A DNA stretch of 64,000 bases from Hyphomicrobiales bacterium (GTDB taxonomy: Bacteria; Pseudomonadota; Alphaproteobacteria; Rhizobiales; Xanthobacteraceae): NCBI GenBank assembly GCA_017305665.1, contig JAFKKH010000012.1:251617-315616 (forward strand), given 5' to 3'. Made by a program: the position numbers and the translations under genes. Below are positions 1 through 64,000 of the stretch, piece after piece. Within the stretch, counting starts at the first letter, position 1. The number at the start of each line of letters is the position of its first letter. The notes beneath the pieces were generated by a model, which was not told the origin of the DNA, made no database searches, and saw only the letters and a program-made list of their open reading frames with translations.

Positions 1-68
1 TTATCGGAGTGTCTTGCGGCCTGTCCTGGCTGGCTTGGAATTCTCTGATGTTGGAATGAAGGAATACA

Positions 69-311
69 ATGTCGAAGATTTTTGCATCGCTTGTTCTGCT
101 TCTCGCATCTGGTTCGACCGTCACGATGGCGCAGGCCCAGCAATCGCATGGCGGGACTGCGGCGGAACAGCGCGCCTGCGCGCGTGATGTCACCCGTTTC
201 TGCCGCAAGGTGATCGATCAGGGTGATTTCACCATTCTCGCCTGTTTGAAGGAGCATCGTCCGAAATTGAGCAGGGCCTGCAACGAGGTGTTGCTGAGCC
301 ACGGACAATAA
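69..311 (+). CDS. Small secreted cysteine-rich repeat protein
   Basis: An 80-residue protein with an N-terminal signal peptide (hydrophobic stretch about residues 5-22, AQA-type cleavage site). The mature part has four regularly spaced cysteines (C37, C45, C59, C71) in a pattern like the cysteine-rich repeat family PF00839 (C-x7-C-x13-C-x11-C). It is probably exported and disulphide-bonded in the periplasm; its function is unknown. It lies about 200 bases upstream of hpnC on the same strand, but a GC-rich hairpin separates them, so it is probably a separate transcription unit. The family assignment rests on cysteine spacing only. Confidence 0.7.
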   Translation: MSKIFASLVLLLASGSTVTMAQAQQSHGGTAAEQRACARDVTRFCRKVIDQGDFTILACLKEHRPKLSRACNEVLLSHGQ

Positions 312-332
312 GCTCGCGAAGACTGGCCAAAA

Positions 333-367
333 CGCTCCGCGCGCGCCGATCCGTTCGGCGCGGAGCG
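333..367. terminator. GC-rich hairpin after the cysteine-rich gene
   Basis: Inverted repeat CGCTCCGCGC (333-342) and GCGCGGAGCG (358-367), a perfect 10-bp stem with a 15-base loop, 22 bases after the stop of the cysteine-rich gene. There is no strong T tract, so it may be a weak terminator or an RNA 3'-end stabiliser. It separates that gene from the hopanoid operon. Confidence 0.4.
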
Positions 368-508
368 ACATGGCCAAAAGGCGAAAGATAGCATTGGTTT
401 AGCTCGCGGTTTCCCCTATATGGAGGGCGCGGGCGTTCCCGCCTGCCGGTATTTTCGGGACTAGCGGGACGCTCCAGTTGCAATTCCAGACCGATGTAGC
501 CTGTCCCG

Positions 509-1387
509 ATGCCTACCGCGAGCCAACTGCGATCCGGAAAGACTCACCGCGACGAAAATTTTCCGGTCGCGTCGTGGATCATTCATCCGCGTCATCGCGC
601 ATTGATTCTTGCGTTCTACAATTTCGTCCGCACGGCGGACGATATCGCCGATCACGCCGAACTCGGCGACAAGGACAAACTCGACTGGCTCGATCTGTTC
701 GAGGCTGAACTGCTGGGGCAGGGCGACAGTCAGCCTGAAGCCGTCAATCTCCGACAGGCGCTGGCAGAACGATCAATGCCGCCGCAGCATGCTCTCGACG
801 TGCTCAAGGCGTTTCGGATGGACGTCACCAAGCTGCGCTATGAGACCTGGGACGACGTGATCGACTACTGCCGTTATTCGGCCATGCCGGTGGGACGCTT
901 CATGCTGGACGTGCATGGCGAAAGCACGTCGACGTGGATCGCCTCCGATGCGCTGTGCGCCGGCTTGCAGATCAACAACCATCTTCAGGATTGCGCCAAG
1001 GACTACAAGAACCTCAACCGTGTCTATCTGCCGCGCGACGCACTGGCCGTCTCGGGTGCATCGGTCGAGATGCTCGGCGCCGAGAAAGCTTCCCCGGCGC
1101 TTCTGCAATGCCTGCACGCCCTGGCTGCGCGCACTGAAACGCTGCTCGACGAGGGACGGCCTCTCGCGGCCGGGATCAGCGATCTCCGGCTCGGGCTCGA
1201 GGTGGCTGTGATCCAGATGTTCGCCGACAAGATTGTCACGCTGTTGAAGGAGCGCGATCCTCTGAGCGAAAAGGTCCATCTGAAGTCGCTGCAACTGCTC
1301 GGCTACAGCGTAGCCGGCATCACCGCGGAGATACTCCGCCGCTCGGTGCGGCGGAAGCCTGTATCGAATTCGGCGGCTGGCGCATGA
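509..1387 (+). CDS. hpnC: Squalene biosynthesis protein HpnC
   Basis: Squalene/phytoene synthase family, 292 residues. With HpnD and HpnE it makes squalene from two farnesyl diphosphates; HpnC is the enzyme that converts presqualene diphosphate to hydroxysqualene. Both aspartate-rich motifs are visible: TADDIADH near residue 46 and NNHLQDCAKDY near residue 160. It is the first gene of the hopanoid operon and its stop overlaps the start of hpnD (ATGA). The ATG at 509 is used because it gives the usual family N-terminus; no strong ribosome-binding site is seen. Confidence 0.95.
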   Translation: MPTASQLRSGKTHRDENFPVASWIIHPRHRALILAFYNFVRTADDIADHAELGDKDKLDWLDLFEAELLGQGDSQPEAVNLRQALAERSMPPQHALDVLKAFRMDVTKLRYETWDDVIDYCRYSAMPVGRFMLDVHGESTSTWIASDALCAGLQINNHLQDCAKDYKNLNRVYLPRDALAVSGASVEMLGAEKASPALLQCLHALAARTETLLDEGRPLAAGISDLRLGLEVAVIQMFADKIVTLLKERDPLSEKVHLKSLQLLGYSVAGITAEILRRSVRRKPVSNSAAGA

Positions 1388-2220
1388 CGATCGAGACCAC
1401 GGCCGACGCCAGTTCCGGAGTCACGGCCTCCGGCAGTTCGTTCTACGCGGCGATGCGCATTCTGCCGCGCGCGCAGCGTGAGGCGATGTTCCAGATCTAT
1501 ACGTTCTGCCGCGATGTCGATGATATCGCGGATTCCGACGGTCCACGCGAGGAGCGGCTCGCCGCGTTGCAACAGTGGCGTGACGATATCGACGCGCTCT
1601 ATCAGGGACAGCCGCCGGTGCGGCTGCGCGACACCGCCGTCTCGGTGAAGAAATTCGGCCTACGTCGTGAGGATTTTATCGCGATCATCGACGGCATGGA
1701 GATGGACGTGCCGGCCGATATCCGCGCGCCCGATGATGCAACGCTCGATCTCTATTGCGATCGCGTCGCCAGCGCGGTCGGGCGGCTGTCGGTTCGCGTC
1801 TTCGGCCTGCCCGAACAGGACGGCATTCTGTTGGCGCATCATCTCGGCCGCGCGTTGCAGTTGACCAACATCCTGCGCGATATCGATGAGGATGCCGCGA
1901 TCGGCAGGCTCTATCTGCCGCAGGAAGGGCTGCTGCACGCCGGTATCACCAATTTCGATATTGCCGCGGTGCTTACAAACCCTGCATTGCCGCGGGTCTG
2001 CATGCCTCTGGTGAAGCGGGCCCGGATGCATTTCATGACATCCGACGAGATCATGAGCCGGAACGCGCGTCGCGCCGTGCGCGCGCCGCGCATCATGTCG
2101 AAATACTATCGCGCTATTCTCGACCTGTTGGAGCAACGCGGCTTTCAACCGCCGCGCGAAGCCGTTCGCCTGAGCAAGGCGGCGAAGATTGCCATTCTTA
2201 TCCGGTACGCGTTCATCTGA
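1384..2220 (+). CDS. hpnD: Presqualene diphosphate synthase HpnD
   Basis: Squalene/phytoene synthase family, 278 residues, condensing two farnesyl diphosphates to presqualene diphosphate. The two Mg-diphosphate motifs are CRDVDDIAD (about residues 40-48) and NILRDIDEDA (about residues 162-171). The start overlaps the hpnC stop by four bases and its stop shares one base with the hpnE start (TGATG), so the three genes are translationally coupled. Paralogy to HpnC is evident from the shared motifs. Confidence 0.95.
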   Translation: MTIETTADASSGVTASGSSFYAAMRILPRAQREAMFQIYTFCRDVDDIADSDGPREERLAALQQWRDDIDALYQGQPPVRLRDTAVSVKKFGLRREDFIAIIDGMEMDVPADIRAPDDATLDLYCDRVASAVGRLSVRVFGLPEQDGILLAHHLGRALQLTNILRDIDEDAAIGRLYLPQEGLLHAGITNFDIAAVLTNPALPRVCMPLVKRARMHFMTSDEIMSRNARRAVRAPRIMSKYYRAILDLLEQRGFQPPREAVRLSKAAKIAILIRYAFI

Positions 2221-3467
2221 TGCAAAAGACCGTTCATATCATTGGCGCCGGAATTTCCGGCCTTTCCGCGGGCGTGCGGCTGGCCGATGCCGGCTACCTG
2301 GTCCGCGTGCACGAGGCGACGCAACATGTCGGCGGGCGCTGCCGATCCTATTTCGACGGCGCGACCGGATTGACCATCGACAACGGCAATCATCTCATTC
2401 TGTCGGGCAATCACAACGTACTGGCCTATGCGCGTGCGATCGGCAGCGAAGCCGGATTGCAGGGGCCGCCAAAGGCTGAATTTTCATTTGTCGATCTCGC
2501 CGCCAACAAGCGCTGGACGCTGCAGATCAATGACGGCCGCGTTCCGTTTTGGGTATTCGACCGCAACCGCCGCGTGCCCGATACGTCGCCGGCTGACTAC
2601 TTCGGGCTCGCGCCGTTGACCTGGGCCAAGCCTGGTACGCGGGTCGGCGATGCCATCAAATGCGACGGCGTGCTCTATAAGCGGCTGGTGCAGCCGCTGC
2701 TGCTCGCCGCGCTCAACATCGAACCGCCCGACGGGTCGGCCGGTCTTGCCGGTGCGATCATTCGTGAGACGCTGCTAAAAGGTGGACAGGCGTGTCGTCC
2801 GCTGATCGCGCGCGACGGACTGAGTTCGGTGCTGGTCGAACCGGCGATCGCTTACATTCGCGCGCGGAGCGGCAGCGTCGATATCGGCCACGAAGTGCGA
2901 CAACTCACCATGGCGGATAACCGGGTGACGGCACTTTCTCTCGGCGATCAAACGATCGCGCTTGGTCCCGACGACGCCGTTGTCATGGCGGTTCAATCAC
3001 GTCCGGCAGCGGCGTTGCTGCCGGGCCTGACGGCGCCGACGAAATTCCGCGCCATCGTCAACGCGCATTTCCGCTTCGTTCCGCCGCCGCATCTGCCGCC
3101 GATGACCGGCGTTGTGGGTGGCTTGATCGAATGGCTGTTCGCATTTCCGGAGCGCTTGTCCATCACCATCAGCGGCGGTGACCGTCTGGTGGACATGCCG
3201 CGCGAGGAACTGGCGCAGGCGATCTGGAAGGATATTTGCGCGGTTGCCGGCATCGAAGCCGAGATGCCGGCATGGCAGATCGTGCGCGAGCGCCGTGCCA
3301 CATTCGAGGCCTCGCCCGAACAGAACGCGTTGCGTCCCGGGCCGCTGACCGCGTGGAAAAACCTGTTCCTTGCTGGCGACTGGACTGATACCGGATTGCC
3401 CGCAACCATCGAGGGATCGGTCCGCTCCGGAAACCGGGCTGCCGATCACGTTCTGAAAACCCGCTAA
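2220..3467 (+). CDS. hpnE: Hydroxysqualene dehydroxylase HpnE
   Basis: FAD-dependent amine-oxidase/phytoene-desaturase fold, 415 residues, reducing hydroxysqualene to squalene. The N-terminal dinucleotide-binding motif IIGAGISGLSAG is followed by an acidic residue (HEAT) and GGRC, as in this family. The C-terminal FAD motif (FLAGDWTDTGLPATIEGS) is also present. It is the third gene of the operon, between hpnD and shc (19-base gap). Confidence 0.95.
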   Translation: MQKTVHIIGAGISGLSAGVRLADAGYLVRVHEATQHVGGRCRSYFDGATGLTIDNGNHLILSGNHNVLAYARAIGSEAGLQGPPKAEFSFVDLAANKRWTLQINDGRVPFWVFDRNRRVPDTSPADYFGLAPLTWAKPGTRVGDAIKCDGVLYKRLVQPLLLAALNIEPPDGSAGLAGAIIRETLLKGGQACRPLIARDGLSSVLVEPAIAYIRARSGSVDIGHEVRQLTMADNRVTALSLGDQTIALGPDDAVVMAVQSRPAAALLPGLTAPTKFRAIVNAHFRFVPPPHLPPMTGVVGGLIEWLFAFPERLSITISGGDRLVDMPREELAQAIWKDICAVAGIEAEMPAWQIVRERRATFEASPEQNALRPGPLTAWKNLFLAGDWTDTGLPATIEGSVRSGNRAADHVLKTR

Positions 3468-3486
3468 ATCTGATACATCAGCCATT

Positions 3487-5451
3487 ATGACCTCTGTGAA
3501 CGCCACAGCCATGCCGATCGATGATGCCGCCCTCAAAAGCAGCGTCGGCGCTGCCACGCGCGGGCTGCTCGACCTGAAACAGCCGGACGGACATTTCGTG
3601 TTCGAGCTGGAGGCGGACGCGACCATCCCGTCCGAATACATCCTGTTGCGGCACTATCTCGCCGAACCGGTCGATGCATCGCTGGAAGCCAAGATCGCGG
3701 TTTATCTCCGCCGTATCCAGGGCGCACACGGCGGCTGGCCGCTGGTGCACGACGGACCGTTCGATATGAGCGCCAGTGTGAAAGCCTATTTCGCACTGAA
3801 GATGATCGGCGACTCCATCGATGCGCCGCACATGGCACGTGCGCGCGAGGCGATCCTGTCCCGCGGCGGCGCCATCAACAGTAACGTGTTCACGCGCTAT
3901 CTGTTATCGCTCTACGGCGAACTGACGTGGCGCAGCGTGCCGGTGCTTCCGATCGAGATCATGCTGCTGCCGATGTGGTCGCCATTCCATCTCAACAAGA
4001 TTTCATACTGGGCGCGCACGACCATGGTGCCGCTGATGGTGCTCGCGGCATTGAAGCCGCGCGCGCGCAATCCGCGCGGCATCGGCATCCGAGAGCTCTT
4101 CTTGCAAGATCCCAAGACGATCGGCACGCCGGCGCGGGCGCCGCATCAGAGTCCGGCCTGGTTCTTGCTGTTCAGCACGCTCGACAAGATCCTGCGCGTC
4201 ATCGAACCGTTCTTCCCGAAATGGCTGCGCAACAAGGCGATCCAGAAGGCGGTGGCGTTCATCGAGGAGCGTCTCAACGGCGAAGACGGCCTGGGTGCGA
4301 TCTTTCCGCCCATGGCCAACGCGGTGATGGTTTACGACGCGCTCGGCTATTCCGAGAGCCATCCACCGCGCAAGCTGCAGCGCGATGGCATCGACAGGCT
4401 GCTGGTCATCGGCGAGGAGGAGGCCTACTGCCAGCCGTGTGTGTCGCCGGTATGGGACACGGCGCTGGCCTGTCACGCCTTGCTCGAAGAGGGCGGTGAG
4501 GAGGCACAGCACGACGTCAAGGGTGGCCTCGACTGGCTGCTGCCGCGGCAAGTGCTCGACCTCAAGGGCGACTGGGCAGTGAAGCGTCCCGAGGTGCGTC
4601 CCGGCGGCTGGGCCTTTCAATATGCCAACGCCCATTATCCCGATCTGGATGACACGGCTGTCGTGGTCATGGCGATGGACCGGGCGCGCCGCGACGACCA
4701 AAGCGGCAAGTACGACGAAGCAATCGCGCGCGGCCGCGAATGGATCGAGGGCATGCAGAGCCGCGACGGCGGGTTTGCTGCGTTCGATGCCGACAATCTC
4801 GAATACTACCTCAACAACATCCCGTTCTCGGATCATGCGGCGCTGCTCGATCCGCCGACCGAGGACGTTACCGCACGCTGCGTCTCCATGTTGGCGCAGC
4901 TCGGTGAAACCTCTCAAAGCAGTCCGTCGATGGCTGCCGGGGTCGACTATCTGCGCCGGACCCAGCTCAAGGAGGGCTCGTGGTACGGCCGCTGGGGCCT
5001 CAACTATATCTATGGCACCTGGTCGGTGCTGTGCGCGCTGAATGCCGCCGGGGTCGACCATCAGGACCCCATGGTTCGCCGGGCTGTGGACTGGCTGGTG
5101 TCGATCCAGAACGCTGATGGCGGCTGGGGCGAGGATGCCGTCAGCTATCGACTCGATTACAAGGGTTTTGAGGCGGCTCCGACCACAGCCTCGCAAACGG
5201 CATGGGCCTTGCTGGGCCTGATGGCCGCGGGCGAGGTCGAAAACCCGGCCGTGAGCCGGGGAATGAAGTACCTAATAGACACACAGACGAAAAAAGGGCT
5301 GTGGGATGAGCGGCGCTACACGGCCACGGGGTTTCCTCGGGTGTTTTACCTGCGATATCATGGCTACGCTAAGTTCTTCCCGCTCTGGGCGCTGGCGCGG
5401 TATCGGAATTTGAGAAGCACCAACAGCAAGGTGGTAGGGGTCGGGATGTGA
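3487..5451 (+). CDS. shc: Squalene-hopene cyclase
   Basis: Also called hpnF. A 654-residue monotopic membrane enzyme that cyclises squalene to hopene and hopanol. The catalytic acid motif is D386-L-D388-D389 followed by TAV. Several QW-type repeats are visible, such as QSRDGGFAAFD, QNADGGWGED and QTKKGLWDE. The length is normal for bacterial cyclases. Its last bases overlap the GTG start of hpnG. No clear SD precedes the ATG at 3487; coupling to hpnE 19 bases upstream is likely. Confidence 0.97.
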   Translation: MTSVNATAMPIDDAALKSSVGAATRGLLDLKQPDGHFVFELEADATIPSEYILLRHYLAEPVDASLEAKIAVYLRRIQGAHGGWPLVHDGPFDMSASVKAYFALKMIGDSIDAPHMARAREAILSRGGAINSNVFTRYLLSLYGELTWRSVPVLPIEIMLLPMWSPFHLNKISYWARTTMVPLMVLAALKPRARNPRGIGIRELFLQDPKTIGTPARAPHQSPAWFLLFSTLDKILRVIEPFFPKWLRNKAIQKAVAFIEERLNGEDGLGAIFPPMANAVMVYDALGYSESHPPRKLQRDGIDRLLVIGEEEAYCQPCVSPVWDTALACHALLEEGGEEAQHDVKGGLDWLLPRQVLDLKGDWAVKRPEVRPGGWAFQYANAHYPDLDDTAVVVMAMDRARRDDQSGKYDEAIARGREWIEGMQSRDGGFAAFDADNLEYYLNNIPFSDHAALLDPPTEDVTARCVSMLAQLGETSQSSPSMAAGVDYLRRTQLKEGSWYGRWGLNYIYGTWSVLCALNAAGVDHQDPMVRRAVDWLVSIQNADGGWGEDAVSYRLDYKGFEAAPTTASQTAWALLGLMAAGEVENPAVSRGMKYLIDTQTKKGLWDERRYTATGFPRVFYLRYHGYAKFFPLWALARYRNLRSTNSKVVGVGM

Positions 5452-6182
5452 ATTTGGGGGCGGCGATTGACGTGGCCGTGGGCAATGCGTTTGACCCGCG
5501 GCCGGTATTGATTGTGACAGGTCTGGTTCAGGAAGCCCGCATTGCTGCGGGGCCTGGCATGACCGTCATTTGCAGCAGCAGCGATCCCCAGCAGTTGCGC
5601 TCGCTTCTGGCCGGCTTTGATCCGTCGACGGTCCGCGGCGTCATCAGCTTTGGTGTTGCCGGTGGGCTCGATCCAGCTCTGGAGTCCGGAGATGTCGTGG
5701 TCGCGACCGAGGTCGTGGCGGGCGCATCGCGATGGCAGTCCGGCCTCGCTCTCAGTGAAGAATTGATCGACGGTTCGGGGCTTGGTGGCCGCAAGGTGGT
5801 TCGGGCCGGACTTGCGGGTGTGGAGCAGGTGGTGGTGGGGCAGGCCGGCAAGGCGTCGCTCCATGCCGAGACCGGCGCATCCGCCGTCGATATGGAAAGC
5901 CACATTGCGGCGGCTTATGCGGAGGAAGCCGGGCTTCCTTTCGCCGCGCTCCGGGTGATCAGCGATCCTGCGACCCGTGCGCTTCCGGCGATTGCCCGCA
6001 GCGCCATCAAGCCGAACGGGAATATCGATCTGAAAAAGGTCCTGAGCGGCCTTGCCCGAAACCCGCTGACCCTGCGGGCCCTGGTATCCACCGGTATCGA
6101 CTTCAATCGCGCGCTGCGCAGCCTGCGCGGCTGCCGGGGTTTCCTGCTCGGCGGCGAGAGCCTCGTCCCGGCGGATCTCTGA
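5448..6182 (+). CDS. hpnG: Adenosylhopane phosphorylase HpnG
   Basis: Nucleoside-phosphorylase family, 244 residues. HpnG removes adenine from adenosylhopane on the path to ribosylhopane and bacteriohopanetetrol. The phosphorylase signature SFGVAGGLDPAL (about residues 66-77) and the substrate motif AVDMESHIAA are visible. It starts with GTG at 5448, overlapping the shc stop by four bases (GTGA). It is the last gene of the plus-strand operon and is followed by a strong terminator. Confidence 0.93.
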   Translation: MNLGAAIDVAVGNAFDPRPVLIVTGLVQEARIAAGPGMTVICSSSDPQQLRSLLAGFDPSTVRGVISFGVAGGLDPALESGDVVVATEVVAGASRWQSGLALSEELIDGSGLGGRKVVRAGLAGVEQVVVGQAGKASLHAETGASAVDMESHIAAAYAEEAGLPFAALRVISDPATRALPAIARSAIKPNGNIDLKKVLSGLARNPLTLRALVSTGIDFNRALRSLRGCRGFLLGGESLVPADL

Positions 6183-6209
6183 AACCCACAGACGGCATTC
6201 AATTTCTCA

Positions 6210-6256
6210 AAACAACAACGGCGCTGGAGACCTCTGCTCCAGCGCCGTTGTTGTTT
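6210..6256. terminator. Bidirectional terminator between hpnG and hpnH
   Basis: Perfect inverted repeat: left arm from 6210 to 6229 (ends GGCGCTGGAG), 7-base loop, right arm 6237-6256 (begins CTCCAGCGCC). The AACAAC/GTTGTT outer part gives A- and T-rich tails on both strands. It lies between the convergent ends of hpnG and hpnH and can serve both. Confidence 0.85.
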
Positions 6257-6284
6257 GGCGTAGCGTGAAGTGAGCGATGGCAGC

Positions 6285-7454
6285 TTAGGCTGCCGTGGAG
6301 GCCTTTTGCTCTTTGGCCGATTGCTTGGCCGCCGCCGCAGCAGCCTCGTCCTTGCGGATCTCCGTCAGGGTCTTCTGCACCTGCTGGGCGAAGATGTATT
6401 GCGCCGGGCGCTGCTTGCTCAGATCGATTTCGGGGGCCATCGGACCGGAAGTCCGGACGCCGCGCAGCGCGACCCACATTGCCTTTAGTGGGTTCTTCAG
6501 CGCCGCGTCAGCGGCGGTCGGCTCATAACCACAATGCGCCATGCAGTTGGCGCACTTCTCGTACTTGCCGGTGCCGTAGCTGTCCCAGTCGGTGGTCTCC
6601 ATCAGCTCCTTGAAGGTCTTGGTGTAGCCCTCGCCAAGGAGGTAGCACGGCTTCTGCCAGCCGAAGATGTTGCGGGCCGGCATGCCCCACGGCGTGCAGT
6701 GATATTCCTGATTGCCGGCGAGGAAGTCGAGGAACAGGCCGGAGTGCATGAAGTTCCACTTCTTGCCCTTGCCGCGCGCGAACACATCACGGAACAGATT
6801 CTTGGTCTTGGTCCGGTTCAGGAAGTGCTCCTGGTCGGGCGCGCGCTCATAGGCGTAACCGGGTGACATCGAGACGCCGACGCCGAGCTCGGTGGTGAAG
6901 TCGAGGAATTTGGCGATCTCTTCCGCCGGATGGTTGTCGAAAATGGTCGCGTTGACGTTGACGGTGAAACCGCGCGCCTTGGCCGCCTTGATCGCTGACA
7001 CGGCGCGATCGAACACACCCTTCTGCGACACCGCCTTGTCGTGGTGATCGCGCAGACCATCGAGATGGACCGAGAAGAAGAGGTACGGCGAAGGCTCGAA
7101 CAGATCGAGTTTCTTTTCGAGCAGCAGCGCGTTGGTGCAGAGCGAGACGAACTTCTTGCGCGCGACGAGGCCGCGCACGATTTCGCCGATCTCCTTGTGG
7201 ATCAGCGGTTCGCCGCCGGGGATCGCCACCATCGGCGCGCCGCACTCATCCGCGGCATCCCAGCATTCCTGCGCCGACATGCGGCGGTTGAGGATCGCAT
7301 CGGGGTAATCGATCTTGCCGCAACCGACACAGGCGAGATTGCAGCGGAACAATGGTTCCAACATCAGCACCAGCGGATAGCGTTTGCGACCAAGCATCTT
7401 CTGCTTGACCAGATATCCGCCGATTTTCATTTCTTTAAAAAACGGTATTGCCAT
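6285..7454 (-). CDS. hpnH: Adenosylhopane synthase, radical SAM protein HpnH
   Basis: Radical SAM enzyme, 389 residues from the ATG at 7454 (a GTG one codon upstream is possible). It joins an adenosyl group to the hopane skeleton, the first step of side-chain extension. The 4Fe-4S motif C38-x3-C42-x2-C45 sits in RCNLACVGC. The C-terminal region carries the HpnH cysteines in KCANCMAHCGYEP, and the tail is Ala/Lys-rich. It is convergent with hpnG and probably co-transcribed from upstream ispH (51-base gap). Confidence 0.95.
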   Translation of the reverse strand: MAIPFFKEMKIGGYLVKQKMLGRKRYPLVLMLEPLFRCNLACVGCGKIDYPDAILNRRMSAQECWDAADECGAPMVAIPGGEPLIHKEIGEIVRGLVARKKFVSLCTNALLLEKKLDLFEPSPYLFFSVHLDGLRDHHDKAVSQKGVFDRAVSAIKAAKARGFTVNVNATIFDNHPAEEIAKFLDFTTELGVGVSMSPGYAYERAPDQEHFLNRTKTKNLFRDVFARGKGKKWNFMHSGLFLDFLAGNQEYHCTPWGMPARNIFGWQKPCYLLGEGYTKTFKELMETTDWDSYGTGKYEKCANCMAHCGYEPTAADAALKNPLKAMWVALRGVRTSGPMAPEIDLSKQRPAQYIFAQQVQKTLTEIRKDEAAAAAAKQSAKEQKASTAA

Positions 7455-7505
7455 CACAAGTGTTCTCTCTGGAGTTCCCAGCCATCGGGTCGGGATTGAA
7501 AGGGA

Positions 7506-8450
7506 TCAAGCCGAGGTCAGTTCAGACGGAAGCCGAAATTCGATATTTTCTTCCCGTCCTGGCAGCACCGAAACTGCAACCGGCCCGATGCGCCTCAAGG
7601 CCTCTATGACATCATCGACAAGCACTTCCGGCGCCGATGCTCCGGCCGTGATACCCACGGTTTTCGCGTCCTTCAGCCACTCCGAATTGAGTTCGCTGCC
7701 ATCTGCGATCAGATAACTCGCGACACCGACTTCGGTGCCGATTTCGCGTAGCCGGTTCGAATTGGAACTGTTGGTCGCCCCGACCACAAGAATGACATCT
7801 ACCAGCTTGCTGAGGTCTCTTACCGCAGATTGACGATTTTGTGTCGCATAGCAGATATCCCGGGTATCCGGGCCTTGAATATCTGTAAACCGTTGTTGGA
7901 GCGCGAGAATAATGTCCTTCGTGTCATCAACACTGAGTGTGGTTTGCGTGATGTAGGCGACGGGGGCGTCGGCGGGCAGCGTCAGCGCCGCAACGTCCTC
8001 CACGCTCTGGACCAGAAGTACCGGGCCGGGAACCTGGCCCATGGTGCCCTCGACTTCCGGGTGGCCGGCATGCCCGATGAGAATCAGGGTCCTTCCCTTG
8101 GACATATACCGCTTGCCCTGGTTATGGACCTTGGTGACGAGGGGGCAGGTGGCATTGAGCACCGGCAGGCCGCGGTCGGCGGCCTCTTCCTCGACGCTCC
8201 GGGCGACGCCATGGGCGCTGAATACCGTCACAGCCTTCGGCGGAACTTCCGAGAGATTCTCGACAAAGATCGCGCCCTTGTTTTTCAGGCTCTCGACGAC
8301 GTACTTGTTGTGAACGATCTCGTGCCGGACATACACCGGCGGTCCATACTTCTCGAGCGCGCGCTCGACGATCTCGATCGCGCGGACCACGCCTGCGCAA
8401 AATCCGCGCGGCTGTGCCAGCAGAACCTCTATCGGACGATCATCAGCCAA
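7506..8450 (-). CDS. ispH: 4-hydroxy-3-methylbut-2-enyl diphosphate reductase IspH
   Basis: Last enzyme of the MEP isoprenoid pathway (LytB), giving IPP and DMAPP, the precursors of the squalene used by the neighbouring hopanoid genes. The three iron-sulphur ligands are C18 (PRGFCAG), C102 (TCPLVTKVH) and C200 (ICYATQNRQ). The substrate motifs [15 protein letters not shown] and TNSSNSNRL are present. Length 314 is typical. The reading frame begins with TTG at 8450; no ATG or GTG gives the conserved N-terminus, so a rare TTG start is likely. Confidence 0.95.
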
Positions 8451-8907
8451 TTTGCACCTTACGCATTAGGTCACTCCAAGTAAGTCCGAACGGTCGTTCA
8501 GTAAAACCGCGCGTTGAGTCAACAATAGTCATAGAACGACCATCGGCGGGCAGCGATCCGGATTCCAAAGCTATGACATACACGGCCCGATGCCTTGGAA
8601 CAAAGTGTTCCGTGCCATGGACCTTTTGGTGGGTACGGTTTATGTGGTATCCAAGTAAGGCTTCAGGTAGAGGACGGAACAAAAACCCGGCCTCACCTGT
8701 TCGTCACTTTGTCGCCGACGAAACCCGATTATATCAAATCGCTCCGACCGTCAGATAACCATCCCAAACCGCGAAGCAATGGCGCATTTTATGCCATCTT
8801 TTCGTGTCCTTGAAGACAACGCGCGACAAAATCACTAGACGAAGCGCGGGAACCCGGCCGAGATTCTCCGCATTTTGGGTACTCCGGTAGCAAAAGAAAG
8901 AAAGAAT
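8451..8907. promoter_or_regulatory. Divergent promoter region of ispH and hpnN
   Basis: A 457-base gap with no gene that I can support. It holds two operator-like palindromes: GAACG-GT-CGTTC at 8488-8499, 38 bases upstream of ispH, and GGAACA-AAG-TGTTCC at 8597-8611. A candidate general-stress (EcfG-type) promoter reads GGAAC at 8676-8680, then 17 bases and TGTT at 8698-8701, about 200 bases before hpnN. The EcfG consensus is GGAAC-N16/17-CGTT, so this has one mismatch. All are motif matches only. Confidence 0.4.
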
Positions 8908-11496
8908 GTGCTGACAGGCCTTGTTGTTTCAATCGTTAAGACTTGCACACGATTTGCTTTGGCTACTGTGTTGGTTGCAATCGTCTTGGCCGTCGGGGCG
9001 GGCGTTTATACAGCCAGAAACTTTCAAATCAATACTGATATCAACAAGTTGATATCGCCTGATCTGGACTGGCGGAAGCGCGACAATGCGTTCGAGAAAG
9101 CATTCGACCAGGAACGGCTGATTCTTGCGGTGGTCGAGGCGCCGACAGCCGAGTTTGCCGGAGCGGCGGGTGCCGCGCTGACGGCGAAACTGGCGACCGA
9201 CCACAGCCATTTCGAAGCCGTCCAACAGCTCGGCGGTGGCTCGTTTTTTGAGCGCAATGGATTGCTGTTCCTGCCGACCGCCGAGGTCAAGCAAGTCACG
9301 GGTCAATTCGGCGAGGCCGCGCCGCTGGTCGAGATCATGGCCGGCGATCCGAGTCTGCGCGGGCTGACCGGGGCACTCGAAACCGTGCTGGCGGGATTAA
9401 AGCGAGGACAGTTCACGCTGGACAGCACCGTGCGGCCGTTCTCCATGATCTCGGAGAGCGTCGAGGACGTTCTGAACAAGGGAACCGCTACTTTTTCCTG
9501 GCGTCAGCTCGTGAGCGACAAGCCGCTGACCGCGTCCGATCGGCGCTCGCTGATCCAGGTCAAGCCATATCTCGATTTCAACGCGCTCGAGCCCGGCAAG
9601 GACGCGACCGACGCGATCCGGAAGGCCGCTGTCGATCTTGATCTGGCCGGCAAGTACGGCGCGCGTGTCCGTCTGACGGGGCCGGTGCCGATTGCCAATG
9701 AGGAATTTGCCACAGTCCAGGAAGGCGCCGTCGCCAATGGTATCGGCACGGTGCTGGTTGTGCTGGTGATCCTCTGGCTGGCACTGCACTCGCCGAAGAT
9801 CATCTTCGCCGTATTCGCGACGCTGTTCGTCGGACTTTCGATCACGACGGCCGTCGGCCTGATGATGGTGACGTCGCTCAATCTTCTGTCGATCGCGTTT
9901 GCGGTTCTGTTCGTAGGATTGGGCGTCGACTTCGGCATTCAATACAGCGTGCGCTACCGCTCCGAACGCTACAAGAGCAACGATCTGAACACCGCGCTGC
10001 TCGTGGCGGCAAAGCGCTCCGCGATCCCGTTGTCGCTGGCAGCCATGGCAACCGCGGCCGGCTTTCTGTCGTTCCTGCCGACCGATTACAAAGGCGTCTC
10101 GGAGCTCGGAAAAATCGCAGGCGTCGGCATGCTGGTCGCCTTTCTGGCCAGCATCACCGTCCTTCCGGCATTGCTGCGTCTGCTGAATCCGCCCGGCGAG
10201 AAGGAGCCGGTCGGCTACGCCTTTCTGGCTCCGCTCGATCATTTCCTCGAAAAGCATCGCGTGGCGATCATCGTCAGCACGCTCGCGGTGGTGATTCTCG
10301 GATCGCCGGCGCTTTACTTCCTGCGGTTCGACTTCAACCCGATTCATTTGCGAAACCCGAAAGTCGAATCGATCGCAACCTACCTCGATCTGCGAAAGGA
10401 TCCGGACACCGGCGCGAACGCCATCAACGTGATGGTCAAGTCGGAGGAGGAGGCGAAACAGGTTGAGGCCAAACTGTCCAAGCTGCCGGAAGTCGCGAGT
10501 GTCATGTCGCTCGACAGTTTTGTGCCCGCCGATCAACCGGCGAAGCTCAAGCTGATCGCGCAGGGCGCCAAAGCTCTCGAGCCCGCGCTCAATCCGGATT
10601 CGGTCGACGCGCCGCCTTCCGACGAGGAGAACATTGGCGCCTTGAAGGAAGCTGCCGAGAGCCTACGCAAGGCTGCCGGCGACAACCAGGGTCCGGGCGG
10701 GACGGCTGCGAAACGGCTGGCCGACGATCTCACCAAGCTGGCTGGTTCGAATCAGGCGACGCGCGACAAGGTGCAGGCCGTCTTCATCGAGCCGCTGCAG
10801 ATGATGTTTGCGCAACTCCGAAGTTCGCTGAAAGCCGAGCCCGTCAGCCTCAAATCGCTGCCGCCCGATTTCGTCCAGCTCTGGAAGACCAAGGACGGCA
10901 TCACGCGTGTTCAGGCGGTCCCGCGCGGCGATCCCGACAACAACGATACGCTGCGCAATTTTGCGAGCGCCGTACTCGCTGCGGAGCCGACGGCGATCGG
11001 CGGACCGGTGTCGATTCTCAAGTCCGGCGATACTATCGTGAAGGCCTTCATCCAAGCCGGCCTGTGGGCCCTGATTTCGATCAGCATCCTGCTCTGGCTG
11101 GCGCTGCGGCGAATAACCGACGTTCTGCTGACCCTGGTACCGCTGCTCGTCGCAGGCGCGGTGACGCTTGAGATTTGCGTGCTGATCGGTCTACCGCTCA
11201 ACTTCGCCAATATCGTCGCGCTGCCGTTGCTGCTCGGCGTCGGCGTGGCGTTCAAGATCTACTACGTCACCGCGTGGCGGTCAGGGCGGACCAATCTGCT
11301 GCAATCCAGCCTGACGCGGGCGATCTTCTTCAGCGCGCTGACCACGGCGACGGCGTTCGGCAGTCTGTGGCTGTCGAGCCATCCGGGGACCGCGAGCATG
11401 GGCAAGCTGCTTGCGCTGTCGCTGGTGACAACGCTTGCGGCCGTGCTGCTGTTTCAGCCCGCGCTAATGGGTCGGCCTCGCGATATCGGGAAGTAG
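8908..11496 (+). CDS. hpnN: Hopanoid transporter HpnN (RND superfamily)
   Basis: RND/MMPL-type inner-membrane transporter of about 862 residues, needed to move hopanoids to the outer membrane. The pattern is one N-terminal helix, a periplasmic domain, five helices (about residues 275-440), a second helix and periplasmic domain, then five C-terminal helices. The frame extends to a TTG at 8875, but the GTG at 8908 follows a purine-rich stretch (AAAGAAAGAAAG) and directly precedes the first helix, so I prefer it. The 3' end overlaps the convergent DUF2147 gene by 33 bases. Confidence 0.93.
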   Translation: MLTGLVVSIVKTCTRFALATVLVAIVLAVGAGVYTARNFQINTDINKLISPDLDWRKRDNAFEKAFDQERLILAVVEAPTAEFAGAAGAALTAKLATDHSHFEAVQQLGGGSFFERNGLLFLPTAEVKQVTGQFGEAAPLVEIMAGDPSLRGLTGALETVLAGLKRGQFTLDSTVRPFSMISESVEDVLNKGTATFSWRQLVSDKPLTASDRRSLIQVKPYLDFNALEPGKDATDAIRKAAVDLDLAGKYGARVRLTGPVPIANEEFATVQEGAVANGIGTVLVVLVILWLALHSPKIIFAVFATLFVGLSITTAVGLMMVTSLNLLSIAFAVLFVGLGVDFGIQYSVRYRSERYKSNDLNTALLVAAKRSAIPLSLAAMATAAGFLSFLPTDYKGVSELGKIAGVGMLVAFLASITVLPALLRLLNPPGEKEPVGYAFLAPLDHFLEKHRVAIIVSTLAVVILGSPALYFLRFDFNPIHLRNPKVESIATYLDLRKDPDTGANAINVMVKSEEEAKQVEAKLSKLPEVASVMSLDSFVPADQPAKLKLIAQGAKALEPALNPDSVDAPPSDEENIGALKEAAESLRKAAGDNQGPGGTAAKRLADDLTKLAGSNQATRDKVQAVFIEPLQMMFAQLRSSLKAEPVSLKSLPPDFVQLWKTKDGITRVQAVPRGDPDNNDTLRNFASAVLAAEPTAIGGPVSILKSGDTIVKAFIQAGLWALISISILLWLALRRITDVLLTLVPLLVAGAVTLEICVLIGLPLNFANIVALPLLLGVGVAFKIYYVTAWRSGRTNLLQSSLTRAIFFSALTTATAFGSLWLSSHPGTASMGKLLALSLVTTLAAVLLFQPALMGRPRDIGK

Positions 11497-12138
11497 GCAG
11501 ATATCTCCGACGGGATCGGCCTGCGCCGTCGGGGTCGGCGTGGCTGTCCTCGGCGTGGCTGTCTTCTGACCGGTCGTCCTGTGAGAGGATTTCGGAGAAG
11601 GCGTGACCCTGGCCATGTTAGCTTTCGGCGCGCCCTTGGCGGTGGGGTTGTTGGAGGGGCTGCTCGGAATTGGACCGGAGACGCGGGTCCAGGTTTCGCC
11701 GCCGCAGAGGAAGCCGAGTACACAGCCCTGAATTTCGAGCTCATCCGGCGAGGCCAGCTTGATGGTCGAATCGTAGAGCTTGCCATCCTTGGCGTTGTAG
11801 ACCTGACCCTCCCAGGCTTCCTTGCCCGGCTGCTTTTTCATATCGAGCAGGATCGGCATGCCCAGGGTCGGCCGGCTCCGCTTTAACGCATCTGGATTGT
11901 TGCGATCGATTCCGCCTGCCTTCTTTTCCCAGACCACGACGCCCCACATGGCGCCGTTGCATTCGGCCACCCGGATGTTGGCGACGCCGTCAGCGACTTT
12001 CCAGTCCCCGGTAGGATCGTCGGCGGCGCGCGCAGGTCCGAAACCGGCTCCGAACAGGGCCACTGCGACAACGGAGGTTCCGGCAAGATGTCTGAAATAA
12101 CTTAAAATGCGCGTGGTATGTTTCGGGCACTGCAACAT
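11464..12138 (-). CDS. Secreted DUF2147 family protein
   Basis: A 224-residue exported protein with a signal peptide ending near GPARA-A. The core matches DUF2147: GDWKVADGVANIRVAEC, a VVVWEKK strand, LLDMKKQPGKEAWEGQ, and a cysteine pair around GCVLGFLCGGETW. A Thr/Pro/Lys-rich low-complexity tail (about residues 165-224) follows. DUF2147 proteins are lipocalin-like and of unknown function. Its position between hpnN and hpnO suggests a link to hopanoids or the envelope, but this is inference. Confidence 0.85.
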   Translation of the reverse strand: MLQCPKHTTRILSYFRHLAGTSVVAVALFGAGFGPARAADDPTGDWKVADGVANIRVAECNGAMWGVVVWEKKAGGIDRNNPDALKRSRPTLGMPILLDMKKQPGKEAWEGQVYNAKDGKLYDSTIKLASPDELEIQGCVLGFLCGGETWTRVSGPIPSSPSNNPTAKGAPKANMARVTPSPKSSHRTTGQKTATPRTATPTPTAQADPVGDICLLPDIARPTH

Positions 12139-12247
12139 ATTTCAAGCCTATGCTTAGGTAGGGGAGCCGGGAATCAACGGCAAAGTCAAATTGCCGTACT
12201 CATGCTTTTCAGTTGACGAAACAGCTATCAACCGAACTATGTAGCGG

Positions 12248-13639
12248 ATGCTATATCCAAATCTAGACGTTTCCGAGATGTTTGTGGAACGGCAGGCGCA
12301 GCGTAGTGCGATGCATGCGCGCCACCTCAACGAACAGCTTGTCAGAGTTCTAAAGACCATCGGCTACGACGTTGGTTTCCAGAGCGGTCGCGGCCAATAC
12401 CTGATCGATCGCGAGGGCGCCCGTTACCTCGATCTACTCAGTGGTTTTGGCGTTTTTGCGATTGGCCGGAACCATCCGGTGCTGCGAGATGCTCTCAAGA
12501 GCGTTCTCGACAGCGATCTGCCGAATCTCGTGCAAATGGACGTATCGACGCTGGCCGGAATCCTGGCCGAGCGTCTGCTCGCCCATGTTCCCTACCTGGA
12601 TAAAGTCTTTTTCGCGAATTCCGGCGCGGAGAGCGTCGAGGCGGCGATCAAGTTTGCCCGTGTCGCCACGGAACGGACGGGTATCGTCTATTGCGACCAT
12701 GCCTATCATGGGCTGACCTATGGTGCGCTGTCGCTGACCGACGACAAGAATTTCCGTGGCGGCTTCGAGCCGCTGCTGCCGAACTGCACTGTGATTCCCT
12801 TCAACGATCTCGCGGCGCTGGAACAGGCGCTGTCATCGCGGCAGGTCGCAGCCTTCATCGTCGAGCCTATCCAGGGCAAGGGCGTGAACATGCCGACGGA
12901 CGAGTTCCTGCCGGGGGCGGCTGCGCTGTGTCGGAAATATGGCACGCTGTTCGTGGCGGACGAGGTGCAGACCGGCATCGGACGGACCGGGCGCTTTCTT
13001 GCCGTCGAGCATTGGAACATCGAACCCGACATGGTGCTGCTGGCCAAGGCGCTATCCGGCGGGCATGTGCCGGTCGGCGCTGTGCTGACCCGCAAGCACA
13101 TCTTCGACAAGGTCTTCAACCGCATGGATCGCGCGGTGGTGCACGGCTCGACGTTCGCCAAGAACGATCTCGCCATGGCGGCCGGTATTGCTACGCTTGA
13201 AGTCATCAAAGCCGAAAAGCTGGTCGAGAACGCGGCGAAGCGCGGCGCGGAATTGCGGCTGGCGCTGACCCGCATGGTGCCCGGCTACGAGTTGCTCAAG
13301 GAAGTACGCGGCAAGGGCCTGATGATCGGTATTGAGTTCGGGCCGCCGAAATCGCTGCGTCTGAAAGCTTCGTGGAATCTGCTGGAGGCGGCCAACAAGG
13401 GGCTGTTCTGCCAGCTCATCACGGTACCGCTGTTCAAGGATCATAAGATCCTGACGCAGGTCGCCGGACATGGAAGTCATACGATCAAATTGCTCCCGCC
13501 GCTCGTCATCAACGACGAAGACTGCAAGTGGATCGAGACCTCGTTCGACAGCGTTATCGCCGCAAGCCATCAGGTGCCCGGCGCGATCTGGTCGCTCGGC
13601 AAGACGCTGATGGATAACGCCGTCCGCAAGTCGGCGTGA
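12248..13639 (+). CDS. hpnO: Aminobacteriohopanetriol synthase HpnO (class III aminotransferase)
   Basis: PLP-dependent class III aminotransferase, 463 residues, which converts ribosylhopane to aminobacteriohopanetriol. The PLP-binding features are FANSGAESVEAAIKFAR, the Asp in VADEVQTGIGRTG, and the Schiff-base lysine in LLAKALSGGHVPVG. The start may be ATG 12248 or ATG 12278 (MFVERQAQ). A candidate promoter TTGACG (12213-12218), 18 bases, CTATGT (12237-12242) lies so close to 12248 that the second ATG is plausible. Identity as HpnO rests on the hopanoid context as well as the family. Confidence 0.9.
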   Translation: MLYPNLDVSEMFVERQAQRSAMHARHLNEQLVRVLKTIGYDVGFQSGRGQYLIDREGARYLDLLSGFGVFAIGRNHPVLRDALKSVLDSDLPNLVQMDVSTLAGILAERLLAHVPYLDKVFFANSGAESVEAAIKFARVATERTGIVYCDHAYHGLTYGALSLTDDKNFRGGFEPLLPNCTVIPFNDLAALEQALSSRQVAAFIVEPIQGKGVNMPTDEFLPGAAALCRKYGTLFVADEVQTGIGRTGRFLAVEHWNIEPDMVLLAKALSGGHVPVGAVLTRKHIFDKVFNRMDRAVVHGSTFAKNDLAMAAGIATLEVIKAEKLVENAAKRGAELRLALTRMVPGYELLKEVRGKGLMIGIEFGPPKSLRLKASWNLLEAANKGLFCQLITVPLFKDHKILTQVAGHGSHTIKLLPPLVINDEDCKWIETSFDSVIAASHQVPGAIWSLGKTLMDNAVRKSA

Positions 13640-13642
13640 TTT

Positions 13643-14404
13643 CTAGCCGGTCCCGTTCGTTCGCATCGCGCTCTCGAACTTGTCGCTGAATTCGGCAAGC
13701 TCGTCGGCGCTGAGATCGCTCACCGCCCAGAAGCTCAGGCCATGGTCGCGCCAGCGGCGGATGTTGAATCCCTGCACATCCTCGGTGCGTGCGGCGCTGT
13801 GCGTGGCGTTCGGCGTCTGCGCGACGAACAGGTTGATCACGTGCGCGCGCCGTTTGTAGACCACTGCGCCGATGGCCCGCCCGTCGATATAGTCGAGACG
13901 GCCGCCGATCAACGTGAAGCCCAGTGCAGTCAGGTCTATCACCGGTGGCGAGACATCGAGCCGCCCGTTGAACCAGGGTTTCACCGTATGCTGATCGGTC
14001 GACAGCACGTCGGTCAGATGCCCTGCCTGCAGCGACCGCAGATGCGCCGAGACCACTTCGGAGGCGATGCGCTGCTCGTCGTCGCTGCGCAGCACGATCG
14101 CGACGATGCCGGTCGCGGCTATGGCCGATACCGCCGAGCCCATCGCGAATCCCGCGAGGATTGAGCGGCGGCTGGTGCCGCGCGATTGCGGCAGCGCCGC
14201 TTCGATCCGCTGGCGCAGGTGGGCCGGTGCAGTGAAGCGCACGTCCGCCGCGGCAATGGCCGCGTTCATCTCGCGGTAAGCCTTGAGCGCGGCGGCGCAG
14301 CGCGGGCAGGTGGCGATATGGGTTTCGACCTCGCGCGCGTGGCCGGCGTCGAGCTCGCCGTCGATCAGCGCGTGCAGGAGGATATCCGCTTCGTCGCAGG
14401 TCAT
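13643..14404 (-). CDS. Anti-sigma factor with zinc-finger motif
   Basis: 253 residues from the ATG at 14404, which overlaps the sigma-factor stop (ATGA). The N-terminal zf-HC2/ZAS motif is H29-x3-C33-x2-C36. A single transmembrane helix lies around residues 92-112 (AGFAMGSAVSAIAATGIVAIVL) and is followed by a periplasmic domain of about 140 residues. It probably holds the ECF sigma factor at the membrane and releases it on an envelope or redox signal. Codons upstream of 14404 are not needed. Confidence 0.88.
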   Translation of the reverse strand: MTCDEADILLHALIDGELDAGHAREVETHIATCPRCAAALKAYREMNAAIAAADVRFTAPAHLRQRIEAALPQSRGTSRRSILAGFAMGSAVSAIAATGIVAIVLRSDDEQRIASEVVSAHLRSLQAGHLTDVLSTDQHTVKPWFNGRLDVSPPVIDLTALGFTLIGGRLDYIDGRAIGAVVYKRRAHVINLFVAQTPNATHSAARTEDVQGFNIRRWRDHGLSFWAVSDLSADELAEFSDKFESAMRTNGTG

Positions 14405-15048
14405 CTGGGTTGCTCCTCTTCCGCGAGCCAAGCCGACCGCAGCATGGCGCGCGCCCGCGCCAGGCGTGACATGACGGTGCCAACCGGCGCGCCGACGGTC
14501 TCGGCGATCTCGCGATAGGACAGGTTTTGTATCTCGCGCAGCACGAAGGTCTCACGGAAGGGTTCGGCGAGCGCGGCGATCATTCGCTGGATCGTTCCCG
14601 CATCGCGCTTTTGCAGCATCTCGGTTTCCGGTGTGTCCTGACTTTCCTGCCACAGCGGTTCGGTGGTCTCGGCGCTTTCGGGCAGATCGTCCATGGCCGT
14701 CGTGTTCGATTTCGCGCGGCGGGCAAATTCGGCGTGGCAGACGTTACGCAGGATCGCGAGCAGCCACGGCTTCATCGCCGGTCCGCGATAACTGTCGAAA
14801 TGTTTCAGCGCGCGCAGATAGCATTCCTGCACGGCATCCTCGGCATCGGCAGGGTCGCGCAGGAGATAGCGTGCGACGGTGTAGACGTCATCAAGGTAGG
14901 GCAGCGCCGCCTCGCGAAAGCGCTGCGCCCTGACCTGATCGTCTCTGGATGACCCAAACAGCATCGTGGTGTTCGCAGCCGGACGTGCCCGGGCGGTATG
15001 ACGCGGCCCGGGCACCAAGGTGATGCCTTGCTTTTCGCCGTTACTCAA
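14401..15048 (-). CDS. ECF-family RNA polymerase sigma factor
   Basis: Group 4 sigma factor, about 215 residues. Sigma-2 is visible as DAEDAVQECYLRALKHFDSY followed by PWLLAILRN. Sigma-4 is the helix-turn-helix around LSYREIAETVGAPVGTVMSRLARAR. The frame starts with TTG at 15048, overlapping the cupredoxin stop by 8 bases; ATG 14964 (MLFGSSRDD) is an alternative giving 187 residues. It belongs to a four-gene minus-strand operon: metallophosphatase, cupredoxin, sigma, anti-sigma. It probably controls that operon. The ECF subgroup is not resolved. Confidence 0.9.
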   Translation of the reverse strand: MSNGEKQGITLVPGPRHTARARPAANTTMLFGSSRDDQVRAQRFREAALPYLDDVYTVARYLLRDPADAEDAVQECYLRALKHFDSYRGPAMKPWLLAILRNVCHAEFARRAKSNTTAMDDLPESAETTEPLWQESQDTPETEMLQKRDAGTIQRMIAALAEPFRETFVLREIQNLSYREIAETVGAPVGTVMSRLARARAMLRSAWLAEEEQPR

Positions 15049-15370
15049 CCTTGATCATCCCCACCATGTGCGGATGCAGCGAGCAAAAGTACTTGTAGTC
15101 GCCGGCGCTGGTGAAGGTGAACGAGTAGGTCTGGTCCGTATCCATCACCTTGGAACGGAATTTTCCAGCGGAAACGACGGTATGCGGAATGTCATCATGG
15201 TTGGTCCACGTCACCGTGGTGCCGACCTTCACCGTCAGTTGTGCCGGTTCGAAGGTGAAGTTGTCGATCTTCACGGGCACCTCCTCGCAATGGGCAACGG
15301 ACATTTGCGTTGCAAGTGCCACAGCCACGGCAAGCCGGATCGCGCCGGTGCGCAAGTTCGGAAACATCAT
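15041..15370 (-). CDS. Periplasmic cupredoxin (amicyanin/plastocyanin-like)
   Basis: Small blue-copper protein, 109 residues, with a signal peptide (cleavage near AHC-EE). The type-1 copper ligands are all present: His in DDIPHTV, then Cys, His and Met in the C-terminal loop CSLHPHM, an amicyanin-like ligand loop. It is likely an electron carrier or copper-handling protein in the periplasm. It is 12 bases downstream of the metallophosphatase and overlaps the sigma gene, so it is probably part of the regulon. Confidence 0.9.
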   Translation of the reverse strand: MMFPNLRTGAIRLAVAVALATQMSVAHCEEVPVKIDNFTFEPAQLTVKVGTTVTWTNHDDIPHTVVSAGKFRSKVMDTDQTYSFTFTSAGDYKYFCSLHPHMVGMIKVE

Positions 15371-15382
15371 GATTCACGATCC

Positions 15383-16333
15383 TCAGCCCTGCAGCGGCGT
15401 ATCGATGATGGCGAGGCGCTCGTCGCCGGGTTTGAAGATGATGCTGGCGGTGCCGAGCAGGCTACGAAGCTTGTCGTCGGCGACCTTCATCGGTCCGGGG
15501 GAGGGAGCGGTGCCCGGCGCGGGCTGCGGGAAGGCGGTCGAGCGCGCGGTGTGGAAGGTGACGTTGCCTTCGACTTTCTGCATCACCTGATGGATGTGAC
15601 CGTTGAGCACGGTCACGGAGCCAAACCCCTTGAGGAGATCGAGCGCCCGTGCGCCATCCTCCGTGCCCCAGCCCCAGGTCGGATATACGCTCCATAGTGG
15701 AATATGTGCGAACACCACGACCGGTTGAGAGTTCGAGCGGCCTTTCAGGTCGTCCGCGAGCCACGCCAGTTGCTCAGTGCCGAGATTGCCGAGGCCGCCA
15801 GCTTTCAGATCCACGACATTGACGAGGCCGATGAAATGCACGCCGTTGGCGTCGAAGGAGTACCAGCCGGCGCCCTTGGTGCCGCGCCCATAGCGCTCGC
15901 GATACAGCTTGACTTCCTCGTCGATGAAATCGTGCTCGCCCGGCACATAGTGCACGTCGAGCCGCGATTGCGAGATGATGCGCTCGGCGTCGTCGAATTC
16001 GGAGGCTTTCGACAGGTGCGTGATGTCGCCGGTGTGGATCATGAAGGATGGTTTCACCGGCATCGTCTTGATCTTGCCGATCGCTTCCTCAAGCGTGGCG
16101 AGTGCGTGAGGGTTGGCGGCCTTGTCGAAGCCGACGTGGCTGTCGCTGATCTGTAGGAAGGTGAGGGCGGATGCGGATGCTTCCGCGGCTTGCGCTGAGC
16201 CGACGAGGCCGAGAGATCGCGGCACGCCGCCGGCGATGGTCCAGAGCACGCCTGTGCCGGCCCATGTCATGCATTCCAGCACCTTGCGGCGGCTGACGCC
16301 GTCGCCATCATGATTGTGGTCGTGGTCGCTCAT
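15383..16333 (-). CDS. Tat-exported calcineurin-like metallophosphoesterase
   Basis: 316 residues. The N-terminus carries a twin-arginine signal (SRRKVLECMTWAG, hydrophobic run, SAQA-A cleavage) after a His/Asp-rich start. The two-metal phosphoesterase motifs appear in order: ISDSHVGF (DxH), HTGDITH (GDxxH), PGEHDF (GNHD variant with Glu for Asn), FAHIPLW and NGHIHQ (GHxH). It is the first gene of the operon with the cupredoxin and ECF sigma factor, so it is probably a stress-induced periplasmic phosphoesterase. Its substrate is unknown. Confidence 0.88.
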   Translation of the reverse strand: MSDHDHNHDGDGVSRRKVLECMTWAGTGVLWTIAGGVPRSLGLVGSAQAAEASASALTFLQISDSHVGFDKAANPHALATLEEAIGKIKTMPVKPSFMIHTGDITHLSKASEFDDAERIISQSRLDVHYVPGEHDFIDEEVKLYRERYGRGTKGAGWYSFDANGVHFIGLVNVVDLKAGGLGNLGTEQLAWLADDLKGRSNSQPVVVFAHIPLWSVYPTWGWGTEDGARALDLLKGFGSVTVLNGHIHQVMQKVEGNVTFHTARSTAFPQPAPGTAPSPGPMKVADDKLRSLLGTASIIFKPGDERLAIIDTPLQG

Positions 16334-16382
16334 CGGAGGTCTCCAGGCCCGTCATTGGGCACGCAGACCTGATCGAAGGACG

Positions 16383-16400
16383 CGCGGATTTATTCCCGCG
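16383..16400 (-). promoter_or_regulatory. Candidate ECF promoter or operator of the metallophosphatase operon
   Basis: On the minus strand GGGAATAAAT (16397 to 16388) lies about 55-65 bases upstream of the metallophosphatase start, where an ECF -35 element would be expected. It is embedded in an inverted repeat CGCGG (16383-16387) / CCGCG (16396-16400). I cannot assign a matching -10 with confidence. Confidence 0.3.
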
Positions 16401-16470
16401 TTTTTGGCGGATACCAAACGACTGGTTTGTCTGGATTTTCGTTCGCGCGCAGGGTGCGATGACGAAACCG

Positions 16471-18090
16471 TTACCGGCGATCCTCGATCGTCATGGCCGC
16501 GCCCTTTTTGGCGATCATCGCGGTCGGTGTGTTGGTGTTGCCGGATGTGATGGTCGGCATGACCGAAGCATCGATCACCCGCAGTCCATCAATGCCGCGG
16601 AAGCGCAACCGCTCGTCGACGACGGCCATCGGGTCTGAGGCCGCCCCCATCTTCGCGGTGCCGACGGGATGAAAGATCGTGGTGCCGATGTCGCCCGCGG
16701 CTTTCGCCAGCGAGGCATCATCGTCGCCGACCGAAGGCCCCGGCAGAAATTCCTCCGGATGATACTTGGTCAGCGTCGGCTGTTTCATCAGCCGTCGCGT
16801 GGTGCGGATGGCATCGGCCGCGACCTCGCGGTCCTCGTCAGTGGAGAGATAATTTGGCGCAATCGATGGCTTCTCGTCGGGCGTCGCCGAACGCACGCGC
16901 ACCGTGCCGCGCGAGGTCGGCTGCAGATTGCAGGCGCTCACGGTAATAGCCGGGAAGCGGTGCAGCGGATCGCCGAACTTGTCGAGCGATAGCGGCTGCA
17001 CGTGAAACTGGATATTGGCACGGTCGCGGCGCGAGTCCGAGCGCGTGAAGATACCGAGTTGCGACGGCGCCATGGTCAGCGGCCCGCGCCGCCTGAGTGC
17101 ATAGTCGACGCCCATCCAGCCACGTTTGAACAGGTTGTAGTAGGTCTCGTTCAGCGTCTTGACGCCCGAGACCTTGTAGATCGCGCGCTGCTGCAGATGA
17201 TCCTGCAGGTTGCGGCCCACACCCGGCTTGTCGAGTACGACGTCGATGCCGAGCGGCTTCAGCCAGTCGGCAGGACCAATGCCCGAGCGATGCAGCACCT
17301 GAACCGAGCCGATTGAGCCGGCGCACAGGATCACTTCGCCTTTGGTCCGCGCCTCGATGGTCTCGCCGTTCTGGATGAAACGCACACCGACGGCGCGGCC
17401 GTTCTCGACGATCAGCCGATCTGTCAGCACGTTGGTCTCGAGCCGCAGGTTTGGACGGTTCAGCGCAGGTTTCAAGAATCCGCGCGCCGAGGACCAGCGC
17501 CGTCCACGCTTCTGGTTGACGTGGAAATAGCCGACACCCTCGTTATCGCCTGTGTTGAAATCCGGCGTTTTGCGGATGCCCATTTCCACCGCGGCTTCCG
17601 CGACGGCGTCGAGCACTGCCCATGATAGCCGGGGGGCTTCGATGCGCCAGCCGCCACCGCTGCCATGATGCGCGCTGGCGCCGAGGAAGTGGTCTTCGAG
17701 CCGCTTGAACACCGGCAGCACATCGTCATAGCCCCAGCCGGTCAGACCCAATTGGCGCCAATGATCGTAGTCGGCAGCCTGGCCGCGCATGGAGATCATG
17801 GCATTGATCGCGGAGGAACCGCCGATCACCTTGCCGCGCGGATAGGAGAGGGAGCGGCCGTTCAGGCCCGGCTCCGGCTCCGTCTTGAACATCCAGTCGG
17901 AGCGCGGATTGCCGATCGCAAACAGGTAGCCGACGGGGATATGAAACCAGATCCAGTTGTCCTTGCCGCCTGCTTCGAGGATCAGCACCCGGTTGCGCGG
18001 ATCGGCGGACAGGCGGTTGGCGGCGATGCAGCCCGCTGTTCCCGCACCGACGATGATGTAGTCGAACTCACCTTCAAGCTGCCGTGCCAT
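16471..18090 (-). CDS. GMC-family FAD oxidoreductase (choline/alcohol dehydrogenase-like)
   Basis: 539 residues from the ATG at 18090; the frame extends 44 codons further without family similarity. FAD motifs are IIVGAGTAGCIAANRLSADP near the N-terminus, the GMC signature PRGKVIGGSSAINAMISMRG, and the C-terminal HPVGTAKMG with the second FAD/substrate segment SVMPTITSGNTNTPTAMIAEKG-like. Such proteins oxidise alcohols, for example choline or polyethylene glycol; the substrate is not predictable here. It is divergent from the M20 gene. Confidence 0.92.
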   Translation of the reverse strand: MARQLEGEFDYIIVGAGTAGCIAANRLSADPRNRVLILEAGGKDNWIWFHIPVGYLFAIGNPRSDWMFKTEPEPGLNGRSLSYPRGKVIGGSSAINAMISMRGQAADYDHWRQLGLTGWGYDDVLPVFKRLEDHFLGASAHHGSGGGWRIEAPRLSWAVLDAVAEAAVEMGIRKTPDFNTGDNEGVGYFHVNQKRGRRWSSARGFLKPALNRPNLRLETNVLTDRLIVENGRAVGVRFIQNGETIEARTKGEVILCAGSIGSVQVLHRSGIGPADWLKPLGIDVVLDKPGVGRNLQDHLQQRAIYKVSGVKTLNETYYNLFKRGWMGVDYALRRRGPLTMAPSQLGIFTRSDSRRDRANIQFHVQPLSLDKFGDPLHRFPAITVSACNLQPTSRGTVRVRSATPDEKPSIAPNYLSTDEDREVAADAIRTTRRLMKQPTLTKYHPEEFLPGPSVGDDDASLAKAAGDIGTTIFHPVGTAKMGAASDPMAVVDERLRFRGIDGLRVIDASVMPTITSGNTNTPTAMIAKKGAAMTIEDRR

Positions 18091-18263
18091 CCTCACCCGC
18101 CGTCGTTTTGCAACGTCTGCTGCGCTGCATTCTGCATCAACGCATAGCGCCGTCGTGCGGGACTGTATAGTTCCGGAACGATGTCCAGCAAAATCAGCAT
18201 ATTGGGCCGCTCGTCGCCTCATGCTAGAGAGAGTTCAGGTTTCAACTTATCTGGAAGTTTGTC

Positions 18264-19436
18264 ATGCCCATCGTCAACCGCGTCGCCGACCTTCAGCCCG
18301 ACATTGCCGCATGGCGGCGGGATATCCATGAAAATCCCGAATTGCTTTACGATGTGCACCGCACAGCAGCGTTTGTTGCAGACCGGTTGCGGGAATTCGG
18401 CTGCGACGAGGTTGCGACGGGTCTTGGCAAGACCGGTGTCGTTGGCGTCATCAGAGGCAAGAAGCCGGCTGGCGACGGCGACGTCAAGGTGATCGGGCTC
18501 CGTGCCGACATGGACGCGCTGCCGATCCATGAAGAGACCAATCTGCCATATGCCTCGAAGACGCCCGGCAAGATGCACGCCTGCGGCCATGACGGTCACA
18601 CCGCGATGTTGCTGGGTGCGGCGCGCTATCTCGCGGAGACGCGGAATTTCGCCGGCGATGCGGTGGTGATCTTCCAGCCGGCGGAAGAAGGCGGGGCGGG
18701 AGCCGCCGCGATGATCAAGGACGGTCTGATGGACCGTTTCAAGATCGATCAGGTCTATGGCATGCACAACGGGCCTGGCCTGCCGCTCGGGTCGTTCGCC
18801 ATCCGTCCGGGTCCGATCATGGCGGCGACCGACGCCATCGATTTCACGATCGAGGGTCATGGCGGCCATGCCGCGCGCCCGCACATCTGCATCGATCCGG
18901 TTGTGGCCGGCGCGCAACTCATCATCGCGTTGCAGTCGATCATTTCGCGCAATGTCGATCCGCTGGAATCCGCGGTGATCTCGGTGTGTGAATTCGAGGC
19001 GGGCAATGCCCGCAACGTGATTCCGCAGACGGTGAAGTTGCGTGGCACGGTCCGCACGCTGCGCCCCGACGTGCGCGACCTCGTTGAGAAGCGGATTCGC
19101 GAGATCACGGCCGGTGTCGCCCAGACCACCGGCACCAAGATCGATCTCCATTTCGAACGCGGCTACCCGGTCACGGTCAATCATGCCACGCAGACCGACA
19201 ACGCGATCAAAATTGCGAAGGAGATCGCCGGCGACAACAATGTGCACGAAACGCCGCCGATGATGGGCGCTGAGGACTTCGCCTATATGCTGGAAGCCCG
19301 ACCCGGTGCCTTCATCTTCTGCGGCAACGGCGACAGTGCGGGCTTGCATCATCCGGCCTACAACTTCAACGACGATGCCATCGTCTATGGCACCTCGTAC
19401 TGGATCAAGCTGGTCGAGAACACCCTCGCGGCGTGA
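18264..19436 (+). CDS. M20 family amidohydrolase (hippurate/N-acyl-amino-acid hydrolase type)
   Basis: M20D metallopeptidase, 390 residues, hydrolysing N-acyl amino acids. Metal-binding and catalytic segments are ACGHDGHTAMLLGAARYL, AEEGGAGAAAMI, YGMHNGPGLPLG and GAEDFAYML. The dimerisation domain lies in the middle (about residues 185-300). Typical length. It converges with udgX, with a shared hairpin between them. Confidence 0.93.
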   Translation: MPIVNRVADLQPDIAAWRRDIHENPELLYDVHRTAAFVADRLREFGCDEVATGLGKTGVVGVIRGKKPAGDGDVKVIGLRADMDALPIHEETNLPYASKTPGKMHACGHDGHTAMLLGAARYLAETRNFAGDAVVIFQPAEEGGAGAAAMIKDGLMDRFKIDQVYGMHNGPGLPLGSFAIRPGPIMAATDAIDFTIEGHGGHAARPHICIDPVVAGAQLIIALQSIISRNVDPLESAVISVCEFEAGNARNVIPQTVKLRGTVRTLRPDVRDLVEKRIREITAGVAQTTGTKIDLHFERGYPVTVNHATQTDNAIKIAKEIAGDNNVHETPPMMGAEDFAYMLEARPGAFIFCGNGDSAGLHHPAYNFNDDAIVYGTSYWIKLVENTLAA

Positions 19437-19450
19437 TCGCTGTAGATACG

Positions 19451-19483
19451 ACCTGCGTCACGCCGCCTTGTCGTGACGCAGGT
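19451..19483. terminator. Terminator-like hairpin between M20 gene and udgX
   Basis: Perfect 12-bp inverted repeat ACCTGCGTCACG (19451-19462) / CGTGACGCAGGT (19472-19483) with a 9-base loop. It begins 15 bases after the M20 stop and covers the last codons of convergent udgX. No long T tract. Confidence 0.55.
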
Positions 19484-20072
19484 GTGCCGCTGCGAGCCTG
19501 AGATCGTCGACGAAGCGTCGGTACTCGTGCGCTTTGGCATCCTCGTCGGGTAGTCGCAGCAGATAGGACGGGTGCACCGTCACCAGTGCCTTGCGGCCGT
19601 CGTCCAGATCGATCAGACGTCCGCGATTTTTGTTGATTGGCGTGATCTTGCCGAACACGCTTTGCGCGGCGGTCGCGCCCATCGCCACCACCAATGCCGG
19701 ATTGATCGTCGCAAGTTCGCGCTCGTACCATTGGCGGCAGGCCTTGATCTCCGGCGTATTCGGCTTTTGATGCAGCCGGATTTTTCCGCGCGGCACGAAC
19801 TTGAAATGTTTCACGGCATTGGTGACGTAGGTCTTGCCGCGGTCGATGCCGGCATCCTTCAGCGCGCGGTCGAACATCTGGCCAGCCGGTCCGACAAATG
19901 GCTTTCCCGCGAGGTCTTCCTTGTCGCCGGGCTGTTCGCCGACGAGCATGACCGGCGCGTGCGCCGGGCCTTCGCCGAACACCGTCTGGGTCGCATCCTT
20001 CCAGAGATGACAGGCGCGGCAGTCGGCGGCCTCCTCCCGGAGGCGGGTGAGGGAAGGACGCGACGTGGTCAT
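19458..20072 (-). CDS. udgX: UdgX-type uracil-DNA glycosylase/uracil-DNA cross-linking protein
   Basis: UDG superfamily, 204 residues. Motif I is GEQPGD (45-50) with the UdgX-specific extension DLAGKPFVGPAG. The RLHQKP loop holds H101, which aligns with the histidine of the KRRIH loop that forms a covalent bond with the abasic sugar in Mycobacterium UdgX. Motif III is HPSYLLR (167-173). Cysteines C18, C21 and C112 fit the iron-sulphur site, while H89 stands where family 4 enzymes have a cysteine. The gene is divergent from the SOS mutasome, so DNA-damage induction is plausible. Confidence 0.88.
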   Translation of the reverse strand: MTTSRPSLTRLREEAADCRACHLWKDATQTVFGEGPAHAPVMLVGEQPGDKEDLAGKPFVGPAGQMFDRALKDAGIDRGKTYVTNAVKHFKFVPRGKIRLHQKPNTPEIKACRQWYERELATINPALVVAMGATAAQSVFGKITPINKNRGRLIDLDDGRKALVTVHPSYLLRLPDEDAKAHEYRRFVDDLRLAAAHLRHDKAA

Positions 20073-20214
20073 GAACGTCTCCCGGTCCCAGAAGTTGGGA
20101 ACACGGGGTCAATGCCGGGACTGTCGGGGCGTTCCACCGATGTCGTTGGATTCGTGAGCAAAAATCCCATGCGAAAACCCGGTTGACTCCTGGTGGTGTG
20201 TTGATGTTTTATTA

Positions 20215-20229
20215 GAACAAATAGTGAAC
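20215..20229. promoter_or_regulatory. SOS box (alphaproteobacterial LexA site)
   Basis: GAAC (20215-20218), seven bases, GAAC (20226-20229). This is the exact alphaproteobacterial direct-repeat LexA motif (GTTC-N7-GTTC on the other strand). It lies 69 bases upstream of the imuA ATG and overlaps the expected -10 region after a TTGACT (20183-20188). It is 143 bases from the udgX start and may also control that gene. Confidence 0.85.
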
Positions 20230-20297
20230 ATTCAGGCCTGTCATCGGTTCTGATCTCACGGATTTTTTTGATCACGGCTGGACCAGGAGAGCGGCGC

Positions 20298-21104
20298 ATG
20301 AGCGGCGCACATACGCGCACGCTTGCGGGTTTGCGCGACGATATCGCGCGGATCGAGGCTAACGGTCCCAGCGGAATGCTGGGCCGGACGGCGCTCGGTC
20401 ACGCCGAGGCGGATGCGGTGCTGCAGGGTGGCCTCGCGCGCGGCGCGCTGCATGAGGTGTTCGCGGAGGGACGGCACAGTGCCGCTGCGGCAGGATTTAT
20501 CGCAGGCCTCGCGCACCGTGTCAGCGCCGATCGGCCGCTGCTCTGGGTGCGGCAGGATTTTGCCGCGGTCGAATGCGGCGCCTTGTCGATGAGCGGCTGG
20601 CGCGAACTCGGTCTCGATCCGCGCCGGTTGGTGATGGTGCACGCGCCGGATGTAGAGAGCGCGCTGCGAACGACGGCAGACGCACTGGCCTGCGATGCGC
20701 TCGGCGCTGTTGTCATGGAGATCTGGGGTGAGACCCGGCTGCTCGATCTCGTGGCCAGTCGCCGGCTGACGCTGGCGGCGCGCGCCTCCGGCGTCACCGC
20801 ACTGCTGTTGCGCGTCGCGGCGGCGCCGCTGTCCTCGACCGCAGAAACGCGATGGACCGTGCGCCCGGCACGCTCGCCGCCACGGCCTGAATGGCAGGCA
20901 TGGGGCGCGCCCGTGCTCGAGACGCAGCTTGTCCGCAACCGTCATGGCCTGACCGGTCATTGGTTCATGGAGTGGAAATGTGATGAGTGCCTCTTCCGTG
21001 ACGTCTCGTTCCATCGCGGGGCGACGCATCCTCAGTCTGTGGCTGCCGCGCCTGCCGACCGACCGGATCACCCGCGCGTTGTCGCGCTCAGCCGCGCCGG
21101 CTGA
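20298..21104 (+). CDS. imuA: ImuA, RecA-like SOS mutagenesis protein
   Basis: RecA-related protein of the ImuA/SulA family, 268 residues, working with ImuB and DnaE2 in damage-induced mutagenesis. Features are GALHEVFAEGRHSAAAAGF in the N-terminal part and a RecA-like core around DRPLLWVRQDF. A ribosome-binding site (GGAGA, 20286-20290) supports ATG 20298. Its C-terminal part (after DECLFRD) overlaps the imuB start by 125 bases in another frame, which is unusually long. Confidence 0.9.
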   Translation: MSGAHTRTLAGLRDDIARIEANGPSGMLGRTALGHAEADAVLQGGLARGALHEVFAEGRHSAAAAGFIAGLAHRVSADRPLLWVRQDFAAVECGALSMSGWRELGLDPRRLVMVHAPDVESALRTTADALACDALGAVVMEIWGETRLLDLVASRRLTLAARASGVTALLLRVAAAPLSSTAETRWTVRPARSPPRPEWQAWGAPVLETQLVRNRHGLTGHWFMEWKCDECLFRDVSFHRGATHPQSVAAAPADRPDHPRVVALSRAG

Positions 21105-22614
21105 CTCCCAATCCACTTCGGCAAGGACGGGAACATCGCCCCGCATCGTCGTTGCCAAACAGAGCAATGTCCTGGTCATCACCGCGCTGGACGATGCGGC
21201 CGCGCGGGTCGGCCTCGCGATCGGCCAGCCGTTGGCCAATGCCCGCGCGATCTGTCCCGGCATCGAGGTGTTTGATGCCGACGAGACGGCGGACGCAAAA
21301 ACCCTGAACGGTATCGCCGACTGGTGTGACCGCTTCACGCCGCTGGTGGCGCTCGATCCGCCGCATGGTCTGCTGCTCGACATCACCGGTTGCACCCATC
21401 TGTTCGGCGGCGAAGCGGCGTTGATGAAATCGTTATGCGGCACGCTGGCGCGGCAAGGCTTTGACGTCAGCGCAGCGATCGCCAGCACGCCGGCCTGTGC
21501 GCGAGCGCTGACGCGTCACGTCCATGGCTGCATCGTCGCGCCCGGCGAAGAGGCCGAAGCCGTCGCGCCGCTGCCGGTGTTCACGCTCGGCGCCGATGAT
21601 GCGATCACGCGCGGGCTGCGCCGCGCCGGGCTGAAGACTATCGGCGATGTCGCGGCGCGCGGCCGCCACGAAATCGCGGCGCGGTTCGGGTCGGCTTTCA
21701 CAGCGCTGTTGGAGCAGGTGCTGGGCCAGGGCGATGCGCCGATTAACCCGCGCAAACCGCTGCCGGACTATATCGTCGAGAAACGGTTCGCCGAGCCGAT
21801 TGCGACCGACGGCACAATCGCGATGACGTTGGCCAGTCTTGCGCGCATGCTCATCGCCACCATGGAGAAGCAAGGCAAGGGCGCAAGGCAACTGGAAGCA
21901 AGTTTCTTCCGCACCGACGGCGCGGTGCGCGTCATCGCAGTGCAAACCGGACGTCCCGTAACGAAAGGCGAGATCATCGACCGCCTGTTCCGCGAGCGGC
22001 TCGATGCGCTGGCCGATCCGCTCGATCCCGGTTTTGGTTTCGATCTGGTGCGGTTGTCCGCCGTGCGGACCGAGTTCGTGGTGCAGGAGCAGCGCGATCT
22101 CGATGCGCACGTTCGGGATAATGACGAGATCGCGGCGCTGATCGACCGCATTGCCGCGCGCATCGGCAGCCATCGCGTCGGCGTGCATCTGCCGCTGGAT
22201 ACGCATACTCCGGAGCGGGCGGTGCTGTCGCTGCCTGCGCAGCAGCATCTTGTCGCGGCCATGCTTGCCGAATGGCCCTCGCGTACCGAGGACGAACCGC
22301 CGCTGCGGCCGTTGCGCATGTTCGCACGACCCGAGCCGATCAAGGTGGCGCTGGCGGAGGTGCCGGACAAGCCGCCACGTCGTTTTACATGGCGCCAGGC
22401 CATTCATACCGTGGTGCGCGCCGAAGGCCCCGAGCGCATTGCGATGGAGTGGTGGAAGACGCAGGCGATGATGCCGACGCGAGATTACTTTCGCGTCGAG
22501 GACGAGACGGGATTGCGGTTCTGGCTCTATCGCGACGGTCTCTATGACGAAGCGGTCGATGAGAATGACCTCGACACCGAACCGAAATGGTTCGTGCATG
22601 GGCTGTTCGCATGA
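20980..22614 (+). CDS. imuB: ImuB, inactive Y-family polymerase-like clamp adaptor
   Basis: Y-family DNA polymerase homologue, 544 residues. The N-terminus has the ImuB hallmark RRILSLWLPRLPTDR in place of the catalytic DxD segment, then LLLDITGCTHLFGGE and the HhH/little-finger parts. ImuB is thought to recruit ImuA and DnaE2 to the sliding clamp rather than polymerise. Tandem ATGs at 20980 and 20983 start it within imuA. The stop overlaps the dnaE2 start (ATGA). Confidence 0.93.
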   Translation: MMSASSVTSRSIAGRRILSLWLPRLPTDRITRALSRSAAPADSQSTSARTGTSPRIVVAKQSNVLVITALDDAAARVGLAIGQPLANARAICPGIEVFDADETADAKTLNGIADWCDRFTPLVALDPPHGLLLDITGCTHLFGGEAALMKSLCGTLARQGFDVSAAIASTPACARALTRHVHGCIVAPGEEAEAVAPLPVFTLGADDAITRGLRRAGLKTIGDVAARGRHEIAARFGSAFTALLEQVLGQGDAPINPRKPLPDYIVEKRFAEPIATDGTIAMTLASLARMLIATMEKQGKGARQLEASFFRTDGAVRVIAVQTGRPVTKGEIIDRLFRERLDALADPLDPGFGFDLVRLSAVRTEFVVQEQRDLDAHVRDNDEIAALIDRIAARIGSHRVGVHLPLDTHTPERAVLSLPAQQHLVAAMLAEWPSRTEDEPPLRPLRMFARPEPIKVALAEVPDKPPRRFTWRQAIHTVVRAEGPERIAMEWWKTQAMMPTRDYFRVEDETGLRFWLYRDGLYDEAVDENDLDTEPKWFVHGLFA

Positions 22615-25600
22615 AGCATCTCCGCGATATCCCGGCCTATGCCGAAATCGGTATCGTCACCAACTTCTCGTTCCTGCAGGGTGGCTCGCATCCGCAGGAG
22701 TACGTGCATCAGGCCAGCGAGTTGCGGCTGCCCGTCATCGGCATTGCCGATCGCAATACGCTGGCCGGCGTGGTGCGTGCCTACAACGAACTGGAAAATC
22801 CCAAGGTCCGTTTCAAGCCACGACTTCTGGTCGGGTCACGGCTCGTGTTCATCGACGGCACGCCTGATATTCTCGTTTATCCCCGTGATCGCGCTGCCTA
22901 TGGCCGGCTCTGCCAATTGCTCAGCAAGGGCAAGCTGGCGGCAGAGAAGGGCGAATGCCATCTGACATTGGATGACCTGCTGGAATTCTCAGAAGGCCAG
23001 CTTGTCGTGTTGACTCTGCCGCATCGTTTCGAGACGGCAGCAGCCCTGAAGGTGTTGGCGCGGTTACAGCGAAGCCGTGCGGGTGGCGTCTGGCTGGCGG
23101 CAAGCCTGCTCCATCGTGGCGATGACCGACGCCGTCTGCTGCGTTTGCAACGGATCGCGACCACCGCGCGCGTGCCGCTGCTGGCGACCAACGAGGTGCT
23201 GTACCATCACCCCGCGCGCCGTCCGCTGCAGGACGTGCTGACTTGCATTCGCGAAAAGGCGACGATCGAGACCATCGGCAGGCGGCTCGAAGCCAATGCG
23301 GAGCGTCATCTCAAGCCGGCATTCGAGATGGCGCGGCTGTTTCGTGACATGCCGGACGCCATTGCCGAAACCGTGGCCTTCGCCTCGCGTATCGAATTCA
23401 CCCTCGATCAGCTTCAATACCAATATCCCGACGAACCGGTGCCGCCGGGCAAGACGGCGCAACGCCATCTCGAGGACCTGACATGGGCCGGTGTCGAAAA
23501 GTATTTCCCGAGCGGTGCGGATGAGGATTTGAAAAAAGTTCTCCGTAAGGAGCTCGATCTGATCGCCGAACTCAAATACGCCCATTACTTCCTCACCGTG
23601 CACGACATCGTGCGATGGGCGCGTAGCCAGAACATCCTCTGTCAGGGGCGCGGCTCGGCGGCGAATTCCGCCGTGTGCTACGTACTCGGCATCACCTCCG
23701 TCGACCCCACCAAGGTCGATCTGCTGTTCGAGCGCTTCATCTCCAAGGAGCGGCTGGAACCGCCGGACATCGACGTCGATTTTGAGCACTCCCGGCGCGA
23801 GGAGGTGATGCAGTATGTCTATCGCCGCTACGGCCGCCATCGCGCTGCGATCATCGCGACCGTCATCCACTATCGGCCGCGCAGTGCCATCCGCGACGTC
23901 GGCAAGGCGCTCGGCCTGACCGAGGATGTCACGGCGGCGCTCGCCGATACGGTGTGGGGAAGCTGGGGCGACGATGTCAGCGACATGCAGATCAGGCAGG
24001 CCGGGTTCGATCCGAAAAATCCCATGGTGCGCCGCGCCGTCGAACTCGCCACCGAATTGATCGGCTTTCCGCGACATCTGTCGCAGCATGTCGGCGGCTA
24101 TGTGCTGACGCAGGATCGTCTCGACACCTATGTGCCGATCGGCAATGCCGCGATGGACGACCGCACCTTCATCGAATGGGACAAGGATGACGTCGACGCC
24201 ATGCGGATGATGAAGGTCGATGTGCTCGCGCTGGGCATGCTGACTTGCATCCGCAAGTGCTTTGACCTGATCGCGGAGCACAAGGGCGAGCGTTACGAGC
24301 TTGCGACGATCCCGCAGGATGAAGAGCCGGTCTACGACATGCTGTGCCGGGGCGAATCCCTCGGCGTGTTTCAGGTCGAGAGTCGCGCGCAGATGAACAT
24401 GCTGCCGCGGCTGAAGCCGCGCACGTTCTACGATCTCGTCATCGAGGTGGCCATCGTTCGTCCCGGTCCGATCCAGGGTGACATGGTGCATCCCTATCTG
24501 AAGCGGCGGGCCATGGATCCCGAGGCAATCGAGTATCCCTATCCGAAGGGCGGCGACAAAAACGAGCTGCGGAACGTCCTGAAGCGCACGCTGGGTGTGC
24601 CGCTGTTTCAGGAACAGGCGATGCGCATTGCCATCGTCGCTGCGAAGTTCACCTCGGAAGAGGCGAATGGGTTGCGCCGCGCCATGGCGACGTTCCGCAA
24701 TGTGGGGACCATCGGCTCCTTCCAGGAGAAGATGGTCAACAGCATGATCGATCGCGGTTACGATCCGGTGTTCGCGAAAAACTGTTTCGAGCAGATCAAG
24801 GGCTTCGGCTCTTACGGTTTTCCTGAGAGCCACGCGGCGAGTTTTGCGCAACTCGTCTACGTGTCGTCATGGCTGAAATGGTTTCATCCCGATGCGTTCT
24901 GCTGCTCCTTGCTGAACTCGCAGCCGATGGGGTTTTACGCGCCAGCGCAGATCGTCGGTGACGCCCGCAAGAACGGCGTCGACGTGCGGCCGATCGATGT
25001 GTCCCACAGCTTTTCCCAGAACACGCTGGAGGAGCGTACGGGCAAGCATCATGCGGTGCGGCTCGGCTTTCGCCAGATCGACGGCTTCAAGTGGGTCGAT
25101 CCGGATGAGAAGTATCTGGAGCAGGATAAAGCGCGACGAGCCACGATCCCGCAAGCGGGGCGAGTTAAAGAAGATGACGACTGGGGGCAGCGCATCGTCG
25201 CCGCACGCCAGCGTCGTCCCTTCACCTCCATCGAGGATTTTGCGCGCGATACGAAACTGCCGAAGCGTGCGCTGATCCTGCTGGCGGACGCCGATGCCTT
25301 CCGCTCACTCGGGCTCGACCGCCGCGCGGCGCTGTGGGCGGTGCGCCGCCTGCCGGACGATATGCCGCTGCCGTTGTTCGAAGCTGCCACCGCGCGCGAA
25401 CTGCCGGACGAGCATGCGGCACCGTTGCCCGAGATGCCGTTGCCGGAGCAGGTGGTTGCTGACTACCAGACCGTGCGATTGTCGCTGAAAGGGCATCCGA
25501 TGGAATTCTTGCGCACGATGTTCACCCGCGAGCGCGTGGTGAGTTGCGCCGAGGTGGCCCATGAGAACAACGGCCGCCGGGTCAAATGCGCGGGCGTGGT

Positions 25601-25991
25601 GCTGGTGCGGCAGCGGCCGGGCAGCGCCAAGGGCGTGGTATTCATGACGCTGGAAGACGAAACCGGCATTGCCAATATCGTGGTGTGGCCGAAAATCATG
25701 GAGCGTTACCGCAAGGAGGTGATGGGCGCGCGCCTTATCGAAGTGGAGGGGTATATCCAGAGCAGTCCGGAGAAGGTGGTACATCTGGTTGCGAGCAAAC
25801 TGACCGATCGCTCCGCCGATCTGATGCATCTGGCGAACGATGCGCTCGTTCCGCGTCATCTGCTGCCGCCGGCGGCGGCTCCGGCCGAGCCGCTCAACGA
25901 CGACCGCCGCGATCATCCGGATAGTCCTGTGCAAAAAATCCGCCACCCGCGCAACGTCCGCATCCTGCCGCGCTCGCGGGATTTTCATTGA
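22611..25991 (+). CDS. dnaE2: Error-prone DNA polymerase DnaE2
   Basis: C-family polymerase, 1126 residues from the ATG at 22611 that overlaps the imuB stop; the frame extends eight codons upstream without need. The order is PHP domain (YAEIGIVTNFSFLQGGSHP near the N-terminus), polymerase core with CQGRGSAANS and the catalytic PDIDVDF, fingers and HhH region, and an OB-fold near residue 990 (GVVFMTLEDETGIANIVVWP). It performs translesion synthesis in the SOS response with ImuA and ImuB. Confidence 0.97.
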   Translation: MKHLRDIPAYAEIGIVTNFSFLQGGSHPQEYVHQASELRLPVIGIADRNTLAGVVRAYNELENPKVRFKPRLLVGSRLVFIDGTPDILVYPRDRAAYGRLCQLLSKGKLAAEKGECHLTLDDLLEFSEGQLVVLTLPHRFETAAALKVLARLQRSRAGGVWLAASLLHRGDDRRRLLRLQRIATTARVPLLATNEVLYHHPARRPLQDVLTCIREKATIETIGRRLEANAERHLKPAFEMARLFRDMPDAIAETVAFASRIEFTLDQLQYQYPDEPVPPGKTAQRHLEDLTWAGVEKYFPSGADEDLKKVLRKELDLIAELKYAHYFLTVHDIVRWARSQNILCQGRGSAANSAVCYVLGITSVDPTKVDLLFERFISKERLEPPDIDVDFEHSRREEVMQYVYRRYGRHRAAIIATVIHYRPRSAIRDVGKALGLTEDVTAALADTVWGSWGDDVSDMQIRQAGFDPKNPMVRRAVELATELIGFPRHLSQHVGGYVLTQDRLDTYVPIGNAAMDDRTFIEWDKDDVDAMRMMKVDVLALGMLTCIRKCFDLIAEHKGERYELATIPQDEEPVYDMLCRGESLGVFQVESRAQMNMLPRLKPRTFYDLVIEVAIVRPGPIQGDMVHPYLKRRAMDPEAIEYPYPKGGDKNELRNVLKRTLGVPLFQEQAMRIAIVAAKFTSEEANGLRRAMATFRNVGTIGSFQEKMVNSMIDRGYDPVFAKNCFEQIKGFGSYGFPESHAASFAQLVYVSSWLKWFHPDAFCCSLLNSQPMGFYAPAQIVGDARKNGVDVRPIDVSHSFSQNTLEERTGKHHAVRLGFRQIDGFKWVDPDEKYLEQDKARRATIPQAGRVKEDDDWGQRIVAARQRRPFTSIEDFARDTKLPKRALILLADADAFRSLGLDRRAALWAVRRLPDDMPLPLFEAATARELPDEHAAPLPEMPLPEQVVADYQTVRLSLKGHPMEFLRTMFTRERVVSCAEVAHENNGRRVKCAGVVLVRQRPGSAKGVVFMTLEDETGIANIVVWPKIMERYRKEVMGARLIEVEGYIQSSPEKVVHLVASKLTDRSADLMHLANDALVPRHLLPPAAAPAEPLNDDRRDHPDSPVQKIRHPRNVRILPRSRDFH

Positions 25992-26021
25992 GGGAATTAG
26001 GCGTATCTCCCTTCCTTCGTC

Positions 26022-26087
26022 ATGCCCGGGCTTGACCCGGGCATTCCATCTTGCTTGTTCAGACGGATTGCCGGATCAAATCCGGCA
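26022..26087. repeat. Pair of short palindromic repeats after dnaE2
   Basis: Two hairpins: ATGCCCGGG-cttga-CCCGGGCAT (26022-26044) and TGCCGGAT-caa-ATCCGGCA (26069-26087). They lie between the convergent ends of dnaE2 and the small membrane gene. The first is of the CATGCCCGGGCTTGACCCGGG type that is very common in Bradyrhizobiaceae intergenic regions. They may also act as terminators. Confidence 0.7.
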
Positions 26088-26094
26088 TGATCCC

Positions 26095-26382
26095 TCACTC
26101 CACCGATGCGCCGACCGGAGGTCCGCCGGGCGGACGGTGCAGGAAGGTGATGGTCGCGAAAGCACCGAGCCACGAACCTATGGCGGCGAACACCACATAG
26201 ACCCAGTTTTCGGTGTAGCTGATGACGGCGAAGGACGAGAGCAGATACCAGACGCTGCTCCAGGTTGCCGCCGGCACGCGCCGCCGCGCCACAACGGCAG
26301 ACGTGAACATCACATAGACGGCATCGGTCGCGGCGGTGGCAAGCACCACGCCGGCGGCGGTGAGCGGATCGATGGCAGCCAT
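26095..26382 (-). CDS. Small integral membrane protein
   Basis: 95 residues from the ATG at 26382, preceded by a good ribosome-binding site (AAGGAG, 5 bases away). It has three likely transmembrane helices (about residues 6-26, 38-56 and 58-78) and a short Pro/Gly-rich C-terminus. I do not recognise a named family. It is divergent from the CaiB-like gene. Confidence 0.7.
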   Translation of the reverse strand: MAAIDPLTAAGVVLATAATDAVYVMFTSAVVARRRVPAATWSSVWYLLSSFAVISYTENWVYVVFAAIGSWLGAFATITFLHRPPGGPPVGASVE

Positions 26383-26503
26383 TGCAACTCCTTCATGGCA
26401 GAACGGAAAAATCATGGGCTATGCGCGGCCGTGGCGAACTCCTAAGAACGAAAACGTCCGGCGTCTGCTTTCGTCCGTTCGAGCGTAGAGAAGAGCGATA
26501 TCC

Positions 26504-27904
26504 ATGCAAAGCCCTGCCGAAATCCTTGCCGATCTCTGGACTTCCTCCGGTGGCGATCCCGCCGCGCTTGCGCGCGTCACCTTGACCGGGGACGAGCCCT
26601 TGCTGCCGTCGTCATTCCGCGTCGCGGCGGCTGCGCAGGTCGGCATCGCCGCCGCCGGTCTTGCCGCAGCCGAAATCTGGAAGATGCGTAGCGGGCAGGC
26701 GCAGACCGTCGCCGTCGATATGGTTCATGCGGTCGCTGAATGCCGCAGCGAACGCTATCTGACGCGTGACGGAAATCCGCCCCCGCCGACATGGGATGCC
26801 ATTGCCGGCGTCTACAAGACCGGCGATGGCCGCTTCGTGCGACTGCACACCAATTTTCCGCATCATCGCGACAATGTCTGCAAGGTGCTGAACTGTAAGC
26901 CGGAGCGCGAGCAGGTGCAGGCCGCGCTGATGACATGGAAGGCCGAGGACTTCGAAACCGCCGCCTATGCCGGCGGCTGCGTGGTTTCGATGATGCGCTC
27001 GCGTGACGAATGGCTGGCGCATCCGCATGCCGCGCCGCTTGCCGCGTTGCCGCTGATCTCGATCGAAAAGATCGGCGATGCGCCGCCCCTGCCATGGCCG
27101 GAAGGCGACCGTCCGTTGTCCGGTTTGCGTGTACTCGATCTGTCACGCGTGATCGCCGGACCAGTTGCCGGACGTACGCTCGCCGCCCACGGCGCTGACG
27201 TCATGCTGATCTCAAGCCCGAACCTGCCGGCGATCCCGTGGCTCACCATCGATACCGGCCGCGGCAAGCTCTCAAGCTTCGCCGATCTCGCTACCGAGGA
27301 CGGGCGCGCCGCGCTACGCAACCTGCTCGCGGACGCCGACGTCATCTCGCAGGGCTATCGCCCGCATTCCATCGCCGCGCTCGGTTTCTCGCCTCTGGAG
27401 GCGGCACGCATTCGCCCCGGCATCGTTTATGTCTGTTTGTCAGCCTACGGTCAGGCTGGCCCATGGGCCGGGCGGCGCGGCTTCGACTCGCTGGTGCAGA
27501 CCTCGACCGGCTTCAACCACGCCGACGGGCAGGCGGCCGGCGTCGAAGGTCCGAAGGAGTTGCCGGCGCAGATTCTCGATCATGCCACTGGTTACTTCAT
27601 GGCGTTCGGCGCCATGATGGCGCGAGCGCGGCAGGCGCGCGAGGGCGGAAGTTGGCACGTTCAAGTGTCGCTGGCGCGGACCGGACAGTGGCTCTGGGAT
27701 CTGGGCCGGGTCGACGGCGGCTTTGCCGCCGCAGACCTCAAGCGCACTGCCATCGAACCCCTGCTGGAGCAGATGCCGTCCGGCTTCGGCACGCTGAACG
27801 CTGTGAAGCACGCGGCGATCCTGTCAAAAACGCCGGCGTTCTGGGCGCGGCCGGCGGTGCCACTCGGCAGCCACCCGCCGCAATGGCCGGAGCGACCGGC
27901 CTAG
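26504..27904 (+). CDS. CaiB/BaiF-like CoA-transferase family protein with rearranged halves
   Basis: 466 residues, class III CoA-transferase family. The typical N-terminal half of the family (LSGLRVLDLSRVIAGPVAGRTLAAHGADVMLI, then the ADVISQGYRPHSIAALGFSP and VYVCLSAYGQAGPW segments) begins only at about residue 205. The first 200 residues resemble the family's C-terminal half (SGQAQTVAVDMVHAV, YKTGDGRFVRLHTNFPHHR, WKAEDFETAAYAGGCVV). It looks permuted or partly duplicated, so activity and substrate cannot be predicted. No operon partner is evident. Confidence 0.8.
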   Translation: MQSPAEILADLWTSSGGDPAALARVTLTGDEPLLPSSFRVAAAAQVGIAAAGLAAAEIWKMRSGQAQTVAVDMVHAVAECRSERYLTRDGNPPPPTWDAIAGVYKTGDGRFVRLHTNFPHHRDNVCKVLNCKPEREQVQAALMTWKAEDFETAAYAGGCVVSMMRSRDEWLAHPHAAPLAALPLISIEKIGDAPPLPWPEGDRPLSGLRVLDLSRVIAGPVAGRTLAAHGADVMLISSPNLPAIPWLTIDTGRGKLSSFADLATEDGRAALRNLLADADVISQGYRPHSIAALGFSPLEAARIRPGIVYVCLSAYGQAGPWAGRRGFDSLVQTSTGFNHADGQAAGVEGPKELPAQILDHATGYFMAFGAMMARARQAREGGSWHVQVSLARTGQWLWDLGRVDGGFAAADLKRTAIEPLLEQMPSGFGTLNAVKHAAILSKTPAFWARPAVPLGSHPPQWPERPA

Positions 27905-28039
27905 GTATTCTTTCGCAACCGTTGCCTCCGTTCAATCTGATCTGATCGTCCCCAGGAAACATTCCGTTTTCCGGCCGCGCGTGTCATAGCTGTTTGCAAG
28001 CCGCCGCTCATGAACGAGAAACGGCACAAGGAGACTAGA

Positions 28040-28990
28040 ATGGCGAAGATTGCGATTGTCGGATGCGGTGCGATGGGGTCGGTCTATGCCGCGCTCATGG
28101 TCGATGCGGGTCACGAGGTTCATGCCGTGACGCTCTGGCCCGACCATGCGGAAGCGATGGCGACCAAGGGGTTACGCGTCGAAGGCGCGAGCGGTGACCG
28201 CACCGTTTCGATTCATGCCTCAACGACGACGGATGGTATCGGCCCTTGCGACCTCGTTATTATCGCCACCAAAGCATTCGACGTGGAAGAAGCAGCCAAG
28301 GCCAGCGTATCATTAATCGGTCCCGAGACCATCGTTCAGACCATCCAGAACGGCCTGGGTTCGCCTGAAATCGCCGCGCCGATCCTGGGTGCGGACCGTA
28401 TTGCAGTCGGTGTCGTCGGCGGATTCGGTGCATCGATCAAGGCGCCAGGCCATGCGCATCACAACGGCATGGAGATGATCCGGTTCGGAGCTTATGCCGG
28501 ATTGCCGAAGCAATTGCTTCAGGCGTCGGGCAAGATCTGGGAATCGGCGGGATTCAAGGTCGCGTTGTTCGATGACATCAGGCAAATGGTCTGGGAAAAA
28601 CTGATCATGAATGTCGCGTTCTCCGGCACGTCATGCACAACCGGTCTGACGATCGGTGAAATCCTGGCCGATGCGGACGCCTGGCATGTCGCGCGAAGCT
28701 GTGCGGAAGAGGCTATCGCGGTGGCCAGCGCGTCCGGCATCAAGCTCGATGTCGGCGATCCCGTCGAGCATATTCGTAAACTTGGCGGAAAAATTCCCGG
28801 TGCGCGTCCCTCGATGCTGCTCGACTACAATGCCGGTCGACGTTGCGAGATCGATGCCATCAACGGCGCGATCCCGCGCGTCGGCAAGCCGCTTGGCATA
28901 CCGACGCCGGCGAACGATACGGTGGTCGGAATCGTCCGGTCGCGCGAGCGGGCTTTTATCCTGCGCGAGGGAGGGGCGACCGGCCGCTGA
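28040..28990 (+). CDS. Ketopantoate reductase (PanE/ApbA) family protein
   Basis: 316 residues from the ATG at 28040, which has a ribosome-binding site (AAGGAGAC) just upstream; an earlier ATG at 28010 lacks one. The N-terminal NAD(P) motif is IVGCGAMGSVYAAL, and the C-terminal helical domain includes KLIMNVAFSGTSCTTGLTIGEIL. The family reduces 2-ketopantoate or similar 2-oxoacids. It may be panE, but the many paralogues prevent a firm call. Threonine dehydratase follows after 22 bases, probably in one operon. Confidence 0.85.
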   Translation: MAKIAIVGCGAMGSVYAALMVDAGHEVHAVTLWPDHAEAMATKGLRVEGASGDRTVSIHASTTTDGIGPCDLVIIATKAFDVEEAAKASVSLIGPETIVQTIQNGLGSPEIAAPILGADRIAVGVVGGFGASIKAPGHAHHNGMEMIRFGAYAGLPKQLLQASGKIWESAGFKVALFDDIRQMVWEKLIMNVAFSGTSCTTGLTIGEILADADAWHVARSCAEEAIAVASASGIKLDVGDPVEHIRKLGGKIPGARPSMLLDYNAGRRCEIDAINGAIPRVGKPLGIPTPANDTVVGIVRSRERAFILREGGATGR

Positions 28991-29012
28991 GTCCGCCGCC
29001 AGGGAGGAGCGT

Positions 29013-30266
29013 ATGAGCGACGAACGGGCTCGCGATCTCGCCGGGGTGGTCTACGCCGACCTACAGGAAGCGGCGCGCCGCATCGCCGGCCGTGTGATCC
29101 GTACGTCGCTGGTGCATTCGCGTACGCTCTCCGACATCACCGGCGCCGAGGTCTGGCTCAAACTGGAAAACCAGCAGTTTGCCGCGTCGTTCAAGGAGCG
29201 TGGCGCCGCCAACAAGCTGCTGACACTCTCGGCCGAAGAGGCGAAGCGCGGCGTCATCGCCATGTCCGCCGGCAACCACGCCCAGGGCGTTGCCTATCAC
29301 GCCCATCGCCTCGGGATCGCCGCGACGATTGTGATGCCGAAACCGACGCCGTTCGTGAAGGTGGCACGGACCCGGCATCACGCGGCGCGCGTGCTGCTCG
29401 AGGGCGAGACGTTGGCGGACGCCGCGACCTTCGCGCATCAACTGGCCGCGCGTGAAAATCTTGTCTTCGTGCATCCCTATAACGATCCTGCCATCATCGC
29501 GGGGCAGGGCACCGTCGCTCTGGAGATGCTGGAAGATCAGCCGTCGCTCGATTGTCTCGTGGTGCCGGTCGGCGGCGCGGGACTGGCGGCGGGTTGCGCG
29601 GTCGTGGCCGCAAATCATGCGTCGCCGGTCGAAGTGATCGGCGTCGAGGTGGAATCCTATGCCGCGGCGGCGCAGCAGCTTGCAGGTCGTCCGGTGTCTG
29701 TCGGCGGTGCGACGATCGCGGAAGGAATTGCAGTCCGCGATGTCGGAGCGCTGCCGATGGCGATTTTGCGCGCGCATGGCGTGGGTGTCATGACGGTGCC
29801 GGAGCGGCTGATCGAGAAGACCGTCATTCTGTTGCTGGAGATCGAGAAGACCGTGGCGGAAGGCGCCGGTGCTGCGGCGCTGGCGGCCTTGCTGGCCACG
29901 CCCGAGCGGTTCGCGGGGCGCAAGGTCGGACTGATCGTGTCGGGCGGCAACATCGATACGCGGACGCTCGCCAATGTGCTGATGCGCGGGCTGGTGCGCG
30001 ATGGGCGGCTGGTCGATCTTGTGGTGGAGATTTCAGACAAGCCCGGTGCGCTTGCCGAACTGACGCGGATCGTCGCCGAGCTCGGCGGCAACATCGTCGA
30101 GGTGCAGCACCAGCGCCTGTTCGGTGCGCTTTCCGCGAACATGACCGAGGTGGAGCTGGTGATCGAAGCGCAGGATATCGCGCACGGCGATGCCATCGTA
30201 CAAGGCCTGGAAGCCAAGGGCGTTCCGGTGCGCCGTCGCGACCGGCTGGCGCTGTCGCGCGATTGA
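29013..30266 (+). CDS. Threonine ammonia-lyase with ACT domain
   Basis: Catabolic/biosynthetic threonine dehydratase, 417 residues, PLP fold type II: threonine to 2-oxobutyrate. The PLP lysine is in AASFKERGA, the phosphate-binding loop is VPVGGAGLAAG, and the active-site Asn is in MSAGNHAQGVA. A C-terminal ACT domain (about residues 335-417, VEISDKPGALAELTRIV) suggests amino-acid control. The ATG at 29013 has a strong ribosome-binding site (GGGAGGAG). The frame is open far upstream through the preceding gene, which is not real coding. Confidence 0.92.
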   Translation: MSDERARDLAGVVYADLQEAARRIAGRVIRTSLVHSRTLSDITGAEVWLKLENQQFAASFKERGAANKLLTLSAEEAKRGVIAMSAGNHAQGVAYHAHRLGIAATIVMPKPTPFVKVARTRHHAARVLLEGETLADAATFAHQLAARENLVFVHPYNDPAIIAGQGTVALEMLEDQPSLDCLVVPVGGAGLAAGCAVVAANHASPVEVIGVEVESYAAAAQQLAGRPVSVGGATIAEGIAVRDVGALPMAILRAHGVGVMTVPERLIEKTVILLLEIEKTVAEGAGAAALAALLATPERFAGRKVGLIVSGGNIDTRTLANVLMRGLVRDGRLVDLVVEISDKPGALAELTRIVAELGGNIVEVQHQRLFGALSANMTEVELVIEAQDIAHGDAIVQGLEAKGVPVRRRDRLALSRD

Positions 30267-30408
30267 GACGAAATAGTATAATCCACCAGGACTCGGATCA
30301 CCGGCAGACGTTCGATTCGCTCTTCGGGATGATTTGTGCGGCAACGGCCAAAGCGTAGAAGGGGCAGGGAGGGATGTCGAACCTGGTAGGCTTGCGGGGG
30401 CCATCCTG

Positions 30409-32259
30409 ATGCCGAAAATTTTCTCCGATCCTTCTGCGGTCGCTGACGAGATCATTCGCACGACCGGTTCGCGGCTGGTCGTCGGCCTGCCGCTCGGGCT
30501 CGGCAAGGCCAACCACATCATCAACGCGTTGTATGCTCGCGCCGTCGCCGACCATGCTCTCGACCTGACCTTCTTCTCGGCGCTGACGCTGGAGAAGCCG
30601 CGGCCCTCGAACGAACTCGAGCGGCGCTTCATCGCGCCGGTGATCGATCGCCTGTTCGGCGATTGGCCCGATCTCGACTATGCGACGGCGCTCCATAAAG
30701 GTGCATTGCCACCGAACGTCGAGGTGATCGAATTCTTTTTCCTCGCCGGAAAATGGCTGCGCAATCCCTATGCCCAGCAGCACTACATCGCCGCCAATTA
30801 CACCCATGCGGCATCCTACATTCTCGACCGCGGCCTCAATGTCATCACCCAGCTTGTGGCGAAGCGTGTCGTCAACGGCGAAACCCGTTACAGCCTGAGT
30901 TGCAATACCGATACTACGCTCGATCTCCTGCGTGCCCGCGCCGAGGGCCGGGCCTCGTTCAAGCTGGTGGGGCAGGTCAATTCGGAACTGCCCTTCATGC
31001 CCGGCGCGGGCGATCTGCCGGCGAGCGAATTCCACGCCATCCTCGACAGCCCCGAAACGGACTTTCCGCTGTTCGCACCGCCGTCGGAGCCGGTGTCGGA
31101 CACCAAATATGCCATCGGTCTGCATGCGGCGGGCCTGATCAAGGACGGCGGCAGTTTGCAGATCGGCATCGGTCAGGTCGGAGATGCCCTGGCGCAAAGC
31201 CTGATCCTGCGCCATCGCGACAATGCGCGGTTTCGCGAGACCGTGGCGCGGCTCGCGCCCGGTATCGTACCCATGGAAAGCGAGCCTTTCGCAGCCGGTC
31301 TCTACGGCGTCAGCGAAATGGTGTTCGAGGCATTTCTCGGCCTGATCGAGGCCGGCGTGATCAAGCGCGAGGTCGATGGCGCAGTCTTGCACGGCGCGTT
31401 CTTTCTCGGACCGAAGTCATTCTACCGCGCCTTGCGCGAGATGACGCCGGAACAGCGCGCTCGTATCCAGATGACCGCAGTGTCCTTCACCAACGAACTC
31501 TATGGTGACGAAGATGCCAAGCGCCGCGCCCGCGTCGATGCCCGTTTTGTCAACAATGCGATGATGGCGACGCTGATGGGTGCCGCGATCTCCGACGGCC
31601 TCGATAACGGTCAGGTGGTGAGCGGCGTCGGCGGACAATATAATTTCGTGGCGCAGGCCTTTGCGCTTTCAGGTGCCCGTTCGATCCTGACGCTGGAATC
31701 GACGCGGCGTGAGAAAGGCGGAGAGGTCTCCAATATCCGCTGGTCGTATGGACACACGACCATCCCGCGCCACCTGCGCGACGTCATCGTCACCGAGTAC
31801 GGCGCCGCCGATCTGCGCGGCAAGTCGGATGCCGAGGTGATCGCGGCAATGCTCAACGTGACGGATTCCCGTTTTCAGGCTGAGCTGAAATTGCAGGCCA
31901 AGGATGCCGGCAAGCTGCCGCGCGAGTATCAGATCCCCGCCGCTCACCGCGAGAATTTTCCGGAGCGGATCGCTACGGCGTTGAAGCCTGCGCGCGAGGC
32001 GGGGCTGCTGCCGTCGTTTCCCTTCGGCAGCGACTTTACCGACGTCGAACAGCAGCTGATTCCGGCACTGGAGATGCTGCAGCAGGCGAGCCGGTCGCCG
32101 CGTCAATTGCTGTCGCTTGTCCTTGCGGGCTTGCGTCCGGCCGATGCCTCGGCGCAGCCGGCGCTGGCGCGCATGGGAGTCGATCGCCCGAACAGGTTTT
32201 CGGACAGACTCTATCGCATGCTGCTCAATGCCGCGCTGAAACGAAGCGGAGTGACGTAG
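30409..32259 (+). CDS. Acetyl-CoA hydrolase/transferase family protein
   Basis: 616 residues from ATG 30409. The C-terminal acetyl-CoA hydrolase/transferase domain is clear (SGVGGQYNFVAQAFALSGARSI, then TEYGAADLRGKSDAEVIAAM). The N-terminal part has the family's first CoA-transferase fold (RLVVGLPLGLGKANHIINALY). Members hydrolyse acyl-CoA or move CoA between carboxylates. It lies in a run of acyl-CoA genes and converges with the enoyl-CoA hydratase. Substrate not predictable. Confidence 0.88.
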   Translation: MPKIFSDPSAVADEIIRTTGSRLVVGLPLGLGKANHIINALYARAVADHALDLTFFSALTLEKPRPSNELERRFIAPVIDRLFGDWPDLDYATALHKGALPPNVEVIEFFFLAGKWLRNPYAQQHYIAANYTHAASYILDRGLNVITQLVAKRVVNGETRYSLSCNTDTTLDLLRARAEGRASFKLVGQVNSELPFMPGAGDLPASEFHAILDSPETDFPLFAPPSEPVSDTKYAIGLHAAGLIKDGGSLQIGIGQVGDALAQSLILRHRDNARFRETVARLAPGIVPMESEPFAAGLYGVSEMVFEAFLGLIEAGVIKREVDGAVLHGAFFLGPKSFYRALREMTPEQRARIQMTAVSFTNELYGDEDAKRRARVDARFVNNAMMATLMGAAISDGLDNGQVVSGVGGQYNFVAQAFALSGARSILTLESTRREKGGEVSNIRWSYGHTTIPRHLRDVIVTEYGAADLRGKSDAEVIAAMLNVTDSRFQAELKLQAKDAGKLPREYQIPAAHRENFPERIATALKPAREAGLLPSFPFGSDFTDVEQQLIPALEMLQQASRSPRQLLSLVLAGLRPADASAQPALARMGVDRPNRFSDRLYRMLLNAALKRSGVT

Positions 32260-32279
32260 TCCCTGCGTTCGCCGGGACT
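32258..32279. terminator. Hairpin between convergent acyl-CoA genes
   Basis: AGTCCC (32258-32263) pairs with GGGACT (32274-32279); the interior GCG-tt-CGC (32265-32272) extends the stem past one mismatch. It overlaps the stop of the acetyl-CoA hydrolase gene. CTCCTTGTTTC follows on the plus strand. Confidence 0.5.
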
Positions 32280-32290
32280 GCTCCTTGTTT

Positions 32291-33070
32291 CTACCGATTC
32301 TTGTTCACCGGCTTGCGTTTCTCGATGAAGGCCGCCATCCCCTCGGCGCGATCTTCCAGCGCGAAGGTCGAGCGGAACAGGTCGCGCTCCACATTCATGC
32401 CTTCCGCGAGCGACGTCTCGAGCGCACGATTGACGGCGCGCTTGGCCATGGCGGCCGCGGGCCGCGACATCGATGCGATCTTGTTGGCGGCCGCGATGGC
32501 CTCATCCATCAATTTGTCGGCGGGGACGACGCGGCTGACGAGGCCCGAGCGTTCCGCCTCGGCCGCATCCATCATCCGTCCGGTGAGGCAAAGATCCATG
32601 GCCTTGGCCTTGCCGACCGCGCGGGTCAGGCGCTGGGTACCGCCGATGCCGGGAATGGTCCCGAGCGTGATTTCCGGCTGGCCGAATTTCGCGGTGTCCG
32701 AGGCAATGATGAAGTCGCACATCATGGCGAGTTCGCAGCCGCCGCCGAGCGCATAGCCGCTCACCGCCGCGATGGTCGGCTTGGTGCAGGTGGCGACGCG
32801 ATCGCCGCCGATCGCCGTAAAATCCTCGGTGAACATGTCGATGAAGCCCTTCGGCTGCATCTCCTTGATGTCGGCGCCGGCGGCAAAGGCCTTTTCGTTG
32901 CCGGTAATCAGGATGCAGCCGATCTTGTCGTCAGCCTCGAGATCGTCGACCGCGGCGGCGATCTCGCGAAACACACCGAATGACAGCGCGTTGAGCATCT
33001 TCGGGCGATTCAGCCTGATGATGCCGACGGCGTCCTTGTTCTCGACAATGATGTGTTCGAACGTGCTCAT
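32291..33070 (-). CDS. Enoyl-CoA hydratase
   Basis: Crotonase family, 259 residues from the ATG at 33070. The oxyanion-hole segments are AAGADIKEM and [13 protein letters not shown], and the two catalytic glutamates are in GGGCEL and [18 protein letters not shown]. It hydrates 2-enoyl-CoA esters in beta-oxidation or a related acyl-CoA pathway. An upstream extension of the frame (26 codons) has no family similarity. Confidence 0.95.
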
Positions 33071-33175
33071 GATCCATCCCGCTTGTCTGTTGGCAGCGCG
33101 AAGACCGCGCCGCGGCGGCAATCTGCCTGCTGACTGCAGTCGCCGCAAGTGCGCAGAAATGCACAGCGTTCATGG

Positions 33176-33208
33176 AAAAATACCGGTCCGCCAGAGACGG
33201 CGGACCGG
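33176..33208 (-). terminator. Rho-independent terminator of the secreted low-complexity gene
   Basis: Perfect 10-bp stem CCGGTCCGCC (33183-33192) / GGCGGACCGG (33199-33208) with a 6-base loop. On the minus strand it is followed by TATTTTTCC (down to 33174). It is positioned about 58 bases after the stop of the minus-strand gene at 33267. Confidence 0.75.
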
Positions 33209-33266
33209 AGGCGGCGGGAGAAATCGACATGCCGTGCCTAGGGCTGTGCCCGGCATGAATTCAGGG

Positions 33267-34013
33267 TTAGGCGATGAACATGCGGGCAGCCGAGGCGAGC
33301 GTCAGCAGGCCGCCGAAGGCAATGAAGATCTTGCCGATCAGCGAGGTTTGCTTCCAGGTGGAGTCGTCACTTGTGACCGCTTGGCCAGTGGTGGCGTCAG
33401 CGGGTGCCGGCGTGTCGATCGAGGCCAACGCGAGAGTAGGCGTAGCTGGCTTGTTGTCGCTCATGGCGCGGTCGACGTCGTTGAGCTCATCGGCGGGAAC
33501 GACGTCGGCGGCGGCTGTGGTCGGAGCGGGAGCCGTTGCCTCGGGGGGCATGTCGGCCTGCGGCTGCGCTGCATCCGCTTGATTGGTGTTGGTGGTCAGC
33601 AACTTGCCTGCGCTGCTGGCGAGCGCACCCGCCTCGGTCTTGGGCTCCTCCGCCGGGATACCGGGCATCTGGGCGTGGGCATTGGCAACCGTGGGCGGCA
33701 GCGGCATTTGATTGTTGCTGTTATCGGAAGACGTCGACGCGTCGGCGGTCTTTTTGGCCTCTACGTCCTTTTCGGACGCGTTATCCTTTTTGGAGGCGGC
33801 TTTGGTGGACTTCCGCGCTCGCGCGATATGCCGCTTGTGCGAGCGATGTTTGGTGAACTTGCTGAGCTTGACCGGCGCACCGGCCTTTTCGGTCTGGGCA
33901 GCCTGGCTTGCCGGTTCGGCGGCGCTGTCGGTCACGCGCATGGGCCCCGCGAAACCCATCCAAAGTCCTGCTGCGATGATCAACGCCGAGCGCCCGCTGA
34001 CCTTGATATTCAT
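33267..34013 (-). CDS. Secreted, low-complexity protein with C-terminal membrane helix
   Basis: 248 residues with an N-terminal signal or anchor (about residues 8-24), then a basic Lys/His/Arg-rich stretch (about 50-75), a long Ala/Pro/Thr/Glu-rich disordered middle, and a hydrophobic C-terminal helix (IGKIFIAFGGLLTLASAARM). No known domain is recognised. It could span the envelope or act as a periplasmic linker. It has its own terminator and lies divergent from ecfF. Confidence 0.7.
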   Translation of the reverse strand: MNIKVSGRSALIIAAGLWMGFAGPMRVTDSAAEPASQAAQTEKAGAPVKLSKFTKHRSHKRHIARARKSTKAASKKDNASEKDVEAKKTADASTSSDNSNNQMPLPPTVANAHAQMPGIPAEEPKTEAGALASSAGKLLTTNTNQADAAQPQADMPPEATAPAPTTAAADVVPADELNDVDRAMSDNKPATPTLALASIDTPAPADATTGQAVTSDDSTWKQTSLIGKIFIAFGGLLTLASAARMFIA

Positions 34014-34373
34014 GGCAATCTCCCCGTTTGCCAGCCCCTGTTAGTTAACAAAAAAGCCGCCGGGCGTGGCCACACCGGGGCAAAAACAGGGAATCTTCGC
34101 GCCACCGCGGCGAAACAGCGGCAATGCAAAGGCGATCGGTCTCGGTCCAAAGGATCAGCGGCTTTTGGCGACACCGCTGCAGCAGGATCGGCCGGTTTTG
34201 GACCGACCACGTGAACAATGTTATGAGCCACCGGCGGATACGGATTCCCTGCAAGAGGCGGGTCGTGGATCTGCGCGAAGGCCTGCGGATTGCGTTTTAT
34301 CACGACTTCGTGATTGCGACGGGTTCTTCGTAACAATTTGAAAAACTGGCCGAATTGTCTTTTGGGAGCGCGT
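34014..34373. other. Intergenic region upstream of ecfF
   Basis: 360 bases without a gene that I can support. It carries the promoters of the divergent secreted protein and of ecfF. A perfect palindrome ATCACGA-ct-TCGTGAT (34299-34314) sits just before the candidate ecfF promoter and could be an operator. Confidence 0.5.
34330..34354 (+). promoter_or_regulatory. Candidate EcfF/SigF-type autoregulatory promoter
   Basis: GTAAC at 34330-34334, 16 bases, CGAA at 34351-34354. This closely resembles the GTAACC-N16-CGAA element described for Caulobacter SigF, a related ECF factor with an NrsF anti-sigma factor. Transcription would begin near 34360, just before the GTG at 34374. Confidence 0.6.
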
Positions 34374-34919
34374 GTGCGCGGACGTGACGACGAATGGACT
34401 GGCCTGATGCGGTCGGCCAATGCCGGGGACGGTGCCGCGTATCAGCGTCTGCTCGCGGCCGTCGTACCGGTGCTCAGGGCCACCGCGCGCCGGGGTCTTG
34501 CCCGCGCGGGTCAGCCGATCGATCAAGCCGAGGATATCGTGCAGGATATTTTGCTCGCGGTGCATCTGAAGCGGCACACATGGGATGCGAATGCGGCATT
34601 CGCGCCCTGGCTGTTTGCGATTGCGCGCAACAAGCTGATCGATGCGCTGCGCCGCCGCGGCCGCCGGGTGTTCGTCAATGTCGACGATTTCGCGGAGACC
34701 TTGGCTGGTGAGCCGGCTGCCGAGACCGTGCCGGCCAGCGAGGTGGCCGGTCATCTTGACACCCTGCCGGCGCGCCAGCGCGACGTCGTGAAGTCGATCG
34801 CGGTAGATAGCGCGTCGATCAAGGCGACCGCCGCCAAATTCAATATGAGCGAAGGCGCCGTACGCGTCGCGCTGCATCGCGGGCTCACGAGCCTTGCGAG
34901 CCGGATGCGGAAAGACTGA
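34374..34919 (+). CDS. ecfF: ECF sigma factor EcfF/SigF type
   Basis: 181 residues from GTG 34374, preceded by GGGAG. The in-frame ATG at 34314 lies upstream of the candidate promoter and is rejected. Sigma-2 reads QAEDIVQDILLAVHLKRHTW then PWLFAIARNKLIDALRR; sigma-4 reads ATAAKFNMSEGAVRVALHRGL. It is followed 2 bases later by an OsrA/NrsF-type membrane anti-sigma factor, as in the Bradyrhizobium EcfF-OsrA pair that responds to reactive oxygen species. Orthology is inferred from that pairing. Confidence 0.88.
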   Translation: MRGRDDEWTGLMRSANAGDGAAYQRLLAAVVPVLRATARRGLARAGQPIDQAEDIVQDILLAVHLKRHTWDANAAFAPWLFAIARNKLIDALRRRGRRVFVNVDDFAETLAGEPAAETVPASEVAGHLDTLPARQRDVVKSIAVDSASIKATAAKFNMSEGAVRVALHRGLTSLASRMRKD

Positions 34920-34921
34920 CC

Positions 34922-35560
34922 ATGGATACCGATCAGCTCATTCGCACGCTTGCTGCCGACAACGAGACCCGTCCGCGCTCGGTCGGGTCCGCATTGGCTG
35001 TGGCGCTGGCGGTCGCGCTGCCGATCAGCATCGTCGCGTTCTTCGTAACGCTCGGGTTCCGATCGGACATCCGGACCGCGATGCATAATCCGTTCTTCGA
35101 CTTCAAGTTCGTGGTGACGATGTCATTGGCTGCGTCGGCGCTGGTGGTGGGCCTGCATCTGTCACGGCCCGAAGCCTCGCCGCGCGGCTGGATCTGGCTG
35201 CTGCTTACGCCAGTGGTTCTGCTCGTCCTCGCCATGGCAGTCGAGATGATGCTGCCGCATTCGCGGCCCTGGCTTGTTCGGCTGATTGGCAATAATTCGA
35301 AGTTGTGCATGACAGCGATCCCGCTGCTGTCGCTGCCGCTACTTATCGCTGGTCTGATCGGTTTGAGGCATGGCGCCTCGACGCGGCCGGCGCTTACCGG
35401 AGCATTGGTCGGATTGCTCTCGGCGGGTCTCGCCGCGACGCTTTATGCCTCTCAATGCAACGACGATTCCCCGCTGTTCGTCATCACCTGGTATTCGCTG
35501 GCGACGGCGCTGGTCACCGCGATCGGCGCGTTCGCCGGCTCAAGGTTACTGCGGTTCTGA
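34922..35560 (+). CDS. osrA: OsrA/NrsF-type membrane anti-sigma factor (DUF1109)
   Basis: 212 residues with six likely transmembrane helices and a short cytoplasmic N-terminus (TDQLIRTLAADN). Two cysteines, C129 (NSKLCMT) and C179 (YASQCNDDS), occupy the positions reported for the redox-sensing cysteines of OsrA in Bradyrhizobium. Oxidation would release the sigma factor. It is translated from ATG 34922, right after ecfF. The 3' end overlaps the convergent dehydrogenase gene by 15 bases. Confidence 0.9.
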   Translation: MDTDQLIRTLAADNETRPRSVGSALAVALAVALPISIVAFFVTLGFRSDIRTAMHNPFFDFKFVVTMSLAASALVVGLHLSRPEASPRGWIWLLLTPVVLLVLAMAVEMMLPHSRPWLVRLIGNNSKLCMTAIPLLSLPLLIAGLIGLRHGASTRPALTGALVGLLSAGLAATLYASQCNDDSPLFVITWYSLATALVTAIGAFAGSRLLRF

Positions 35561-36538
35561 GGCCAAGGACCTGCCCTGAAGGCTCTTCAGGTAGCCTGCG
35601 ATGATGTCGTCAAAGGTCCGGTCGGATGTCGTTCCGATCGACGCTGCGCGTGTCGAGATGAGCCCCTTCGGCCAGCCATCGACGATCTGCTTCAATTCCG
35701 GATCGGGCGCGAAGGTGATCTTGCCGGGCGGCTTGCCGTTGCGCACGCGCGAGACCGACGCGGCGATATCGTCCATGCTGACCGTCAGCGCGGGCTGGTT
35801 GAAGCCACGCTTGCCCCGGAGCCTTGCCTTTTCGAGATTGTGAAGGTTGATCAGGTTCCTTACGACGGTTTGCACGGACACCACAGGGACGCGGGTGTCA
35901 TTCCGTAGCGGACAGACCACGTCGCGGCCCGCGGTGGCCTCGCGTATGACCGCGGCGAGCCGGTCGGAGATCGACGAACTGGACGATCCCGGGTGAACCA
36001 GAACGACCGGCAGGCGCAGGGTGCGGGAGTCGACGATGCCATGGCGCGTTGCGTCGGCCAGCATCAACTCCGCGATTGCCTTGTGGGTGCCGTACGTGGT
36101 TTGCGGCCGGCGTGTGTAGTCGTCGTCGACGGTGTCGGGCAGCAGGCCGCCGAAAACGGCGATCGAACTCGGGAAAATGATACGCGGCGGCGCTTCTTTC
36201 GACCGGATGGTCTCAATCAGGGCAGCCAGCGCTGACACATTGGTTCCAAGCGCACGCGCCGGCTGACGTTCAGCCTCAGTCGTCAGAACAGCCGCGAGAT
36301 GGAATATGCTGTCGAATGTCTGTGCGCCGATTTTCGCGAGCGCCTGCGGCGACGTGATATCATCCTGCACCAGCGTGACGCGGGGATCGGAAATCTCAGG
36401 CAAATGCGTGTCGAGACCGACGATTTCGCGGATTGGCTGCGACTTGCCGTTGCGGTCGGCAAGACGACCTTCCCGCAGCAACTCCCGGATCAGGTTTTGT
36501 CCGATGAAGCCGCCCACGCCCGTAATGAGAATCCGCAT
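35546..36538 (-). CDS. NAD-dependent epimerase/dehydrogenase (D-erythronate dehydrogenase-like)
   Basis: Extended SDR, 330 residues. The NAD motif is ITGVGGFIGQNL, HLAAVLTTEAE follows, and the catalytic triad is seen as Ser in FPSSIAVFGG and YGTHK (Y-x3-K). The overall layout resembles DenD D-erythronate dehydrogenase, including the C-terminal VPVVSVQTVVRNLI segment. The substrate is inferred only by family likeness. It is transcribed toward osrA. Confidence 0.82.
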   Translation of the reverse strand: MRILITGVGGFIGQNLIRELLREGRLADRNGKSQPIREIVGLDTHLPEISDPRVTLVQDDITSPQALAKIGAQTFDSIFHLAAVLTTEAERQPARALGTNVSALAALIETIRSKEAPPRIIFPSSIAVFGGLLPDTVDDDYTRRPQTTYGTHKAIAELMLADATRHGIVDSRTLRLPVVLVHPGSSSSSISDRLAAVIREATAGRDVVCPLRNDTRVPVVSVQTVVRNLINLHNLEKARLRGKRGFNQPALTVSMDDIAASVSRVRNGKPPGKITFAPDPELKQIVDGWPKGLISTRAASIGTTSDRTFDDIIAGYLKSLQGRSLASEPQ

Positions 36539-36674
36539 TCAATCCCGTCCCATAAAGCCCGCCTTGCAAGCTTTCCAACACCAGAATGCCGGCAATATCA
36601 ACTCACCGAAAGGAGATGCTGACCCCCCCTGCGTTATCTGCAGGTCCGATTGCGGTCGCGACCGGGACCGAAAC

Positions 36675-37787
36675 TCAGACCGCGGCGGGGGCCGCGGTCT
36701 GCTGCATGCGGTGAAAACGCAAGACCTGCTGCGCGGTGGACGGGCGCAGGCGTTCGTAGGTCAGTCTGGCGGCATCGATATCCGCCGGCTCGGTGTCGGC
36801 GAGGTCGCTGCGCATATTGATGATGCTTTTGACGGTCGACCAGGACAGGCCACCCACCTTGGCTAAGATGAATACGCCTTCGGCGCGGGATTCGATCATC
36901 ATGGTCTCGGCGACCGAGACCGTGACGTTGGCGAGACAGGCGATCGCCGCATTGGTTTCGTCGAATTTCCTGGCTTCTGCGAATGCAGCGATCTGGTGCT
37001 CGTCGAGCCGTCCGTCCTCGAACAGCGACCGGACCAGCCCATGCGCGATGAAGGTCTCCTGGCTGATGGCCGCGGGTGCCGAGCGCGCGCGCCGTGCAAC
37101 CTCGCTGACGGCCGCCGATACGTCATTCGTCAGATGCGGATTGGCAGCCTCGAGGCGGGCCCGCACGGATGCCGAAGCTTTCGCGATCAGCTTCAGATAA
37201 TGATGCCGCGGAATGGTCGGTCGCATGCCGACGCAAGTGGCGATGCCGTCGTTGGTCTCGGCGCGTGCAACCAGCCGCGTAAAGCCCTGCTCGGAGAATT
37301 CGGCGCCTGGATTGCTGACGGTGCTGCGGACAACTTCGTCGTTGCCGCGCTCCACCAGAACGTCGGTAACGACGTCGCTCAGGGCTTTCCGCATGGAGAT
37401 CGCCAGCAGGTGGGCCTGGCTCTTGCTGCGGGCATTCGCCACGAGAGCATCGTCGCTGAGCCGCTCCGACTCCGACAGTACGGGTGCGGCGACCTCGATC
37501 TGATCGTCGAACGCAAGGGTGTGGATGATCTGCGGCGGGGCCTTTGAAAACGGTGCGAGCCGCCGGGCGAGCAAGGCTTTCGCCGATGTCTCGATGTGAT
37601 CGATCAGGCAGTTGAAGACATCGTCAAAGACTGTGATCTGCTCGTCGGAATAGTCGACCGTGTGGTTCAGGAACAGGTCGGTGACCCGGCGCAATGTTTC
37701 GACCCGTCGTGCGACGGTGCCGTGGGCGAGGGTGGTCTGTAGCTCGTCGAGCAGGTCCGTCGAGATGGTGGCCGATTTGAAAGTCAT
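36675..37787 (-). CDS. DUF2336 domain protein
   Basis: 370 residues from the ATG at 37787 (MTFKSATISTDLLDEL). It is an all-helical DUF2336 protein, a family frequent in alphaproteobacteria and of unknown function. The frame is open for another 335 codons upstream through the GGDEF gene, but that part is the shadow of that gene. It lies 71 bases downstream of the diguanylate cyclase on the same strand, so co-transcription and a signalling link are plausible. Confidence 0.88.
   Translation of the reverse strand: MTFKSATISTDLLDELQTTLAHGTVARRVETLRRVTDLFLNHTVDYSDEQITVFDDVFNCLIDHIETSAKALLARRLAPFSKAPPQIIHTLAFDDQIEVAAPVLSESERLSDDALVANARSKSQAHLLAISMRKALSDVVTDVLVERGNDEVVRSTVSNPGAEFSEQGFTRLVARAETNDGIATCVGMRPTIPRHHYLKLIAKASASVRARLEAANPHLTNDVSAAVSEVARRARSAPAAISQETFIAHGLVRSLFEDGRLDEHQIAAFAEARKFDETNAAIACLANVTVSVAETMMIESRAEGVFILAKVGGLSWSTVKSIINMRSDLADTEPADIDAARLTYERLRPSTAQQVLRFHRMQQTAAPAAV
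36677..36700 (-). terminator. Terminator hairpin across the DUF2336 stop codon
   Basis: Perfect 10-bp stem AGACCGCGGC (36677-36686) / GCCGCGGTCT (36691-36700) with a GGGG loop. It includes the last codons of the DUF2336 gene (AAPAAV region) and is followed on the minus strand by GAGTTTCGG. Confidence 0.6.
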
Positions 37788-37858
37788 GACTCTGTCCTGG
37801 AGTTCTCGAAAGGAACAGCCGCGACGTTCTGGTCGGCGGCTACGATCTGAAAGTGCGG

Positions 37859-39007
37859 TCAGGCGCGGGCGACGCGATTGCGGCCACCTTCCTTCGCGGC
37901 GTAAAGCGCGCTGTCGGCGCGCGCGAGGATGGCGTCTGGCGTTTCGCCCGGCTTCAGCATGGCGACGCCGGCGGAGATCGTGACGGTCATTCCGGGCGAG
38001 AACGCGCTCCAGTCGAGTTCTGCGACGATCGCGCGGAGACGGTCGAGGCTTCGCTCGGCGGCGGCATCCGTCGAGTCCGGAAGGATGAGCAGAAATTCCT
38101 CGCCGCCGTAGCGGCCGAACTTGTCGACGGCCCGAATATTGGCGAACACGGTGATGGCGAATGTCCGCAGCACCTCGTCGCCGGTCGGATGCCCGAAGGT
38201 GTCGTTGATGTGCTTGAACCAGTCGAGATCGATCAGCGCGACCGAGCAGGGATTGCCGTTGCGCTGCGCGCGCGCAATCTCGTCGTCGAGCAGTTTCATG
38301 ATGCAGCGGCGGTTGAACGAGCCGGTGAGCTCGTCGAGCTCGGCCAGTTCCTCGATCCGCCGGTAGGCTTCCCGGAGCTGCTGCCCGCTCCTGTAGAGCG
38401 AGGCGCGAAGCGAACTCGAGAAGATGCCGATGAACATGCAGCGCCCGAGGATCGTGATGAACACGAGCATCGTCGCGAAGCGCTCGATCGGCGTCGCGAC
38501 CGGCAGCGAGATCGGCTTGTGGGTGGCCAGGAACAGCGCGGCGACGCCGATCGCCGCCATGGTCCATGCCAGCGCGGTCTGGCGTGGCGTCGAACGCAGC
38601 GAGCTGAAGCCATAGACGATGAACAGCGTGCACAGGAACATGAAGCCGACCTGCGGCGCGAGATAGGCGAAGCCCAGCAGGATCAGCAGGCTGACGCTCG
38701 ACTGCTGGACGACGAAATAGTGGTCCCTGAAGCGGTCGTTGATGTTGGATTCCGACAGCGCGATGTAGACCGACACCGAAACGAGACCGCATGCGGTGAA
38801 AGCCAGCGGGATCGAGATCGGGATAGTGCCGATATAGGCGTAGATCAGCAGCAGCAGTCCATCGATGACATAGCTGACACCGGTCATGTCGAGAATCTGG
38901 CGGCGCTGTTTTGCGCGCCGCACGAGGGTCTCGGGGTTCAGCCCGACATCCGCGCCGCCGTCGAGCTCGGCCGCGAGGGAGGGCAATGTGGAGGCGGCTG
39001 GGGCCAT
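37859..39007 (-). CDS. Membrane-bound diguanylate cyclase (GGDEF)
   Basis: 382 residues. Six likely membrane helices (about residues 45-200) precede a coiled linker and a GGDEF domain. The active site is GGEEF (301-305), and an allosteric I-site RAVD (292-295) sits five residues upstream, so it should make cyclic di-GMP with product inhibition. The DELTGSFNRR and ALIDLDWFKHINDTFGH motifs are present. The sensory domain is the membrane part itself; its signal is unknown. Confidence 0.93.
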   Translation of the reverse strand: MAPAASTLPSLAAELDGGADVGLNPETLVRRAKQRRQILDMTGVSYVIDGLLLLIYAYIGTIPISIPLAFTACGLVSVSVYIALSESNINDRFRDHYFVVQQSSVSLLILLGFAYLAPQVGFMFLCTLFIVYGFSSLRSTPRQTALAWTMAAIGVAALFLATHKPISLPVATPIERFATMLVFITILGRCMFIGIFSSSLRASLYRSGQQLREAYRRIEELAELDELTGSFNRRCIMKLLDDEIARAQRNGNPCSVALIDLDWFKHINDTFGHPTGDEVLRTFAITVFANIRAVDKFGRYGGEEFLLILPDSTDAAAERSLDRLRAIVAELDWSAFSPGMTVTISAGVAMLKPGETPDAILARADSALYAAKEGGRNRVARA

Positions 39008-39359
39008 GGTTCGCTATCGGCGGATTGCAACAGCGAAAACCTAGCGGGAAAAGCCTTTAGGTTTGGTATCTTTTGACCGGTATTTCGAGATCGCCGGGAT
39101 CGTTAACGGGTTCTTTCCGCACGGAAATTTCCGCTCACCGGTCACGGGCCGGCGCTCACGGACGCGTCTTCGACCCGCCTCATAGGATGATACCTTTCGG
39201 CCCTGTCTCCGGGGGCGCCTTGCCCTTTCCGCCGATTCAGGCACAACCTTGCGTGCGCTGACGTCACAGTTGGCTCCGGAAGCCCGTTTTTTAAGAAGAT
39301 TTTGCCTTGTCAGTCGAACCTTCAGCTCTGCAAATCCGACCAATCCTGCGAGACGGCCA
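39008..39359. other. Intergenic region between the GGDEF gene and the third ECF sigma gene
   Basis: 352 bases without a gene that I can support. It contains a 12-bp palindrome CGGAAATTTCCG (39122-39133) and a TGACGTCA (39259-39266), both operator-like. A T-rich tract precedes the sigma gene. I could not assign an ECF promoter with confidence. Confidence 0.5.
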
Positions 39360-39929
39360 GTGAGCGTGACACAGGCGGCTTCGGATGAGGTGTTGATCGC
39401 CCGGATCGCCCAAGGCGACCGCCTCGCCATGCAGGTGCTGTACGGGCGGCACCACGTCAGGGTCTTCCGTTTCGGACTGAGGCTCGTGCGGAACGAACAG
39501 GTGGCGGAAGATCTTATCAGCGAAGTTTTTCTCGATGTATGGCGTCAGGCTGGCAAGTTCGAAGGCCGATCCGCCGTCTCCACCTGGCTGCTGGCAATTA
39601 CGCGATTCAAGGCCCTCTCGGCGCTGCGCCGCCGGAAGGATGCCGAACTGGACGACGAGACCGCCAATGCGATCGAGGATCAATCCGACGATCCCGAGGT
39701 GACGGTCCAGAAGAGGGATACGGGTGACGCGCTGCGCAAGTGTCTGACGCAGCTTTCGGCGGAGCATCGCGAAATCGTCGACCTCGTCTACTACCACGAG
39801 AAATCCGTGGAGGAGGTCGCCGAGATCGTCGGCATTCCCGAGAACACGGTGAAGACACGGTTGTTTTATGCGCGCAAGAAACTGGCCGATCTGCTGAAGG
39901 CAGCCGGCGTAGAACGAGGTTGGCCATGA
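39360..39929 (+). CDS. ECF sigma factor (RpoE-like)
   Basis: About 189 residues from GTG 39360; GTG 39366 is also possible, and the ATG-like extension to 39249 adds a non-conserved leader. Sigma-2 reads NEQVAEDLISEVFLDVWRQ and STWLLAITRFKAL; sigma-4 reads KSVEEVAEIVGIPENTVKTRLFYARK. Its stop overlaps the anti-sigma start (ATGA). A secreted serine protease follows in the same direction, which is a probable target or part of the switch. Confidence 0.9.
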   Translation: MSVTQAASDEVLIARIAQGDRLAMQVLYGRHHVRVFRFGLRLVRNEQVAEDLISEVFLDVWRQAGKFEGRSAVSTWLLAITRFKALSALRRRKDAELDDETANAIEDQSDDPEVTVQKRDTGDALRKCLTQLSAEHREIVDLVYYHEKSVEEVAEIVGIPENTVKTRLFYARKKLADLLKAAGVERGWP

Positions 39930-40642
39930 CGGCGGCGAACAAGAAGATCGCGGACGCTGCGCCTGGAGAAATCGAGGCGCTGCTGCCGTGGCATGCGGCC
40001 GGAACGCTGAGCGCGCGCGATATGCGCCGCGTCGAGGAGGCGCTGGCGCGCGATCCCGAACTCGCCAGGCAGTATGCCGCGATCAGGGACGAATATGCCG
40101 AGACCATTTCGCTGAATGAAAACCTCGGCGCGCCCTCCGCGCGCGCGATGCAAAAGCTGTTCGCCGCGATCGATGCCGAGCCGGCGCAGAGCGCGGCGAC
40201 GTCGCGCGGCCTGTTGGCGCGGATGTCTGAATTCTTCGCAGGTCTGTCGCCGCGCACGCTCGCAACCGCGGGCGCGATCGGGGCGCTGGTGGTGATGCTG
40301 CAGGCCGGCGTGATCGGCACGATGCTGACGAAGGACAATGGCGGCCATTCCTTCCACACCGCATCCTATCAAGTACGGCCGGTGCCAGACGAGCCGTTGA
40401 CCCGTGGACTGGAAGCGGACGCATCGGGACCGCAGGCGCTGGTGCGGTTCGCTCCGGATACGCGCGTGTCGGACATCAATGCATTTCTCGATAGCTATCA
40501 CGCCTCGATCGTGTCGGCGTCCCGGGGCGGCATGTTCAAGCTGCAGTTCGGCGGCAGGTCGACCGACTCCAAGGGAGTCGCCGATCTCATGAGCCGGCTG
40601 CAGGGCGAGAAGATTATCAATTTCGCGGTTCCCGCTCAGTAG
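39926..40642 (+). CDS. Membrane anti-sigma factor
   Basis: 238 residues from ATG 39926. The cytoplasmic N-terminal domain has the helical anti-sigma pattern (EIEALLPWHAAGTLSARDMRRVEEAL) without zinc cysteines. A transmembrane helix lies near residues 112-134 (TLATAGAIGALVVMLQAGVIG), followed by a periplasmic domain of about 100 residues with a ferredoxin-like VRFAPDTRVSDINAFLDSY. It is translationally coupled to the sigma gene. Confidence 0.85.
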   Translation: MTAANKKIADAAPGEIEALLPWHAAGTLSARDMRRVEEALARDPELARQYAAIRDEYAETISLNENLGAPSARAMQKLFAAIDAEPAQSAATSRGLLARMSEFFAGLSPRTLATAGAIGALVVMLQAGVIGTMLTKDNGGHSFHTASYQVRPVPDEPLTRGLEADASGPQALVRFAPDTRVSDINAFLDSYHASIVSASRGGMFKLQFGGRSTDSKGVADLMSRLQGEKIINFAVPAQ

Positions 40643-40696
40643 TTCTGGACGGACGCAGACTCGTTGCGTCGGCTGTCCCGCATCGGAGGAACGCTG

Positions 40697-42511
40697 ATGA
40701 CAACCGGTGGTGCGAGGCCTGTGTACCTGACGGCATGGAGCGTCGCTGTTGCGGCGATGGCAGGCCTATGCTGCCTCATCAGCTTCGATGTTTCGCGGGC
40801 TCATGCGCAAGGCTATTCGTCTGGATTTCGCACCCAGAGCCGCGCGCCTGCCATGGGATCGCGCGGCGGCATGGGCGGGCACGGAATGCACGGCGGCTAC
40901 CGGCCTGGTTGGGGCGGCCCTCGCGGCATGGGGCCGCGCTACGGCTACGGTGTGCCGCTCGGCGTGATCGAAGCCCCTTACGAGGTCATCGAGCGAGATG
41001 AGTATCCGGATGAAAGCCGGCGGCAACGTCCGCCACGCCGGAAGACGGCAGACCACGAGCGGCGGCCGCGACAGCCTGTCACCGGCACTACTGCGTCCGG
41101 CCTGTCCTATGTTCGCTACGCGCCCAACACCTACCCGGTTTGCGCGCGCGGCGACGGTGCGATGAGCGGCGCATGCAATGGCCGTCCGTTCGTTGCCAGC
41201 CTCGGGGGAAAGAGCCCTCCGCCGCAGGATCAGAACAATGCCCCTCGGCGCAGCGGCGGGCAGGCCGCAGCGACGCGCAACTATCTGCCCGGCGAGATCG
41301 TCGCCGAAACCGCTACGCTGTCGGACAGCGATATCGCGGCGTTCGCGCGCCGGCACCGGCTGCAACGCCTTGCCTCGCAAGATCTCTCGCTGACCGGCGG
41401 CACCGTCAGCCTGTTCCGCATTGTCGGCCGCAGGCCGATCGAAGACGTGCAGCGCGAATTGCGTGCCGATGCCGCCGTTCGGTCGGTGCAGCCGAATTTC
41501 CGCTATCTCCTGCAGGATCAGGCGACAGTCGCTGTCGAAGGCGATCCGGCGCAATATGCGCTGACGAAATTGCGGTTACCGGCGGCGCACACGCTGGCAC
41601 ATGGCAAAGGCGTCACCGTTGCGGTGATCGATTCCGGGATCGACATCGGTCATCCCGAACTCGCAGGCTCGATCGCCGCGAGCTTCGATGCGCTCGACAG
41701 CAAGGAGGGGCCGCACGTGCACGGCACCGGCATCGCCGGTGCGATCGTGTCGCATGCGCGGCTGATGGGCAGTGCACCGGAGGCCAAGATCCTCGCAATC
41801 CGCGCCTTCGGCGTCGCACAGGGCGCAGCCGAAAGCACCTCGTTCACGATCCTCAAGAGTCTCGATTACGCCGCCGCCCATGGCGCTGACGTCATCAACA
41901 TGAGTTTTGCCGGGCCCAAAGACGCGCTGGTCGGACGCGGTATCGCTGCTGTCGCCGCGAAGGGCATCGTCATGGTGGCCGCAAGCGGAAACGCCGGGCC
42001 GACATCGCCGCCGCTCTATCCGGCAGCCGATGCCCATGTGATCGCGGTCAGCGCGACCGACGCCGACGATCATTTATTCGCGGCGTCCAACCGCGGCAGG
42101 CATATCGCGGTCGCGGCGCCGGGCGTCGATATCTTCCTGCCCGCGCCGGGCGGCAAATATCAGATGACCTCGGGGACATCGTTTGCGGCAGCCTATGTCA
42201 GTGGCGTTGCGGCACTGGTGCTGGAGCGCAATCCGGCAAAGCCGGATGTTCGCGCCATCCTGACGGCGAGTGCGCGAGATCTCGGCTCGGCCGGTCGTGA
42301 CGATCTGTTCGGAGCCGGCGAGGCGGATGCCTATGCCGCCGTGCGCGCCGTGACGGACGGGGCGGTCGCGGCGGCCGGAAGCCCGGCGCCGGTCATTCCG
42401 GTGTCTGATCCGGCACCAGCGGCTCCCGCACCCGATGCCGTCGCTGCGACAACCGGACGCGCGGCGCCGGCGAGCGAACCACAGCCGACGGCCGGTTCAT
42501 CCGCGAAATAA
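40697..42511 (+). CDS. Secreted subtilisin-like (S8) serine protease
   Basis: 604 residues from ATG 40697, with a strong ribosome-binding site (GGAGGA). A signal or anchor helix (about 12-34) precedes a Gly/Met/His/Arg-rich segment (about 40-85), a region with four cysteines, and a propeptide-like domain. The catalytic domain has Asp312 (VIDSGID), His342 (HVHGTG) and Ser495 (TSGTSFAAA). The tail is Ala/Pro-rich. Its placement 54 bases after an ECF sigma/anti-sigma pair suggests envelope-stress induction. Its substrate is unknown. Confidence 0.92.
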   Translation: MTTGGARPVYLTAWSVAVAAMAGLCCLISFDVSRAHAQGYSSGFRTQSRAPAMGSRGGMGGHGMHGGYRPGWGGPRGMGPRYGYGVPLGVIEAPYEVIERDEYPDESRRQRPPRRKTADHERRPRQPVTGTTASGLSYVRYAPNTYPVCARGDGAMSGACNGRPFVASLGGKSPPPQDQNNAPRRSGGQAAATRNYLPGEIVAETATLSDSDIAAFARRHRLQRLASQDLSLTGGTVSLFRIVGRRPIEDVQRELRADAAVRSVQPNFRYLLQDQATVAVEGDPAQYALTKLRLPAAHTLAHGKGVTVAVIDSGIDIGHPELAGSIAASFDALDSKEGPHVHGTGIAGAIVSHARLMGSAPEAKILAIRAFGVAQGAAESTSFTILKSLDYAAAHGADVINMSFAGPKDALVGRGIAAVAAKGIVMVAASGNAGPTSPPLYPAADAHVIAVSATDADDHLFAASNRGRHIAVAAPGVDIFLPAPGGKYQMTSGTSFAAAYVSGVAALVLERNPAKPDVRAILTASARDLGSAGRDDLFGAGEADAYAAVRAVTDGAVAAAGSPAPVIPVSDPAPAAPAPDAVAATTGRAAPASEPQPTAGSSAK

Positions 42512-42579
42512 TCTGTCTTTCGAGATCGTTAAAAAAATCCGGTCCGGCTTTGAACGTTTGTCTTGCGGACGCGACAGAA

Positions 42580-42690
42580 TAGGGTGGGAGCCATAACTCC
42601 CCCGAGGCTGTATTCGGCGCGAGCGCCCATCCACCCCAGCGCCTATATGGCTTGACCCGCCCGGTTGTCCCCCCGGGCGGGTCTCCTCGT
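42580..42690 (+). ncRNA. Candidate structured small RNA
   Basis: The gap 42512-42955 holds a compact set of stems: GGGT (42582-42585) with ACCC (42633-42636) enclosing GGGAG/CTCCC (42586-42590/42597-42601) and GGCGC-GA-GCGCC (42616-42627), followed by an 11-bp terminator-like stem GACCCGCCCGG/CCGGGCGGGTC (42654-42683). A TTGAAC (42550-42555) could be a -35 element. The T tract after the stem is weak, so this may instead be the long 3' end of the protease mRNA. Confidence 0.4.
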
Positions 42691-42883
42691 TTCAATATCT
42701 CTTTGTTTTTAGGCGCTGAAAGTTCTTCACGGCCTTTGCCGTCAAGCCGGTGTCATCGTCCCACCAGTGGCGTAGCGTCGTCTCTCCAGCGCCGAAGGGC
42801 TTCCGATCGCGCCAAGGTCGATTGCCGGATTCATCATCGTTGATGCGAGAGCGTGAGGGTGCCCCCGGCGCGACGCATGGCAT

Positions 42884-42908
42884 GGAACAGGACATAACGT
42901 TGCGGGTT
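42884..42908 (+). promoter_or_regulatory. Candidate general-stress (EcfG-type) promoter
   Basis: GGAAC (42884-42888), 16 bases, GGTT (42905-42908). It matches the rhizobial EcfG consensus GGAAC-N16/17-CGTT with one mismatch and lies about 48 bases before the small secreted gene. Confidence 0.4.
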
Positions 42909-42955
42909 TATCCGTATACCGGGCGAACAGCGATCGCGCTTCAATGGAGGCGGGA

Positions 42956-43237
42956 ATGAAACGCTCAAAGAAAACCCTCTTGTTCTTAATCACTCTATTC
43001 CTCGCCGCACTATCGAGCGGCGAGCTTTTTGGTGGCGCCAAAGCGCAAACCGCTTCGAGCGCGCTTGCAGCTCAAATTCGCAACCAAGGCTTTGATTGCG
43101 ACCAACCGCAGAAGAGCACGCGCGACGCCAAGCTATCAAAGCCGGACTACGATGTGTGGGTTCTGACGTGCAAGAATGCCACCTACAGAATTGGCCGATA
43201 TCCCGACCTGCCAGCTAAGGTCGAAAAGCTGCAATAG
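42956..43237 (+). CDS. Small secreted hypothetical protein
   Basis: 93 residues from ATG 42956, with a clear ribosome-binding site (GGAGG, 42945-42949). It starts with a basic signal peptide (MKRSKKTLLFLITLFLAAL, cleavage near AKAQT). The mature part of about 60 residues has two cysteines (GFDCDQPQ and VLTCKN), likely one disulphide, and the segment YRIGRYPDLPAKVEKL. No named family is recognised. A candidate EcfG-type promoter lies upstream. Confidence 0.75.
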   Translation: MKRSKKTLLFLITLFLAALSSGELFGGAKAQTASSALAAQIRNQGFDCDQPQKSTRDAKLSKPDYDVWVLTCKNATYRIGRYPDLPAKVEKLQ

Positions 43238-43435
43238 CCTGCTGTCCGCTTTGGTGGATGGCGCGGCTTTCCTTTGTGAGGAGGATTCAGCGGGTTACGA
43301 GCCCGTTTGCGCCGGGTGCCGCATTTCCGCCGCGAAGTGCTGGACATCGCCGAAGTTTTCCACAGAATATCCCGCAAGCACTGCATTGATTCGTTCGTTG
43401 CGTCTGCGTCCGTTCTCCTCCTTGCGGACTTTTTC

Positions 43436-43972
43436 ATGGCCCAACGATACGACGCTGATCATATCAGCGAGCACGCCCAGGACATCCTCAACCGGTGGTG
43501 CATCATCGCCGAACAGCGGCTCGATTATCTCACCGAGCTGTATGAAAGCGGACGCTGGCGTCGCTACCATTCCGAAAACGCATTCCTGGAAAACCTCCGC
43601 GAAGCGAAAGGCGCCGTCGAAACGTGGCGCGTGCTGGCGCGCCGCGAGGCGACACCGGACAATCGCGCGGTCGATTGGTCCTGGCTCGATCAACCAGCCG
43701 AAGCTCCCCCTGTGGTGCAGGAGCGGGTCGAACAGCCTTCGGCCCGGCTGCTCGGGACCGCGGCGGTGCATGCCGCACTGGCGTCAATCGTGCCGTCGCA
43801 GGACGATGCAGGGGCCGTCCTCGATGTTGACGATTCCTCGGCCGGCGAGGACGCTGTGTTGGCGACCGAGTGTCTCGACGACACGCCGGAAGCCGAGATG
43901 ATCCCGGAAATCGTCCCCGATCGCCGCACCGTTCAGGAGCGCTATCCGATGCTGCAGCACAACGTGCTGTAG
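43436..43972 (+). CDS. Hypothetical protein of the TIGR03809 type
   Basis: 178 residues from ATG 43436; the frame extends 43 codons further up without support. The N-terminal 75 residues are conserved-looking and helical (ISEHAQDILNRWCIIAEQRL, YESGRWRRYH, FLENLREAKGAVETWR), and the remainder is acidic and variable, ending RTVQERYPMLQHNVL. It fits my memory of TIGR03809, a family largely limited to Bradyrhizobiaceae and often near TIGR03808, which is indeed present 0.9 kb away. Function unknown. Confidence 0.7.
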   Translation: MAQRYDADHISEHAQDILNRWCIIAEQRLDYLTELYESGRWRRYHSENAFLENLREAKGAVETWRVLARREATPDNRAVDWSWLDQPAEAPPVVQERVEQPSARLLGTAAVHAALASIVPSQDDAGAVLDVDDSSAGEDAVLATECLDDTPEAEMIPEIVPDRRTVQERYPMLQHNVL

Positions 43973-44002
43973 AAGTCCCGTTCGCTCCTGACGGCTATGC
44001 CG

Positions 44003-44782
44003 CTACACCACCGGCGAGCGGCCGCCGTCCACATTGATCGCGGTCCCCGTGATGTAGGAGCCTTGCTCCGACGCCAGAAAGCAGGCGAGGTTGGCGAACT
44101 CTTCGGCCGTTCCCATGCGGCCGAGCGGCACGCCCTTGGCGAGGTTGTGGGTGAACGTCTCGAAGTCGGTGTCGGGCGCGGTGGCGGCATGCCGCTTCAC
44201 CCATTGATCGCTGACGATCAGGCCGACCAGCATCGCATTGACGAGAATGTTATGCGGGCCGCCTTCGCCGGCCATCACCTTGGTCAGCGCCATGCCGGCG
44301 GCGCGCGAAACCGTGGTCGGCGCCGAGGCCGCGGGAGGCGCTTTGGCGCCCGTGTTGAGCACGTTGATGATGCGCCCCCATTTGCGCTCCTTCATGTCGC
44401 CCCAGACCAGCCGGCTGAAGCGGATCGCGGCGAACAGCTTGAGATCGAAGTCTTCCTGCCAGATATCGTCGGTGATGCCTTCGAATGCCATCGTGCGCGA
44501 GGTGCCGGCATTGTTGACGAGAACGTCGACGCTGCCGAGATCCTTGATGATCCGCGCGTGCGTCCTTGCGATGTCGTCGGCCTTGGAGACGTCACAGACA
44601 TAGTCATGCACCTCGAGTTTGTCCTCCGCGAGCGATTGCCGTGCCGCCGCCAGACTTTCCGCGCCGCGTGCCAGGATCGCAACTTTTGCGCCGGATTCCG
44701 CGAACCGCCGTGCCACGGCGACGCCGATGCCCTTGCTGCCGCCCGTGATAACGGCCACGCGATCCTTCATCGTGATGTTCAT
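44003..44782 (-). CDS. SDR-family oxidoreductase lacking the canonical Tyr/Lys
   Basis: 259 residues with the cofactor motif TGGSKGIG, the NNAG motif and the C-terminal GTAINVDGG typical of classical SDRs. The catalytic Y-x3-K is replaced by T156-x3-R160 (TTVSRAAGMALTK), and the usual catalytic serine is absent in NVLNTGAKAP. It may be a non-canonical or inactive SDR, or use other residues. Annotation pipelines would call it a 3-oxoacyl-ACP reductase; that is doubtful here. Confidence 0.88.
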   Translation of the reverse strand: MNITMKDRVAVITGGSKGIGVAVARRFAESGAKVAILARGAESLAAARQSLAEDKLEVHDYVCDVSKADDIARTHARIIKDLGSVDVLVNNAGTSRTMAFEGITDDIWQEDFDLKLFAAIRFSRLVWGDMKERKWGRIINVLNTGAKAPPAASAPTTVSRAAGMALTKVMAGEGGPHNILVNAMLVGLIVSDQWVKRHAATAPDTDFETFTHNLAKGVPLGRMGTAEEFANLACFLASEQGSYITGTAINVDGGRSPVV

Positions 44783-44901
44783 GGTGTCCTCCCGTCACAT
44801 TGCATATGCGCTCGTTCTGATCGCCGGACTATAGCGGGGCGCGCAGACGTGACCAGTTCATCCGCTGCATGGCGGAGCCGTTGTCGCGGGGAGGGACGGG
44901 T

Positions 44902-46269
44902 TCAGTGCGCAGCGTTGCCGCCGAGCATAACCTGCGCGTACTTCGCGGCGCCATTGGCCGTGAGATCCGGCGTCACCGGCTTGGCGTGATTGAGGCCGAC
45001 CACCGCGCCGCGCGGCGCGTCGGAAATCATGTTGCTGTTGATCAGCGCGGTGCCGGCGCCGTCCGCGACCGAGACGCCGATGCCGATGAAGGTCTTTCGG
45101 ATCACGTTTCCGGTGATGGCGACATCACGCAGGTATTTGCCCCAGCCGGCGATGATGCCGAAGGACGGCGCCTTCTCGATCACGTTGCCGGTGACCGAGG
45201 TATCCGCCTCGACATAGATGCCGATGCCGGCGTCGTCGTCAGGTGCGGTGCCGATCGGGCGTTTCGGGATGAGGTTGCGGATGATGTTGCCTTGCACGAC
45301 CGCGAGCCGTCCGCCCTCGTTGAAATTGCAGACGGAGACGCCGACCGCAGCGCCGTCCACCGTGTTGTTGGCGATGATCGCGCCCTCGAAGGCGAACTCG
45401 GAATAGAGCGCCACCTCGCGCACGTCGAAGACGCTGTTGCCGGTGATGTGGATGTTGGATGCGGAGTTGCCGCGCACGGCGGAATAGTCGCAATCGCTGA
45501 TGCGGTTGCCGCTGGCAATGACATTGCCGGCGCGGAACGCGTTGATGGCGTTGCCGTACTGGCCGGAGCCGCCGGGGCCGGCCTTGATGTTCTCGATGCG
45601 GTTGCCGGTGACGATCGATCCGTCATCACCGATCGCGGTGCGCAGGATCTCTATGCCGTTGTCGCTGGCGTCGAGAATCGTATTGCGCGCGACCGTCAGT
45701 CCGAGCGCGTCGAACGAGACGATGGCGGTGGTTGTCGTCTGCAGGATGATGTTGCCGCTGATCTCGCCCGCGACATTTTCGAGCCAGATGCCGTTGCGGC
45801 CGCTGCCGGTGATCTCGCAATCCAGAATCCGCACGTCACGCCCGCCGAGGCAATGGATCAGGCCGCGCCGCGTCGGCATGGCGATGCCGCCGCCGTCGAG
45901 GGTGAGGTCGGAGATAACGAGATGGTCGGCGCTCTCGGCCGACAGCAGCGATGCGCCGCCGCTGAAGCGCAACGTGGTCGCGCCGCGCACGCCGATGATC
46001 CGGCTTCCCGGCGTGAGATGGAGTTCGCCGGTGCGATAGATGCCGGGCGGCAAGGCGAGCGGCACATGGGCGCGTGCGGCCTCGTCGATGGCGCGTTGCA
46101 GGGCGCGGGTCTGATCGTCAGGCGAGTTCGGCTTTACGCCGTAGTGGGTCGCATCGCGCCCGAGCGTCGATGTCAGCGGCGCGGCGCGTGCCGCATTCGA
46201 CGGCATCGCCATCGCGCCGGCAACGCCGGCGGCGGAAGCTCCGATGATGCGGCGGCGATCGATGTCCAT
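44902..46269 (-). CDS. TIGR03808-type Tat-exported beta-helix repeat protein
   Basis: 455 residues. A twin-arginine signal (DRRRIIGASAAGVAGAM, then AARA-A) precedes a pectate-lyase-like N-terminal domain (GVKPNSPDDQTRALQRAIDEA) and repeated short units of the type GNVI/NxIxxx, such as GNRIENI and GNVIRKTF, that would form a right-handed parallel beta-helix. It is probably a periplasmic or surface protein acting on, or binding, carbohydrate. The closest family I recall is TIGR03808 of Bradyrhizobiaceae. Confidence 0.82.
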   Translation of the reverse strand: MDIDRRRIIGASAAGVAGAMAMPSNAARAAPLTSTLGRDATHYGVKPNSPDDQTRALQRAIDEAARAHVPLALPPGIYRTGELHLTPGSRIIGVRGATTLRFSGGASLLSAESADHLVISDLTLDGGGIAMPTRRGLIHCLGGRDVRILDCEITGSGRNGIWLENVAGEISGNIILQTTTTAIVSFDALGLTVARNTILDASDNGIEILRTAIGDDGSIVTGNRIENIKAGPGGSGQYGNAINAFRAGNVIASGNRISDCDYSAVRGNSASNIHITGNSVFDVREVALYSEFAFEGAIIANNTVDGAAVGVSVCNFNEGGRLAVVQGNIIRNLIPKRPIGTAPDDDAGIGIYVEADTSVTGNVIEKAPSFGIIAGWGKYLRDVAITGNVIRKTFIGIGVSVADGAGTALINSNMISDAPRGAVVGLNHAKPVTPDLTANGAAKYAQVMLGGNAAH

Positions 46270-46379
46270 GACGCGTCCTGTTCGCGAAGCGGAACGGCCT
46301 CACGAACAGGATGTAGCGCGGAAATCGCAGTGTCGCCGGGGCAGATCGCCGCTTGCGCGCGCGATTGTTGGCCGTAGGG

Positions 46380-47642
46380 TTAACGCGGCGGTGTCTGGAC
46401 CACCGGATTATGCGGCACGAACAGCCGTCCGTGCTCGACGATGATCACGATGGCGAGAGCGGCCAGCGTGCAGAGAAACGCGCCGGTCGTGAACGGCAGC
46501 ATGGTGCCGTTGAAATCCTGCCCGATCAGCGCGCCGACGGCGCTGCCGATCAATGTGGTGATCGAACCGAACAGCGACGAGGCGGTGCCGGCGATATGGC
46601 CCTGCGGCTCCATGGCGAGCGCGGTGAAATTCGAGAACATCAGTCCGAACGCGAACATGTTGCCGATCGCCAGCACCATGTAGACCGGGAACGACAGCCA
46701 TCCCTGCCAGGCCGCGAGCAGCGTCACCGTCGAGACCACGAGCGATCCGATCAGCGCGCTGTGCGAGATCACCCGCATGCCGTAGCGGCCGACGATGCGC
46801 GAATTGAGGAAGCCCGCGGCTGCGATGCCGATGGCAATGGCGGCGAAGGCGAGCGGAAAGTATTCGCCGAGATCATAGACCTCGGTGAAGATCTGCTGCG
46901 ACGAGAACACATAGGCGAACACCACACTCTGGATGCCGCCGGCGGCGAGCGCATAGCCGAGGGTCTGCCGGTGGGTGAGGGTCTGGCGGAAGGCGTTGAA
47001 GACGTTGGTCGCAGTCAGCGGCTTGCGCTTCGTCACCGGCAGCGTTTCCGGCAACCGGATCGCGCTCCACAGCAGGGCGAGCAGGCCATAGACCGTCAGC
47101 ACCATGAAGATGCCGCGCCATTCCGCGAACAGCATGACCGCCTGGCCGAACGAAGGCGCCAGCACGGGAACCGCGATGAAGATCATCATCGCCAGCGACA
47201 TCACGCTCGCCATGCGCCGCCCGGCGTAGCAGTCGCGCACGATGGAAGTGGCGATGACACGGGTGGCCGAGGTGCCGACGCCCTGCAGCACGCGGGCGAG
47301 CAGCATCAGTTCGAACGACGGCGCGAGCACCGTGAGCAGCCCGGCGGCGCTGTAGAGCAGCATGCCGGCAATCAGGATCGGACGGCGGCCGAAGCGGTCC
47401 GACAGCGGGCCCATGATGAACTGGCCCGCGCCAAAACCGGCCAGATAGACCGAGATGACTTCCTGAACGTGATTGGGGTTGGCGATGCTGAATGTGCTGC
47501 GGATGTCCGGCATGGCCGGCAGCATCATGTCGGTCGCGAACGGGTTCAGCGCCATGATCGAGGCGACAATGGCGACGAATTCAGGGAATCCCATCGGGCG
47601 ATGGGCCGTGGATACCCACCCGTCAGCACTCGTATCGGTCAT
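46380..47642 (-). CDS. Bcr/CflA-family multidrug efflux MFS transporter
   Basis: 420 residues, 12 predicted membrane helices. The MFS signature between helices 2 and 3 is MGPLSDRFGRRPILIAG, and the Bcr/CflA-type segment VGTSATRVIATSIVRDCY follows. The family exports drugs such as bicyclomycin and also cysteine or sulphonamides; the substrate is not predictable. It is 110 bases from the beta-helix gene on the same strand. Confidence 0.9.
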   Translation of the reverse strand: MTDTSADGWVSTAHRPMGFPEFVAIVASIMALNPFATDMMLPAMPDIRSTFSIANPNHVQEVISVYLAGFGAGQFIMGPLSDRFGRRPILIAGMLLYSAAGLLTVLAPSFELMLLARVLQGVGTSATRVIATSIVRDCYAGRRMASVMSLAMMIFIAVPVLAPSFGQAVMLFAEWRGIFMVLTVYGLLALLWSAIRLPETLPVTKRKPLTATNVFNAFRQTLTHRQTLGYALAAGGIQSVVFAYVFSSQQIFTEVYDLGEYFPLAFAAIAIGIAAAGFLNSRIVGRYGMRVISHSALIGSLVVSTVTLLAAWQGWLSFPVYMVLAIGNMFAFGLMFSNFTALAMEPQGHIAGTASSLFGSITTLIGSAVGALIGQDFNGTMLPFTTGAFLCTLAALAIVIIVEHGRLFVPHNPVVQTPPR

Positions 47643-47770
47643 TGATTCATCTCAGGAAATTGGCGAAAGCAGCGCCCAATATCGGCGCCGATGTTGCGTT
47701 GCACAATCCCCGTTTCCGGCATGGCTGCTCATCGCAAAGCAGACGGTGATCTTCATAATTCGTTCTGGAT

Positions 47771-48418
47771 TCAGGTGCGAGTCGCCTGCCGCGCCGCTTT
47801 CACGAGTTCCAGCAGCATGGCCTCGCCCGCGTCGACCAGATGCTCCAGCGCGATGCCGGATCCGCGGCGCGCCGCCGTTCCATCGCGCGCCAGCGGCGGG
47901 ACATGGATGAACGCCGCCAGCTTGGGGCCGCCATTGTCGTGGGTGGCCTCGATCGCGCGCCAGCTCAGATAGTTGCAGAGATAGCTGCCTGCATCGCGCG
48001 AGGCGCGCGCGTCGATGCCGGTTGCTTGCGCGGCGCGCAGCAGCTTGTGCATATGCGGACCGAAGGCCAGCGCATCCGCCGTACCCGATATCGTGCCCTT
48101 GCGCACCCGCGTGCCGTCGGCATCCGGCCAGATCGTCGTGATCGCGTTGCGCGCCCGCGTCTCGATCCGCAGATATGGCGTGCGCGCGGCGAGTCCGAAC
48201 ATCAGCAGCGCATGCGGACGGTGCTTGTCGAGGATCTGCGGCAGCTCGCGATCCACCGTCGTGTAGGTGACGTGGAAGATGTGGGTGGTGATTGCGATGT
48301 CGTCGAGCGCGGGGCGGCGCAGGGCTGCGAGCCGCGTCACCAGCGGCATGGTCGGATTGTACGGCGCGCCGGGGAAGGGACCGAAGCCGGTGATGAGGAT
48401 GCGGAGCTTCTTGGTCAT
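47771..48418 (-). CDS. pcp: Pyrrolidone-carboxylate (pyroglutamyl) peptidase
   Basis: C15 cysteine peptidase, 215 residues, removing N-terminal pyroglutamate. The catalytic set is visible: Glu in RIETRARN, Cys in DAGSYLCNYLSW, His in FIHVPPL. The N-terminus ITGFGPFPGAPYNP is typical. The ATG at 48418 overlaps the meaB stop (ATGA), so the two are translationally coupled. The open frame extends far upstream inside meaB, which is a shadow. Confidence 0.9.
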   Translation of the reverse strand: MTKKLRILITGFGPFPGAPYNPTMPLVTRLAALRRPALDDIAITTHIFHVTYTTVDRELPQILDKHRPHALLMFGLAARTPYLRIETRARNAITTIWPDADGTRVRKGTISGTADALAFGPHMHKLLRAAQATGIDARASRDAGSYLCNYLSWRAIEATHDNGGPKLAAFIHVPPLARDGTAARRGSGIALEHLVDAGEAMLLELVKAARQATRT

Positions 48419-49416
48419 CCTTGCTTGAGCATCTCCGCGATCTGTTCCGCCGCGAGCGCCGGCGTGATGCGGCCGTCGGCGACTGCGGATTCTGTCGTCT
48501 TCACTTTCGAGCGGATCGATGGATCGGCGCGCAACCGCGCCTTCAGCCGGTCCTCCAGCATCGACCACATCCATTTCACCTGTTGCTGGCGTCGCCGCGC
48601 GGCGAAGTCGCCGGACGCCTGCATGGCATTGCGGTGATCGAGGATCTTCTGCCAGAGTTCGGCGAGGCCGGTTCCTTCCATGGCCGAATAGGTCAGCACC
48701 GGCGGATGCCAGTGCTCGGAACGGGGTGCGAGGATGTGCAGCGCGCTGCGATATTCCGCCGCCGCCCGGTTGGCGCGCTTGACGTTGTCGCCATCGGCCT
48801 TGTTGACCGCGATCATGTCGGCGAGTTCGACGAGGCCCTTCTTGATGCCCTGCAGTTCGTCGCCGGCACCGGGCAGCATCAGGGCGAGGAAGAAGTCGGT
48901 CATGTCGCAGACCGCGGTTTCGGATTGGCCGATGCCTACCGTCTCGACCAGCACAACGTCGAAGCCGGCCGCTTCGCACAACAGCATTGCCTCGCGCGTT
49001 TTCGCCGCGACGCCGCCCAGCGTGCCGGCGGCGGGCGAGGGGCGGATGTAGGCGGCTTCGGATGACGACAACCGCGCCATCCGCGTCTTGTCACCGAGGA
49101 TCGAGCCGCCACTGCGCGCCGATGACGGATCGACCGCCAGCACCGCAACCTTGTGGCCGCGCTCGATCAGGAACATGCCGAGCGCATCGATGGTGGTGGA
49201 CTTGCCGACGCCGGGCGAGCCGGTGATGCCGACGCGAATGGCGCTGCCGGTCGCAGGCAGCAGCGTCTGCACCAGCTCGCGCGCGGTCGCTTCATGGTCG
49301 GCGCGGCGGCTTTCGATCAGCGTGATGGCACGCGCCAGCGCGGCGCGCTGACCGGCGCGAATGTCGGCGGCGAGGCGCGGCGCGTCGGAGTTGGGGGTGG
49401 GCACCGGTGAATCCAT
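48415..49416 (-). CDS. meaB: Methylmalonyl-CoA mutase-associated GTPase MeaB
   Basis: G3E P-loop GTPase, 333 residues (ArgK/MeaB family), protecting and reloading methylmalonyl-CoA mutase with adenosylcobalamin. Walker A is GSPGVGKSTTI; the switch segments are DPSSARSGGSILGDKTRM and ETVGIGQSE; the base-specificity motif is NKAD. It sits just downstream of scpA. No SD precedes the ATG at 49416; instead a 7-bp palindrome ends four bases before it. Confidence 0.95.
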   Translation of the reverse strand: MDSPVPTPNSDAPRLAADIRAGQRAALARAITLIESRRADHEATARELVQTLLPATGSAIRVGITGSPGVGKSTTIDALGMFLIERGHKVAVLAVDPSSARSGGSILGDKTRMARLSSSEAAYIRPSPAAGTLGGVAAKTREAMLLCEAAGFDVVLVETVGIGQSETAVCDMTDFFLALMLPGAGDELQGIKKGLVELADMIAVNKADGDNVKRANRAAAEYRSALHILAPRSEHWHPPVLTYSAMEGTGLAELWQKILDHRNAMQASGDFAARRRQQQVKWMWSMLEDRLKARLRADPSIRSKVKTTESAVADGRITPALAAEQIAEMLKQG

Positions 49417-49419
49417 TCT

Positions 49420-49436
49420 GTTCGTTTACAACGAAC
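49420..49436. promoter_or_regulatory. Palindrome at the meaB start
   Basis: GTTCGTT-TAC-AACGAAC, a perfect 7-bp inverted repeat with a 3-base centre, ending four bases before the meaB start codon. It could be a TetR-type operator, or an RNA hairpin that covers the translation start. Confidence 0.6.
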
Positions 49437-49439
49437 GGG

Positions 49440-49514
49440 CTAGTGGTCCGATTCTAACATTTGCATCCCGCTCCAGCAGTTCCCGTGCAAATGTTAGAAT
49501 CAAAGGACCACTAG
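49440..49514. repeat. Long palindromic element 1 in the scpA-meaB gap
   Basis: 75 bases. Left arm CTAGTGGTCC (49440-49449) and a 16-base arm 49450-49465; 20-base loop; right arm 49486-49501, a 3-base AAA bulge (49502-49504), then GGACCACTAG (49505-49514). All 26 pairs are Watson-Crick. It is related to element 2 at 49530-49604, which is in opposite orientation. Confidence 0.95.
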
Positions 49515-49529
49515 CAAATATAACTTTTT

Positions 49530-49604
49530 AGTGGAGCTTTGAATTTGACATTCGCTTTCTGGACTCGCAGCCACGTGGGTAGCGAATGTCAAATTCGCTC
49601 CACT
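49530..49604. repeat. Long palindromic element 2 in the scpA-meaB gap
   Basis: 75 bases. Left arm AGTGGAGC (49530-49537), TTT bulge (49538-49540), 16-base arm 49541-49556; 24-base loop; right arms 49581-49596 and 49597-49604. All 24 pairs are Watson-Crick. Read on the minus strand it has the same layout as element 1, including an AAA bulge in the same place. Confidence 0.95.
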
Positions 49605-49656
49605 GGTGGTGCGAGGGGAAGTCGAACGGGGTGCCTCATCTGCCGCGATCGAAAGA

Positions 49657-51816
<2,160 letters not shown>

Positions 51817-51831
51817 TGTTGTTCTGCCTCC

Positions 51832-51953
51832 GTCATCCTTCGAGCCTCGCCTGCGCGATGCAAGAGCATCGCGGGGCTCGCCCCTCAGGGTGACGTTCTC
51901 TTTTCGGTTTCGTCATCCTGTGGTGCGCGTGCTTGCGCGCCTCGAAGGATGAC
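51832..51953. repeat. Composite inverted-repeat element upstream of scpA
   Basis: 13-bp perfect terminal inverted repeats, GTCATCCTTCGAG (51832-51844) and CTCGAAGGATGAC (51941-51953), enclose a hairpin GCGATG/CATCGC (51855-51860/51867-51872) and a second CGTCATCCT start at 51911-51919. The sequence type (CATCCTTCGAG ... CTCAGGGTGACG) is common in Bradyrhizobiaceae intergenic regions. It lies between the GFA gene and scpA, so it is in the scpA leader. Confidence 0.75.
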
Positions 51954-52005
51954 CAACGCCGAGGTCATAGAATAATATCATCATCAATCCTGCGCGTCAG
52001 TCCCA

Positions 52006-52470
52006 TCAGTCATGGTCCGGATGCTGGTGGCTGACGATGGTCGCCATCTTTTCCGGTCCGTAGTTCTGCAGCGTGGTCTGGCTCGGCAGGTTGACGATGG
52101 TTCCGACCCAGCCAAGCCGGGACTCGGTTCCGTATTGCCGTGTCGGCACCACCTGGTCCGGCCGATCGAACGCGCCGGTCATGATCTCGATGCGCGGTCC
52201 ATCGATCCGGCCGAAACTCAAGGGCCTGCCGCAGGCCGCACAGAAACCGCGCTCGGCGATGGACGAGGAACGGAACGTCGCAGGCGTGCCCTTGGTCCAG
52301 CGGAAATTCTCGCGCGGGATGTCGGCAAAGGACGCGAACGGCGCGCCCGCGGCCTTCTGGCACATCCGGCAATGGCAGATGCTGATGCGCGTCGGCGCCG
52401 CCGACACCGCGAAACGGATCGCGCCGCACTGGCAGCCCCCCGTCAGCGTCGGTTTCGCCTGGTCGGTCAT
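52006..52470 (-). CDS. GFA (CENP-V/glutathione-dependent formaldehyde-activating) family protein
   Basis: 154 residues from the ATG at 52470, which overlaps the mutA stop (ATGA). Zinc cysteines are in GGCQCGAIRF, CHCRMCQKAAGAPF and RGFCAACGRPL, the standard GFA arrangement. Most members have no proven activity; formaldehyde activation is documented for few. Translational coupling to mutA is the only functional hint. Confidence 0.88.
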   Translation of the reverse strand: MTDQAKPTLTGGCQCGAIRFAVSAAPTRISICHCRMCQKAAGAPFASFADIPRENFRWTKGTPATFRSSSIAERGFCAACGRPLSFGRIDGPRIEIMTGAFDRPDQVVPTRQYGTESRLGWVGTIVNLPSQTTLQNYGPEKMATIVSHQHPDHD

Positions 52471-54362
52471 CGTTGCTCCAGTCGCTGCCACGCGCTGGTC
52501 AGCATCGCCAGCGCGTCGCCGCCCGCGAAAATGAACTCCTGCACGCCGGCGGAGCGGAGCACGGCTTCCTGCTCACCGGGACGGCCTGCCAGATAGATAT
52601 GGTTTGCACCGGCGGCGTGAAGGGCCTTCGCCGCGGCCGCAGCGTGCTCGCCATAGACCTTGTCCGATGAACACAGGCAGACGAGGGCGGCGTTGGAGGC
52701 TTTGAAGGCGGCGGCAAGGGCCGCGGGATCGGCAAATCCTTCACTGTCGACAGCTTCGATGCCGCCGGTCTCGAAGAAGCTCTTGGCGAAGGTGGCGCGG
52801 GCGGTGAAGTCGGCGGGCGTCCCGAGATTGGCAAGGAAGACCTTGGGTCGTTCGCCGTTCGTCTTGAACATCGCATCGGAGCGATCGCGCAGCTTTTCAA
52901 AAGGCGCCGCAAGTCGCATCGGTGCGAGTGCGTCAAATTTGATTTTTGTCTCGCCATAGGGGGTGAGCGCCACCGGCCTGGCCTCGAGGACCTCCGCCGG
53001 CTTCTCGTGCAGGTTCGGAAATTCGCTGGCGCCGGTGAGTACGTCGCGGCGTTTTGCGACGTTGGCTTCGCGTACGGCGCGTGTCGCGGCGACCTTGCTT
53101 TGAATCAGGTTATGCTCCAGCGCGGCGAACACGCCGCCAGCCTTGTCGATGGTCTGGAATTGCGTCCACGTCGCTTCGCACAGTTCGCGTGTCAGCGCCT
53201 CGATGCCGCCGGAGCCGGCGGCGGGGTCGGACACCTTCGCCAGGTTGGACTCTTCGAGCAGGATCAGTTGCGTGTTGCGCGCCGCGCGCCGCGCAAACGC
53301 ATCCGGCAAGCCGAGTGCCAGCGTATGCGGCAGCACGGTGAGGCTATTGGCGCCGCCGAGTCCCGCCGAGAAGGTCGCGATGGTCGCGCGCAGCATGTTC
53401 ACGTAGGGATCGCGTTGCGTCAGCATGCGCCACGCCGTTTCCGCCGCGATGAACAGCGGTTTGGGCGCAAGGCCGCAGGCCTGCTCGATCCGGGCCCACA
53501 GCAGCCGCAACGCGCGGAATTTTGCCAGCGTCAGGAATTGATCGGCGTCGGCACTGAGCCGCGCATAGATCATGCCGCGTGCGTCGTCGAGCGGAACGCC
53601 AGCGCTTTCCAGCGCACGGAGGTAATCGGTCGCGCAGGCGAGCACGAACGCAATCTCCTGTGCCTCGGATCCACCGGCGTCGTGGATCACGCGGCCGTCG
53701 GCAACGATGAAGGGACCCTTGAAGCCGGCGCTCGCCAGTGTCTTCGCCGCACCCGTCACCGCCGGCGCGATGTCCTGCCATGCGTAGGGGCTCGATCCCC
53801 AGGCGGCGCAGGCGCCGAGTGGGTCGAGGCCGAAACGAATGTCGCACTTGGCGGGGGCGAGACCCCGACCCTTGATGTATTCGGCGACATGGGTCGCGGC
53901 CATTCGCGACTGCGGGCCGACCTGCAATTCGATGGAGATTCCGGCATCGATGAACACGCCGTCGAGAATCTTGGCGACGGCTTCGGCGGTCGGTGGAAGG
54001 CCAAAGCCGTGCGCGCCGTTGGCGCCGGCGAACACCAGCGTCAGGCCGATGGCGCCATTCTCCAGATCATGCAGCGCCTGCGCGTTGGCCAGCGCGGCGT
54101 CCGGATGATCGATCCGCTGCATGATCTGCCAGGGCGCTGCGGCGGCGCGGCTGCCGATAGCACTCGTACCTTGCGCGCGAGGATAGATCGGTTCGATCTT
54201 GAGGCCGTCATAGGTCTTGCCGACCAGTTTCTCGAATGGCGCGCCTTTCAGCATCCCGTCGACCAGCTTGCGCCAGTCGTCCCGGGTCGCGGCAGGGAAA
54301 TCGGAAGCAAGCGTCAGGTCGGAAGCAGCATCGTTGGGGGCAGGGGACATTCGGGCGTTCAT
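52467..54362 (-). CDS. mutA: Methylmalonyl-CoA mutase small subunit
   Basis: About 631 residues from ATG 54362 (ATG 54350 is an alternative). It is homologous to the large subunit across the barrel but degenerate; the C-terminal B12-like domain lacks the DxHxxG motif, as expected for the non-catalytic chain of the heterodimer. The frame upstream of 54362 is not conserved. It is the first gene of the mutA-gfa-scpA-meaB-pcp series. Confidence 0.92.
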   Translation of the reverse strand: MNARMSPAPNDAASDLTLASDFPAATRDDWRKLVDGMLKGAPFEKLVGKTYDGLKIEPIYPRAQGTSAIGSRAAAAPWQIMQRIDHPDAALANAQALHDLENGAIGLTLVFAGANGAHGFGLPPTAEAVAKILDGVFIDAGISIELQVGPQSRMAATHVAEYIKGRGLAPAKCDIRFGLDPLGACAAWGSSPYAWQDIAPAVTGAAKTLASAGFKGPFIVADGRVIHDAGGSEAQEIAFVLACATDYLRALESAGVPLDDARGMIYARLSADADQFLTLAKFRALRLLWARIEQACGLAPKPLFIAAETAWRMLTQRDPYVNMLRATIATFSAGLGGANSLTVLPHTLALGLPDAFARRAARNTQLILLEESNLAKVSDPAAGSGGIEALTRELCEATWTQFQTIDKAGGVFAALEHNLIQSKVAATRAVREANVAKRRDVLTGASEFPNLHEKPAEVLEARPVALTPYGETKIKFDALAPMRLAAPFEKLRDRSDAMFKTNGERPKVFLANLGTPADFTARATFAKSFFETGGIEAVDSEGFADPAALAAAFKASNAALVCLCSSDKVYGEHAAAAAKALHAAGANHIYLAGRPGEQEAVLRSAGVQEFIFAGGDALAMLTSAWQRLEQR

Positions 54363-54529
54363 TTTTCCGGAGGCAATCAATGTTCGCCGCAAAATGCCAT
54401 GGGGCGACGGCCATGCCAAACGGTTGTTTGGCGTCGGAATTCGCTAACCGATATGCAGAAAACCGGGCAGCGGGCTGCCTTGGGTTTGCCGCAAGGGTTT
54501 TGCGGGTGAAAATGGAGCGGGATTTGGCG

Positions 54530-55021
54530 TCAACCGACGTCGGGCAGGCGCTCGATCCCGGCGGTTGAGACGGCAGCAAGGGCGTCCGCAACCTTTCTTC
54601 CCCCGATGACGCGATAAGGTGCAATTTCCGCGAGCGGAACCAGCACGAAAGCGCGCTCGAACAGACGCGGATGCGGCAGCGTCAACTCGGGCTTGTCGAG
54701 TTTAACGTCGTCATAAGCGATGATGTCGAGGTCCAGCGTGCGTGGACCCCACCGCGTTTCCTTTGTCCGGTCGCGGCCGAATTTCTTCTCGATCTTGTGC
54801 AGTGTGAACAGGAGCGCATGCGGATCGAGAGCGGTTTCAATCTCGATGCACGCGTTGATGAAGCGATCCTGCTTCTCCTCGCCCCAGGGCGGCGTGACGT
54901 GGTCGGACGAGCGGGCGATCAGCGCCGCCTGGGTCATGCCGCAAATGTTGGCGACGGCCTTGCGGAAGGTTTCCCGGACATCGCCGACATTGCCGCCGAG
55001 TGCGATCAGAACGCTGGCCAT
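54530..55021 (-). CDS. folK: 2-amino-4-hydroxy-6-hydroxymethyldihydropteridine diphosphokinase
   Basis: 163 residues, transferring pyrophosphate from ATP to the pterin in folate synthesis. Signatures are ALGGNVGD at the N-terminus and RWGPRTLDLDIIAYDD. It is the third gene of the folP-folB-folK operon, starting 8 bases after folB. Confidence 0.96.
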   Translation of the reverse strand: MASVLIALGGNVGDVRETFRKAVANICGMTQAALIARSSDHVTPPWGEEKQDRFINACIEIETALDPHALLFTLHKIEKKFGRDRTKETRWGPRTLDLDIIAYDDVKLDKPELTLPHPRLFERAFVLVPLAEIAPYRVIGGRKVADALAAVSTAGIERLPDVG

Positions 55022-55028
55022 CGCCGAC

Positions 55029-55394
55029 CTATTTCCTGCTGCGAGTCAGGATGACGCCGACGTCGTCGAAGATCGCCGCGATCGGCGCATGCGGCTTGTG
55101 CACGGTCACCTTGACTGCGTCGATACGCGGAAAAGCGGCAAGTACCGCGTCGGCGACCGCGCCGGCTGCGCGTTCAAGCAGCTTGTAATTAGTATCCTTG
55201 AACGCGGCGGTGGCTGTCGCGACCACGTTGGAATACGACACGGTGTCGGAGAGGCGGTCGGTCTGCGAGGATTCCGACAGATCGGCCGACAAGTCGAGAT
55301 CGATCACGAAGCGCTGGCCGACTTCCGTCTCGTGCTCCATGACGCCATGGCGCGCATGGATGACAACGCCGCGGATAAAGATCGTATCGGTCAT
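55029..55394 (-). CDS. folB: Dihydroneopterin aldolase
   Basis: 121 residues, splitting dihydroneopterin to hydroxymethyl-dihydropterin and glycolaldehyde. The family features are the GVVIHARHGVMEHE-type N-terminus, QRFVIDLDL, a catalytic lysine near YKLLERAAGAV, and VTVHKPHAPI. It lies between folP (28-base gap) and folK. Confidence 0.95.
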   Translation of the reverse strand: MTDTIFIRGVVIHARHGVMEHETEVGQRFVIDLDLSADLSESSQTDRLSDTVSYSNVVATATAAFKDTNYKLLERAAGAVADAVLAAFPRIDAVKVTVHKPHAPIAAIFDDVGVILTRSRK

Positions 55395-55421
55395 CGTCTA
55401 TGATCCCCGCCTGTGCCCCGA

Positions 55422-56306
55422 CTATCGTTTGGCCTCGATGGCTTGCGCGACGCGCAACGCCTGCATGGTCTCGGCAACGTCATGCGTGCGAATGATACTG
55501 GCGCCTGCACGCGCCGCAATCAGGTGTGCAGCGATCGAGCCGCCAAGCCGTTCCTCCGGCTCCGATGGGACCACCGTGCTGATGAAGCGCTTGCGTGACG
55601 CGCCGACCAGAATCGGCAAACCGAAGGTCCGCAACTCGTCGAGCCGGGCCAGCGCTGTCATGCTCTGCTCCTGTGTCTTGCCGAAGCCGATGCCGGGATC
55701 AAGCACGATGTGCCCTGCGGGAATGCCGGCTTTCGCCGCGATCGCGAGCGACCTGTCGAAGAATGCGGCGATATCCTGCATGATGTCGATCCCGCCGTCG
55801 GCCTTGTCGCGATTATGCATGATGATGACCGGCACGCCATGCTCGGCAACCACGCCCGCCATGTCCGGATCGCGCTGCAGGCCCCAGACATCGTTGGCGA
55901 TGGCTGCGCCCGTTTCGAGCGCCCAACCAACGACGGATGATTTCATGCTGTCGATCGAGACGGGGATACCGAGCGCGATGGTGGGGGCGAGAACCGGCTT
56001 CAGTCGATCCAATTCCTCGTCGCGCGAGACCGGTAGCGAACCGTAGGGGCGGGTGGATTCCGCGCCGATGTCGATGATGTCGGCGCCTTCCGCGACCATA
56101 CGGCTCGCTTGCGCCAGCGCACGATCAGGAGTGATGAACTGTCCACCGTCCGAAAACGAGTCAGGGGTGATGTTCAGCACCCCCATGATCGCCGGAGAAG
56201 GCCTCGACAGCAGCGCCTGCAGCACCGGATGACATGCATCGTTTGCCGGAGGCCTGGATGTGGAACTCGCCGCGGTCATGCGGTCGCTTTGCGCGGTCCC
56301 AGGCAT
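55422..56306 (-). CDS. folP: Dihydropteroate synthase
   Basis: 294 residues, condensing the pterin diphosphate with p-aminobenzoate; the target of sulphonamides. Motifs are MGVLNITPDSFSDGG, GAESTRPYG, the PGIGFGKT loop and GASRKRFI. The ATG at 56279 is an alternative start; neither has a convincing ribosome-binding site. First gene of the folate operon. Confidence 0.96.
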   Translation of the reverse strand: MPGTAQSDRMTAASSTSRPPANDACHPVLQALLSRPSPAIMGVLNITPDSFSDGGQFITPDRALAQASRMVAEGADIIDIGAESTRPYGSLPVSRDEELDRLKPVLAPTIALGIPVSIDSMKSSVVGWALETGAAIANDVWGLQRDPDMAGVVAEHGVPVIIMHNRDKADGGIDIMQDIAAFFDRSLAIAAKAGIPAGHIVLDPGIGFGKTQEQSMTALARLDELRTFGLPILVGASRKRFISTVVPSEPEERLGGSIAAHLIAARAGASIIRTHDVAETMQALRVAQAIEAKR

Positions 56307-56364
56307 GGAGTCAAGGCGCGAAAAACGTCATGGAGAGGACGGCGGGCAGCCGCGTCGAACGGGT

Positions 56365-56781
56365 TCAGTAGGTGATCTTGAGCGGCAGCTTGCGCGCCTG
56401 CGCGATCAGTTCGCCGATCGACTTCTCGGAGGGCAGCGCGTTGACCAGCTTGCGCTTGGTATTCACGTCCTTCATCGCCTGGGCGAGGCGCGCCGGATTG
56501 CGGTGGGTCAGTTCGCGCACCGTGGTGACGCCGGCGGCACGGAGCAGCTTCGTCTTGCCATTCCCAAGGCCGGGAATGCGCATGTAGTCCGCGATGTTCG
56601 CCCACTCCAACAGTTGCTGTTCGCTGAAGCCGGTTTTGGCGGCGAGAGTTTTGCGGCCTTTCGAGGTATGAGCGGCTTCGAGGAAAGCCTCCGTGGTCCG
56701 AATGCCGACCGACCTCAACTTCTTGGCATCGACAGCGGTCAGACCTTCGAGCTTGGCGATTGGATATGTCATGCTACTCAA
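56365..56781 (-). CDS. DUF4332 helix-hairpin-helix protein
   Basis: 138 residues, starting at ATG 56781 or 56772. Two helix-hairpin-helix-like modules are visible: IAKLEGLTAVDAKKLRSVGI near the N-terminus and YMRIPGLGNGKTKLLRAAGV in the middle, the DUF4332 layout. It may bind DNA, but no role is known. The DUF2267-like gene lies 15 bases upstream on the same strand. Confidence 0.82.
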   Translation of the reverse strand: MSSMTYPIAKLEGLTAVDAKKLRSVGIRTTEAFLEAAHTSKGRKTLAAKTGFSEQQLLEWANIADYMRIPGLGNGKTKLLRAAGVTTVRELTHRNPARLAQAMKDVNTKRKLVNALPSEKSIGELIAQARKLPLKITY

Positions 56782-56796
56782 GGATGTGAAGGTGCT

Positions 56797-57162
56797 TTAT
56801 GCGAACTGACGAAGGCCCGGTGTCCCGGCGATGATCTCGCCCATCCGATCCGCCCCAACTCTGTCGCGGCCGAGCTTGAAAAATTCACGGGCGACGTTCT
56901 GAATCTCGCCCATGCCCAGCCCAAGCGCCATCAATCGGCTTCCGAGTGCCATCAGACCGCTGCCCATCAGTCTGCTGAGGCCACCACCGCTGGCGGATGC
57001 CGCGATCGCGCTTTCCGCGCCGGGAATCGCATCGATCAGAGACTGAACCTTGTCGGAGGGACCTTCCTTACGCAGAAAATCCAGCATCATGCCGACGGTT
57101 TTCCCCGCGACAGCCGGATCAATGCCGGTCTTCGCGGCAAGCTGTTCGATCAATTCGTCCAT
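56797..57162 (-). CDS. DUF2267-like small helical protein
   Basis: 121 residues from ATG 57162 (MDELIEQLAAKTGID); a GGCGGGG stretch precedes it. The N-terminal helical part resembles DUF2267/DUF2780 proteins, followed by a Gly/Leu-rich stretch (GGGLSRLMGSGLMALG) and a C-terminal GADRMGEIIAGTPGLRQF. The upstream extension of the frame is not conserved-looking. Function unknown; it is probably co-transcribed with the DUF4332 gene. Confidence 0.75.
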   Translation of the reverse strand: MDELIEQLAAKTGIDPAVAGKTVGMMLDFLRKEGPSDKVQSLIDAIPGAESAIAASASGGGLSRLMGSGLMALGSRLMALGLGMGEIQNVAREFFKLGRDRVGADRMGEIIAGTPGLRQFA

Positions 57163-57479
57163 GATGCCCCGCCTGTTCCGGTTGCTCGCCGGATCCTTGT
57201 TTATGATTTTATCTTGATGCCCCATGACACGAAATACAAGCGGCGACTGCAAAACAGATCGCTTTGGACGGTCAATCGCGCCGCAAGTGTTGCCGCAATG
57301 CAAGACCGAACGCTTGATTCACTCTCGAAACGCCGCCGTTAGATTGGAATGCATCTATGAAGGCATCGACATCAGTTTCAGCGTGCCGATTTTCGATTGC
57401 TACACAATGGCACGTTGGGTTCAATCGGTGCAGAACATGACGTATGATAATCACGGCGAGACCACCGAGAGGCGATGAA
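57163..57479. other. Divergent intergenic region
   Basis: 317 bases between the DUF2267-like and HerA-like genes. It should hold both promoters. An 84-codon frame at 57224-57478 has no ribosome-binding site or family likeness and I do not call it. I see no repeats or strong hairpins. Confidence 0.5.
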
Positions 57480-59081
57480 ATGGCGACGACCGCGGCCCAA
57501 ATTGGCGATACCGATCAAAGCATATTCATCGGGAAAGGCGAACAACCTGCATGGCTGACATTAGGACTCGCCAATCGTCACGGTCTGGTGACCGGTGCCA
57601 CGGGAACCGGAAAAACCGTGTCGCTGCAGGTGATGGCGGAAGGTTTCGCGCGCGCTGGCGTGCCTGTGTTCGCCGCAGATATCAAGGGCGACCTCTCGGG
57701 TATTTCGCAGGTTGGCGAGGCCAAGGACTTCATTCTGAAGCGGGCCAAGGACATCGGCCTGACATTCCAGCCGGATCAATTCTCGACGGTGTTCTGGGAC
57801 GTTTTCGGCGAGCAGGGGCATCCCGTACGCGCGACGGTCACGGAAATGGGACCGCTGTTGTTGGCGCGCATGCTCGATCTGAATGACGTTCAGGAAGGCG
57901 TGCTCAATGTGGCGTTTCGTGTTGCGGACGAAAATGGGCTTGCGCTGCTCGATATGAAGGATTTGCGCGCCATTCTCGACGCTATCGCTCCGGCCGACAA
58001 GAAGGATGAGATTTCCGATGAACTGATGAAGGTGAAGCAGGCCGCGCAGAAATTCGGCAATGTCACCAAGGCGACAGTCGGGACCATCCAGCGTCAGCTT
58101 CTGGTGCTGGAAAACCAGGGTGGTGAGAAATTCTTCGGCGAACCGGCGCTCGACCTGAAGGATTTCATGCGTACCGATCGCGATGGTCGCGGCATGGTCA
58201 ATATTCTCGTTGCCGACAAGCTGATGCAGAGCCCGCGTCTCTATGCCACGTTCCTGCTCTGGATGCTGTCGGAATTGTTCGAGCAATTGCCTGAAGTGGG
58301 CGATCCGCCGAAGCCGAAGCTGGTGTTCTTTTTCGACGAGGCCCACCTCCTGTTCAACGATGCGCCCAAGGCGCTGATGGACAAGATCGAGCAGGTGGTG
58401 CGTCTGATCCGTTCCAAGGGCGTCGGCGTCTATTTCGTGACGCAGAATCCAATCGACGTTCCCGACAAGGTGCTGTCCCAACTCGGCAACCGGGTGCAGC
58501 ACGCGTTGCGCGCGTTCACCCCGCGCGACCAGAAGGCCGTCGCGGCCGCTGCCCAGACTTTTCGACCGAACCCGAAGCTGAATACCGCGCAGGTCATCAC
58601 CGAACTCGGCAAGGGCGAAGCGCTGGTGTCGTTTCTGGAGGGCAACGGCACACCGGCCATGGTCGAACGCGTTCTGATACGGCCGCCAGCGGCGCGGATC
58701 GGGCCGATCACGGCGGAAGAGCGCAAGGCGCTCATGGACGCCAGCCCCGTGAAAGGAAAGTATGACACCGCGATCGACGCCGAATCCGCGTACGAACTGC
58801 TTCAGAAGCGTGTCGCCGGAACGGCGTCCGCCGAAGGATCGGAAGGTGGCGGAATTCTTGGCCAGATCGGATCGATTGTTGGCACGGTTTTTGGAACCAA
58901 TACATCGCGCGGCCGGATGTCGACCGGGCAGGTCATTGCGCGCAGCGTGACGCGCTCGGTTACCAACAAGGTCGTCGGAGGCATCGTCGCTGATCTCGGC
59001 AAGTCGGTCGGCGGCTCGCTCGGCGGTTCGGTCGGTCGCGCGCTGGTGCGCGGTGCGCTGGGAGGGTTGTTGCGGCGATAG
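57480..59081 (+). CDS. HerA-like ATPase (DUF853)
   Basis: 533 residues from ATG 57480 (ribosome-binding site GAGAGGCG). P-loop ATPase of the HerA/FtsK superfamily: Walker [11 protein letters not shown], Walker [14 protein letters not shown], then the arginine-containing region around [14 protein letters not shown]. The C-terminal tail is Gly/Ser-rich. DUF853 proteins are common and poorly characterised. No NurA-like nuclease is adjacent. Confidence 0.92.
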
Positions 59082-59208
59082 TGCGTGGGGCGGCAATGCA
59101 TGTCCTCCCAGTTGTTCTGCCGGACGAGTGACGGTTTTCAGCCGCTGCCGTTTCTGATAACGCAGAGCGTGCAGGCGATGCTGCCGCGTCGACAACGGAA
59201 AAATCCTC

Positions 59209-60498
59209 GTGCTGAGATGGCCGTCTTTCCGGCGCCCGCTGGACGTTCTCTTTCTGGTGGCCTGTGTTCTGCTGAGTGCCGATGTTCTGGTTCCGGAAAT
59301 CTGGGGGCACGGCAAGACCAAGGATTATTCGTTGTGGTACTGGGCGGGGCAGCAAGTCCTGCACGGCGGACATTTGTACCCGAACGGGCCGAACGCCAAT
59401 TTTGACTTCCTTTATCCGCCACTGTCCGCGATCCTGCTCGCCATACCCGGCTACTTCGGGAAAATTCCGCTGTATGTCGGCTTGTGTCTGCTCAATGCCT
59501 CTGCGTGGTGGATGACTGGACAACTGTCTAACGCCATGACCGGATCGGGAAGGGAGCCCGGTCCCTGGCTCGCGGCGTTGCCGGGCATTGTGACGATTAC
59601 CTTCGTCTTCGACATGTTCGACCTTGGGCAGCCGAACCTCGTTCTTCTCGCCATGATGTTACTCGGCTTTTGGTGGCTTTGGCAGGGGCGCGGCTGGATC
59701 GCGGGAAGCATGTTCGCGCTCGCCACCGCCATCAAGGTGTTTCCGGTCGCCGTGCTGCCTTACTTGCTATGGCGCCGCCAATGGGCGAGCGCGGCGAGCA
59801 TGGTCGCGTTTCTGGGCATCTTCCTGTTTCTGGTGCCGGCTCCGATCCGTGGCTTCGATCGCAATGTCGCCGAACTGACCACATGGTATCGCGGCATGGT
59901 GAGTTCGAACTCGGAGCAGGGGTTTGGGCAACGTGACGCGCAGAACTGGTCGTGGGTCAACCAGTCGATCATCGCCGTCACACATCGGCTAGTACGGCCG
60001 ATCAACTACAACCAGATCGATCCTGCGAAGCCGCCGCAATACATGAATATCGCCGATCTCGACTACAGGACCGCAAACGGGATTGTGCTGGCCGTCTTTG
60101 CTGCGATCGGACTAGGCTTCATCGCGATCCTCCCGGCACGCGCGAAGATGACACCGCGATCGACCGCGGAGGAGGTCGGGATTCTCCTCTGCCTGATGAC
60201 GATCGCGTCGCCGCTGGCGCGGCAGTATTATTTCATATGGCTGTTCTTTCCGATTACGGTGCTGTTCCATCGCGCTGCCTTCGATCTGCGACCACAGGCG
60301 CAAGCTGTCACACGGTGGGCGCTCGGCATATCCTTTGCGCTGATGATTTTCTCGTTGCCGGTGTTTCCAAAAATCCTTCAAGCCGCTGGTAACAATCTTG
60401 TGGCGACCTTTGTTTTGATTGCCGCGCTGGCGTGGCACATCCATCATCCGCCGTCGGCGAGCGATCCTGCTTCGGCTGCCTCGCCGGGAAAAGTCTGA
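59209..60498 (+). CDS. GT87-family membrane glycosyltransferase
   Basis: 429 residues, GTG start at 59209, about ten membrane helices. The acidic loop after helix 1 (TKDYSLWYWAGQQVLHGGHLYP) is typical of GT-C polyprenyl-phosphate-sugar mannosyltransferases of the DUF2029/GT87 family. It probably adds sugars to a lipid or envelope glycan on the periplasmic side. The dipeptidase gene follows after 34 bases. Confidence 0.85.
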   Translation: MLRWPSFRRPLDVLFLVACVLLSADVLVPEIWGHGKTKDYSLWYWAGQQVLHGGHLYPNGPNANFDFLYPPLSAILLAIPGYFGKIPLYVGLCLLNASAWWMTGQLSNAMTGSGREPGPWLAALPGIVTITFVFDMFDLGQPNLVLLAMMLLGFWWLWQGRGWIAGSMFALATAIKVFPVAVLPYLLWRRQWASAASMVAFLGIFLFLVPAPIRGFDRNVAELTTWYRGMVSSNSEQGFGQRDAQNWSWVNQSIIAVTHRLVRPINYNQIDPAKPPQYMNIADLDYRTANGIVLAVFAAIGLGFIAILPARAKMTPRSTAEEVGILLCLMTIASPLARQYYFIWLFFPITVLFHRAAFDLRPQAQAVTRWALGISFALMIFSLPVFPKILQAAGNNLVATFVLIAALAWHIHHPPSASDPASAASPGKV

Positions 60499-60532
60499 AA
60501 ACCGTTCGCGTCGCAAAATCGGGAAAAGCCAA

Positions 60533-61939
60533 ATGTCCAGCACATCGCAACTGCAGTCGGTTCTCGATCACATCGATGCGGATTTCGACAACAGCCTGGA
60601 GCGACTGTTCACGCTGTTGCGTATCAAATCGATTTCAGCCGATCCTGCTTTTGCGGGCGATTGCAAGGCGGCGGCAGATCATCTGGCCGATGATATCGCG
60701 ACACTGAAGTTCAAGACCGAGGTTCGTCCGACAGCCGGCCATCCCGCTGTGGTCGCGACAAGCAACGGCAACAGCGGATCGCGCCCGCATGTCCTGTTTT
60801 ACGGCCACTACGACGTGCAGCCGGTCGATCCGCTCAACCTCTGGAATCGCCCGCCGTTCGAGCCGGTCGTGACGACCCATGCCGACGGACGCAAGATCAT
60901 CGTTGCCCGTGGCGCCGAGGACGACAAGGGCCAGTTGATGACGTTCGTCGAAGCCTGCCGTGCCTGGATGTCGGTCACCGGTTCGCTGCCGCTGGATGTG
61001 ACGATCCTGATCGAAGGCGAGGAAGAAATCGGCTCGAAAAATTTCGTGCCGTTCCTCGAGAAGAACAAGAAGGACTTTGCCGCTGACTTTGCGCTGGTGT
61101 GCGATACCGGCATGTGGGACCCGGACACGCCGGCCATCACCACCTCGCTGCGCGGACTGGTCTACGAGGAAGTCGTCATCAAGGCCGCGAATCGCGATCT
61201 GCACTCCGGCGTTTTCGGTGGTGGGGCGCGTAACCCGATCCGGGTGTTGACCCGAATTCTCGGCAGCCTTCAGGACGATGACGGCCACATCACGATTCCC
61301 GGATTCTATGATGGCGTAAAGGATCTGCCGCCGGATATCCTGGCGCAATGGAAGAGCCTCAACCTGACGCCCGAGTCGTTTCTCAAGCCGATCGGATTGT
61401 CGATTCCGGCCGGTGAAAAGGATCGCCTGCTGATCGAGCAGGTGTCGTCGCGGCCGACCTGTGACATCAACGGTATCGTCGGCGGCTATACTGGCGAGGG
61501 CTCCAAGACGGTGATTCCAGCGCAGGCGTCGGCGAAGGTCTCGTTTCGTCTCGTCGAGGGGCAGAAGCCGGACAAAATCCGCGCGGCTTTCCGTGCCTTC
61601 GTCAAGGAGCGCGTGCCGAAAGACTGCTCCGTCGAATTCCTCGATCACTCCGTCGCGCCTGCGATCGCGCTCGACTGGACCATGAAGCCATTGGCCGCCG
61701 CGAAGCAGGCCCTGACCGACGAGTGGAACAAGGAAGCGCTGCTGATCGGCTCCGGTGCATCGATTCCGATCGTCGCCGATTTCAAGAACACGCTGGGTCT
61801 GGACACCGTGCTGGTCGGCTTCGGCCTCGATGACGACAACATCCATTCGCCGAACGAGAAGTACGACCTGAAGAGCTTTCACAAAGGTATCCGGTCGTGG
61901 GCACGCATTCTCGCGGCGCTGGCCGCGATGCCGCGTTGA
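60533..61939 (+). CDS. M20 family dipeptidase
   Basis: 468 residues from ATG 60533. M20 (carnosinase-like) zinc motifs are FYGHYDVQPVD, RGAEDDKGQL and LIEGEEEIGSKN, with the dimerisation domain in the middle (LHSGVFGGGARNP) and the C-terminal ligand in DDNIHSPNEKY. It hydrolyses dipeptides or related amides. The upstream part of the frame overlaps the GT87 gene and is not used. Confidence 0.93.
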   Translation: MSSTSQLQSVLDHIDADFDNSLERLFTLLRIKSISADPAFAGDCKAAADHLADDIATLKFKTEVRPTAGHPAVVATSNGNSGSRPHVLFYGHYDVQPVDPLNLWNRPPFEPVVTTHADGRKIIVARGAEDDKGQLMTFVEACRAWMSVTGSLPLDVTILIEGEEEIGSKNFVPFLEKNKKDFAADFALVCDTGMWDPDTPAITTSLRGLVYEEVVIKAANRDLHSGVFGGGARNPIRVLTRILGSLQDDDGHITIPGFYDGVKDLPPDILAQWKSLNLTPESFLKPIGLSIPAGEKDRLLIEQVSSRPTCDINGIVGGYTGEGSKTVIPAQASAKVSFRLVEGQKPDKIRAAFRAFVKERVPKDCSVEFLDHSVAPAIALDWTMKPLAAAKQALTDEWNKEALLIGSGASIPIVADFKNTLGLDTVLVGFGLDDDNIHSPNEKYDLKSFHKGIRSWARILAALAAMPR

Positions 61940-61963
61940 AGCGGCCAACGTTCGTCGACGTAA

Positions 61964-61991
61964 AAACGCCGCCCGGAATTGGGCGGCGTTT
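61964..61991. terminator. Bidirectional terminator
   Basis: Perfect 11-bp stem AAACGCCGCCC (61964-61974) / GGGCGGCGTTT (61981-61991), loop GGAATT, with A-rich and T-rich flanks. It lies between the convergent dipeptidase and aldolase genes. Confidence 0.85.
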
Positions 61992-62035
61992 GAATTCGAC
62001 GTGTAGAGGGTGATGGCGCGAGTCTACACCAATTC

Positions 62036-62815
62036 TCAGGTCTTGTAACTGGCGTCGAGCCGGTCGAGCTTGCGCAGCAGCGGCGGCCAGACCAGCATGG
62101 TCGAACGCAGTTCGGCGCGATCCGGATTGCTCACCACAGCCGTGTTCTTGTCGATGACGGCCTGTTCCACTGGATAGGCCGTCGGTCCCAGCATACGCGT
62201 CCGCACCTGCATGGTGCAGGCACGCTCAAGATGGAACATGCGTTCAAAAGCGGATGCGACGGAACGGCCGACCGTCAGCGTGCCGTGATTGCGCAGCAGC
62301 ATGAAATTCTTGTTGCCGAGGTCTTTCTGCAGGCGCGGCCGCTCGTCGTGATCGAGCGCAATGCCTTCATAGTCGTGATAGGCGAGGTCGTGCGTTACCA
62401 GCTGCGCGGTCTGGTTCAATGGCAACAGGCCGTCCATGCAGCTCGCGACCGCCGTTCCGTCCGGCGTATGCAGATGAAGCACGCAGCCGGCGTCCTCACG
62501 TACCTCGTGGATGGCGGAATGAATTGTGAAGCCGGCGGGGTTGATGCTGTATTCGCTTTTGGTCAACTGGTTGCCGTCGAGATCGACCTTCACGAGGCTG
62601 GATGCCGTGATCTCGTCGAACATCAGACCATAGGGATTGATCAGGAAGTGATGCTCGGGGCCTGGAACCCGCGCCGAGATGTGGGTATCGACCAGATCGT
62701 CCCAGCCGTAATGCGCGACCAGACGATAAGCCGCGGCGAGATTGACACGCTGGGACCATTCGGCCTCGGTCATCTCCGACGGCACTTCCTTGAGGCGGGC
62801 TTCCGCTGGCGACAT
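62036..62815 (-). CDS. Class II aldolase/adducin family protein
   Basis: 259 residues. The family pattern is present: DTHISARVPG, NPYGLMFDEITASSLVKVD, the zinc histidines in VLHLHTPDG and LLRNHGTLTVG. Members cleave sugar phosphates (fuculose- or ribulose-phosphate aldolase types) or decarboxylate; the substrate is unknown. Confidence 0.92.
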   Translation of the reverse strand: MSPAEARLKEVPSEMTEAEWSQRVNLAAAYRLVAHYGWDDLVDTHISARVPGPEHHFLINPYGLMFDEITASSLVKVDLDGNQLTKSEYSINPAGFTIHSAIHEVREDAGCVLHLHTPDGTAVASCMDGLLPLNQTAQLVTHDLAYHDYEGIALDHDERPRLQKDLGNKNFMLLRNHGTLTVGRSVASAFERMFHLERACTMQVRTRMLGPTAYPVEQAVIDKNTAVVSNPDRAELRSTMLVWPPLLRKLDRLDASYKT

Positions 62816-63087
62816 GCTGATATCTCCCGTGAGGTGTTGTTGATTGTCGAAGCGAATCTAACCCCGGCCTGATGCCCCAGCAAGTTATGGTCCCGGCTTG
62901 GCAGTTATGTCTTATCCTGGCGGCCAGCGGTCTGCAGGACCGAACCATTTCTTGCGTTTGTCGTTGATCCCATTGCCGTTCGGCCGGTAACCACGACCCA
63001 AATGCCGACTGGCGAGGCCGGGATTATGACGCTATCGTGGCGTCGGGGTCATAACGCGTTGCACGGTACGGGGGGTGGAGTTTACGA

Positions 63088-63975
63088 ATGAGTGCGCTTT
63101 TGGTGACCGGGATCGGTGTGTTCGTGGCCGGTCTGGTGGCAGCCGCCTTCGGAATCCCCGTCAAGGAATTCAGCTTCGGCAATACCCTGATTATGTCAGG
63201 CGCAGTCATCTCCTGCACGGGTCTGATCATGATCAGCCTGTCACTGGTGATTCGCGAATTGCGAGTGATCGCGCGGAGGCTTCGTTCCGAGGCGGCGGCC
63301 GACGATTACAATCATGACCAGTTGTCGCCGATAGCGCCGGTCCCGGAATCCACCAGCGATATTGCCGCGAGCCGTCCCGGTCTGCCGAGCGTGGATCAAA
63401 CGGCGTCGAGTGCGGTCGCCAATCCGCCAGTCGGATCGTCCATCCCGTCACCACCGCCCTGGCAATCGGAAATGACCAGCCGCGATCGAGGCGCTTCCCG
63501 GGCTGACCTCGGCCGGGACGCCGCCGCGCCAGAGCCTCCGCCGACTTCGGTCGCGCCGCCGCCGAAGCAACGCCGCAATCTGCTGTTCTCGTCCTCCTTG
63601 CGAAAGGATCGCGAGCGCGCGGCAGCACGACTGTCCGATCCGGCGGCGGACAGCCCGTCGTCGACGTCTCCACCGGCAGGCCCTGATCCGGACATGTCAC
63701 CGCCGCCGTCATTTGATGATGCCTGGCCGCGACCCGAGCGATCGCGCACGGAGCAGGGTCGCGCGGTTTCGTCGCCGGCAATGTCCAGATTTGATCGAGC
63801 CTCCGAGGCCCGTGGTCAGACTGCTCCCGCGGTCACCGTGCTGAAGTCCGGCGTTGTCGACGGGATGGCTTACTCGCTTTATTCCGACGGCTCGATCGAA
63901 GCGCAAATGCCCGAGGGCATGATGCGCTTTGCCTCGATCGACGAATTGCGCACGCACCTCGATCAGCGGCATTGA
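63088..63975 (+). CDS. Membrane-anchored protein with long disordered region
   Basis: 295 residues. Two N-terminal membrane helices (about 3-24 and 33-55), a basic juxtamembrane segment (IRELRVIARRLRSE), about 180 residues of Pro/Ser/Asp-rich disorder, and a compact conserved-looking C-terminal module of about 45 residues (VLKSGVVDGMAYSLYSDGSI ... IDELRTHLDQ). No named family is recognised. It may be a scaffold or envelope protein. Confidence 0.75.
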   Translation: MSALLVTGIGVFVAGLVAAAFGIPVKEFSFGNTLIMSGAVISCTGLIMISLSLVIRELRVIARRLRSEAAADDYNHDQLSPIAPVPESTSDIAASRPGLPSVDQTASSAVANPPVGSSIPSPPPWQSEMTSRDRGASRADLGRDAAAPEPPPTSVAPPPKQRRNLLFSSSLRKDRERAAARLSDPAADSPSSTSPPAGPDPDMSPPPSFDDAWPRPERSRTEQGRAVSSPAMSRFDRASEARGQTAPAVTVLKSGVVDGMAYSLYSDGSIEAQMPEGMMRFASIDELRTHLDQRH

Positions 63976-64000
63976 CTACCTATCGTCAAAGCAAATCTTC

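Follow-up and report, generated by a model that had tools for sequence, protein, structure and literature searches.

In the 64-kb window (the whole stretch of DNA analysed), an element of about 167 bp lies between scpA and meaB, both of which are on the minus strand. The composite order is hairpin B, a linker of 13–14 bp and hairpin A in inverted orientation. The earlier note had described two hairpins at this position, each with an outer stem, an AAA bulge on the same side and a 16-bp inner stem, closed by a loop of 20–24 nt, and all of these parts were confirmed. The features are as follows.

48415–49416, minus strand: meaB (PF03308, 397.7 bits), with 23 bp between its start codon and the element's A end
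49657–51816, minus strand: scpA/mutA, methylmalonyl-CoA mutase (PF01642, 778.3 bits), on the same strand and upstream of the element
49440–49606, minus strand: whole composite, B–linker–A, defined by copies (BLAST, covariance model) that keep its order and spacing of the two hairpins
49439–49515, minus strand: hairpin A (module A), model R2 match of 84.2 bits
49439–49449 and 49505–49515: outer stem of A, 11-bp arms GCTAGTGGTCC/GGACCACTAGC
49450–49465 and 49486–49501: inner stem of A, 16 bp
49466–49485: loop of A, 20 nt
49502–49504: bulge of A, AAA
49530–49604, plus strand: hairpin B (module B), inverted relative to A, model R2 match of 75.3 bits at 49527–49607
49530–49537 and 49597–49604: outer stem of B, 8-bp arms
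49541–49556 and 49581–49596: inner stem of B, 16 bp
49557–49580: loop of B, 24 nt
49538–49540: bulge of B, TTT, which is AAA on the other strand
49515–49527: AT-rich linker, 13 nt, between the inner CTAG-type borders
49511–49514: inner border of A, CTAG-type
49528–49531: inner border of B, TTAG here
49440–49443: outer border of A, CTAG, a word that occurs just 13 times in the 64-kb window
49603–49606: outer border of B, CTGG, probably a decayed CTAG
49450–49454: GANTC (GATTC), CcrM-type site at the base of the A inner stem, a position common to many copies
49497–49501: GANTC (GAATC), the partner site in the other arm of A
49562–49566: GANTC (GACTC) in the loop of B, rare at that place in other copies

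Copies of the composite and turnover of its stems

The two hairpins are not separate members of a single-hairpin family; each is a fixed half of the same composite repeat. A and reverse-complemented B align as one module, the plan of which is CTAGTGG-N3, a bulge of 3–4 nt, an inner stem of about 15 bp, a loop of about 20–28 nt and the complementary arm. The pattern AGTGGWSC-N{3,16}-ACATTYGC has four matches in the window, all of them hairpin arms, and none in 100 shuffles. Folding of each of the four strands gave z values of −6.7 to −10.2, and 0 of 200 shuffles folded as well.

A covariance-model search, proposed in the earlier note as a way to find further copies, did recover many, dispersed mostly between genes and with the bulge conserved. 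The host genome (5.03 Mb) has 12 near-full-length A hairpins by BLAST, and the search with B gave its own set. Eleven composites lie at scattered sites with A and B adjacent in the same arrangement, accompanied by a lone A (L007), a lone B (L036) and five remnants (L014, L020, L042, L044 and L045). In one host composite (L004, contig C21, ~43767–43906), B has a third stem sequence, GGTTCTGACATTCGCT, which is largely compensated in the opposite arm. Among 32 measurable family copies, the linker length is 13 in 24, 14 in seven and 7 in one.

In the order as a whole, the composite covariance model has matches in 55 of 297 genomes, host included, and in 29 of 123 genera; this is a floor, with at most nine candidates per genome scored under strict filters that left 242 of the 297 without a match. 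The module model gives 9 to 133 matches per genome in eight rich genomes, both strands counted. A B-only pattern was found in at least 115 stretches, and the 80 listed hold 77 separate composite places, 73 of them full length (from the best 150 of 172 composite-model matches, one strand per place). These 77 places belong to Nitrobacter, Mesorhizobium, Chelatococcus, Phyllobacterium, Pleomorphomonas, Agrobacterium vitis, Rhizobium, Jiella and others. Plasmid copies are rare, with 16 of 72,556 records in the richest search, and a plasmid of Sphingobium sp. V4 (L264) has a full composite in another order, Sphingomonadales. A phage-borne repeat was rejected: the window element has no match in 50,697 phage records, and only two viral-contig stretches have the B pattern. 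Across the class, 21 of 385 genomes match, namely the host and 20 outside the order. At 14 class-level places in ten genomes (one of them, L454, cut by a contig end), the stems are largely different in all except L451, for example GAAGTTCG in place of GACATTCG; CTAGTG-type borders occur at most ends, and the two hairpins, bulge and linker recur.

The stem sequences thus turn over with compensation, while the CTAG borders, the bulge and the linker stay. In the window, the arms of A and B differ at two outer and five inner positions, and by eye all seven changes are compensated, as had been claimed. Covariation from these two copies alone is weak evidence, to which further copies add support. 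Pairing holds in 99.5% of cells across 24 modules of several genera, compared with 24–40% in slid controls; this set was picked for intact arms, so pairing is overstated. Ten of 25 pairs in these modules are changed on both sides (shuffled mean 8.0, reached in 10 of 500 shuffles), and double-changed cells number 81 compared with 26.8 in shuffles; the further pair types, 17, are fewer than the 20.3 in shuffles. In a less selected but model-fitted set of 148 places (142 rows with ungapped ends), 93–94% of cells are Watson–Crick. The covarying arms and the conserved bulge thus hold up with the added copies from several genera. Loop complementarity between A and B was also compared: in 71 composites with strong stems, that of a composite's own pair exceeds shuffled pairing, and 0 of 2000 permutations reach it. 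We do not claim kissing loops between A and B, as relatedness and A/B homology can explain this complementarity.

Insertion at CTAG and the candidate transposase

CTAG forms the border at 210 of 284 element ends, and 85 of 142 composites have it on both sides. The non-CTAG ends are mostly one substitution off (CCAG at 18, CTGG at 16), and the bases outside the borders vary, with nothing obvious conserved. Two empty sites were found. First, the element is missing between scpA and meaB in the congener G297, which reads CCGG-CTCA-TGGCGCGAGG compared with CGGG-CTAG-element-CTGG-TGGTGCGAGG in the window. At this locus CTAG is only a probable target, since the empty site reads CTCA and the B border CTGG. 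Second, a composite in Martelella sp. NC18 and NC20 interrupts the reading frame of a group II intron reverse transcriptase, with the junctions GATGG-CTAG/CTAG-AGGCGCC. Four relatives have this site uninterrupted; only one of them, Rhizobium sp. 007, has CTAG there (GATGG-CTAG-AAGCGCC), and the three others have GATGG-CTGA-AAGC. The interrupted reverse transcriptase gene lies on a Martelella plasmid, with the composite at 2998–3170 of locus L062. Comparison of filled and empty alleles shows insertion at CTAG, in which one four-base site of the empty allele corresponds to two borders of the filled allele.

Copies at different loci can be nearly identical, at about 98.8% (alignment score over length) in G312 and 97–98% in G303, G307 and G298. 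Because there are two empty sites and near-identical copies at different loci, the element is mobile, and it has moved recently in several genomes. At the host locus L010, the insertion is common to the relative G304, with 77% identity over 621 columns, indels and some unmatched stem changes. Tandem composites at L275 (G073, contig C4) and at 173390–173723 of G073 contig C6 share one CTAG, as if one had been inserted in the border of another. Both TA and CTAG fit the element junctions as a target duplication; the inner hairpin borders keep CTAG as well, a feature that simple duplication of the target leaves unexplained. The repeat is geneless and about 167 bp long, B and A have outer arms that are homologous in inverted orientation, and its mobility comes with target duplication and empty sites, traits that are found in MITEs. 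We therefore consider it probable that the element is a non-autonomous transposable element (a MITE of about 163 bp plus the target duplication) made of two inverted, diverged hairpin modules. The non-autonomous mobile palindrome family suggested by the earlier note is in this respect upheld by the many copies, the empty sites, the conserved bulge and the covarying arms.

The mover may be found among IS5/IS427-like transposases acting in trans with duplication of TA, a tentative attribution that rests mainly on the shared CTAG target. The ends C-TA/GTGG...CCAC/TA-G would be cut and joined in trans by a DDE transposase from the IS427-like group of the IS5 family. Insertion sequences (ISs) with PF13340, which we take to be the mark of the IS427-like group, were found in 9 of 10 and in 25 of 36 carrier genomes searched; 1 of the 10 and 11 of the 36 had no match. 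Among 60 PF13340 loci, TA-flanked inverted ends could be resolved by script for 24, and 36 were left unresolved. With 19 of the 24 resolved candidates kept, at an IS length of 821–860 bp (L371, L379, L405, L408 and L416 were dropped), 16 of the 19 are flanked by C-TA and TA-G, which is CTAG with TA duplicated. None of the 24 has IS ends beginning GTGG. One IS end, GGACCGATCGACATT, is similar to GGTCCGATTCCGACATT at the A end of the element, but the best-match shuffle p is 0.004–0.30 over six end types; the end alignment compared is GGTCCGATTCCGACATT with GGACCGAT--CGACATT.

IS427-like ISs adjoin a hairpin module exactly at its border at L392 (1324–1403) and L406 (~879–958), an adjacency expected if the IS and the element use the same scarce target. 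The ends of the L392 IS, GGTCCAATCGACATT, read by eye as GGTCC, and the script left them unresolved. We rejected L392 as an autonomous copy, since this IS has its own GG ends, and read it as an IS in the border of a B module. A partial search, covering 20 regions of eight high-copy genomes and the 60 PF13340 loci, found no autonomous copy.

CTAG is scarce in the window, with 13 occurrences compared with 58 expected. Among the 118 genes directed towards an element, the TAG stop of 27 lies within the border CTAG, and nine more end at a border with another four-base word (counts from our own ORF caller, with 11 edge places and five places without a gene left out). Annotated examples are MerR of A. 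vitis and RraA of Agrobacterium sp. T29. The sequences show that the junction reads CTAG again, and a gene whose stop is written CTAG therefore keeps it. Some of the genes with a stop in the border may have been cut short by insertion.

GANTC sites and alternative readings

The element is rich in GANTC, with 1.98 sites per element compared with 0.56 in shuffles. GANTC is under-represented in the window, where 133 sites compare with 343 expected, three of them in the window copy of the element. Of 140 copies, 103 have the site in the 5′ arm of A, 94 in the 3′ arm and 82 in both, while 12 have no GANTC at all; the A arms are complementary, so the two sites are not independent. The GANTC pair also occurs at 7 of the 14 class-level places, six of them with quite different stems. 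The host CcrM homologue has a RAMA domain and scores 521.7 bits to 6pbd; against the NCBIfam equivalog model it scores 615 bits, which is below the cut-off of 830. Through the pair at the base of A, the element or its neighbours could come under the influence of CcrM methylation.

A repeat with GANTC in a similar setting has been described as CIR (CcrM-associated intergenic repeats, Chen and Shapiro 2003), which consists of two stem-loop arms and a linker, with GANTC, and is about 110 bp long, as described in PMC2229807 and PMC10969869. The present element could be a CIR-type repeat kept for host function, its CcrM-site hairpins taking part in cell-cycle-linked regulation or chromosome organisation, with mobility secondary. 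The plan shared with CIR (two arms, linker, GANTC, occurrence in alpha-proteobacteria; PMC2229807, as far as its description goes) favours this reading, as do the site in both A arms of 82 of 140 copies and its recurrence among the class-level places despite different stems. We nevertheless judge it unlikely: congeners lack the element at the orthologous sites, one of the copies disrupts a gene, 242 of the 297 genomes of the order have no match under strict filters, and the 12 copies mentioned above have no GANTC whatever.

An RNA-level role is less likely still. The hairpins would then be transcribed in the leader of the downstream gene and control the translation or decay of meaB-type mRNAs. 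Both strands do fold stably, and the A side faces a gene start, the A-side gene reading away from the element, in 11 of 11 host copies, the one in the 49417–49656 gap of the window among them, and 43 of 64 family relatives. However, this bias is absent in the named loci (29 of 59), and an orientation rule that places A upstream of genes was dropped. In the 148 places, G–T mismatches outnumber A–C mismatches only modestly (188 compared with 133), which gives little indication of RNA-type pairing, and the pairing changes look DNA-type. A pattern scan of 49350–49700 found no terminator- or promoter-like site, and the best Rfam score over 49300–49700 was 20.5 bits compared with a gathering score of 90; with both scans negative, an RNA family or terminator was rejected. 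A regulatory effect on scpA–meaB expression is possible but unsupported. For a mobile element, which is the reading we prefer, pairing would persist at the DNA level, either because only intact-ended copies keep spreading or through arm-to-arm conversion.

Most improbable is a REP/BIME (REPIN) repeat spread by a RAYT transposase: the element shares with that class two inverted palindromes at a fixed spacing, dispersed mostly between genes, but no link to a REP-associated transposase, which the earlier note had proposed to look for, was found: PF01797, searched for in the host, in 31 carriers and beside the hairpins, is absent from the host and present in only 6 of the 31 carriers (host included), no hairpin lies within ~1.5 kb of any of 13 PF01797 loci, and hairpins of ~79 bp with CTAG borders differ in size and tag from REPs, described in PMC3733652 as palindromes of 20–40 bp with a GTAG or CGTC tag. 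RAYT was thus rejected as a general partner.

A wider picture can be drawn around the MITE, although as a whole we regard it as rather unlikely. It would be a class-wide family of paired-hairpin MITEs that includes CIR, in which the stems are freely rewritten while the CTAG borders, the bulge, the linker and a basal GANTC pair in one hairpin are kept. Such elements would borrow IS5/IS427 transposases, would be gated by CcrM hemimethylation after passage of the replication fork and would find harmless landing sites in CTAG stops.

Relation to known repeats and significance

No published description of a 167-bp CTAG-bordered repeat was recognised in the available text of the literature searched, a search that the original CIR and RIME reports fall outside. 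By description, CIR is the closest relative, sharing two arms and a linker, GANTC, the alpha-proteobacteria and a position mostly between genes. The two differ in several respects. The present repeat is about 167 bp long compared with about 110 bp, and in most copies it has GANTC at the stem base instead of in the terminal loop. One copy interrupts a gene, whereas CIR is reported as strictly intergenic in the accounts of PMC2229807 and PMC10969869. Lastly, the present repeat has a demonstrated CTAG target and empty sites; the mechanism of CIR mobility was left open in 2007 by the review text of PMC2229807. We regard the present family as CIR-like, a larger and mobile variant set apart from CIR by description rather than by sequence alignment. 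Two 124-bp relatives in G599 (L441 and L442) are very like the CIR description: their loops are short, and one arm has GAGTC lying partly in its terminal loop.

IS870 belongs to the IS427-like group and reportedly needs CTAG to form its stop codon. In this group (IS870, IS711 and relatives), the target is CTAG or YTAR with TA duplication, and the element shares CTAG. The ISs differ in having a transposase and simple ends starting GG, compared with a geneless element whose hairpin ends start GTGG. IS711 duplicates the TA of YTAR according to the account in PMC2266754, and Paracoccus ISs of the IS427 group are described in PMC3281130 as mostly 832–865 bp with a 2-bp duplication. Bru-RS1 and Bru-RS2 of Brucella are two related palindromic repeats and possible insertion hot spots of IS711, as described in PMC2266754. 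By description, they resemble the present modules in being related palindromes in the same order, but they are 103–106 bp long, and the one RS1–RS2 pair described in PMC10800456 has a spacing of 155 bp compared with 13 here. RUP of Streptococcus pneumoniae is likewise a short geneless repeat proposed to be moved in trans by an IS, a proposal made in PMC2229807 from matching ends and a TA target. It differs in being of IS630 type and 107 bp long, with no two-hairpin plan described in the available text of that review. RIMEs are annotated in S. meliloti, according to the account in PMC2573895. RIME1 and RIME2 (Osteras 1995) are, by description, also repeats of rhizobial intergenic regions; no Sinorhizobium is among the plasmid matches listed for the present element, although S. 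meliloti plasmids were in the collection. The two-palindrome plan is found in RIME1 too. Finally, REP, BIME and REPIN repeats are alike in having inverted palindromes in pairs, but the hairpins here are larger and CTAG-bordered, and no link to RAYT was found.

In summary, these results suggest how the CIR-like repeats of alpha-proteobacteria may move: they provide a CTAG target and empty sites, together with a candidate group of transposases. The harmless settling of the element at gene ends is explained by a target that includes the stop TAG, which is read again at the junction. Dam gates IS10 and IS50, and a comparable gating of a mobile element by CcrM now becomes testable.
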